From NCBI GenBank assembly GCA_018303115.1, contig JAGVYT010000018.1, positions 1 through 35,256 of the forward strand: a stretch of DNA of 35,256 bases, read 5' to 3'. The notes beneath the pieces are model-generated. The model worked only from the letters and a program-made list of their open reading frames with translations. It did no database searches and had not been told where the DNA came from. Every line of letters begins with the position of its first letter. The stretch's first letter is position 1. The DNA comes from Candidatus Woesearchaeota archaeon. Lineage in GTDB: Archaea; Nanobdellota; Nanobdellia; Woesearchaeales; UBA10216. The position numbers were made by a program, and so were the translations under genes. This document shows positions 1-35,256 of the stretch, piece by piece.

Positions 1-104
1 GCACTAAGAAGCGCAAAGCGCTTCTTATGACTAAGAACCACCAGTCTATGCTAACATAATGTTAAATCCCACCAGTCTTTGACTGGTGGTTCTTTAGAAT
101 TTGG
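1..104 (+). mobile_element. Partial hairpin element, right-end type (E3)
   Basis: The sequence shows a 9-bp hairpin (AAGAAGCGC/GCGCTTCTT) followed by a perfect 14-bp inverted repeat, AAGAACCACCAGTC (33-46) with GACTGGTGGTTCTT (81-94). A second CCACCAGTC at 69-77 can pair with the same right arm through a ttt loop, so two foldings compete. The ends CTAAGAACCACC and GGTGGTTCTTTAGA are shared with E1 (3889-4008) and E2 (26861-27003), while the inner stem bases differ but still pair. It is probably the right end of the same element family, cut by the window edge. No transposase is seen here. Confidence 0.6.
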
Positions 105-122
105 TATTATCAGCCCACATGA

Positions 123-186
123 CCACTGGACACTGGACAGCGAGAAGCCCTGCTTCTAAGCCCAGTGTCCCACTGGACACTGGACA
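123..186 (+). repeat. Two tandem pairs of CACTGGA heptamers
   Basis: The 17-mer CCACTGGACACTGGACA occurs at 123-139 and again at 170-186. Each copy contains two CACTGGA heptamers in tandem. Between them CCAGTGTCC (162-170) can pair with GGACACTGG on either side (128-136 or 175-183). The block ends about 14 bp before the TATA-like box at 200-207, so it lies upstream of the predicted transcript and looks more like a protein-binding site than an RNA leader. The binding protein is unknown. Confidence 0.5.
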
Positions 187-199
187 TGTGCGGATAGGG

Positions 200-207
200 T
201 TTATAAC
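200..207 (+). promoter_or_regulatory. TATA-like box for the 85-aa gene
   Basis: TTTATAAC lies about 55 bp before the ATG at 259. A start of transcription near 228-232 would leave a leader of about 30 nt that contains the Shine-Dalgarno GGAGGAG at 247-253. This is one of few genes here with a clear leader and ribosome-binding site. Confidence 0.45.
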
Positions 208-258
208 CTGCTTATGTTCTGATAGATGGCAGTATTTGCCAATGGGGGAGGAGAAAAA

Positions 259-516
259 ATGCAACCGGAAAAGAAATTTAGGGCAGGGCTGGTGTCTGCC
301 ACAGTGTGGCAGAACATGTCCGAGAAGGGAACTTACGCCACAGTAACCTTGTCCAGGGCTTATTTGGACAAGGAAAAGAACTGGAAGGACACCAATTCGT
401 ATAAGGCAGCTGACCTGCCAAGGGCTGTTCTGGTGCTGAACGAGGCTTTTAAGTACCTTCAGCTGAAGAACGGGCAAGACAAAACAATGCAGGTTACAGA
501 GCAGAGGATAGCGTAG
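259..516 (+). CDS. Small conserved-looking protein upstream of radA, unknown function
   Basis: This is an 85-residue soluble protein. The ORF track begins at 226, but the ATG at 259 has GGAGGAG five bases upstream and is the better start. No signal peptide or membrane segment is seen. The stretch from KFRAGLVSATVW through TVTLSRAY reads as several beta strands, then an amphipathic helix near residues 50-68 (LPRAVLVLNEAFKYL). From memory, similar small proteins with an ATVW motif followed by TL.R.Y.D occur in archaea and mobile elements as uncharacterised proteins; I could not check this. It ends 70 bp before radA in the same orientation, and radA has no well-placed promoter, so cotranscription is likely. 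A role in recombination is only a guess from position. Confidence 0.7.
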   Translation: MQPEKKFRAGLVSATVWQNMSEKGTYATVTLSRAYLDKEKNWKDTNSYKAADLPRAVLVLNEAFKYLQLKNGQDKTMQVTEQRIA

Positions 517-586
517 TTTTTTATTTTCCCATGCTGCCCTGCCCTTTAGGAGGGTTAATATCAAAAAGTTTATATGAGGTGAAAAA

Positions 587-3109
587 ATGCCAAGGAATAA
601 AGCAATAGTTGTTGAAGAAGAGGAGGTTGTTGAGTTGGGCAGGGAAAGCAATGTAAAAGAGACCAATGTTAATGAAATACCCGGAGTAGGGGCAGCTACC
701 GCTGAAAAGCTTATAGCTTCTGGTTATGATAACCTGCTTAGCATAGCGGTTTCCTCTCCCAGGGAGCTTGTAGGGCTTGCCGGAGTTACAGATGTTGTTG
801 CAAGGAAGATGATTCAGTATGCCAGGCAGAAGCTTGACCTCGGCTTTGAGTCAGGGGAGGATGCCCTTAAGAAGAGGGAGAGCGTTGAGAAAATATACTC
901 TGGAAGCAAGGCTTTGGACTCGCTTCTTGGCGGGGGTTTCGAAACGCGGGCTATAACAGAAGCCTTTGGGCAATACGGGAGCGGCAAGTGCGTATCAAAA
1001 GATACAAAGGTGTTGTATTTTAACAGCTCAAAATCGCACCTACAGCCAATAGAGGATGTTTATAACAAATACGCTGCTATGAATGGTGAGAAGCCGTTTG
1101 ATAATGGTTGCATAGTTGAAGTGCCTCAAGTAAGAGTCCTGGGCCTTACAGATGAAGGACTGGCTAGAACCAAAGCGACTGCCATATACAGGGAAAAAGT
1201 TCCAAAGCTGATAACTGTTAAAACAAAGCGCGGCAGGACTATTAAGATAACACCATCACATAAACTGCTAAGCTTTGACAATGGCATGCTATGGCAGCCA
1301 TCCGCAACGCTTCAGGCTGGAGCAGTAATTGCTCATCCAAAGGAAATAAGTGCAATCTCAGGATGCAATTTAACATCTGACGACGCATATTTTCTTGGTC
1401 TATTTGCAGCAGAAGGCACTTCAAACCCTTTATCGATATCAACTTCTTCAGTTGAGTTGAAAGATTGGGTTGCTAGCTATATCGAAAGAAAATTTAATTA
1501 CAAGCCTACGGTAAGGAAAGATACTAGACGGGAAACGCCAGCATATTATATACTCTTAAGAACCGAAACAGCGCTTTTCCTCGATAAACTTGGCACTTCA
1601 CATTCAGTTTCTAAATTTGTTCCGGAAAGCATTTTTGGAGCAAACGAAGGAGTAACCTCTGCTTTTCTGGGGGGTTATATGGATGGCGATGGTCATTACG
1701 GTAAGCTTACAGCAGAGGCAACTACAAAAAGCAAGGAACTTAAATCTGGACTAGCCTACCTATTCGCAAAATTAGGTATTACAGTAACATCAAGAAAGAA
1801 GGAAGTTAATGGCGATACTTTCTACAGGCTTAGCGTGGTAGGTGATGACAAAAGGAATTTACCGAAAATAATATCAAAAATAAAGAATTTTAGCTACTTG
1901 CCTAAGAACAGCAGCTACGGCTACCCTGTGCCGTTTATCAATTATGTAAAAAAAGTCTATAAGGAAACTCTTGGTGGCAATAGGGGAAGAACTGGCAAGG
2001 CTATTGGCAATAAGGATATGCGTGGCAATTTTTTCTACGAATATTTGGCAGGCATAAAAGCCCCTGCAGATGTTATGAATGAAAAAACTATGGAGGCTAT
2101 AAGATTGGCATTTTTTAACGGGCTTAAAGATTTATTGAGCGCGAGGGAAGCAATAGTAAATCTTGAAAGCCGGTCACAAAGCGAGTTTGTTAAAATGATA
2201 AATTCTTTGCCCTTTGCTTTCAACTCAATAGCGGAAAATATTGGCTTAAAAAAAGCAGGCATAAGGAATTATATGAGTAGAGGTATTGCCCCCCACAAAA
2301 TGGAATCATTGAAGAAAGTTCTTATTGACGAGATAGAAAAACGAAGCATAAAATTAGAATCTGCTCTTAAAACAATCAAAAACTTTGTTTATCTAAACTG
2401 GGACGTTGTTGAGCAAATTCAGGAGATTGATTATGATGATTACGTATACGACTTTGTTGTTCCAGAAGGACACAGCTTTGTTGGCGGAGAAATGCCAACT
2501 ATAATGCACAATACCCAGATTGGGCATGCTATCGCTACTAACTGCTTAAAGCAGTATCCGGATTCTTATGTTGTTTACATTGATACAGAATCCACGTTCA
2601 GGCCGGAGAGGATTGTTTCCATTGCCAAGAACATTGACTTGGATCCGGCTAGTGCGCTAAAAAGGATTAAAGTTGCCCGTGCTTTCAATTCAGACCACCA
2701 GGTTATACTGGCTGAGAAGGTTGAGGAGCTGGTAAAGCAGGGCTTGAACGTAAAGCTCGTGGTTGTTGACTCTCTAACAGCCCATTTCAGGGCGGAGTTT
2801 ATCGGCCGGGGCACTTTGGCTGACAGGCAGCAGAAAATAAACAAGCACCTGCATACTTTAATGAAGCTTGCTGAGGTGTACAACCTTGCGATTTACGTAA
2901 CCAACCAGGTTATGGCAAGGCCTGACGTGTTTTTTGGAGACCCGACAGAGGCCATTGGCGGGCATATAGTCGCGCATGCAACAACTTATCGCATGTACTT
3001 AAGGAGGGGCAAGAAGGGCTCCCGCGTGGCAAAGCTTGTTGACTCCCCTAACCTGCCAGAGGCAGAGGCAGCGTTCTATCTGGATGAAGTAGGCTTGAAG
3101 GATGTTTAG
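587..3109 (+). CDS. radA: DNA repair and recombination protein RadA (intein-containing precursor)
   Basis: RadA is the archaeal RecA/Rad51 strand-exchange ATPase that forms filaments on single-stranded DNA. The 840-residue precursor has a helix-hairpin-helix N-terminal domain (VNEIPGVGAATAEKL, about 28-80), then the RecA core. Walker A, GQYGSGK-TQ, is split after Lys134 by a 508-residue intein; removing it gives 332 residues, the usual RadA length. The C-extein holds the Walker B strand KLVVVDS, loop L1/L2 residues near TNQVMARPD, and a normal end. The ATG at 587 has GAGGTG five bases upstream. A TTTATAT sequence at 569-575 is too close to serve as the promoter of this start, so the gene probably shares a transcript with the 85-aa gene. 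Activity should depend on splicing because the P-loop is broken until then. Confidence 0.97.
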   Translation: MPRNKAIVVEEEEVVELGRESNVKETNVNEIPGVGAATAEKLIASGYDNLLSIAVSSPRELVGLAGVTDVVARKMIQYARQKLDLGFESGEDALKKRESVEKIYSGSKALDSLLGGGFETRAITEAFGQYGSGKCVSKDTKVLYFNSSKSHLQPIEDVYNKYAAMNGEKPFDNGCIVEVPQVRVLGLTDEGLARTKATAIYREKVPKLITVKTKRGRTIKITPSHKLLSFDNGMLWQPSATLQAGAVIAHPKEISAISGCNLTSDDAYFLGLFAAEGTSNPLSISTSSVELKDWVASYIERKFNYKPTVRKDTRRETPAYYILLRTETALFLDKLGTSHSVSKFVPESIFGANEGVTSAFLGGYMDGDGHYGKLTAEATTKSKELKSGLAYLFAKLGITVTSRKKEVNGDTFYRLSVVGDDKRNLPKIISKIKNFSYLPKNSSYGYPVPFINYVKKVYKETLGGNRGRTGKAIGNKDMRGNFFYEYLAGIKAPADVMNEKTMEAIRLAFFNGLKDLLSAREAIVNLESRSQSEFVKMINSLPFAFNSIAENIGLKKAGIRNYMSRGIAPHKMESLKKVLIDEIEKRSIKLESALKTIKNFVYLNWDVVEQIQEIDYDDYVYDFVVPEGHSFVGGEMPTIMHNTQIGHAIATNCLKQYPDSYVVYIDTESTFRPERIVSIAKNIDLDPASALKRIKVARAFNSDHQVILAEKVEELVKQGLNVKLVVVDSLTAHFRAEFIGRGTLADRQQKINKHLHTLMKLAEVYNLAIYVTNQVMARPDVFFGDPTEAIGGHIVAHATTYRMYLRRGKKGSRVAKLVDSPNLPEAEAAFYLDEVGLKDV
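989..2512 (+). mobile_element. RadA intein with LAGLIDADG homing endonuclease
   Basis: The intein covers precursor residues 135-642. Cys1 starts block A (CVSKDTKVLY), block B has TPSH (in KITPSHKLLS), block F reads YDFVVPEGHSFVGG and block G ends with IMHN, so the terminal His-Asn is present; the +1 extein residue is Thr. Two LAGLIDADG helices, FLGLFAAEGT (about intein residue 134) and FLGGYMDGDGHY (about 226), retain acidic residues, so the endonuclease may be active. A helix-rich insert follows them, with a possible helix-turn-helix near SIAENIGLKKAGIRNYMSRG. The insertion point, GSGK/TQ, is the known RadA P-loop site of other archaea. The intein DNA looks more AT-rich than the exteins, which fits horizontal acquisition. 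Confidence 0.95.
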
Positions 3110-3149
3110 TGAAAAACTTGATGCGTTGCCATAGACAGGACCAAAACCT

Positions 3150-3180
3150 TTTTATAGTTAATTATACGTATAATTAACTA
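3150..3180 (+). promoter_or_regulatory. TATA box overlapped by perfect 26-bp palindrome (operator)
   Basis: The TATA box TTTTATA (3150-3156) runs into a perfect 26-bp inverted repeat at 3155-3180 with half-site TAGTTAATTATAC. The palindrome ends on the base before the antitoxin GTG start. AbrB/MazE-type antitoxins usually repress their own operon by binding such palindromes, so this is the likely autoregulatory operator. It would cover both the TATA box and the predicted transcription start. Confidence 0.75.
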
Positions 3181-3432
3181 GTGCTCGATATGATAAAATC
3201 TGAAACAAGATTAAAGGCGTGGGGAAATTCAATAGGGGTGATTCTGCCCAAAGAAGAGCTTCAAGAGCAGGCTTTATCTGTAAATGATGAAGTGGAGGTT
3301 GTTGTAAGAAAAAAATCAAATCCATTAAAAGACGCTTTTGGAAAATTAAAGCAGTTTAACGCTAAATCTCGTAAGTCTACTGATGAACTACTAAATGAAG
3401 TGGACAAGGAGTTAAAAAGCCGATTCGATTAG
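3181..3432 (+). CDS. AbrB/MazE-family antitoxin
   Basis: This is an 83-residue protein with an N-terminal SpoVT/AbrB swapped-hairpin DNA-binding domain: the KAWGNSIGVILPKE motif (about residues 12-25) followed by a VNDEVEVVV strand. The basic C-terminal tail (about 48-83) would bind and neutralise the toxin. GTG at 3181 sits where a leaderless transcript from the TATA box at 3150 should begin; ATG at 3190 (MIKSETR) is the alternative. The PIN gene starts one base after this stop, so the two form a toxin-antitoxin operon. The whole patch is AT-rich relative to its neighbours, which suggests transfer. Confidence 0.88.
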   Translation: MLDMIKSETRLKAWGNSIGVILPKEELQEQALSVNDEVEVVVRKKSNPLKDAFGKLKQFNAKSRKSTDELLNEVDKELKSRFD

Positions 3433-3433
3433 A

Positions 3434-3796
3434 ATGAAATATTTTCTGGATACTTACGCTTTAATAGAAATTGCAGCGGGCAATAATAAATACGAAAAAT
3501 TTTTGGAAAGTGATGCGGTCACTTTAAAGGACAATCTGGCGGAACTATTTTATTTTTTGTTAAGGAGGTATGATGAGAAAACAGCTAATCTTTTTCTTAA
3601 TAAGTTTTCCAGGTTAATTGTTGAAGTACCTTTTGCAATCATTTCCAAAGCAATGATATTCCGGTATCGCAATAAAAAAACAAAATTTTCCTACATTGAT
3701 TGCTTTGGGTATGTTTATGCTTTAGAGAATGAAAGATTCTTTTTAACTGGTGACAGGGCATTTAAAGGCATGAAAAATACGGAATTAGTTAGGTGA
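3434..3796 (+). CDS. PIN-domain ribonuclease toxin (VapC-like)
   Basis: This is a 120-residue single-domain PIN protein. Four conserved acidic positions are visible: Asp6 (FLDTYAL), Glu37 (NLAEL), Asp89 (SYIDC) and Asp107 (LTGDRAF). PIN toxins use these to hold Mg2+ or Mn2+ and cleave RNA, often tRNA or rRNA; the target of this one cannot be read from sequence. It follows the AbrB-type antitoxin after one base and should be translated from the same message. The length fits a small VapC-type toxin and all active-site residues are present, so it looks intact. Confidence 0.88.
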   Translation: MKYFLDTYALIEIAAGNNKYEKFLESDAVTLKDNLAELFYFLLRRYDEKTANLFLNKFSRLIVEVPFAIISKAMIFRYRNKKTKFSYIDCFGYVYALENERFFLTGDRAFKGMKNTELVR

Positions 3797-3810
3797 CCGA
3801 TTTTAGAAAA

Positions 3811-3818
3811 TATTAAAT
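3811..3818 (+). promoter_or_regulatory. TATA-like box for the interrupted gene
   Basis: TATTAAAT is centred about 29 bp before the ATG at 3844, the spacing seen for leaderless genes across this window. It supports 3844 as the original start of the gene now split by E1. Confidence 0.5.
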
Positions 3819-3843
3819 AATGCATCCTTAATTGTAATAAGAT

Positions 3844-4440
3844 ATGGACGCAATTGAGCAAGCACAAGAATTTGAAAGAATTCTTAAAATGTCAGAATTT
3901 TCCATCAGTCTATGACTGATGGCAAGCTTCGCTTGCTGTTGGTATTTTGCAGACTGGAAAATTCTGAGCACTAAGAACCACCCCGTCTCTGACGGGTGGT
4001 TCTTTAGAACTGCACAAGCTTATGGCCTGAGATTAGAACTTATGGCTAGAAGAAATCAAATTCTTTCTAACATACATAGCGTAGAGGATATTAATACTGT
4101 AGCAAGAAGTCTTCTAAATGTGCTTGAAAAAGAAAGAAGAATCATAAATATTATTTTGAGTGAGGACGAATTAGAAAGAAGAAATATCGATATTGCTATA
4201 GATACACTATTTAAAGTGAGGAAAGAGCCTGCCATAATAGATGAACTGAAAAGGCGAAATATCGATTTTGAAAAATTAAGAGAGGCCGCAGGAATTGGTT
4301 TAACAATATTGAAAGGGATGGCAAAAAGACTGAAGCACATTATAAGAAGAATTGAACTTAAGGAAGCATTGATTAGCAATCCGACATCTCAAAATTTCAA
4401 GAATTATTTAAAGCAGTGGGGCAGAGATATTGTATTATAG
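3844..4440 (+). pseudogene. Helical protein gene interrupted by structured element E1
   Basis: The ATG at 3844 opens MDAIEQAQEFERILK and is then broken by the 120-bp element E1 (3889-4008), which brings an in-frame TGA at 3913-3915. Downstream the same frame resumes as TAQAYGLRLELMARRNQ and continues to 4440. Cutting E1 out exactly joins the parts into a 158-residue protein. The ORF track start at 3919 lies inside E1 and is not a natural start. The protein is rich in charged helices, includes an ELERRNIDI/ELKRRNIDF near-repeat, and has no membrane segment. I do not recognise the family. A shortened product could start at ATG 4042 (MARRNQ). The gene is AT-rich, like the neighbouring toxin-antitoxin pair. 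Confidence 0.7.
3889..4008 (+). mobile_element. Structured hairpin-cluster element E1
   Basis: This 120-bp element folds as a perfect 12-bp outer stem TCAGAATTTTCC (3892-3903)/GGAAAATTCTGA (3956-3967). The stem encloses two hairpins, ATCAGTC-tat-GACTGAT and GCAAGC-ttc-GCTTGC. A third hairpin follows, AAGAACCACC...GGTGGTTCTT (3973-4004). E2 at 26861-27003 is a near copy in the other orientation; E4 shares the architecture. It has no ORF of its own and no long terminal inverted repeats. Subterminal hairpins without inverted ends resemble non-autonomous IS200/IS605 or REP-like elements, but no Y1 transposase is present in the window. It interrupts a coding frame. Confidence 0.8.
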
Positions 4441-4449
4441 GCACTTCTT

Positions 4450-4572
4450 ATGGCTGTTTCATTAACTAACCTTTATGTATGGATGATAGATAGAGAGGAT
4501 GAAGCACAAATCATAGACATTCAAAGTAAGGAAATTCTTGAGGGTTTAAGGTCTGGAAAGTTTGTTAGATAG
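4450..4572 (+). CDS. Small ORF, 40 aa, unknown
   Basis: ATG at 4450 to TAG at 4572 encodes 40 residues beginning MAVSLTNLYVWMIDRED, too short for the ORF track. It starts nine bases after the stop of the interrupted helical gene and has similar AT-rich composition, so it could be its downstream partner. No Shine-Dalgarno or promoter is obvious. The C-terminal half (QSKEILEGLRSGKF) reads as a charged helix. It may equally be a chance ORF. From 4573 to 4697 I see nothing further. Confidence 0.35.
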   Translation: MAVSLTNLYVWMIDREDEAQIIDIQSKEILEGLRSGKFVR

Positions 4573-4697
4573 TTTTCTAGACTTATCTTAACAGATATCT
4601 CAAAAATGTGGCTTTGATGGTCTTCTGTATTCTGGTAAGAATCAATCTAATCAATAAAGGCGGTAAAAAACGTCATCTAATGGCGCCTAAGCGAAGC

Positions 4698-5579
4698 TCA
4701 TCTTCTTTTCCTGTCTGCGTAGAATCCGAACAGTATGAATTGCAGCCCTATTATGAGCAGGAGCATGGTTAGTATTATGCTTGGCGTTTTTCCTATTGCC
4801 CCGAGTGTCAGGAATCTGTACAACAGCCAGCTTCCAAGAGCAAGTCCTGCGGCTATGAAAGCCATTCCTATTGAGCCGAAGAATGTTATTGGGGCGTAAT
4901 CCCTGAACAGCCTTATGAGGTTCGCCCCTCCCCTGATTCCGTAGTCAAGGGGGCTTTTCATAAGCCTGCTTTTCCCGTCCCTTTTCAGGAATGTTACCGG
5001 AACCTCCGCTATTCTGAATTTTTTCCTGCTTATCGCTATTATCTGGTCCTGCGTGTATGTGAAAGCCGAGGTTATTTTTGTCTCTTCGGCTACCTTTCTG
5101 GTGAAAGCCCGGAATCCTGTCTGCGCATCCGAAATGTTCATCTTTATAATGTAAGAGACGATTAGGGAGAAGATTCTGTTGCCTGCTTTTTTAGTTAGGG
5201 ACATGCCTTCTATTCTTCCCTTGAATCTTGAGCCAAGCACAATGTCAGCGCCTTTTTCTATCTTTTCAAGAAGCAGCGGGATTTCCTCGGGCATGTATTG
5301 GCCGTCTGCATCAATGTGGACTATCACGTCTGCCTTTCTTTCAAGCGCCTTGTCTATTTCTGTCTTAAAGGTCTCGCCAAGCCCGTAATTTCTCGGATGG
5401 GAATAAACAACCGCTCCCGCCTTCTTGGCTATTTCTGCCGTCTTGTCAGTTGAGCCGTCATCTACCACTATTACCTCGCTTTTGTGCTTCAGTTTTTTTG
5501 TAACCGCGTTTATTCTTTTTATTACAGAAGCCAGAGTTTTCTCCTCATTATATGCGGGTATCGAAACTACTATTTTCAT
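4698..5579 (-). CDS. GT2 glycosyltransferase, DPM1/DPG-synthase-like, with two C-terminal TM segments
   Basis: This 293-residue protein has a GT-A fold with VDDGST (39-44) for nucleotide binding and HIDADGQ (88-94) as the DxD metal site. Two hydrophobic segments follow (about 235-256 and 266-285), then a basic tail. Family members transfer a sugar from a nucleotide donor to polyprenyl phosphate on the cytoplasmic side of the membrane. The start lies 25 bp from a TTTAAA box, so the transcript is probably leaderless. It is divergent from the flippase at 5811 and opens the glycan island. The donor sugar cannot be read from sequence. Confidence 0.9.
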   Translation of the reverse strand: MKIVVSIPAYNEEKTLASVIKRINAVTKKLKHKSEVIVVDDGSTDKTAEIAKKAGAVVYSHPRNYGLGETFKTEIDKALERKADVIVHIDADGQYMPEEIPLLLEKIEKGADIVLGSRFKGRIEGMSLTKKAGNRIFSLIVSYIIKMNISDAQTGFRAFTRKVAEETKITSAFTYTQDQIIAISRKKFRIAEVPVTFLKRDGKSRLMKSPLDYGIRGGANLIRLFRDYAPITFFGSIGMAFIAAGLALGSWLLYRFLTLGAIGKTPSIILTMLLLIIGLQFILFGFYADRKRR

Positions 5580-5600
5580 GGTTCATGGCAACAGGCGGAA

Positions 5601-5610
5601 CTTTAAATAA
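5601..5610 (-). promoter_or_regulatory. TATA-like box for the GT2 gene at 5579
   Basis: On the minus strand the sequence reads TTATTTAAAG, centred about 25 bp before the ATG at 5579. This fits a leaderless start. Confidence 0.55.
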
Positions 5611-5623
5611 GTTATTATTTTGC

Positions 5624-5681
5624 GGTAATTTAAAGTTAAGTGGCAAAACTTTTCTCACACTGCACGCAAGTTGACATTACC
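5624..5681 (+). repeat. Short inverted-arm element, GGTAAT family (copy a)
   Basis: The left arm GGTAATTTAAAGTTAAGTGG and a right arm ending GTTGACATTACC form an imperfect inverted repeat 58 bp long. The left arm matches the arm of copy c (27129-27196) at 21 of 23 positions and copy b (21295-21414) at most positions. It lies between the divergent promoters for 5579 and 5811. The rest of the gap (5682-5780) holds a small hairpin GTAAAGG/CCTTTAC and a CGCTGGC/GCCGGCG hairpin. Confidence 0.5.
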
Positions 5682-5780
5682 TTATTCTGCAAAGTAAAGG
5701 TGTTAAGTATCCGCCTTTACCCTTCGCTGGCTCTGCCGGCGAGTGAGTAGCTAGAAAGTTGATTTAACACAATCCAAAAC

Positions 5781-5789
5781 TATTTAAAA
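5781..5789 (+). promoter_or_regulatory. TATA-like box for the flippase
   Basis: TATTTAAAA is centred 26 bp before the ATG at 5811, which fits a leaderless transcript. Confidence 0.55.
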
Positions 5790-5810
5790 CGTTTTCCTTT
5801 AGCTTAGCAT

Positions 5811-7235
5811 ATGAGGGTTTTCAGTGTTTTTGAGAATATCGGCTTTTTGTTTGTTTCTGACGTAATTTCCAGGCTCCTCTCATTTGGCCTGTTTCTGGCT
5901 ATTGCGCACACTCTTGGCAAGTCCGGGTTGGGAGACTACTCGTTCATCTTTGCCTTTGTCGGCCTGCTTGTGGTTTTTAACGACCTTGGCATCCAGGTTT
6001 TGTTTGTAAGGGACGTTGCAAAGAACCTTGCCAGGACAAGTTACATTCTTAAGAACACCCTGTCCATGAAAGTGTTGCTCGGCTTAATTGTTGCTTTTTT
6101 GACAGCAGTTGCCGTCAACTTTACCAATGTTTCCGCTGAAGTTGTGCTTTCGGTTTATATTGTTGCCTTGGCAACATTTTTCTTCAGCCTTAAAACAATG
6201 TTCCTGGCTGTTTTCTATGCGCATGAGCGCATGCTGTTTGTCGCGTTTGCAACCATGCTTGAGATGTTCCTCGCAGTTGTTTTGGGCGTATCTGCAATAA
6301 TTTCAGGCTACGGTCTGGTTGGGCTTTCATTCGCTTTTCTTATGTCTTACTTTGTTGTTTTTGTGGTAAGCATTGTTGCTGTCAGGCGCCTGACTACCAT
6401 AAGCTTTGGCTTCAACCTTGACTTCCAGAAAAGGTTTCTCAGAAGCTCCCTTCCTTTTTGGTTTTCAGGCCTGTTCATGGCAATTTACTTCAGGATAGAT
6501 ACAGTTATGATTTCCCTTATCAAGGGCTCGGCAGAGACAGGCCTTTATAACGCCTCTTACCGCCTGCTGGACGCGCTTTACTTTATTCCCTCGGCTGTTA
6601 TAGGGGCTGTTTTCCCTGCAATGTCCAGGCTTCATGTAAAAAACAAAAACGTTCTTCGCAGCCTTTACAGAAAGTCCTTTTACTACCTTCTTGCAATAGC
6701 ACTTCCGATGGGCGTCGGCGTTACCATGCTGGCTGAGCGCCTTACCCTTTTCATTTTCGGGAGCGGGTTTTCAGGCACTCATCTTGCCCTTCAGATTTTA
6801 ATATGGGCGCTTGTTGCTATTTTCCTAAGCTCGCTGACAGGGTTTCTCATGAATGCTGTTAACAAGCAGCTTCTCTTCACCTTGACAACTGCCTTTGCTG
6901 CTCTGCTGAATGTTGCTTTAAACCTTTTCTTCATACCACTGTGGAGTTATATTGGGGCGGCAATATCTACTGTTATGACTGAGTTCTTTGTGTTAATCCT
7001 GCTGGTGTATTTTGCCAGAAAAAACAGTTACGCTTTTGATATGTTCAGGACGCTCCTGAAACCGGTAGCAGCAACGGCTTTCATGGCTGTTGTTATATTT
7101 GCCTTGCTGAACTTCCATATTATGTTGATAGTTCCTGTTGCGGCAACTGCCTATTTTGTTATGCTGTTTTTGATAGGCGGTTTGGAGAAGGAAGAATTTC
7201 ACCTGCTTAAGGGTTACCTGAAGCGCATTTTCTAG
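5811..7235 (+). CDS. Polysaccharide flippase, Wzx/RfbX (MOP superfamily)
   Basis: This 474-residue integral membrane protein has about 12-14 hydrophobic segments. The N-terminus (SDVISRLLSFGLFLAIAHTLG) and the segment YNASYRLLDALYFIPSAVIGAVFPAMSRL are typical of Wzx/polysaccharide exporter proteins of the MOP superfamily. Members move polyprenyl-diphosphate-linked oligosaccharides across the membrane. Length and segment number fit an intact transporter. It sits between a polyprenyl-phosphate GT2 and a GT-C-like gene, as expected for a lipid-linked glycan pathway. The substrate is unknown. Confidence 0.9.
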   Translation: MRVFSVFENIGFLFVSDVISRLLSFGLFLAIAHTLGKSGLGDYSFIFAFVGLLVVFNDLGIQVLFVRDVAKNLARTSYILKNTLSMKVLLGLIVAFLTAVAVNFTNVSAEVVLSVYIVALATFFFSLKTMFLAVFYAHERMLFVAFATMLEMFLAVVLGVSAIISGYGLVGLSFAFLMSYFVVFVVSIVAVRRLTTISFGFNLDFQKRFLRSSLPFWFSGLFMAIYFRIDTVMISLIKGSAETGLYNASYRLLDALYFIPSAVIGAVFPAMSRLHVKNKNVLRSLYRKSFYYLLAIALPMGVGVTMLAERLTLFIFGSGFSGTHLALQILIWALVAIFLSSLTGFLMNAVNKQLLFTLTTAFAALLNVALNLFFIPLWSYIGAAISTVMTEFFVLILLVYFARKNSYAFDMFRTLLKPVAATAFMAVVIFALLNFHIMLIVPVAATAYFVMLFLIGGLEKEEFHLLKGYLKRIF

Positions 7236-7284
7236 TTAAGCCTGGTTAGTATGGTATTGCCGTTTCATGGCTGCAAAATTTTTT

Positions 7285-7339
7285 GGTAATAATTCTCGAG
7301 AAACCTCATGCGGGGGTGGGGTAGTGCTTGCATTACCCC
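7285..7339. repeat. Hairpin between convergent genes, possible GGTAAT-family remnant
   Basis: GGTAAT (7285) and ATTACC (to 7337) form weak outer ends. Inside, GGGGTAGTGC and GCATTACCCC (7318-7339) pair over ten positions with one wobble. It lies between the stops of the convergent flippase and GT-C genes. It may act as a bidirectional termination structure or be a decayed GGTAAT-type repeat; no T-tract makes the terminator reading firm. Confidence 0.3.
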
Positions 7340-7393
7340 GCAATTGTTGCAGTGGTAGATGTCAAAACCCGCCTTTTGGTATAATTTCTCCAT

Positions 7394-9433
7394 TTATGCC
7401 GCCTTAAGCACTATTGCCCCGCTTGTCTGGTATGCTATTTCAAAAAATCCGGACGTGGCAAGTTCGTTTATTTTATTTACAGTGCGGTTCTGCCCGAATT
7501 TTCTGACTTCTAATCCTCCTATTATCAGGTATTCGTAGCCGTTTCTTTTCATCCATGCTGACATTTCAGCAGGGGTGTCGTCAAGCCCTGTCTCCCTATA
7601 CTTTGCTTCAGCCTCGCACCAGCCGCAGACAAACTTGTCCATTGAGATAACCTGGCCGTCTGTAAAGAACGAAAACACTTTGGTGTCCACCGGCAGGGTT
7701 TTGAGCCAGAGGTAAGCGCTTATCTCCTCATTTGAGGTCCAGAAAGCGCCTGGCGGCCATATTGCTGTGTTAACCTCATACTTCTGCTGGGCTGAAGTTG
7801 CGAATATGCCTGCCAGAACAACTACGGCTATTGCTATCTTAGCTAAAGGAATCATTTTTTTGTCTATCTTAAATAATGGCAAAGCCAGGAATATGCTCCA
7901 AAGCCCTTCAGTGGCGATTAGCGCAACAGGGACTGCAAGCATCATCCAGGTTCTGAATGCAAAAAAGCCTATTGGCAGGTCAAATGTGAGGTTATTGACT
8001 ATTGTGAACGTAAGTAAAAACCACACTAGTGCTGTGAAAAACCAAAGTTTCTCTTTCCATGCTTTAGTGAAGAACATAACCAGTATCATGATTGCAGAAT
8101 AAACAGCCATGAACGCCAGAAAGTTTTGTGTCTGGTAACGTGCAGTGTAAACAAAGATTCCCAGAAGAACGGCAATTAGTATTGCTTTGGTTGGCGTGCT
8201 AAGTCTTTTTATGCTTAGTATCGGCGCTGCAACCAGCCCGGCTATAAGCAGCGCCATCACTGCAATTCCTATTCCAACAGGGTTGTTTATCATGTTTTGC
8301 CCTTTTGCGACAAAAAAGTCGCTGAATGTGTAGGGCCTCGAGGCTGTCCCGCTCCACTTGTAAAAAACTTTTAAGAATGCATTTACTAATTTTGCGAAAA
8401 TGCTCGCGCTTTCAGTAGTCAGGGTTGGCCCTCCAATTTCCACGGCTGAAGTCACAACCCCCCCCATGAACGACTTGCCGTGGAATCCCCACCAGCTTAA
8501 TGAAGCCGTCATTCCGCCAATTGCGGATGTTGCATAAGCTTTCCAGTCTCTTTCTGCCAGAAATTTTATGAAAAGATAAATGATTATCATTAAAAACAGG
8601 GTTAACGTGCTTGTTGGGTGGGAAACAAGCAGCCCGCCTATTGCTATGGCCGCAATCCACTTCCACCTTTTATCATGCTTTATTCTTTCAAGGGCGTAAA
8701 GCGCAGGGAAGAATGCCGTCATTGCGAGTGCAGGCGCCCATATGAAATGGCTCATGTAGGCTGGGACTGCCGCCAGGACAGCTGTTGCAAACAATGCCTT
8801 GTTTCTGTTGCCAATGAACTCTGCTGCAAAGAAGTAAAAGTAAATCAGGCTTAGCGAGATTATGAGCGCGTTAAAGAATTTGATTGTCCAGTAAATCGAG
8901 TTTTCTGTCTGGTGCATCAGCCCAAATATGAAATCATAGCTTGGCGGATAGGGGTTCATGTAGGCAAAGCCCCTGTATTCAGATGCCCGGAATGTCTTCT
9001 CAACTGCGATATACTTTACCCCTTCGGCATGGCTCCATGGGTCGTCGTCCTCAAGGTAAGGGTAGGAGAACGAGCCTGACGCATACATGTAAAAGCTCGC
9101 TAAAAATATGATAATTGCCGGCAGTATGTTAATGTCGGATTTTTTTATCCTTAATCTAATCTGCTGCAGGCTGCTGCTGACAGTTTTAAAATTCTTGGAA
9201 AGGTAAAAAGCAGGGGCTGCAAGGGCTAATGCCAAAAATATTCTCCAGTCAAGGGGGATTCTTGCAATGTTCAGGATTATGGCTGTTATCATCAGGAATG
9301 CAGCCCCTATCCCTGTACGCATCATCTGTCTTTCAAGAAAATTGCCGGCTTCTTTTGCCTTTGCAAGCTTCACTGCTGCAAGCCCAAACCCCCAAAAGTA
9401 CAAGAAAAACAGCGATACTGATGTTAGCCACAT
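7394..9433 (-). CDS. GT-C-like integral membrane glycosyltransferase
   Basis: This 679-residue protein has roughly 12-13 membrane segments and a soluble C-terminal region (about 560-680). After three segments the first large outer loop carries EDDDPWSH, an acidic motif like the DxD/ExD site of GT-C enzymes such as STT3/AglB and PMT. A second motif, VSHPTS, follows in the middle. GT-C enzymes use polyprenyl-phosphate-linked sugars outside the membrane. No WWDYG motif is visible, so I do not call it AglB. The ORF track starts at a GTG (9442); the ATG at 9433 lies 29 bp from the TTTAAA box and is preferred. It converges on the flippase. Confidence 0.8.
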   Translation of the reverse strand: MWLTSVSLFFLYFWGFGLAAVKLAKAKEAGNFLERQMMRTGIGAAFLMITAIILNIARIPLDWRIFLALALAAPAFYLSKNFKTVSSSLQQIRLRIKKSDINILPAIIIFLASFYMYASGSFSYPYLEDDDPWSHAEGVKYIAVEKTFRASEYRGFAYMNPYPPSYDFIFGLMHQTENSIYWTIKFFNALIISLSLIYFYFFAAEFIGNRNKALFATAVLAAVPAYMSHFIWAPALAMTAFFPALYALERIKHDKRWKWIAAIAIGGLLVSHPTSTLTLFLMIIIYLFIKFLAERDWKAYATSAIGGMTASLSWWGFHGKSFMGGVVTSAVEIGGPTLTTESASIFAKLVNAFLKVFYKWSGTASRPYTFSDFFVAKGQNMINNPVGIGIAVMALLIAGLVAAPILSIKRLSTPTKAILIAVLLGIFVYTARYQTQNFLAFMAVYSAIMILVMFFTKAWKEKLWFFTALVWFLLTFTIVNNLTFDLPIGFFAFRTWMMLAVPVALIATEGLWSIFLALPLFKIDKKMIPLAKIAIAVVVLAGIFATSAQQKYEVNTAIWPPGAFWTSNEEISAYLWLKTLPVDTKVFSFFTDGQVISMDKFVCGWCEAEAKYRETGLDDTPAEMSAWMKRNGYEYLIIGGLEVRKFGQNRTVNKINELATSGFFEIAYQTSGAIVLKAA

Positions 9434-9458
9434 TTTATTCACGCATATTCTGAGGCTT

Positions 9459-9466
9459 ATTTAAAG
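9459..9466 (-). promoter_or_regulatory. TATA-like box for the GT-C gene
   Basis: CTTTAAAT on the minus strand is centred 29 bp before ATG 9433 and only 20 bp before GTG 9442, which favours the ATG start. Confidence 0.5.
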
Positions 9467-9480
9467 TTTATCCATGAGCT

Positions 9481-9538
9481 TGGTTAAGGCGGGGAAAATT
9501 CAGCCGCATGACGGCAAATAAGGTAATCGAGCAGGGAC
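9481..9538 (+). repeat. 58-bp dispersed repeat, copy 1
   Basis: The segment beginning TGGTTAAGGCG and running through ATTCAGCCGCATGACGGC matches 24975-25032 with five mismatches. It lies in the divergent gap before the GT2 gene at 9601. Its antisense translations in both copies give a similar short peptide, but no gene is evident. Its function is unknown. Confidence 0.65.
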
Positions 9539-9566
9539 TTTTCAATGACGCCCATATGAAGAAAAC

Positions 9567-9574
9567 CTTTAAAT
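9567..9574 (+). promoter_or_regulatory. TATA-like box deciding the TTG start at 9601
   Basis: CTTTAAAT is centred 30 bp before 9601. No in-frame ATG exists near the N-terminus, so the spacing supports TTG as a leaderless start. Confidence 0.5.
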
Positions 9575-9600
9575 AACAACTGTCAAGTTGCTTTTGTAAC

Positions 9601-10317
9601 TTGAAAAGGCTTGTCAGCGTTATTATTCCTGGATACAATGAGGCATCTGTCGTTGCCGGCACTGTTTCTGTTGTAGAGCGGGCAATGCGCCTCCTTAAGA
9701 GGCCTTTCGAGATTCTCATTGTTGATGACGGCTCAAAAGACTTGACTCCTGTTATTCTGGAGAGGCTTGCCAAGAAGTACAAAAACCTTCGCTTTGTTTC
9801 CTACAAGGACGGCCCTTCAAGGAGGGAGAATCTTGCAAAGTCTTTTAAGCTTTTAAGGGGTGGGTATGTTCTTCTTCTTGACATGGACCTTTCGCTTGAC
9901 ATCAGCCATTTGAAGGATATGCTTTACTGGCTTGAGCAGGGTTATGGCATGGTCATAGTGAACCGCTACCACAAACAGTCACGTATCAGGAGGCATCTGA
10001 AAAGGTACATTGTGAGCAAGCTCTACAATGCCTTTATCAGGCTGCTGTTCAGGACAGGATACCATGACAACATATGCGGCTTCAAGGCGTTTAAGCGCGA
10101 TGTGATAGCAAAGCTTGTTGCGCAGGCTGGTATTGATGAGACAAGGAAGAGGAGCGTTTTCTGGGATACGCAGATTCTTATCCTGGCCGTTAGGAACGCT
10201 GTTCCCATAAAGGAAATCCCTGTTTGCTGGACTGAGGGCAAGAGTTCAGCCCTGAGTTTCAGCAAGGAAATCAGCATGCTCCCTTACATTGTGAGATTCT
10301 GGTTGCGCAAGAATTAA
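9601..10317 (+). CDS. GT2 family glycosyltransferase
   Basis: This 238-residue GT-A protein starts with TTG. VSVIIPGYNE opens the fold, VDDGS (41-45) binds the nucleotide and LLLDMDLSLD carries the DxD (94-96). It resembles polyprenyl-phosphate sugar synthases (CGFKAFKRDV is a typical DPM-like signature) but has no C-terminal membrane segment, so it probably binds the membrane peripherally. The stop overlaps the convergent oxidoreductase stop by four bases. Donor and acceptor are unknown. Confidence 0.88.
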   Translation: MKRLVSVIIPGYNEASVVAGTVSVVERAMRLLKRPFEILIVDDGSKDLTPVILERLAKKYKNLRFVSYKDGPSRRENLAKSFKLLRGGYVLLLDMDLSLDISHLKDMLYWLEQGYGMVIVNRYHKQSRIRRHLKRYIVSKLYNAFIRLLFRTGYHDNICGFKAFKRDVIAKLVAQAGIDETRKRSVFWDTQILILAVRNAVPIKEIPVCWTEGKSSALSFSKEISMLPYIVRFWLRKN

Positions 10318-11222
10318 GGCTTAGCAGCTTTTCCGTTGTTGTCAATTGATTCCTGGCAGGCCTCCAGAACCCTTACCACTTTTAGTCCTTCCTCTCCATC
10401 TGTAAGCGGCTTTTTGTTGTTCTCAACGCAGTCAATGAAATGCTTCAGCTCCTCTGTCAAGGGCAGTGCATCGCTAAGTTCAATAACCTGCTCTGTTTCA
10501 TTATGGTATTTTAGTTCCTTTGCGTAGTCGTCATAAAACGCGGACATTTTTTCCCCGACTACAATAAGCTTGCGCTGCCTTAGCGGGCAAACCCAGCTTC
10601 CAAAGCACGTTGCAAAAACGCCATTGAATTTCATGTCTACCGTTACCTTGTCTTTATCCCCGTTGGCGCTTACGCTTTCAGGGTAGCCTCCGAGCAGGTA
10701 AGGCAGAATCGTTAAGTCGTGCGGTATGAAATCCCATAAAACGGCAGTGTCCTTTCTGGGCGAGTTGTTGGTTGCTGTTGTCTGGACATACCTTATCTTT
10801 CCAAACACGCCTGCATCAATGCCCTCTTTTATTTTCTGTATTCCCGGGCTGAATCGGTGTATGTGCCCGACCATCAGTGTTTTTTTTCTTTTACCTGCCA
10901 GCTTGACAAGCTCCTCGGCTTCCCTGCTGTTTAATGTAAACGGTTTTTCCACAAGAACGTGCTTGCCCGCCTCCAGCGAGTCCTTGGTGATGCGGTAGTG
11001 CGTGGAGTCTGGAGTGGCTATTGCCACCGCCTCTATTTCATTGTCGCTTAGAATATCCCTGTAATCCGTAGTGGTTTGGGCTTTCACATTGGCCTTTTCA
11101 ATCGCTTTCTTCAGGCTGCTTTCGTCAGCCGCGCAAACCCATTTGGCATTGACGCCCAGCTCACTGAATGCCTTCAGGTAATTTGTTCCCCACCTTCCTG
11201 CTCCTATGATGCCGAGGTTCAT
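10314..11222 (-). CDS. Gfo/Idh/MocA-family sugar oxidoreductase
   Basis: This 302-residue NAD(P)-dependent dehydrogenase has an N-terminal Rossmann motif GIIGAGRWG (4-12), the family EKP motif (92-94, VEKPF) and a likely catalytic His169 in WDFIPHDLTI. Family members oxidise or reduce sugar hydroxyls; in surface-sugar pathways they often form the 3-keto sugar that a DegT aminotransferase then aminates. A DegT gene is present at 25677. The TATA box lies 25 bp upstream, so the start is probably leaderless. It is divergent from the C-methyltransferase gene. Confidence 0.9.
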   Translation of the reverse strand: MNLGIIGAGRWGTNYLKAFSELGVNAKWVCAADESSLKKAIEKANVKAQTTTDYRDILSDNEIEAVAIATPDSTHYRITKDSLEAGKHVLVEKPFTLNSREAEELVKLAGKRKKTLMVGHIHRFSPGIQKIKEGIDAGVFGKIRYVQTTATNNSPRKDTAVLWDFIPHDLTILPYLLGGYPESVSANGDKDKVTVDMKFNGVFATCFGSWVCPLRQRKLIVVGEKMSAFYDDYAKELKYHNETEQVIELSDALPLTEELKHFIDCVENNKKPLTDGEEGLKVVRVLEACQESIDNNGKAAKP

Positions 11223-11243
11223 GCAATTCTCGAATCAGGGCTC

Positions 11244-11252
11244 TTATATAAA
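11244..11252 (-). promoter_or_regulatory. TATA box for the oxidoreductase
   Basis: TTTATATAA on the minus strand is centred about 26 bp before the ATG at 11222. Confidence 0.6.
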
Positions 11253-11268
11253 CATTGCTTTCAGCAAA

Positions 11269-11277
11269 TTTTATAAA
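11269..11277 (+). promoter_or_regulatory. TATA box for the C-methyltransferase
   Basis: TTTTATAAA is centred 28 bp before the ATG at 11301; the divergent promoter lies about 25 bp away. Confidence 0.6.
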
Positions 11278-11300
11278 CACCCCTCTTTTAACTTTTTTTT

Positions 11301-12515
11301 ATGGAATGCAGGATTTGCGGTAGCGAGACCGAAAGCTTCCTTTCGCTGGGCGAGACTCCGCTGGCAAATAGTTACGTTGCTGTGGCTGATTTGGGCAGGA
11401 CTGAGCCCGAGTTTCCACTTGAATTGTCGTTCTGCCAAACATGCAGCGTTGTGCAGCTTACACACACTGCGCCTCCCGAGATGATGTTTAAGCATTACCT
11501 TTACGTTACTTCCACGTCAAACACTTTCAGGCAGCACTTTACTAAATACGCTGAAGACGTGGCAAAGGAGTTTAATCTCAATGAAAATTCCCTGGCAGTT
11601 GACATAGGCAGCAATGACGGACTCCTTCTAAAAGGATTTCAAAAGTTTGGGGTTAAAACAATAGGGGTTGAGCCTGCTTCCAATGTTGCCAAGATTGCCG
11701 AAGAAGATGGTGTTGAGACAATCAACGCCTTCTTTAACTGGAATGTCGCTGCTCAGATAATTGATTCAAAAGGGCAGGCCGATGTTGTTACCGCTAATAA
11801 CGTCTTTGCCCACACTGATACCATAAAGGATATTGTGAAAAATGTTCGCAAGCTTCTGAAGGATGACGGAATTTTTATTATAGAGGTAGCTTACCTTGTT
11901 GACATGCTTGAGCAGATGACTTTTGATGCAGTATACCATGAACACCTTTTTTACTATTCACTGACAGCACTGAAGTATTTCTTTGAGGATAATGGGATGA
12001 GTATTTTCAAGGTGCAGCACGTTTCCAGTCATGGAGGCTCTTTAAGGGTCTTTGTTGAAAAGCAGGAGTCCGGCCGTCAAGTTGATTCTTCCGTAGCTGA
12101 GATGCTTGGGAAGGAAAAAGGGCTTGTGGACAGCATCAGAACGTATAAGAAATTTGCAGCTGAAGTTTATGATAACAAAGAAAAGCTTGTGAAAGTTCTT
12201 AAGGAGCTGAAGGGCCATGGCAAGTCAATTGCCGGCTATGGTGCTCCTGCAAAGGCAACAACACTTCTTAGTTTTTGTGGTATTGGAAAAGAAGTTATTG
12301 ACTTTATTGTGGACGATTCCCCGCTTAAGCAGGGCCTGTTCATGCCAGGCTCCCATATTCCAGTTGTCGGCCCTGAAATGCTGGAAAAAAAGCGGCCTGA
12401 TTATATCCTGATTTTGGCATGGAACTTTGCTGATGAGATTATGAAGCGCTGTTCAGAAGTTGTTTCGGGTAAAACAAAATTCATAGTGCCTGTTCCTGAG
12501 CCAAGAATTATGTAG
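11301..12515 (+). CDS. SAM-dependent sugar C-methyltransferase, TylC3/NovU-like
   Basis: This 404-residue protein has the three-part layout of NDP-hexose C-methyltransferases. An N-terminal zinc site has Cys3/Cys6 (CRIC) and Cys45/Cys48 (CQTC). A class I SAM domain follows with VDIGSND (100-106) and the active-site YHEH (212-215). The C-terminal Rossmann-like domain contains GYGAPAKATTLL. Known members (TylC3, NovU, EvaC) add a methyl group to a carbon of a 4-keto-6-deoxy sugar. All visible key residues are kept. The stop overlaps the convergent SDR gene by eight bases. The sugar substrate is inferred only from family. Confidence 0.92.
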   Translation: MECRICGSETESFLSLGETPLANSYVAVADLGRTEPEFPLELSFCQTCSVVQLTHTAPPEMMFKHYLYVTSTSNTFRQHFTKYAEDVAKEFNLNENSLAVDIGSNDGLLLKGFQKFGVKTIGVEPASNVAKIAEEDGVETINAFFNWNVAAQIIDSKGQADVVTANNVFAHTDTIKDIVKNVRKLLKDDGIFIIEVAYLVDMLEQMTFDAVYHEHLFYYSLTALKYFFEDNGMSIFKVQHVSSHGGSLRVFVEKQESGRQVDSSVAEMLGKEKGLVDSIRTYKKFAAEVYDNKEKLVKVLKELKGHGKSIAGYGAPAKATTLLSFCGIGKEVIDFIVDDSPLKQGLFMPGSHIPVVGPEMLEKKRPDYILILAWNFADEIMKRCSEVVSGKTKFIVPVPEPRIM

Positions 12516-13599
12516 TCCTTAGCGACTTCACCAGCGGGGATTTTATTTTGTATTCTTCGATAGCCCATTCTATGAATCTTTTGATTCCTGTTTTTAAATC
12601 AACTTTTGGCTCATAGCCGAGCTTCCTTATCTTTGTCAACTCAGGGCATCTCCTTTTTGGGTCTCCTGTCGTGTAAGCATCGTTCAATCCGGAAGTTTTT
12701 TCTATCTGCACTTTGTTGTCAAAGATTTCAGCCATAACCTTTGCAAGGTTCTCCATGCTTATCTCGTTATCTTCGTTGCCTACGTTAAACGGCTCTCCGT
12801 TTAGGTTGTCTGCAAGCAGGACTTTGAAAAACCCTGTCATTGCATCGCTTACATAGCAGAAAGTCCTTGTGTTGTCGCCTTCACCGTAAACAGGTATTGG
12901 CTCTCCGTTGAATATTTTGGCTACAAAGTTTGGTATGACCCTGTAATCATCCATCCTCATGCCAGGGCCGTAGATGTTAAATGGCCTTATCATTTTTACA
13001 GGCACTTTGTGCATCTCAAAATACGCCCTGCAGAACGTTTCCCCAAGTCTTTTGGACTCGTCGTAATTGGACCTTGGCCCTATGCACGAAACGTTTCCGT
13101 TATAGCCTTCGGGTGTTGGAACAAATTTCGGCTCAGGGTCGCCGTACACTTCGCTTGAGCTGAAGAATAGCATGCTTTTTACATTCTTCTCTTTGGCAAG
13201 CTCAAGCATGTTTTTTGTTCCCAAAGTGCCTACGTCAATTGTTTCTATTTTGTATTTCCTGTAGAATCTTGGCGATGCTATGCCTGCCAGGTGTATCAGG
13301 TAGTCAATATCCTCTTCAACTTTTAATGGCTCCTTGACATCGTGCTTTATTGCCTTGAAATTAGGCCCCTCCTTGACTCTGTAGCTTACTCCTGTTATGA
13401 AATTGTCGGCAGAAATCGCCCTGCACGGCTTTTCCAGCACGTTTTTGTTCAGGAACTCAATTGTCAGAAGGAAGTAATTGCCCAAGAACCCTGCCCCGCC
13501 TGTTATCAGGAGTGTTTTGCCGCTTAGCTTGCCTGCATTTGTCCCTATGCCTGCTGCAATGTTCTTGACGTCCTCGTCTATTATCTTGCTTGCCATCAT
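12508..13599 (-). CDS. NAD-dependent sugar epimerase/dehydratase (extended SDR), UXS/RmlB-like
   Basis: This 363-residue extended SDR has the nucleotide motif TGGAGFLG (33-40), preceded by an unusually long 32-residue N-terminal stretch. The SSSEVYGDP signature and catalytic Tyr179xxxLys183 (NYDESK) are present. RPFNIYGPGM and the GEGDNTRTFCYV segment resemble UDP-glucuronate decarboxylases and dTDP-glucose 4,6-dehydratases; which reaction applies cannot be settled here. It starts inside the stop of the upstream cupin gene (4-base overlap), so the two form an operon. Confidence 0.88.
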   Translation of the reverse strand: MMASKIIDEDVKNIAAGIGTNAGKLSGKTLLITGGAGFLGNYFLLTIEFLNKNVLEKPCRAISADNFITGVSYRVKEGPNFKAIKHDVKEPLKVEEDIDYLIHLAGIASPRFYRKYKIETIDVGTLGTKNMLELAKEKNVKSMLFFSSSEVYGDPEPKFVPTPEGYNGNVSCIGPRSNYDESKRLGETFCRAYFEMHKVPVKMIRPFNIYGPGMRMDDYRVIPNFVAKIFNGEPIPVYGEGDNTRTFCYVSDAMTGFFKVLLADNLNGEPFNVGNEDNEISMENLAKVMAEIFDNKVQIEKTSGLNDAYTTGDPKRRCPELTKIRKLGYEPKVDLKTGIKRFIEWAIEEYKIKSPLVKSLRTT

Positions 13600-13994
13600 A
13601 TCAGCTTATATTTTTTTGTGTGTTTTTCATAATCTTTTGGGTCTCTTGAGGCTGTTGTTAGGTTGAGCATGGCGGAGTCCTTTAAAAACCTCATGGCATG
13701 CGCTACCATTGGGGGTGTGATGACAAGGTCTCCAGGTTCAACTGTTATTTTCTCTGTCTCCGCATTTTCTTTATTCAAGTCCTTTGAAATGCTCTCGTAC
13801 CTTCCGCTTATGAGGTAAACATGCTGGGTTTGTTCAGGATGATAATGGTTGGCTCTGATGCTGCCTGCTTTTGAGGTTATTATTGCCACGTGGTTTATTG
13901 GCTCTTCAAGAATGTTTGAAATTGCCCCCCGTTCATCAGAAAACTCAACACCGATTTTCTTTATTGTTTCATTCATTTCCCTGAATTTGCCCAT
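13596..13994 (-). CDS. Cupin-fold sugar epimerase/ketoisomerase-like protein
   Basis: This 132-residue single-domain cupin has the sugar-cupin opening FSDERGAI, the first cupin motif RANHYHPEQTQHVYLISGRYE-like (residues about 48-68) and the second at VITPPMVAHAMRF. Such proteins act on 4-keto sugars as 3,5-epimerases or 3,4-ketoisomerases. It is a paralogue of the cupin at 33086. The start is uncertain: the AT-rich box at 14006-14015 is 16 bp from ATG 13994 but 34 bp from ATG 13976 (MNETIKK). It is translationally coupled to the downstream SDR. Confidence 0.85.
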   Translation of the reverse strand: MGKFREMNETIKKIGVEFSDERGAISNILEEPINHVAIITSKAGSIRANHYHPEQTQHVYLISGRYESISKDLNKENAETEKITVEPGDLVITPPMVAHAMRFLKDSAMLNLTTASRDPKDYEKHTKKYKLI

Positions 13995-14026
13995 GCCAGC
14001 TTCTTCTTAAATTTTTCTATTGCCTT

Positions 14027-14130
14027 GGTCCTGTCCTAAATCCTGTTCGTGTAGCTACTGCATACCCTCAAACCTGTTCTCCAAAACTTCTATGACCACT
14101 CTATGGCTCACATACGGCAGAGCAGGAGGG
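14027..14130 (-). mobile_element. Partial MITE-like element, right end (GGCGTTGTCC family, copy c)
   Basis: Positions 14032-14130 match 27015-27113 in reverse orientation over 99 bp with two mismatches. The outer end GGTCCTGTCCTAAA (14027-14040) resembles the GGCGTTGTCCTAAA terminal repeat of the full copy at 26808-27118. The match covers the last codons (LLLCRM and stop) of the GT-C gene at 14108 and stops abruptly upstream of them, so the gene end seems to be built from this element. Confidence 0.75.
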
Positions 14131-16336
14131 TTGACTGCTTGCCCTGTATTGTGATTTTGTGCTGTCCTGCGCTGGTTTTTACCGCTATGGTGTTTATGGC
14201 AGTCTTCCAGTAATCAGTTTCCTTGCCGTCTATCTTTACGTATAGCCTGCCATGCGCATAGCTGAGCTGGAGGAATGCGTCATCGCTTATATTGTATTCT
14301 ATCTCAACCTTGTTTGCGCTTGTCTTTACGTTCTTTACGTCCAGCTCCGGTTCCTTGCCTGTTATCATTTCGTTATTGCTTTCTTTTACCAGTATCTGTC
14401 CGGCAGTCCCTTTTTTAACGTCAAGCCGCATTGAATCTATGATTTGGTCTGTTTCGCTTGAATCTATGGCCCTTTCCTCGAAAAGCGGCCTTAAGTTCCA
14501 TCCTTCAAGCTTCTCCAGTGAAGGCTCGTAAGTTATCATGGTTTTTTGCTTTGAGGCTATTATTGGGGAGTGTTGAAGCTCTATGGCTTGCAGGCCGCGT
14601 TCAATTCCTGTGCTGCCTCTTTTTTCTGCAAAAACATCTTTTGGATTCCTGCCTGTTTGCTCGTTGTGGACTATTGCGTATTTTACCCCAAGAAGGTAAA
14701 ATCCTTTTATTGTTTGTTCTGAGAAGTTCTGCTGAAGGTCATAAAATTCCTGTGCTGCCCTGTTTGATATCGCGGCTGCGTATGGCAGGCTTCTCGGCGC
14801 GCTTTCTATGACCGGGCCGAAGACTGTTTCAGCTTTGTTGTTTATGTAACCAAGTGCAGGCCAGAAAGTGTTCCTGTCTGTTGATAAATCAATTATCCTT
14901 TCGCCGTCGCTTGATTTTATTTCGTCATAGAAGCCCTTGCTGTAGCTGAAGTCTGGGTAGCCGAGCTGCATTGTTGCCGGAACCATGTCAACTGCCATTA
15001 TTATCCCTATAACCAGCAGAAGTTTTGTGTTGTCCACATTTAATTTTCTGCTTAAATACATAAAGCCGTATCCTGCGCTTATTCCTAGCAGAAGCAGCAT
15101 GGCAGGGGCATGCCTTGTTGTTTGCATGGTAAGCAGCATTACTGCCGCTATCGTGGCTGCCGCTATTGCCGTTTTTCCTGTTTTTACAAGGTAGAATAGC
15201 CCCAAAGCGCTCAAAGCCAAGGCGCTTATTCCGAGGTAATAAATCTGCCTGAGCCCCCATTTTCCAGGCCACAGGACAGCATCCCTTATTACAGACGGCT
15301 CTGGAGCATGCAGCCTGAACACGTCAAGGGCCTTGCTTGTGCCGCTTGCTTCCCCTCCTTCTGCAATCATCGGCACAGCCCAGAATGACGCCAGCACAAA
15401 CGCAAGGGCAAAACTGATTACAAGCTCTACTGCGAGTTTCTTGTCTTTTTCAAGCGCTTTTAATAAAGCGTAAAGCGCAAATATTGCAAGAATGAACACA
15501 GCGTTTGCAGGGTGGTTGAAGACAAGCAGCGCAGACGTTATTGCTATAAGCGCTACGGATTTATTAATGCCGAGTTTTTTGTTTAATCTCAGTTCGTAAA
15601 TGAGAAACAAAAGCGGAATCAGGAAGTAAGTCAGGGACGTAAAGCTTCTGCCAATCATAACCTTTGCGATATGTTCAAAGCTGAGTCCGTAGACCAGTGC
15701 TGCTATTATTGCTGCCTTGCCGTTCTTAGTTGCAGTCTTAACAAACTTGTAAGCCAGCAGGGCACTGCCTATGTGCAGGAGGAGGAACAGGAGCTTGTTT
15801 GTCCAGTCTATTCCTATGAACAGGTTGACTATTCCTGAAACCAAGAAGTATAGCCAGCCGTAAAATGCAAAAACGCTTGCGCCCATGTGCCAGTAAAAAG
15901 CAGTAGTCGGGATGCTCAGCGACCCTATTGCCTGTTTCATGTATATTGTCAGTGCAGAAAAGTGCATTGCATCTCCAAGAAAAACATTGCCGGATGAGAG
16001 GTAAGGGAGCGCCCCGAGCGCCACTGTAGCAGCGACTATCACCCATTCCTTTTTTCTGTCTTCAAGGTATCTGTATAGCTTTGCAAAATAGTTTTTTCTT
16101 AGTTCAATTAAAACTATGGTTGCAGAGGTGATTGCCAGTAACGCAGATGCTGCCAATAAGGTTGCGATGCTGCAGCTGTTTAATGCGTTAATAACAGAAG
16201 TGAAAGAGGTTAAGCCGCTTACCCCTTCATTTTCTAAAACACAATTCCTTAATCCTGGAAGAACGGCTAACTGCAAGTAAAAAAATGCAAAAACCCAGAT
16301 GGCGGCCGCAAAATAACAATATTTAAAAAACTTCAT
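14108..16336 (-). CDS. GT-C-like large membrane protein, 3' end altered by MITE
   Basis: This 742-residue protein has two N-terminal hydrophobic segments, then about ten more, and a soluble C-terminal part (about 485-742). GDAMHF (121-126) in the first outer loop corresponds to the D-A-x-x-H motif of the other GT-C-like proteins here, and FNHPAN and ASFWAVPMIAEGG are typical of large archaeal YfhO/PTPS-related membrane proteins. It is probably a surface glycosyltransferase; the sugar is unknown. The last six residues (LLLCRM) lie in a repeat shared with 27015-27113, so the native C-terminus may be lost. Its promoter lies inside the divergent gene at 16354. Confidence 0.75.
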   Translation of the reverse strand: MKFFKYCYFAAAIWVFAFFYLQLAVLPGLRNCVLENEGVSGLTSFTSVINALNSCSIATLLAASALLAITSATIVLIELRKNYFAKLYRYLEDRKKEWVIVAATVALGALPYLSSGNVFLGDAMHFSALTIYMKQAIGSLSIPTTAFYWHMGASVFAFYGWLYFLVSGIVNLFIGIDWTNKLLFLLLHIGSALLAYKFVKTATKNGKAAIIAALVYGLSFEHIAKVMIGRSFTSLTYFLIPLLFLIYELRLNKKLGINKSVALIAITSALLVFNHPANAVFILAIFALYALLKALEKDKKLAVELVISFALAFVLASFWAVPMIAEGGEASGTSKALDVFRLHAPEPSVIRDAVLWPGKWGLRQIYYLGISALALSALGLFYLVKTGKTAIAAATIAAVMLLTMQTTRHAPAMLLLLGISAGYGFMYLSRKLNVDNTKLLLVIGIIMAVDMVPATMQLGYPDFSYSKGFYDEIKSSDGERIIDLSTDRNTFWPALGYINNKAETVFGPVIESAPRSLPYAAAISNRAAQEFYDLQQNFSEQTIKGFYLLGVKYAIVHNEQTGRNPKDVFAEKRGSTGIERGLQAIELQHSPIIASKQKTMITYEPSLEKLEGWNLRPLFEERAIDSSETDQIIDSMRLDVKKGTAGQILVKESNNEMITGKEPELDVKNVKTSANKVEIEYNISDDAFLQLSYAHGRLYVKIDGKETDYWKTAINTIAVKTSAGQHKITIQGKQSTLLLCRM
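16319..16328 (+). promoter_or_regulatory. TATA box of the 16354 gene, inside the opposite gene
   Basis: ATATTTAAAA is centred about 30 bp before the ATG at 16354 and falls within codons 3-6 of the minus-strand GT-C gene. Confidence 0.6.
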
Positions 16337-16353
16337 CTTTTCCGGATAACCTT

Positions 16354-17469
16354 ATGAAGTATAAAATTCTTGTCACTGGGGGCGCGGGCTTTATAGGCTC
16401 TTTTCTGGTTGACAAGCTTGTTGAAGAGGGCCATGAACTGGTTATCCTTGACAATCTTGAGCCTCAGGTTCACCAGGGCAATGTCCCTTCTTACCTGAAT
16501 AAGTCTGCCAAGTTCATTAAAGGCTCGGTTCTTGATTATGGGCTTTTTAGGGATGCTGTAGCTGATGCTGATGTGGTGTTTCATGAGGCGGCTATGGTTG
16601 GCGTTGGCCAGTCAATGTATCAGGTAAGGAAGTATGTTGGAGCAAACGTTATGGGAACTGCCTGCCTTCTTGATATTCTTGCAAACGAAAAGCACAATGT
16701 TAAGAAGGTTGTTGTAGCGGCCTCAATGAGCAGCTATGGCGAGGGGGCTTATGAGTGCGAGTCCTGCGGTGTCGTCTCTCCCCCCTTAAGGAGCGAGGAG
16801 CAGCTTAAATCCAGGAAGTGGGGGCTTGTCTGTAAATGCGGGAATCAGCTTACCCCTATTACGACTTCTGAGTCAAAGCCTTTGCAGTCAAACAGCATTT
16901 ACGGCATTACAAAAGCCAATCAGGAGCAAACAACACTGACTCTGTGCCGGGCTTACGGCATCCCGGCTGTTTCCCTTAGATACTTTAACGTTTACGGTCC
17001 TAGGCAGTCTTTGTCAAACCCCTATACTGGCGTTGTTGCTATTTTCATGAGCCGTATCAAGAACAATAACCCGCCTCTTATTTTTGAGGATGGGCTGCAG
17101 TCGAGGGATTTCGTCTCAGTTCATGATGTTGTTCAGGCAAATCTTCTGGTTATGAAATCAAGTTCGGCTGATTATGAGGTGCTTAACGTTGCTTCCGGCA
17201 ATCAGACTACCATAAAAAACGTTGCAGAAATTCTAATAAAGCTTTATGGCAAGGACGTAAAGGCCGAGGTAACGAATAAGTATAGGAAGGGTGATGTGCG
17301 CCATTGTTTTGCTGATATTTCAAAAATCAAGAAGCTTCTTGGTTACTCTCCAAAAGTCTCTTTTGAGCAGGGAATGCAGGAGATTATTCACTGGTCTGAA
17401 GCTCAGAAGTCTGTGGATAAAGTTGATGAAGCAATCCGGGAACTGAGGGATAAGGGGCTAATGGAGTAA
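16354..17469 (+). CDS. NAD-dependent sugar 4-epimerase, dTDP-L-rhamnose 4-epimerase-like
   Basis: This 371-residue extended SDR has TGGAGFIG (8-15) and catalytic Tyr183-x3-Lys187 (YGITK). A characteristic insert between the SSYGEG strand and the catalytic helix holds Cys135/Cys138 (CESC) and Cys160/Cys162 (CKC), a likely zinc knuckle. That insert, together with RYFNVYGPRQSLSNPYTG and FEDGLQSRDFV, matches dTDP-L-rhamnose 4-epimerases, which interconvert dTDP-L-rhamnose and dTDP-6-deoxy-L-talose. The exact substrate is inferred. The start is only 17 bp from the start of the divergent GT-C gene. Confidence 0.9.
   Translation: MKYKILVTGGAGFIGSFLVDKLVEEGHELVILDNLEPQVHQGNVPSYLNKSAKFIKGSVLDYGLFRDAVADADVVFHEAAMVGVGQSMYQVRKYVGANVMGTACLLDILANEKHNVKKVVVAASMSSYGEGAYECESCGVVSPPLRSEEQLKSRKWGLVCKCGNQLTPITTSESKPLQSNSIYGITKANQEQTTLTLCRAYGIPAVSLRYFNVYGPRQSLSNPYTGVVAIFMSRIKNNNPPLIFEDGLQSRDFVSVHDVVQANLLVMKSSSADYEVLNVASGNQTTIKNVAEILIKLYGKDVKAEVTNKYRKGDVRHCFADISKIKKLLGYSPKVSFEQGMQEIIHWSEAQKSVDKVDEAIRELRDKGLME
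16360..16367 (-). promoter_or_regulatory. TATA box of the 16336 gene, inside the opposite gene
   Basis: ATTTTATA on the minus strand is centred about 28 bp before the ATG at 16336 and overlaps codons 3-5 of the plus-strand epimerase gene. Confidence 0.6.
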
Positions 17470-17509
17470 ATAGGTTCTGCTGCATGTTAAGTCAGCATTC
17501 TGCACTATA

Positions 17510-17642
17510 GGCTCTGTCCTGAGACTTTGCTTGCACCTTTTGTAGCTCTCCTTCTTTACTTTCCCACTCCTTGCTTTGCAGAGGAGGGGGAAAGTAAAAA
17601 GGAAGCGATAAACATGCGAGAAAGCGCTTTTAGGACAACGCC
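17510..17642 (+). mobile_element. MITE-like element (GGCGTTGTCC family, copy b)
   Basis: The right end TTTAGGACAACGCC (17629-17642) and about 25 bp inside it (GGAAGCGATAAACATGCGAG) match the left end of the copy at 26808 in reverse orientation. The left end GGCTCTGTCCT (17510) is a weaker inverted match. An 11-bp perfect inner stem, TTTACTTTCCC (17555-17565)/GGGAAAGTAAA (17588-17598), fills the middle. It has no ORF, and no target duplication was found. It occupies most of the gap between the epimerase and carbamoyltransferase genes. Confidence 0.6.
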
Positions 17643-17656
17643 TAAACTATAGAAAA

Positions 17657-17664
17657 GTTTAAAA
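17657..17664 (+). promoter_or_regulatory. TATA-like box for the carbamoyltransferase operon
   Basis: GTTTAAAA is centred 28 bp before the ATG at 17689. Confidence 0.5.
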
Positions 17665-17688
17665 AACAGTTGAAACGTTTTCTTCTTT

Positions 17689-19365
17689 ATGAGACCTGAA
17701 ACTATCCTTGGCCTGACGGGTCTTGAAACTTACAGCGGGCACAGCCATGATTCAAGCGCCTGCATGGCTGATGAGGCGAGGATTGTTGGCGCTGTTTCGG
17801 AAGGCCGCTTCACCCGTAACAGGCACCATGCCGGCTTTCCTTGGATGGGCGTTAAATACCTCTTGAGCCTTGGATACTCGTATTCTGATATAGATGCGGT
17901 TGCAATACCCTGGCCGCTTAAAGAATATTCCAAACGCCTGAAGATTGTTAAAAATCTTTACAGTATGATTCCTGTGTTTAAGGCCAGGATGTATTCAAAC
18001 CAGTATTTGCCTGTTGAGAAAAAAAAGATTATTGGCATAGGCCACCAGCGCGCCCATGCTGCATCTGCTTATAGGACTTCTGGTTTCAAAAAAGCCTTGG
18101 TTGTTTCCCTTGACCTTGGCGGTCCTGAGGAAGACGTAGCCAACGCAGGCGGCGGTATTTTTGTCGGCGATAATGGCGAGCTTACCAGAATAAAGGCGTT
18201 AACTGCAAGCTTTGGGGTTTTTTATGCCTTTGTTACAGAAGGGCTTGGGTTTAGGGCTGTTGATGATGAAGGAAAGATAACAGGTCTGGCTCCTTATGGT
18301 GATTCCAATAGCAACGCTTACAGCATCCTGAAGGATTATGCGCCAACTGTTAACGGCCTTAATCTGGTTAAGCAGAAAAAGGGGCTTAGAATTGATTTTA
18401 GCGTAGTAAACAATCACCAGCGTTTTGTTTTTAATAATTTGGGTGTTATTGGTTCCCTGGTTAAGCGCTTTTCAGATAAGGATGTTGCTGCTGCTGCCCA
18501 GAGAATTCTTGAGGAGGGTGTTGTTGAGCTTGTTGAGAATGCCCTGGAAGACACAGGCATGGACAGGCTTTGTCTCGCCGGGGGGATTTTCCTGAATGTC
18601 AAACTTAACAAGAGACTTCGTGAGTTAAAGCGCGTTAAGGGCGTTTACGTGTCTCCCAATCCAGGTGATGCAGGAACTGCTGTGGGCGCTGCCCTGGAAG
18701 CGCACCACAATCTTACCGGGGAAAAAATTCCCAAGGCTGAAAATAATGTTTACCTTGGTCCTGAATACACTGATGCCGAAATTGAAGCTGTTCTAAAAAA
18801 GCATAAAGGCCTTAATTTCAGAAAAACCTCTGAGCCTTCAGGTGATGCTGCGGAGCTTATCAGTAAAGGCAGGATTGTTGGCTGGTTCCAGGGAAGAATG
18901 GAATGGGCGCCTCACTCTCTTGGCGCAAGGTCTGTTCTTTCCTCTCCCCAAGAAATAAAGATTAAGGAAAAGATTAACTTCTGCCTTAAGCAGCGCGACC
19001 GCTCTACTCCTTACTCTCCGTCAATTCTCCTGGAAGAGGCTTACCGGTATTTGAAAAAGCCTTCCGAGAGCCCTTATATGAATATGGCTTATGATGTTCT
19101 GCCACATGCTAAGGATGAAATAGCTGCTGCTGTTCACGTTGACAATACTGTGCGTGCCCACACTGTTAAAAAGCAGCTCAATCCGTTGTATTATGACCTG
19201 ATTAGGGAGCATGAAAAGATGACAGGCGTCCCTGCTGTTCTTAACACCTCTTTTAGCAGGCAGGACCAGCCTATTGTCTGCTCTCCTGAAGATGCAGTAA
19301 ATTATTTGCTTATGAAGTGCGTGGAGGACCTGGTTATAGGGAATTTTGTAGTAAATCTTAAGTGA
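17689..19365 (+). CDS. Carbamoyltransferase, NodU/CmcH/NovN family
   Basis: This 558-residue protein has the two-domain layout of O-carbamoyltransferases. The Kae1-like N-terminal part shows HDSSAC (20-25), GHQRAHAASA (118-127, metal-binding His119/His123), LDLGG, GLAPYGD and LCLAGGIFLNVKLN. The C-terminal domain starts near 360 with GRMEWAPHSLGARS and ends with VPAVLNTSFSRQDQPI. Members transfer carbamoyl from carbamoyl phosphate, through an adenylated intermediate, to a sugar or antibiotic hydroxyl. Key motifs are complete, so it is probably active. The GT2 gene follows after six bases, and the pair reads as an operon that carbamoylates and transfers a surface sugar. Confidence 0.93.
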   Translation: MRPETILGLTGLETYSGHSHDSSACMADEARIVGAVSEGRFTRNRHHAGFPWMGVKYLLSLGYSYSDIDAVAIPWPLKEYSKRLKIVKNLYSMIPVFKARMYSNQYLPVEKKKIIGIGHQRAHAASAYRTSGFKKALVVSLDLGGPEEDVANAGGGIFVGDNGELTRIKALTASFGVFYAFVTEGLGFRAVDDEGKITGLAPYGDSNSNAYSILKDYAPTVNGLNLVKQKKGLRIDFSVVNNHQRFVFNNLGVIGSLVKRFSDKDVAAAAQRILEEGVVELVENALEDTGMDRLCLAGGIFLNVKLNKRLRELKRVKGVYVSPNPGDAGTAVGAALEAHHNLTGEKIPKAENNVYLGPEYTDAEIEAVLKKHKGLNFRKTSEPSGDAAELISKGRIVGWFQGRMEWAPHSLGARSVLSSPQEIKIKEKINFCLKQRDRSTPYSPSILLEEAYRYLKKPSESPYMNMAYDVLPHAKDEIAAAVHVDNTVRAHTVKKQLNPLYYDLIREHEKMTGVPAVLNTSFSRQDQPIVCSPEDAVNYLLMKCVEDLVIGNFVVNLK

Positions 19366-19371
19366 CCTCAC

Positions 19372-20163
19372 ATGAAATCAACCATAACCGCTTCAGTAAT
19401 TTCCTACAATGACGAGTCGAGGATTAAGCAATGCCTTGACTCTGTTAAACCTGTTGTTGATGAGATTGTTTTTGTCCATGACGGCCCATGCTCTGACAAT
19501 ACTTTGAAGATAGCGAAAAAATATACAAAAAAGGTTTTTGTCCGCCAAAGGATTGGCGAAGCAGAGCCTCACAGGCAATTTGCAATGGAACAGGCAGAAT
19601 CAGAGTGGATTTTAACGCTTGATACTGACGAATATCTTTCCCCACGGCTTCAAAAAGCAGTAAAAAAGCTTGTTCAGGATAATAGTGTTGACGGGTATGA
19701 GTTCTACTGGTCTTTTTACGATAAGGGACGCAAAATAACCTCCGGGCCTCTTTCCAGGTCTTACCGTCTTGCCTTGTTCAGGAAGGCAAAAACAACTGCC
19801 CCAAAAAAATTCCATGAGTGGTATAAGGTGAAAGGTAATGTGAAACGCGTTAACCTTATCTTGGAACACGCTGTTCCTTACGACAACTGGGCTTTTTCAG
19901 GTTTCATGAGGAAGCACTGGCCCCGGGCAAGTTATGATGCCCGTCATAGAATCGTAGCTGGCTATGCAAAATGGCCTTTCTTCATTTACCTTCCTAAAGC
20001 GGTTCTTTGGTTTTTTCTTTTGCTGCCTTACAATTTCATAATCCGGAAAAGTTTTCTGAACGGTCTGCTTGGGTTAAGGGTAGCTTTCCTGGTTGCCGCC
20101 TACAATTTTCTTACTTACTTTTATATTTTCAAATATAAGCTGGCGGGAAAGCTGCCGTTCTGA
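19372..20163 (+). CDS. GT2 glycosyltransferase, WaaE/KdtX-like
   Basis: This 263-residue GT2 protein begins ASVISYNDESRI and has DTDE (84-87) as its metal-binding DxD and a compact catalytic domain. A C-terminal hydrophobic region (about 200-255, IYLPKAVLWFFLLLPYNF) probably anchors it to the membrane. The layout is like WaaE/KdtX lipopolysaccharide-core glucosyltransferases. It is cotranscribed with the carbamoyltransferase. The stop lies four bases from the convergent GT4 stop. Confidence 0.88.
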   Translation: MKSTITASVISYNDESRIKQCLDSVKPVVDEIVFVHDGPCSDNTLKIAKKYTKKVFVRQRIGEAEPHRQFAMEQAESEWILTLDTDEYLSPRLQKAVKKLVQDNSVDGYEFYWSFYDKGRKITSGPLSRSYRLALFRKAKTTAPKKFHEWYKVKGNVKRVNLILEHAVPYDNWAFSGFMRKHWPRASYDARHRIVAGYAKWPFFIYLPKAVLWFFLLLPYNFIIRKSFLNGLLGLRVAFLVAAYNFLTYFYIFKYKLAGKLPF

Positions 20164-20167
20164 CTTA

Positions 20168-21250
20168 TCAGGCTTTTTCAAGCAAGCTTCTGTAAAGCTC
20201 TTTCAGCTTTTTGTGCACGGCATTGTAATCCGCCACTGCCGCATATTTCATGGCCTTTGCGCCGTTGGCTTTTCTCAATTTTGGATTTTTATAGTAAGTT
20301 AGCAAGTCTCTGGCAAGGCCTTCAGCATCTCCGACTTTGTGGTAGAGCGCAGCTGATTTGAAAACAGAGGTAAACGCCGGCAGGTCTGACAGGCATAGCG
20401 GAATGCTGTCAGCGCCAGCCTCGTAAATGGATATGCATTGTGCATCCACGCTTGAGGCCATGCAGAAAACATCGCTCAGGTCCAGCACTGCCTTGATATC
20501 ATGTCCATGCAAAAAGCCAAGGTGTATCACGTCTTTGCCTATCTTCAGTTCTTCTGCTGTCTGCCTTATTGTCGGTTTGCCCTCTTCTCCAAGAAAGTCC
20601 TTTCCAACAAGCACAAGCTTTGTCTTTTTTGCTTTCTTTCTGAATAAGCTAAATGCTTTTAGTAACACGTGGACTCCTTTTATGCTCCTGAAATTTGCTA
20701 CACACGTGACTATGAACGGTTTTCCTTTTACCTTCAGCATGCTCATCCCTTTTGCTGATTTTGGCCTTGAAAAGAATTTGAGGTTTACTGGCAGGGGAAG
20801 CACTTCTACTTTTTCTTTTGAAAATCCGTTGTCAAGGAACAGCTGTTTCCCGTATGGCGTATGGGCCAGTATCTTATCATACCTTTTATAGAGTGATACG
20901 GATAACGCTTTGATGATTTTATTTGAGCCCAGAATGTCGCTCATTGGCGTATGCACTTTCTTGCACGGCAGCAGCCCTGCAAGCAGTGAAGGCAGGTAAG
21001 GCCTTAGGTTTGAGTGCACTAAGCTTGGCCTTTTTTTAATGCTGTAAAGAAACAGGCTTAATGGGCTGGCAAACCTTCTTACATTGAACCCTTCTATTAC
21101 CTCTTTTTTAGGCTGCCCGCTCTGTCTCAGGGTTAGAATTTCAACTTCTAATCCTAACTCGCTAAGAAGCCTTGCTGGTATGTTAATGTAGTCTTCATTT
21201 TCAGTCTGGTTTAACGGGTAAACTGGTGCTATGATTGCTGCCCTTTTCAT
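20168..21250 (-). CDS. GT4 family glycosyltransferase
   Basis: This 360-residue GT-B protein starts MKRAAIIAPVYP. The ORF track begins two codons earlier at a TTG (21256), but the ATG at 21250 lies 26 bp from the TATA box. The C-terminal half carries the family features: VANFRSIKGVHVLLKAF, LVLVGKDF, VIHLGFLHG and the donor-binding EAGADSIPLCLSD region, where an E-x7-E motif is not complete. GT4 enzymes are retaining transferases that extend lipid-linked glycans in the cytoplasm. The sugar is unknown. Confidence 0.87.
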   Translation of the reverse strand: MKRAAIIAPVYPLNQTENEDYINIPARLLSELGLEVEILTLRQSGQPKKEVIEGFNVRRFASPLSLFLYSIKKRPSLVHSNLRPYLPSLLAGLLPCKKVHTPMSDILGSNKIIKALSVSLYKRYDKILAHTPYGKQLFLDNGFSKEKVEVLPLPVNLKFFSRPKSAKGMSMLKVKGKPFIVTCVANFRSIKGVHVLLKAFSLFRKKAKKTKLVLVGKDFLGEEGKPTIRQTAEELKIGKDVIHLGFLHGHDIKAVLDLSDVFCMASSVDAQCISIYEAGADSIPLCLSDLPAFTSVFKSAALYHKVGDAEGLARDLLTYYKNPKLRKANGAKAMKYAAVADYNAVHKKLKELYRSLLEKA

Positions 21251-21272
21251 TCTCAAAACAAATGCAAGTCAA

Positions 21273-21280
21273 TATAAAAA
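21273..21280 (-). promoter_or_regulatory. TATA box for the GT4 gene
   Basis: TTTTTATA on the minus strand is centred about 26 bp before ATG 21250, which supports that start over TTG 21256. Confidence 0.55.
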
Positions 21281-21294
21281 GATTGTTCTGCTGT

Positions 21295-21414
21295 GGTAAT
21301 TTCAAGTTAGCTGTCAAGCCTATTCCCCTTCTGCTTGCCCTGTTTCATCTCCCACTACGCAATGCAAGGGGGAGTGAAACAGGGGCGAGCCAAGGCGCAT
21401 AACTTTGCATTACC
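21295..21414 (+). repeat. Inverted-arm element, GGTAAT family (copy b)
   Basis: The left arm GGTAATTTCAAGTTAGCTG and right arm TAACTTTGCATTACC bound 120 bp. An inner imperfect palindrome, CCCTGTTTCATCTCCC with GGGGGAGTGAAACAGGGG, fills the centre. The left arm matches the arms of copies a (5624) and c (27129). The right arm was copied again with the downstream promoter in the 54-bp tandem duplication. Confidence 0.55.
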
Positions 21415-21504
21415 CTATATGACTAAACTTAAATAATAGTTCTTGTTTTCGCATAACTTGGCATTACCCTATATGACTAAACTTAAATAATAGTTCTTGT
21501 TTTC
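21397..21504 (+). repeat. 54-bp tandem duplication carrying a promoter
   Basis: The segments 21397-21450 and 21451-21504 are identical except for one base (T or G at their tenth position). Each contains GCATTACCCTATATGAC and a TATA-like CTTAAATA (21428-21435 and 21482-21489). The second box is centred 26 bp before ATG 21512 and can drive a leaderless message; the first would give a leader of about 54 nt. The near identity indicates a recent event. Confidence 0.9.
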
Positions 21505-21511
21505 TGGCAGC

Positions 21512-22585
21512 ATGCCAAAAAAACCTGCAGTATCCGTCATAGTCCTGAACTGGAACGGCATTCGCTATACAATTCCATGCCTTAAGTCGTTGAAGCAGCA
21601 GTCTTACAAAGATTTTGAAATAGTTGTGGTGGATAACGGCTCTACAAAGGATGATTCTGTTGAAGTGCTGAAAAGGACTAAAGGCATAAAGCTTGTTTTA
21701 AACTCTGAAAATCTCGGTTTTGCCGGAGGCAATAATGTCGGCGTTAGGGCTTCCTCTGCTGCCAGGTATGTTGCTTTTTTAAATAACGACACTACTGTTT
21801 CGAAAAACTGGCTAAGGGGGCTTGTCTGGGCGATGGACAGGCATCCCGAACTTGGCGAGGCAGAGTCAAAAATATACAACAGGTATTACGGCAAAGGCTA
21901 TAAATTCAGCTACTATGGAACTCCTACGCATCTCCTGTTCCTTACAGAGTATGATTTTAAAGTGTCTGAAAGGGATTATGTTCCCATGTTCAGCACAAGC
22001 GGGGCTGCCATGATTTACAGGAAAAACCTTGTTGACCTGCCTTTTGATGGCGATTATTTTATTTATCATGAGGACAGCTATCTTGGCTGGTTTTTGAGGC
22101 TTAAGGGCTACAAGGCGGGGGTTATCCCGGGGGCAAAGGTCTACCATGAGGGGGAAGCCACAATCAAGAGCGCCAAGGGCGTTAGCGGCAGGTTTGCTTA
22201 TCTTGGCGAGAGGAACAGGCTGATGAATCTTTTCCTTTTTTACAGTCTTTCAACCCTGCTGAAGCTTTTGCCCCTGATTTTTTTGACGATGTTGTTCACA
22301 AATATTTACGATTTCGGAAGGCTTCATTTGAGGCTTTTGAGTTACCTGTGGCTTTTGACGCACCCCTTTCTGGTAATTTCAAAAAGGTTCAGAATCCAGA
22401 GGCAGAGAAGGGTGCCTGATTCAGCTATAACCCCCTATATGTCTTCCAAGCTGTTTGAAGTGAAGTATTTCAAAAGCGGCATGGCAAAAATGGTCGCAGG
22501 CCTTCTGAATAAGTTTTCCTTCGCTTACTGCAGGCTTTTAAGAATAAAATCCGTGGAGTTTGACAGAAAGGAAGCAGGTTTCTAG
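21512..22585 (+). CDS. GT2 glycosyltransferase, rhamnosyltransferase-like
   Basis: This 357-residue GT2 protein starts at ATG 21512 (MPKKPAVSVIVLNWNG). The track start at 21497 is a TTG inside the promoter repeat. VDNGS and FLNNDTTVS (the DxD equivalent) are present, and STSGAAMIYRK and FIYHEDSYLGWFLRLKGY are typical of the WcaA/rhamnosyltransferase group of inverting enzymes. A hydrophobic stretch (about 235-275) suggests membrane attachment. It has a duplicated promoter. The stop overlaps the convergent gene by four bases. Confidence 0.9.
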   Translation: MPKKPAVSVIVLNWNGIRYTIPCLKSLKQQSYKDFEIVVVDNGSTKDDSVEVLKRTKGIKLVLNSENLGFAGGNNVGVRASSAARYVAFLNNDTTVSKNWLRGLVWAMDRHPELGEAESKIYNRYYGKGYKFSYYGTPTHLLFLTEYDFKVSERDYVPMFSTSGAAMIYRKNLVDLPFDGDYFIYHEDSYLGWFLRLKGYKAGVIPGAKVYHEGEATIKSAKGVSGRFAYLGERNRLMNLFLFYSLSTLLKLLPLIFLTMLFTNIYDFGRLHLRLLSYLWLLTHPFLVISKRFRIQRQRRVPDSAITPYMSSKLFEVKYFKSGMAKMVAGLLNKFSFAYCRLLRIKSVEFDRKEAGF

Positions 22586-23061
22586 TTCTTCCCTGACTTA
22601 TAAGCAAGATAAAGTAAAAAAAGGAACAGAACTGCACCGTCGAACTGCATAAGCCCTTCAGGGCTTAAAAACCCTGCACAGAATCCAAACCCGTTCCAAT
22701 TAGGGACCAGTGAAGGGGCTAAACCAAAGGTTGAGTAGCAGTCTAAAATAACATGCACAAGCCACGCTACAGCTGCAATTAAAATTGCTGTCGCAGCCTT
22801 CACGTTAAATTTCTTAACAGTTAAGGCAGTTAAATACAAGACCAAGGGTATTAGCAGAGCGTGCGTGTAAATCTTATGGAAATAAACGCTTGTTCCGAAA
22901 ATCCGGTTAATCGCCAGAGCCAGCGGCATGTCTATGTCAGGGAGCAGCCCTATTAAACCTCCAAGAAGCAGAAGTCTGTTGCTGAATTTTATTTTAAGGA
23001 ACTTTCTTACAGCCGCCAAGACTGCAATTGTTATTACTATGTGTGTTCCGGCAAGAGGCAT
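22582..23061 (-). CDS. YdjM/DUF457-type membrane metal-dependent hydrolase
   Basis: This 159-residue membrane protein has four hydrophobic segments. The metal-ligand pattern of the YdjM (LexA-binding, inner-membrane hydrolase) family is complete: His7, LPDID (Asp42/Asp44), HKIYTH (His62/His67) and HVILD (His103/Asp107). The biological substrate of the family is not known. It follows the GT4 gene after one base, as the last gene of a three-gene minus-strand operon (24858 to 22582). Confidence 0.85.
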   Translation of the reverse strand: MPLAGTHIVITIAVLAAVRKFLKIKFSNRLLLLGGLIGLLPDIDMPLALAINRIFGTSVYFHKIYTHALLIPLVLYLTALTVKKFNVKAATAILIAAVAWLVHVILDCYSTFGLAPSLVPNWNGFGFCAGFLSPEGLMQFDGAVLFLFLLYLAYKSGKN

Positions 23062-23062
23062 C

Positions 23063-24100
23063 TTAGCCCTTTGTTAATTTCTTATACAGCTCTGTGTGCC
23101 TTTCAGCAACCGCTTTCCAGTTTGCCTCTTTTCTGTAATCAACCAACCCTTTTTTGTAACTGCCGTAGTTTTTCATAACTTTCCTTACCCCGTCTGCTAT
23201 GGCTTTGGGATTCCTTTCGACCGACTCCCCGAACCTGAAGTGCTCGACAGTCTCTCCTAAAGCTCCGGATTTTGTTACAACTACGGGTATCCCTGCGGAG
23301 ACCGCATCATTTAAAGCCCCTGACTGGTTCTGTATTTTAAGGTAGGGAAAAACCGCAACATCCGCATTTTTGAAATGCCTCCACCTTTCCTCGTCGCTTA
23401 CCCACCCGAACCTGCCGCTTATGTTTTCGGTATTGACAAGCATCTTCCTTATCTGCTTTTCGTATTTTTTGTCAATGAAACTGCCTACTATTTTCAGCCT
23501 GAATTCAGGGAGCATTTTCATTGCCCTTATAAGAAGTTCGAGGCCCTTCATTCTTGAAATCTTCCCGAAAAACAGGAGGTTGCGGCCCTTTCTTTTGTGG
23601 AATTCAAAAAGCTCAAGCCCGAGATGTATAAACACCACGTTCTCCGCTTTGTACTTCTTCTCTAGGAACCTCTTTTGCTGCGGCGTGTGCGCAATCACAG
23701 CATCAGAATTCCTTACAACCTCTTTTTCAAGGAAGTTAAGCACGCTCTTTCTCAGGAAATTATAGCCCTCATAACTGTAATGAACCTCGTGCATAGTGCT
23801 TACTACAGGAATCTTTTGTGAGAGCGCCTGCAGCAGGTTAAGATTTAATGTATGCCTCCCAAAATAGGATGCAATATACTGTATGTGCAGCAGGTCAAGC
23901 TTTTCTTTTTCTATTATTCTCTGCAGAAGCGCCTTAAGGCGGAACGACTTGAAATTTATTTTGTAGTCTGCAGATTCCGACTTAGCATCGCCTATCTTTA
24001 TGACTTCGTGGTTCTTCGAAAGCTCCTTGCACAGGTTTTCTGAAAACCTTGCTATGCCGTCCTTTTCCGGAAGGAACTTGCTTACCATGCCTATTCTCAT
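23063..24100 (-). CDS. GT4 family glycosyltransferase
   Basis: This 345-residue GT-B protein starts MRIGMVSKFLPEKDGIARF; the acceptor-side Gly-rich loop is followed by HIQY and TMHEVHYSYEG. In the C-terminal half LFFGKISRMKGLELLIRAM and the donor site LNDAVSAGIPVVVTKSGALGE are conserved. The first glutamate of the E-x7-E motif is replaced by Asp. It lies 11 bp after the DPM-like gene and one base before the YdjM gene, so it is the central gene of the operon. Donor and acceptor are unknown. Confidence 0.88.
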   Translation of the reverse strand: MRIGMVSKFLPEKDGIARFSENLCKELSKNHEVIKIGDAKSESADYKINFKSFRLKALLQRIIEKEKLDLLHIQYIASYFGRHTLNLNLLQALSQKIPVVSTMHEVHYSYEGYNFLRKSVLNFLEKEVVRNSDAVIAHTPQQKRFLEKKYKAENVVFIHLGLELFEFHKRKGRNLLFFGKISRMKGLELLIRAMKMLPEFRLKIVGSFIDKKYEKQIRKMLVNTENISGRFGWVSDEERWRHFKNADVAVFPYLKIQNQSGALNDAVSAGIPVVVTKSGALGETVEHFRFGESVERNPKAIADGVRKVMKNYGSYKKGLVDYRKEANWKAVAERHTELYKKLTKG

Positions 24101-24111
24101 TCTAACCTCGC

Positions 24112-24858
24112 TTAGTTTGCATTCCCGCTCTTCTCTTCCCCGCCATTTTTCATTTTCCCTCCCCGCCTAAGCTTTAGCGCTTCAATCCCGTATGAAATTC
24201 CTGACTTCAGCAGGGGTGTTTTGCTCTTTCCATACCTGCGCGGCATGTATTTGAACGGAAGCTCCTTTATTCTCAGCCTTGCAGGCTTCAGGGCGTAAAG
24301 CATCCTGAAGCAGTAATCGCCATACCCCTTAAAAACCTGTTCAGTTTTTATTCCTTTGATGGCTTTTCTCTTTATTGCAAAAAACCCTCCTGTTGAGTCA
24401 AGCACCTTTATTCCCAGCATTGCCTTGATGGCATAATTAAACAGTTTGCTTAGGTAATACTGTATGAAGTCAGTGTTCATGCTTCCTCCACTTGCATACC
24501 TTGATGCGAAAACAGCATCGGCGTCGTCAATCCCTTTTACAAGCACAGGCACAGAGCCCGGAGGGTGGCTGAAATCAGCGTCCATGACAACGATTATGCT
24601 GCCGCTGCTCTCGTTTATTCCGCGAAGAACCGCTGTCCCCAATCCTCGTTCAGTTCTTACTATCGCTTTTATCAGCTTGTTTTTTTTACTGATGGCAGTT
24701 GCAACCTCGCCGGTCCCGTCAGGGCTGCTGTCGTCCACTATCACAATCTCGGGAACGTAGCCGGCTTTCTTTAACTCTTTAATAAGCTCGCTGCTTAACT
24801 CAGCGATATTGCCCCGCTCATTATAAGTTGGAAGCACCACAGAAACCCTGGTTGCCAT
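24112..24858 (-). CDS. Polyprenol monophosphomannose synthase-like GT2 (DPM1 family)
   Basis: This 248-residue soluble GT-A protein has the full DPM1 signature: VVLPTYNERGNI, VDDSSPDGTG (41-50), MDADFSHPP (92-100), ASRYASGGS and a C-terminal YGKSK segment. It makes polyprenyl-phosphate-mannose (or a related hexose), the donor used by GT-C enzymes outside the membrane, so it could feed the five GT-C-like proteins here. No membrane segment is present; GtrA-like or GT-C proteins usually supply the next step. The tail after 232 is short and polar. It starts the minus-strand operon and has its own TATA box. Confidence 0.92.
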   Translation of the reverse strand: MATRVSVVLPTYNERGNIAELSSELIKELKKAGYVPEIVIVDDSSPDGTGEVATAISKKNKLIKAIVRTERGLGTAVLRGINESSGSIIVVMDADFSHPPGSVPVLVKGIDDADAVFASRYASGGSMNTDFIQYYLSKLFNYAIKAMLGIKVLDSTGGFFAIKRKAIKGIKTEQVFKGYGDYCFRMLYALKPARLRIKELPFKYMPRRYGKSKTPLLKSGISYGIEALKLRRGGKMKNGGEEKSGNAN

Positions 24859-24881
24859 AGCAAAATGCAGTCAAACATAAT

Positions 24882-24890
24882 CTTTTAAAG
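24882..24890 (-). promoter_or_regulatory. TATA-like box for the DPM1-like gene
   Basis: CTTTAAAAG on the minus strand is centred 28 bp before the ATG at 24858. Confidence 0.55.
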
Positions 24891-24974
24891 GTTTTTGTTG
24901 GAAGGCGGTATTGAAAAGTTACTCCGTGTTGCCATGCCCCGGCGCTGCAGTGCTGAATTTCTCCCCTCCATGCC

Positions 24975-25032
24975 TGGTTAAGGCGTGGAAAATTCAGCCG
25001 CATGACGGCAAACAGGGCAATCGGGCAGGGAC
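24975..25032 (+). repeat. 58-bp dispersed repeat, copy 2
   Basis: This segment matches 9481-9538 with five mismatches. Just upstream GCTGAATTT (24953 region) can pair with AAATTCAGC inside the repeat. It sits directly beside E4 in the damaged 3' part of the GtrA-like gene. Confidence 0.65.
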
Positions 25033-25544
25033 ATGTCAAAACCACTGCGGGCTAATGTCAGAAATGTCAGGAACAAGTTCCTGAGCACCATCAGAAGCAT
25101 TAGCTTCTGAGGCCAAATGTTTCTGAGCACAGTCAAAAATGGAGTATTTTTGATGAGCCCACAGCGTGCGGTTTTAAAGCTAATGATAGTGTCACTAATC
25201 GGAAGCTCCAGCACAACCCTGCCAAAGGAAAATAAAGCCCAGTTGAAAAAAGCTATTAATATGACCAGTATGGAGAACTGCACAAAACGGAACTGCAGGT
25301 TTGTTTTAATCCTGAACGTAACAAGAACGTGGTAAACAAAAGTGAAAACAATTGCAAAAAACATGCCGATGCCGTAGGAAACAGCTGGATGCAAGGAATA
25401 AGTATCTCGGAAAAATATGTGAGAGCCGATAAGTATAAGCCAGCCGATAAGGCCGCCAAAGACGAATATCAAATAGCGCCTGACAGTGCCAAAAAAAGAC
25501 TCGCCAGTCAGGCGGTGCTGGTAATGCAAAGCCCTTCTAATCAT
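24978..25544 (-). pseudogene. GtrA-like membrane protein, truncated at the 3' end by E4
   Basis: The 188-codon frame has a normal GtrA-like start. RYLIFVFGGLIGWLILIG (TM1), YGIGMFFAIVFTFVYHVLV (TM2) and FVQFSILVILIAFFNWALF (TM3) are clear. After about residue 115 the sequence stops looking like a membrane protein: it runs through the antisense of element E4 (25057-25156) and into the 58-bp repeat. The usual fourth segment is missing. GtrA proteins are thought to help flip polyprenyl-phosphate sugars and often pair with DPM1-like transferases such as the next gene. The product is probably non-functional or altered. Confidence 0.7.
25057..25156 (+). mobile_element. Structured hairpin-cluster element E4
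   Basis: An outer stem TCAGAAA (25058-25064)/TTTCTGA (25120-25126) encloses two hairpins, TCAGGAAC-aa-GTTCCTGA and TCAGAAGC-atta-GCTTCTGA. A third hairpin follows, TCAAAAAT-ggagt-ATTTTTGA (25133-25153). This is the layout of E1 and E2, and the left edge (AATGTCAGAA) and TTCTGAGCAC are identical to theirs, while the stems differ. It interrupts the 3' part of the GtrA-like gene. The right boundary is uncertain. Confidence 0.65.
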
Positions 25545-25567
25545 TCTGGCAGAACATCTTCTAAAGG

Positions 25568-25577
25568 ATTTATAAAG
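25568..25577 (-). promoter_or_regulatory. TATA box for the GtrA-like gene
   Basis: CTTTATAAAT on the minus strand is centred 29 bp before the ATG at 25544. Confidence 0.55.
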
Positions 25578-25676
25578 TTTTGGGATGCGGCGGGTAGCTC
25601 TTGAACCCCTTTCTTCTTAGGGGAGGAAAAAGTGTAAAAATAGGAAACAACTGACAAAAAGCCGGTTGACAGGCAC

Positions 25677-26762
25677 TTATTTGCCCTTAATCACGTCGCA
25701 AACCCGCTTAATGTCCTCTTCAACGAGGAGCGTTGAGGACGGGAGGTTGACCCCTTTTCTTGAAAGCCCCGAGGCTATTGGAAAGCCGTTTCCCTTGTAA
25801 GGGGGAAGCTCGTGCATTGGTATAAAGAAAGGCCTTGAATCAATGCCTGCTTCTTTCAGCTCCTTCATCAGCTCATCGCGGCTGCACCTAAAATCGCCCT
25901 CAACAAGGATGGAATGGAGCCAGAAAACAGACTTTGCATAAGGCTCTTCTGGCTGGAAAGTAATGCCTGGGGTTCTGTCAAGCAATTTGCGGTATAGCTT
26001 TGCATGCTTGATTTTAGTGGCAATAATGTCGTCTATCCTTTCAAGCTGTGCGAGCCCAATAGCCGCCTGCAAGTTGGTCATTCTGAAATTAAACCCGACT
26101 TCAGGATGGTAGTAATAAGGCCTTGTCATGCCATGGTCTTTCAGGAAGCGCATGCGCTTGACAAGTTTTTCATCATTTGTAACGCACATGCCGCCCTCCC
26201 CAGTTGTTAAAATTTTGTTGCCGTAAAAGCTGAAGCAGCCCACATCGCCAAGGCTGCCCACCTTCTTCCCCTTATACTCTGCACCGTGAGCCTCTGCGCA
26301 ATCCTCAACCACGAACAGTCTGTTCTCCCTGGCTATCTCAAGAATCGGGCCCATGTCGCATGGATGCCCGTAAAGATGGACTGGAATTATCGCCTTGGTT
26401 TTCGGAGTGATTTTTTCCATGATTTTCGCAACGTCAATGTTCCACGTATTTTTGTCAGCGTCAACAAAAACAGGCCTGGCGCCGGTATAAGTGACTGCGT
26501 TTGCCGTTGCTATAAAGGTAAAGTCAGGAACTATAACTTCGTGCCCCTTTCCAATCCCAAGAGCGGCAAGGGCAAGATGCAATGCAACTGTGCCGTTAAA
26601 AACAGAAACCCCGTAACCCGCACCGCAATAACTGCTGAACTTCTCCTCAAATTCGGTAATGTATTTCCCGAGGCTGGAAATCCAGGTGCTGTCAATGCAG
26701 TCCATCACATACTTGCGCTCGTTCCCCCTCAAGTCAGGCTCCGCAACAGGCAAAAACTTCAT
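25677..26762 (-). CDS. DegT/DnrJ/EryC1/StrS sugar aminotransferase
   Basis: This 361-residue PLP enzyme (fold type I) has EDCAEAHG (153-160) for cofactor binding and Lys183 in SFYGNKILTTGEGG for the Schiff base. That active-site segment is closest to perosamine-synthase-type enzymes, which aminate C4 of a 4-keto-6-deoxy sugar; a C3 target would also fit, given the Gfo/Idh/MocA gene at 10314. Glutamate is the usual amino donor. Length and motifs are complete. The start has a TATA box 26 bp upstream. It stands alone on the minus strand between two element-rich gaps. Confidence 0.93.
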   Translation of the reverse strand: MKFLPVAEPDLRGNERKYVMDCIDSTWISSLGKYITEFEEKFSSYCGAGYGVSVFNGTVALHLALAALGIGKGHEVIVPDFTFIATANAVTYTGARPVFVDADKNTWNIDVAKIMEKITPKTKAIIPVHLYGHPCDMGPILEIARENRLFVVEDCAEAHGAEYKGKKVGSLGDVGCFSFYGNKILTTGEGGMCVTNDEKLVKRMRFLKDHGMTRPYYYHPEVGFNFRMTNLQAAIGLAQLERIDDIIATKIKHAKLYRKLLDRTPGITFQPEEPYAKSVFWLHSILVEGDFRCSRDELMKELKEAGIDSRPFFIPMHELPPYKGNGFPIASGLSRKGVNLPSSTLLVEEDIKRVCDVIKGK

Positions 26763-26783
26763 AGAAAAAAGGATGGTAAACTG

Positions 26784-26793
26784 ATTTATAAAG
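26784..26793 (-). promoter_or_regulatory. TATA box for the aminotransferase
   Basis: CTTTATAAAT on the minus strand is centred about 26 bp before ATG 26762. A MITE-like element begins 15 bp further upstream, so upstream control sites may have been displaced. Confidence 0.6.
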
Positions 26794-26807
26794 GTTTATC
26801 AAGTTTG

Positions 26808-27118
26808 GGCGTTGTCCTAAAAGGGCTTTCTCACATATTCTCGCATGTTTATCGCTTCCTCTAAAGAACCACCCGTCAGAGACAGGTTGGATTATGTGAC
26901 TATTGTGATGGGTGGTTCTTAGTGCTCAGAATTTTCCAGTTTGCAAAATGCCAACAGCAAGCGAAGCTTGCTATCAGTAATAGACTGATGGAAAATTCTG
27001 ACATTTTACCTCCTCCCTCCTGCTCTGCCGTATGTGAGCCATAGAGTGCTCATAGAAGTTTTGGAGAACAGGTTTGAGGGTATGCAGTAGCTACACGAAC
27101 ATGATTTAGGACAACGCC
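26808..27118 (+). mobile_element. MITE-like element with perfect 14-bp inverted ends (copy a), carrying nested E2
   Basis: GGCGTTGTCCTAAA (26808-26821) and TTTAGGACAACGCC (27105-27118) are a perfect terminal inverted repeat enclosing 311 bp. There is no plausible ORF. The left interior matches 17510-17642; the right 99 bp match 14032-14130. The middle is E2, which must have entered later. No flanking target duplication is obvious. It fills most of the 478-bp gap between the aminotransferase and the GT-C gene at 27241; the rest of the gap holds the GGTAAT-family copy c and two promoters. Confidence 0.75.
26861..27003 (-). mobile_element. Structured hairpin-cluster element E2
   Basis: On the minus strand this 143-bp element is a near copy of E1: the same outer stem TCAGAATTTTCC/GGAAAATTCTGA, the GCAAGC-ttc-GCTTGC hairpin, then CTAAGAACCACCC...GGGTGGTTCTTTAG. 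It is longer than E1 because the third hairpin has an extra stretch of about 25 bases in the loop. In its first inner hairpin the terminal pair has changed (ATCAGT/ACTGAT still pair). It lies inside the MITE-like element 26808-27118. Confidence 0.8.
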
Positions 27119-27128
27119 ATAGCCACAA

Positions 27129-27196
27129 GATAAAGTCAAGTTACGTGTTTTAGGGCGAGAAGAAGGAAAGCGGTTGCCACTTAACTTGACATTACC
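27129..27196 (+). repeat. Inverted-arm element, GGTAAT family (copy c)
   Basis: GATAAAGTCAAGTTACGTG (27129-27147) pairs with CACTTAACTTGACATTACC (27178-27196) at 16 of 19 positions. It ends 13 bp before the TATA box of the GT-C gene at 27241. Copies a and b are also placed in promoter gaps of plus-strand glycan genes. Confidence 0.55.
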
Positions 27197-27208
27197 TAAC
27201 CACAACAA

Positions 27209-27219
27209 CTTTTATATAG
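27209..27219 (+). promoter_or_regulatory. TATA box for the GT-C gene at 27241
   Basis: CTTTTATATAG is centred 27 bp before the ATG at 27241, which fits a leaderless transcript. Confidence 0.6.
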
Positions 27220-27240
27220 CAACATTTTCTTCCGCTTTTT

Positions 27241-28887
27241 ATGAATAAGGCAGACATTGTTGCACTGGCAGTTCTTTTCATTGTGGCTTTTTCTCTTTGG
27301 ACCATCCCTATTCAGAGCGACCCCCGTCCTTTCGGGGAAGGGGATGCGGCATGGCACTTTTCAATTGGCGATTATATTGCCTCTTCTGACAAGCCGATAT
27401 GGAGGCTGCCGTATTACGTTGGCATGTGGTATTACGGCTATAATTCCATACTTGGCCCTTTTGCTCCCGAGTATCCCCCTTCAAACCATTACAATTATGC
27501 TTTGACTCAGGTTATCGGGGGAGAGCGCTTTGTTCCTGTGCTTATGTACCGCGCGATAGCAAGCTTTCTGGGAATATTCGCGGTCTATTTTGTTATCACA
27601 AAGCTTTATGGAACCGCAGCTGCTATGATTGCATCTTCAGCCCTGGTATTTTCGCTCAGGGAGCAGATGATTTATCTTTGGGGTCAGCAGCCAACCCTTG
27701 TTGCAGTGGTTATAGCCCCTGTTACTTTTTACGCATTTTACCGCTACCTTGATTCTTATTATAAAGGCGAAACAAAAACAGTTTATCTTTACATTACCGC
27801 TTTGCTTTTGGGCTCACAGTATCTTCTGCACATTCAGGGCTTTACGCTCTCTTCGCTTGTAATCGGCGTTTTTACGGTTTTAATGTTCTTAAAGCACAGG
27901 AAGCTGCCGTTCATTAGGGATAGCAAGAAGCATGTTGTTGCCGCATCTTTAATCTTCCTTGCCATAGCAGTGCCGTTTTTTTTGATTTATCTTGGCGCTC
28001 CGGACCTTGGCGCTTCAGAGCCTGACTACAGCAGGGTTTTCAAGTGGGGCGTTGACCCTGTCCTGCTTTCCCAGAGTTATCCTTCTTCATATACGACTTT
28101 TTCTGGCGAATATAAAAATCCTATGCTTATGCTTCCTTTCCTTTTCTTGGGCATCCTGTTTGCATTGCTAAGGCGCACAAACAAGGACCTTCTTATGCTT
28201 GGGTGGTTAGGCGGCGTTTATCTTGTGCTGCACGTTGACCTTTATCTTGGCGTCAGTCAGGAAAGGTCTGCACGCCTGCTTACTGCAGAGCCAGCCCTGT
28301 TTTACTCGCTGATGGGCATTGGAATGATTTCCCTGCTTTCTTTCGCGCTTTCTCATGTTAAAATTCGTTCCAGCGCAAAGAGCATTGCGAAATTTGCATT
28401 GGCAGCAGTGGTTGTTCTTGTAATCTTTCAGGGCAATATGGAAACGTCTAAGTCCGCTTTATCCAGCTCTTACCAGAGCATTTTCCGCATAACGCCTGTT
28501 CAGTCTGAGTTTGCTGACTGGCTGTATGAGAATGTTGCTGAAAACGCTTACCTTTATTACATGCCAGGAAGTGATCCTTATAAGATTGGCAATTGGCAGT
28601 ATCCGAAGATGAGGTGGATTCTCGCTTCCTCCCAGCGCCATCTTGCTTCTTATGGGGGGAGAATCACAGACAACCCGGATACGGCAAACTCTTCCTTTTA
28701 TTTTGTTTTTGATTATTCAGACCTGGCGGCAATTACTAACTCTGCCCCAAATCAGATGCAGCCGGCTGCCCGGCAGAGTGCGCTTGCATTGCAGCAGTTT
28801 GAAGAAAGTGCTTTTAATGTTTCAGATGCGCTGTTCAATAAGAACAGCATAAGGGTGTATGAAGTTGAAGCTGAAGATTTCAAGTAG
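27241..28887 (+). CDS. GT-C-like membrane glycosyltransferase
   Basis: This 548-residue membrane protein has one N-terminal segment, then the outer-loop motif GEGDAAWHF (32-40) that places Asp35 and His39 in the GT-C acidic-loop position, then about ten more segments. YLWGQQPTLVAVV and QYLLHIQGF follow the layout of archaeal GT-C proteins. A short soluble part (about 410-548) ends it. The likely role is transfer of a polyprenyl-phosphate sugar outside the cell. The start of the 110-aa membrane gene overlaps its 3' end by 29 bases, so the two are coupled. Confidence 0.75.
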   Translation: MNKADIVALAVLFIVAFSLWTIPIQSDPRPFGEGDAAWHFSIGDYIASSDKPIWRLPYYVGMWYYGYNSILGPFAPEYPPSNHYNYALTQVIGGERFVPVLMYRAIASFLGIFAVYFVITKLYGTAAAMIASSALVFSLREQMIYLWGQQPTLVAVVIAPVTFYAFYRYLDSYYKGETKTVYLYITALLLGSQYLLHIQGFTLSSLVIGVFTVLMFLKHRKLPFIRDSKKHVVAASLIFLAIAVPFFLIYLGAPDLGASEPDYSRVFKWGVDPVLLSQSYPSSYTTFSGEYKNPMLMLPFLFLGILFALLRRTNKDLLMLGWLGGVYLVLHVDLYLGVSQERSARLLTAEPALFYSLMGIGMISLLSFALSHVKIRSSAKSIAKFALAAVVVLVIFQGNMETSKSALSSSYQSIFRITPVQSEFADWLYENVAENAYLYYMPGSDPYKIGNWQYPKMRWILASSQRHLASYGGRITDNPDTANSSFYFVFDYSDLAAITNSAPNQMQPAARQSALALQQFEESAFNVSDALFNKNSIRVYEVEAEDFK

Positions 28888-29191
28888 GGGCATTGCAATA
28901 GCAGGGTTTGTTGCTGCTTTGATGGCTGCAGCAAAACTTTTCGGCATTACCGGAGTGAGGACGATAGCGGGCATTGCTGTTTTCTTTTTCCTTGCCTTTT
29001 ACCTCATCTTAAGAAAAGTGAATATCGAGGATGACGAGCGGGTTTTCTTTGCTTTCTTCATTGGCTTGGGTTTGTTCTCGGCAATTGTTTTCTATGTTGG
29101 GCGGGTGGTCCCTTCTTACAGGTTCTCGGTAGCCATAGCTTTTATTGCTTTGCTTCTGGTGCCGTTTATTCTGAAAAGGTTGAAGAAATGA
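28859..29191 (+). CDS. Small four-segment membrane protein coupled to the GT-C gene
   Basis: This 110-residue protein has about four hydrophobic segments (10-28, 35-52, 62-80, 86-104) and an acidic loop NIEDDERV between segments 2 and 3. Its ATG lies 29 bases inside the preceding GT-C gene, so it is translated by coupling. The pattern loop-ER-membrane-segment-Tyr resembles the 125-aa protein encoded opposite (FGERIVIG...), and both recall the N-terminal part of archaeal DUF1616 proteins. I cannot assign a function; a stabilising or regulatory subunit of the GT-C protein is a guess. Its stop abuts the next gene's stop with no gap. Confidence 0.75.
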   Translation: MKLKLKISSRGIAIAGFVAALMAAAKLFGITGVRTIAGIAVFFFLAFYLILRKVNIEDDERVFFAFFIGLGLFSAIVFYVGRVVPSYRFSVAIAFIALLLVPFILKRLKK

Positions 29192-29569
29192 TTATCTTTT
29201 TCTTTTCATTATGATGGCGGCAACTACGGAAACTGCGAGCATGGCTGCCGGCAGTATTATGCCATGATACTTTACCTGCAGGCCTATCAGCCCGAGGTAG
29301 TAGCTGGCTATTGCCGTTACTGCAGCTGCGGCTGCCGTCCCTATTACAATCCTCTCTCCAAAGTCCATGCGCTCTTTCCAGTAGTGCATAAGGGCATACC
29401 CTGGCAGCGAAAACATCCAGAACAGCGATAATGCGGTTCTTGTTGTTGTTGCGATGTCCTGCCTGTAGAATACTATTTTCAAAATTACTGCAAAAGCTGC
29501 CAATAACAATAACAGGCCCTTAAACTCGCTTTTAAGCTTGCTGTCCAATACAATCCCCTCCTGCGTCAT
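29192..29569 (-). CDS. Small four-segment membrane protein, DUF1616-like
   Basis: This 125-residue protein has a short polar N-terminus, then four hydrophobic segments (about 18-34, 44-60, 72-93, 100-120). The FSLPGYALMHYW segment followed by MDFGERIVIG resembles archaeal DUF1616 proteins (LPGY...ER). It begins 38 bases inside the 3' end of the GT-C gene at 29532, the same arrangement as the plus-strand pair 27241/28859. The function is unknown. The two small genes meet stop to stop. Confidence 0.75.
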   Translation of the reverse strand: MTQEGIVLDSKLKSEFKGLLLLLAAFAVILKIVFYRQDIATTTRTALSLFWMFSLPGYALMHYWKERMDFGERIVIGTAAAAAVTAIASYYLGLIGLQVKYHGIILPAAMLAVSVVAAIIMKRKR

Positions 29570-31292
29570 TGTTCTTTACAACGCTTGTTGCCTGGTTGCT
29601 TAGCACTTCCCCCATCCCGTTCTGGATGAATGTTTGGCGTATCAGGTTATTATACTGTATCAGCGGAACAAACTGCTGGCTTGAGGTAACTTTGTCAAAA
29701 ACATAGTAGTCATAGCCGCATATGTCAGGGTCTGTTTTGGGGTAGTCAGGCTCAAGCAAATGGTATCCGAAGCTTAATAGTCCTTTCCTGTAGGGAAGCC
29801 CTGGCCCGTAATCAACGTTCTTTCCGTATCTGTATTCGCGTTTTATTGTCTGCTTGTTAAGTCCGTCTATGTAATCGTTCATGTCCACAAGGAAATTTTC
29901 TGTGCCGGCATTGTAAAGCATGGATGTCTGGCCGTAGCCATCCCCGTAAAAGAACAATACCTTGGTTTCTGCTGCGTTTTCCTGCAGCCACTTAAACACA
30001 TCCCACCTTTCTTTATACATGGTTCCCTGCGTGGAAACAGGGCTGTAGTTCATTCCAATGATGATTGCTGCCAGTATAACCGCCAGTCCCGTGGTATAAG
30101 CGGCGTTCCACTTTATTTTTCCTGATTTTTTTGCCAGCATAAGAATTTTGTAAGCGGCAATTCCAAACAGCGGGGCAAGTGTTACTGGCCACATGAACCT
30201 TGTTTGCATGGCCCTTGGCCCGAATCCGATGAAGTTTGAGAATCCAACTATCAGCATGTAGGGCGAGAAGGCCTCTGCAAATTCAGGTTTTCTCTTCCAC
30301 ACCGCATAAAGGAATGCCGCTATCAGCGCAAAGTATATCCCGAGGGCAAGGTTATCTGACGTTAGTTTTCCTGGTATGTCAAAAAGTTTTATTGCAGCCA
30401 GCGAAACAAAAGCAGCGGCAATCGAGATGATTATGTTTCTGTAATATATGCTTATCATTCCTGCAAGCATTACAAGTATTATCCACAGTTGAAAGTCTTG
30501 AAAGACTGTTACGTTTGGAAACCCTAGATTAACTCGTTCCACGAAAAACCTGTATCCAAACTGCTTTCCCCAGGTGTAGCTGAATATTATCAGGTAATAG
30601 GCGCTGGCAGCCAGCGCCACCATTCCCGCCTTTACTAGTTCTTTAGCCCCTTTCCAGTCCTTTTTCATGAATGCAAGCAGGAACGCAACTCCCAGCAGTC
30701 CTACGACAAACACAAGCTCTGATGTGTGCGTTAGTGCAACAGCGCTGACAAACAGGGCAATGGGCCACATTGACATTGGCCAGTTCAGCTTTGTCAGAGC
30801 CCAGAATGAGCTTGCCAAAAATAGTGTTCCGAAAATGAACGGCAGCTGCCCAACAAGTATTCCGAAATAGAACGTTTTTGCAAATATTAGCGTCATGACC
30901 GGCAATGCGAGCATTGCTGCCTGCCTGTTGTAACCCCGTAGCCCGTAATAAACGATGAGGGCTGCCATTATTGCAACAAAGTATACGAGAAACATCAGCG
31001 CATCATAGCTCTCGAGCCCGCTGACGTGGGAAAAGACGCCTGTTAAGTGAAAGGCTCCTGGCATGTAGTAGCCGATAACGTCATCATAGCCGCTTACAAT
31101 GGCAGGCGCTTCTGTCGCATACCCGTTATTCTTCACCCATTCTGCCCTTACCTGGTGCTGGTATGCGTCTGATGAGGAGTAGCTGTAAGGGAAATCGTGA
31201 GCAAGCTCGTGGTTCCAGAGGGTTCCCAATCCTGTCCATAACATTAAAGCAAAGAATGCAATCAGCAAGACTTTTTCAATGTCTAATTTCAT
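29532..31292 (-). CDS. GT-C-like membrane glycosyltransferase
   Basis: This 586-residue membrane protein starts at ATG 31292 (MKLDIEKVLL). The track start 31304 is only 15 bp from the TATA box centre, too close for archaeal initiation. The motif SSSDAYQHQ in the first outer loop (Asp42 and His46 from the new start) fits the D-A-x-x-H pattern of this window's GT-C-like group. About eleven segments follow, with ALTHTSELVFV in the middle, and a soluble end rich in Tyr and Asp. It is probably a polyprenyl-phosphate-sugar transferase. It is coupled to the 125-aa membrane gene. Confidence 0.75.
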   Translation of the reverse strand: MKLDIEKVLLIAFFALMLWTGLGTLWNHELAHDFPYSYSSSDAYQHQVRAEWVKNNGYATEAPAIVSGYDDVIGYYMPGAFHLTGVFSHVSGLESYDALMFLVYFVAIMAALIVYYGLRGYNRQAAMLALPVMTLIFAKTFYFGILVGQLPFIFGTLFLASSFWALTKLNWPMSMWPIALFVSAVALTHTSELVFVVGLLGVAFLLAFMKKDWKGAKELVKAGMVALAASAYYLIIFSYTWGKQFGYRFFVERVNLGFPNVTVFQDFQLWIILVMLAGMISIYYRNIIISIAAAFVSLAAIKLFDIPGKLTSDNLALGIYFALIAAFLYAVWKRKPEFAEAFSPYMLIVGFSNFIGFGPRAMQTRFMWPVTLAPLFGIAAYKILMLAKKSGKIKWNAAYTTGLAVILAAIIIGMNYSPVSTQGTMYKERWDVFKWLQENAAETKVLFFYGDGYGQTSMLYNAGTENFLVDMNDYIDGLNKQTIKREYRYGKNVDYGPGLPYRKGLLSFGYHLLEPDYPKTDPDICGYDYYVFDKVTSSQQFVPLIQYNNLIRQTFIQNGMGEVLSNQATSVVKNNDAGGDCIGQQA

Positions 31293-31313
31293 TGACGATG
31301 GCATGCCTGTTGT

Positions 31314-31324
31314 ATTTATAAAAG
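31314..31324 (-). promoter_or_regulatory. TATA box deciding the start of the GT-C gene
   Basis: CTTTTATAAAT on the minus strand is centred 27 bp from ATG 31292 and about 15 bp from ATG 31304; the former is the normal spacing. Confidence 0.6.
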
Positions 31325-31360
31325 TTGTGTCATTGGGTTACAGCAGAGTTTAACAGTATT

Positions 31361-31415
31361 TTCGCAGTAGTTGCGACAGCAATAGCGTAGTCGTGGTAGT
31401 CGCTGCTGCTGCGAA
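31361..31415. repeat. Large imperfect palindrome in a divergent promoter gap
   Basis: TTCGCAGTAGTTGCGAC (31361-31377) pairs with GTCGCTGCTGCTGCGAA (31399-31415) at 14 of 17 positions. Weaker pairing continues outward (GTTACAG near 31338, TTGTAACAGG near 31423). It lies midway between the two divergent TATA boxes. It could be a shared operator or a decayed element. Confidence 0.45.
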
Positions 31416-31462
31416 TAATTATTGTAACAGGCAACACTAAACTTCACAGTTTGTCAGAAAAA

Positions 31463-31471
31463 TTTATAAAA
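31463..31471 (+). promoter_or_regulatory. TATA box for the GT2-RmlD-cupin operon
   Basis: TTTATAAAA is centred 29 bp before ATG 31496 and lies downstream of the track start (31451), which excludes that start. Confidence 0.6.
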
Positions 31472-31495
31472 CGCCCCGCAGCACGTTTTGGTCGC

Positions 31496-32218
31496 ATGGA
31501 ATTGTCTATCGTCCTGCCGACGTATAATGAAAGGAAAAACATTGAGGTTCTTATTCCGAGAATTGAGCAGAGCCTCAAAAGGCATTCTCTTAAGGCAGAG
31601 ATAATCGTTGTTGATGATGACAGCCCTGACAGCACAGGCGAGGCTGCACGTAAGTTGAACAAAAAATATCACAACGTGGTGGTTATGGTTAGAACGGGTA
31701 TTAAGGGCATTGCATCTGCCTGGCTTGATGGCTATGGCATTGCCAGGGGCAAGTATATCGCAACTATGGACGCCGACCTTTGCCATAACCCGGAGGACCT
31801 TGTGAGGATGTGCAGGAAGCTTCCTGAATACGATTTTGTCATTGGCTCGCGTCATATGCCGGGGAGTGGCGGCATGCAGAAGGACAAGACTTTTATCCAG
31901 CTTCTTGCCAGCAGGATTGCGCGCAAAATAAGCAGCCTGCTCATAGGCCTGCATTTTACAGACCCGACCCACAGCTTCAGGGTTTTCAAGAGGGATGTGT
32001 TCTATTCGGTTAGGGGCAAGGTTAACAGCCAGGGCAATTATTTTTTGGCAGAGTTTCTTTTTTATGCCGTCAGGGCAGGCTACAAAGTCGCTGAGGTTCC
32101 TATTACTTATGGTAAGCGCGGCTATGGCCGCACAAAGCTGAACGTTTGGAAAGAGGGAATCCGTTTCCTTGCAAAAGCCCTCAAGTTGTTTGTAAGGTCT
32201 CGCATGATGAGAAGATGA
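31496..32218 (+). CDS. Polyprenol-phosphate sugar synthase-like GT2 (DPM1 family)
   Basis: This 240-residue GT-A protein starts at ATG 31496 (MELSIVLPTYNERKN), not at 31451. It has VDDDSPDSTG for nucleotide binding, TMDADLCHNP as the metal site, GSRHMPGSGG and a terminal YGKRGYGRTKL signature like DPM1. It is the second DPM1-like enzyme here, after 24112, and may use a different nucleotide sugar. Its stop overlaps the next start (ATGA), so the RmlD-like and cupin genes are in the same operon, linking synthesis of a deoxysugar with its loading on the carrier. Confidence 0.9.
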   Translation: MELSIVLPTYNERKNIEVLIPRIEQSLKRHSLKAEIIVVDDDSPDSTGEAARKLNKKYHNVVVMVRTGIKGIASAWLDGYGIARGKYIATMDADLCHNPEDLVRMCRKLPEYDFVIGSRHMPGSGGMQKDKTFIQLLASRIARKISSLLIGLHFTDPTHSFRVFKRDVFYSVRGKVNSQGNYFLAEFLFYAVRAGYKVAEVPITYGKRGYGRTKLNVWKEGIRFLAKALKLFVRSRMMRR

Positions 32219-33105
32219 AGACTGTGCTTATCACTGGCGGCAATGGAATGGTTGGAGGCTTTCTTGCAAAATACTTTGCAAGGGACTATAAGGTAGTTTC
32301 TGCTTTTTACGACGCTCCTGTCCCTGAGGCTGCTGAAATGATGAAATTTGTTCTCCTTGATGTTACTGATAAAGAAGCAGTTCTCAGCACAATTGGCAGG
32401 GTTAACCCGGACATGATTGTCCATGCCGCAGGCGTTAAGGATGTTAAATTATGCGAGCAGGATAAGGAATTGGCGCGAAGGGTCAATGCAGAAGGCACAA
32501 AGCACGTTGCAAAAGCTGCATCAGAGAACGATTCTTTTCTTGCTTACGTCTCCAGCGATTATGTTTTTGAAGGCTCCGCAGGAATGTATAAGGAGGATTC
32601 CCTTGCCAATCCCTGGACTGTTTACGGCAAGACAAAGCTTCAGGGCGAAAAAGAAGTGCAGTCCCTTTGCAGGCGCTATGCTGTTTGCCGCACTTCCGGG
32701 CTTTACGCGTATCACGAGCAAAACGTGCTTTATTTTATTCTAAACGCCCTTAAAAGCAACCAGCAGCAGTCATACTTCACAGATGTTTTTAATTCCGCAA
32801 CCCATCTTGGCAATTTTGCAGATATGCTTATTAAGGTTCTTGAAATGGGAAAAACCGGCGTTTATCATGTTGCAGGCGGCGAGCGCATAAACCGGTATAA
32901 GTTTGCCCTCAAAATAGCCGATACATTTAAATGTGATAGCAGCTTAGTGAAGCCTCTTGAGCTTGGCTGGAAGCGAAGGCGTGCAGAGTTCAGGCCTTTC
33001 GACCTGTCTTTGGATGTTTCGCGCTCTAAAAAGCTGCTTGGCATTGATTTTTTGGATGTAAATCAGGGTCTGGAAAGGGAAAAAAATGAAGCGAATATCT
33101 CTTAA
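32215..33105 (+). CDS. dTDP-4-dehydrorhamnose reductase-like SDR (RmlD family)
   Basis: The real start is ATG 32215, in an ATGA overlap with the preceding stop, giving 296 residues; the track start 32146 lies inside the GT2 gene. The NAD(P) motif TGGNGMVGGF, the IVHAAGVKDVKLCEQD segment, YVSSDYVFEG and catalytic Tyr-x3-Lys (YGKTK) are those of RmlD proteins, which reduce the C4 keto group of dTDP-4-keto-L-rhamnose. The exact sugar may differ. RmlA and RmlB are not obvious in this window. The cupin gene overlaps its end by 20 bases. Confidence 0.9.
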   Translation: MKTVLITGGNGMVGGFLAKYFARDYKVVSAFYDAPVPEAAEMMKFVLLDVTDKEAVLSTIGRVNPDMIVHAAGVKDVKLCEQDKELARRVNAEGTKHVAKAASENDSFLAYVSSDYVFEGSAGMYKEDSLANPWTVYGKTKLQGEKEVQSLCRRYAVCRTSGLYAYHEQNVLYFILNALKSNQQQSYFTDVFNSATHLGNFADMLIKVLEMGKTGVYHVAGGERINRYKFALKIADTFKCDSSLVKPLELGWKRRRAEFRPFDLSLDVSRSKKLLGIDFLDVNQGLEREKNEANIS

Positions 33106-33439
33106 GGAAGTTTTCAGCGATGAAAGGGGTAAAATAGAATCGATTAATGCAGGCATTCCGTGGAGGGAGCTTAATAAGTTCACTTCAGAAGCCGGCACAG
33201 CAAGGGGAGGCCATTACCATAAGGAGTCAGTGGAACTTATTTTTGTAATCGAAGGCAGGGTTGAGGTTGAGGTAAAAGACGTTAAAGCGAATAAAACCTC
33301 GAAGTTCGTCATGGAAAAGGACCATGGCATAATCGTCAATCCCTATGAAGCCCACAGTATAAAAATTCTTGAAAAAAGCGTCTGGCTCAATGCGCTGACC
33401 AAAGAGTATGACAAAGAGAACCCTGATATTTACAACTAG
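33086..33439 (+). CDS. Cupin-fold sugar epimerase/ketoisomerase-like protein
   Basis: This 117-residue single cupin starts 20 bases inside the RmlD-like gene. It has FSDERGKI, the motif GGHYHKESVELIFVIEGRVEV (about residues 41-61, metal His44/His46) and the second motif IVNPYEAHSIKI. It is related to the cupin at 13596. RmlC-type 3,5-epimerases and FdtA/WxcM-type 3,4-ketoisomerases both have DERG near the start and an RGGH-like motif; the RmlD neighbour favours the epimerase role. The stop overlaps the convergent gene by four bases. Confidence 0.85.
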   Translation: MKRISLKEVFSDERGKIESINAGIPWRELNKFTSEAGTARGGHYHKESVELIFVIEGRVEVEVKDVKANKTSKFVMEKDHGIIVNPYEAHSIKILEKSVWLNALTKEYDKENPDIYN

Positions 33440-35256
33440 TTATACACTACCTCATACAACTTTCCGTAGTCATTCCAGTAAAGCAGCTTTGCATTTTTCT
33501 GCAGCAATCCTGTAACTGCTTCATTGCCCCGCTGAATAAGGTATGTGCGCGATGTTATGTTTTTCTTGTCAGCATACATGGCGTTCTCCACTAAAAGATG
33601 TGTTATGCCTATTTCCTCAAGCCTGTTAAGCAGCAACGTGCTGCTGTTGATGGTTGAAAAGTCTATGTAACCCTGCCATGCCGGATGGCATCCCACATAG
33701 TCGTGCTCGCTATAGTATCCTCTTATATCGCCGTAAAGGCAAATCTTGGCTTCCTGCAGGTTCTCGTTTGCATATTGCAGCAGCTCATAATTTTGAACCT
33801 TCTGTCTGAGAAAGTCCTCCCTTGTCTGCAGCCCTGCAGCAACTTTTAGTTCATCTGAGTTTGCGCCAGCCCACATTGCCGCATTCACCGCTATAATGAC
33901 TGCGAAACTGACTGCTGCGACAACTGTCAGTTTCTTCTTGAGCATCATGCTAACCGAATAAGCGGATGCTACCGATAGCATTGCAAACGCCACAAAGAGG
34001 TATCTTAATATCTGGGCTGTAAAGAACCATGGGATTATGAAGGCCGCTGTCATTAAGAGCAGCACTTTTATCTTTTTGTCCACGTTCTTCATCAAAAGAA
34101 GGGCAGGCACGTAAGCCAGGAAAACAGGCCCTATCCCTGTAAGCTCCCTAAACGCTGTGCTGTGCATTGTCGCATTCCATGGCAGTTTTATCAGTTCGAT
34201 TACGCCTGTTCCAAGTCCTACGCCTGCCAGTGTTTCTGTCCAGAATTGAGAAAGCACTGAATTAAGGTATTGCCCTCCAAAGATATTGTAAAAGAGCGGG
34301 TAAACCGGGTTGCCTGTGTTGATAAAAGCCCTTGCAAGCCATGGCAGGGCAACGCCTGCTGCCACCATTGCGTATAATGCAAGCCCATTGAAATCTCTTT
34401 TTCTCTTTATTATCAGGTAATCGTATGCAAGGAACACTCCTATTATTGCCGGTGCTAGTATAGCCGATGTTTTTGTTGATGCTGCCATTCCTGCCATTGC
34501 AGCGCTGACAGCAATCATCGATTTTTTCCCCGTGCTGTGCCAGATGAAAAACGCGTATACTGCCAGGAAAGCGTAGAGCCCTGTCGCTATGTCCACAAAG
34601 CCCCTTACATTATAGAGGGAGAATATCGGCAGCGTGTAAAATATCGCAGCAGCCAGCAGCCCGCTCCTTTTTGTAAAGTATCTCGCGCAGAAAAAATATA
34701 TTGCGAGTGCCAGAAGCAGTCCGATGTAGACTGCTACAGTCTCGCTCAGCTCTCCGCTTTCAAGAAGGTAGCCGTCTAAGAAAAGCATGTTTGCTGCAAG
34801 CGGGTAGTTTGATGGTATGATGTCCGGGATGCTTGTTATTCGGTGCTGTTCGGCATAAATTTTCGGCACGGCAATGTGGTGGGCTATGGCATCTGACGAG
34901 TGCACAGGGGCAAGTGCTGCGGCTAAGTTAAGAACCGCTAAAACAGCCAGCATCAGCAGCAGGATGTTGTCAAAGTTCAGTTTGTAATCATGATGCCTTA
35001 TGCTACGCCATAAATACAGCACTGCCTTTTTTACCCTTCTGTAAAATATTAGCAGCAGCAGCAAAAGGATTACTCTGAAATAGATGCTGTGCAAAAATCC
35101 CAAAAGCCCTATGGCAAATGTTGCGTATGAAAAAATAACAAGCCCTACCGCCTGCGAGAACACCGCCTCTTCGCCGAAGCTTCTGAACATTATCCTTGTT
35201 TTGTCAAGGAAAAAGCTTCCAGTAGCGTAAGCGGCAAGAACAAACGCTGCCAGGTA
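33436..35256 (-). CDS. GT-C-like membrane glycosyltransferase (PMT/ArnT type), 5' end beyond window
   Basis: The track gives 584 residues from an internal ATG at 35190, but the frame stays open for 22 further codons to the window edge and reads as membrane sequence (LAAFVLAAYATGSFFLDKTR). The gene is therefore partial at its 5' end. The outer-loop motif SSDAIAHH and the NTGNPVYPLFYN segment are typical of PMT-2/GT39-GT83-like membrane transferases. About twelve segments are followed by a soluble C-terminal part with HLLVENAMYA. It probably moves a sugar from polyprenyl phosphate to a surface acceptor. Confidence 0.8.
   Translation of the reverse strand, partial: YLAAFVLAAYATGSFFLDKTRIMFRSFGEEAVFSQAVGLVIFSYATFAIGLLGFLHSIYFRVILLLLLLIFYRRVKKAVLYLWRSIRHHDYKLNFDNILLLMLAVLAVLNLAAALAPVHSSDAIAHHIAVPKIYAEQHRITSIPDIIPSNYPLAANMLFLDGYLLESGELSETVAVYIGLLLALAIYFFCARYFTKRSGLLAAAIFYTLPIFSLYNVRGFVDIATGLYAFLAVYAFFIWHSTGKKSMIAVSAAMAGMAASTKTSAILAPAIIGVFLAYDYLIIKRKRDFNGLALYAMVAAGVALPWLARAFINTGNPVYPLFYNIFGGQYLNSVLSQFWTETLAGVGLGTGVIELIKLPWNATMHSTAFRELTGIGPVFLAYVPALLLMKNVDKKIKVLLLMTAAFIIPWFFTAQILRYLFVAFAMLSVASAYSVSMMLKKKLTVVAAVSFAVIIAVNAAMWAGANSDELKVAAGLQTREDFLRQKVQNYELLQYANENLQEAKICLYGDIRGYYSEHDYVGCHPAWQGYIDFSTINSSTLLLNRLEEIGITHLLVENAMYADKKNITSRTYLIQRGNEAVTGLLQKNAKLLYWNDYGKLYEVVYN

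Follow-up and report, generated by a model that had tools for sequence, protein, structure and literature searches.

Few descriptions exist of mobile elements from Woesearchaeota and other DPANN archaea. According to a 2018 survey (PMC6006769), Archaea have only IS200-type Y1 proteins. IS608 has its guide on the 5′ side of the hairpin; a second left-end hairpin, common in the family, has been described for IS608, ISDra2 and IS605 (PMC5934647). Further relevant precedents are the palindrome-associated transposable elements (PATEs) of Haloquadratum walsbyi (PMC3119063).

We uncovered in a Woesearchaeota genome a family of 110-175-nt repeats that very probably are non-autonomous IS200/IS605-type elements, which a Y1 (HUH) transposase acting in trans would move as folded single-stranded DNA. 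Our search of the open-licence literature recovered no published description of this family in Woesearchaeota. It is an order-wide variant of PATE-like IS200/IS605-type elements, unusual for the bulged frame around it, in which the guide is paired, and for its nested sister class. Like PATEs (PMC3119063), these elements have no transposase, near-terminal palindromes akin to those of IS200/IS605-type transposons, a short left target, no target duplication, and insertions into other mobile elements. Unlike PATEs, they have a second, bulged double-hairpin frame around the end hairpins, and one model finds them in more than a third of an order's sampled genomes. The combination of near-terminal palindromes with no transposase gene, terminal inverted repeats or duplication holds for the subtype prototyped by the copy E1; the absence of such repeats, as claimed in the preliminary description of this DNA, is thus right for that subtype, whereas in the canonical relatives across the order the ends form a short, imperfect TGTCA/TGACA pair. 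With IS608 and ISDra2 the family shares left and right subterminal hairpins, the second left-end hairpin, a short left-flank target, insertion free of duplication, and guide-like bases 5′ of the left hairpin; it differs from them in containing no tnpA, in its target, TAAAA, and in the placement of the guide within an outer stem (P1, below).

Copies and distribution of the family

The window analysed here, 35,256 nt in length, is contig 7 of a 45-contig, 0.99-Mb genome. It bears four elements, scored with a covariance model (CM) built from 19 copies:

3890..4007, plus strand: E1, full-length copy of 118 nt, TGTCAG...TTCTTTAG; short form, with the right-end inner hairpin collapsed onto the outer stem; CM 120.5 bits, E-value 2.6e-26
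26861..27003, minus strand: E2, full-length copy of 143 nt; CM 137.4 bits, E-value 3.1e-30; empty sites known
1..97, plus strand: E3, right half of a copy, the rest cut off by the contig start; an extra 27-nt hairpin module at about 5-31; CM 53 bits
25034..25175, plus strand: E4, of a related class; nested double-hairpin array with the right half lost; a 48-nt hairpin-pair unit inserted at about 25065-25112, from alignment with L062, L073 and L085

The existence of the repeat family is confirmed: E1 and E2 stand as full-length copies with the borders given above, and ATGTCAGAA occurs 64 times in the genome as against 10 times for its reversed control. E3, likewise reported earlier, is indeed a right half, to which the extra module has to be added; composites of the same kind are seen at G000:C12 and C8. 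For E4 the previously proposed common architecture holds in part: it shares the bulged-hairpin frame (TGTCA...TGAGCA) and lacks both E1-type end hairpins, scores weakly in the covariance model (E = 0.001), and has lost a right half that is evident in the copies at C9, C18 and C26. The contig start falling inside E3 also illustrates that the element breaks assemblies.

In sequence searches and extracted stretches, which underlie all counts for the window's own genome, E1 recovers 25 pieces there by BLAST and has matches in 12 of the 19 genomes of the family. The covariance model matches 107 of the 287 genomes that were sampled from the order; two of these, searched more fully with it, gave 39 and 43 matches. 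An exact-pattern scan of named genomes returned 26 stretches, of which 19 belong to Candidatus Woesearchaeota; the rest do not contain the element and appear to be chance matches. The pattern matches in IMG/VR were chance. Searches of plasmid and phage DNA gave no match to the element.

Two genes of the window deserve mention. A PIN-domain protein, possibly a VapC-like toxin, is encoded just upstream of E1 (3434-3796), and a RadA/Rad51 gene (590-3106) is split by an intein with a LAGLIDADG domain.

Anatomy and fold of the element

From left to right, the host TAAAA is followed by TGTCAGAA, TTTT, the hairpins P2 and P3, a variable linker, the 3′ arm of P1, GCA, and a right-end outer stem that encloses an inner hairpin, CCACCNGTC-TNT-GACNGGTGG, before the terminal TTCTTTAG. 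The element starts with TGTCAG and ends with CTTTAG (TTGACA in most relatives); the terminal right-end sequence of most order-wide relatives is TTTTTGACA or TTCTTGACA as opposed to the TTCTTTAG of the E1 type. The parts are placed in E1, and the target in E2, as follows:

3885..3889, plus strand: target or left-flank pentamer TAAAA (CL-like; host DNA outside the element), the consensus over 36 copies, pre-existing at the empty sites of E2 and the C35 copy
3898..3901, plus strand: TTTT directly 5′ of the left-end hairpin, guide-like in its sequence and complementary to the A-run of the target
3902..3922, plus strand: P2, left-end hairpin CCATCAGTC-TAT-GACTGATGG, which folds like Y1 left-end hairpins and covaries
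3922..3936, plus strand: P3, second left-end hairpin by fold computation, with a counterpart in IS608/ISDra2/IS605 (PMC5934647)
3892..3967, plus strand: P1, outer stem with arms 3892-3901 and 3958-3967 and a bulged G before the closing TG/CA pairs, from the covariation comparison
3971..4007, plus strand: P4, right-end hairpin CTAAGAACC...GGTTCTTTAG, with the putative right cleavage site at its end; 26/33 match to the DNA directly 3′ of a Y1 stop codon
27004..27008, minus strand: target TAAAA of E2, from unoccupied copies of its host repeat

Both P1 and the outer right stem have one bulged base before the closing pairs, and in the relatives they form an inverted pair, with P1 reading TGTCA..TGAGCA and the outer right stem TGCTCA..TGACA. 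The T-run layout recurs in the A1/A2 copies, with TTTTCC, and in the Y1 elements L134 and L135. As to coding capacity, the element was said to have no ORF: it has no mobility gene, but an ATG at 3919, within E1, opens a read-through ORF of 173 aa.

Against dinucleotide shuffles the folds of E1 and E2 reach z of about -7 to -10 with either RNA or DNA parameters, and those of nine copies about -4.5 to -10 (RNA) and -5 to -10 (DNA). Across the 19 copies, changes on both sides are seen in 4 of the 8 pairs of P2 and 4 of the 9 pairs of the inner right hairpin, and 96.6% of the cells pair, against 28-48% for slid controls; P1 is nearly invariant in this set, with compensatory changes at several of its pairs in the order-wide copies. 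The earlier remark that the stems differ and still pair extends across genomes, and both tests named beforehand, further copies and stem covariation, have come out positive. Because correction between hairpin arms could add to the covariation, we do not take covariation alone as proof of selection.

Insertion site and mobility

Evidence for movement comes from E2, which lies within a copy of another repeat, one with terminal inverted repeats GGCGTTGTCC. This host repeat reads, in its unoccupied copies, AAGTAAAA/AGGAAG (C11) and GTATAAAA/GGAAG (C8, C23), whereas the occupied ones read GGTAAAA/TGTCAG...CTTTAG/AGGAAG (E2) and GTATAAAA/TGTCAG...CTTTAG/GGAAG (C35), with slashes at the junctions; E2 and the C35 copy are two independent insertions at the same spot. 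This comparison of filled and empty copies shows that TAAAA was there beforehand, that the element goes in immediately 3′ of it without duplicating the target, and that both ends are fixed. The empty sites, showing no duplication, led us to discard a DDE-type MITE. The host repeat itself belongs to a family with many copies in the genome (L173-L179), each about 170-200 bp long and bounded by the inverted repeats GGCGTTGTCC.../...GGACAACGCC, seen in the window at 26808-27118, 14032-14130 and about 17600-17670.

The left flanks of 36 distinct copies give the consensus TAAAA (T in 27/36, then A in 33, 33, 36 and 36, such that positions -1 and -2 are A in every copy); part of these copies were found with an AAAA-containing pattern, and the unselected evidence is that of the copies found by BLAST or the model and of the empty sites. 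We also considered E1 as the interrupter of a gene and dropped this idea, as no homologue was found in the family and the flanking frames do not join with the TAAAA target.

Copies are found at unrelated sites and on either strand, and two genomes of the same genus (G017, G018) are without the copy at the orthologous loci. A copy from another genus is 99% identical over 99 nt, as against about 67-74% for homologous genes, which points to recent, perhaps horizontal, movement. A case in point is L025 (G014:C3:6513-6655), nearly identical to copies of the window's genome although the genera differ, which suggests horizontal movement; G014 has no Y1 match. Along a 732-kb contig of G127 the orientation of the copies switches (p ~0.003-0.007), as a lagging-strand preference could give; in G197 orientation has no consistent relation to GC skew.

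These observations bear on two readings that dispense with transposition. The covarying fold, strong and stable also with RNA parameters, is what a structured non-coding or regulatory RNA conserved for its RNA function would present, and the element can indeed be mistaken for one. However, it has no Rfam match, its copies are scattered over both strands and missing from the G017 and G018 loci, its insertion at TAAAA is precise and duplication-free, and its ends are in common with a transposon; hence we hold the RNA option of the preliminary description to be very improbable. A search for tRNA and tmRNA also returned nothing. Alternatively, template switching and arm correction might make and homogenize the stems, giving covariation in the absence of selection, with recombination spreading the copies. 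Such palindrome dynamics would accommodate the L016 copy (G000:C11:21924-22070, minus strand), in which the interior of P1 (P2 and P3) has the opposite orientation to that in other copies, as though it had been turned round between the arms, the 9-nt tandem duplication of the C22 copy, and the E3 hairpin module inserted beside a repeated TAAGAA; they may account for part of the covariation. As they fail to explain the precise insertion at TAAAA at unrelated sites, the fixed ends and the match to Y1 ends, we give them next to no credence as the whole account.

The link to Y1 transposases

The left-nearest and right-end hairpins of the element match both end hairpins of IS200-type (Y1) transposons from the same order of archaea. 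The only Y1 gene found in the window's own genome (C23:157-651) is intact and codes for a protein of 157-165 aa with the HVH motif and the IS200-class Y...Q motif (YIRKQ); it is recognized by Pfam Y1_Tnp at 57.5 bits. Its relatives of solved structure are the transposases 2fyx, 2xm3, 2xma and 2xo6, which we take to be Deinococcus IS200/ISDra2 proteins. Immediately downstream of its stop codon lies AATTCCGCCGGTCTCTGACCGGCGGTTGTTTAA, which agrees with E1-type right ends at 26/33 positions, and when the right-end motif was run over 1.4 million positions, the inspected matches of at least 22/33 were either element copies or DNA just 3′ of a Y1 gene. On the left side, element and Y1 hairpins share CCA(t)NNNGTC-TNT-GACNNNTGG with compensatory changes; the same hairpin type recurs at the left ends of Y1 elements elsewhere, of which those of L134 and L135 also have the same TAAAA and T-run. 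The element is more frequent in genomes with a Y1 match (41 of 65) than in those without one (66 of 222; Fisher p = 1.4e-6, uncorrected for phylogeny). The 66 genomes that carry the element and gave no Y1 match, among them G014 with its recent copies, count against the link.

The proposed search for a Y1 gene with the same flanks was borne out at the right end of the own gene, but not in full: that gene has no recognizable left end and no TGTCA-type element hairpins at its flanks, no Y1-bearing element with exactly E1-type ends was found among the genomes of the order that were searched, and beside the Y1 genes of the family E1-type ends were seen only as a decayed copy near that of G002. Presumably, the elements are mobilized by Y1 in trans. 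Together with the exact empty sites and the TAAAA target, the end hairpins shared with Y1 transposons favor the non-autonomous IS200/IS605-type option over the others raised earlier.

At three contig ends of G005 (C1, C3, C5; L187-L189) we observed only the last 33 codons of a Y1 gene and its right end, reflecting either contigs broken within the transposon or truncated copies. With regard to target choice, TTTT fits TAAAA, whereas subfamilies with ATA before the hairpin (targets TTATA and TTAATA) follow no simple guide/target rule, and a general pairing rule sought across the subfamilies did not emerge.

A related double-hairpin class

The bulged frame also occurs on its own, in short units of the form TGTCA-hp-TGAGCATGCTCA-hp-TGACA without the IS200 hairpins, which insert precisely, mostly after TTGA(A/C/T)A, and have the right end TTGACA. 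Counts of their center, TGAGCATGCTCA, are 16 in G018 and 7 in G000, against 0 for the control. In G018 such an element (L192; C1, ~99335-99477), following TTGACA, splits a large gene for a PMT_2-like membrane protein near its start, and the orthologues in G000 and G017 are uninterrupted, representing the empty site. A variable left flank beside a constant right end makes duplication of the target unlikely for this class.

These units could be read as the actual mobile entity: the inverted bulged hairpins (TGTCA..TGAGCA and TGCTCA..TGACA) would constitute a REPIN-like unit of a REP-type system, with the IS200-like hairpins as later passengers. Their independent existence and precise insertion, their own flank preference and the interrupted gene in G018, where a Y1 search gave no match, fit this proposal. 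Like REPINs and BIMEs with RAYT (PMC3116915), the family has paired inverted bulged hairpins, is gene-less and reaches many copies. However, that inverted layout is present in the double-hairpin frame only; the E1-type target (TAAAA) is different and E1-type right ends match those of Y1; the family is archaeal, with asymmetric ends, a distinct left target and no sign of the conserved REP tetranucleotide; no RAYT (class 2 Y1) gene was found, the own Y1 gene having the IS200-class motif and flanks devoid of TGTCA-type hairpins; and the archaeal Y1 repertoire surveyed in 2018 is confined to the IS200 type (PMC6006769). The REP-like option thus captures the layout of the frame and fails for the enzyme, and we consider it unlikely.

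Proposed mechanism of transposition

Returning to the IS200/IS605-type reading, the T-run 5′ of the left hairpin would act as the guide by pairing with TAAAA, and the Y1 protein that cuts and joins the ends might be the product of C23:157-651 or a lost relative. As the guide lies in the stem P1, this stem would have to open before target pairing; P1 and the outer stem of P4 would derive from a separate hairpin-pair element and may hide the guide until TnpA binds. More tentatively still, the whole could be an archaeal single-stranded DNA transposon system born of a fusion between IS200 ends and a bulged double hairpin of REPIN type, with P1 locking the guide until TnpA binds, the double-hairpin class (target TTGANA, right end TTGACA) being a second mobile family that nests in hairpins by means of the same or an unknown enzyme; we regard this as possible, though doubtful. 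With a family that appears order-wide and recently active, and with its ends, target and likely enzyme class defined, transposition is directly testable. A stem-locked guide and nested units are relevant to the movement of single-strand transposons and of the enigmatic small archaeal repeats.

Nested hairpin-pair units

Hairpin-pair units of 48-51 nt are nested in E4 and its relatives with exact borders and no duplication. Their likeness to the SMR-A repeats of Haloquadratum (PMC3119063) offers a lead: these too are short, have inverted terminal repeats, cause no duplication and insert into hairpin elements, although the nested units are about half as long and are likened to them by description. 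The nesting is stepwise, with none in L062, one in E4 (window 25034-25175) and two in each of L073 and L085; L066 belongs to the same series.
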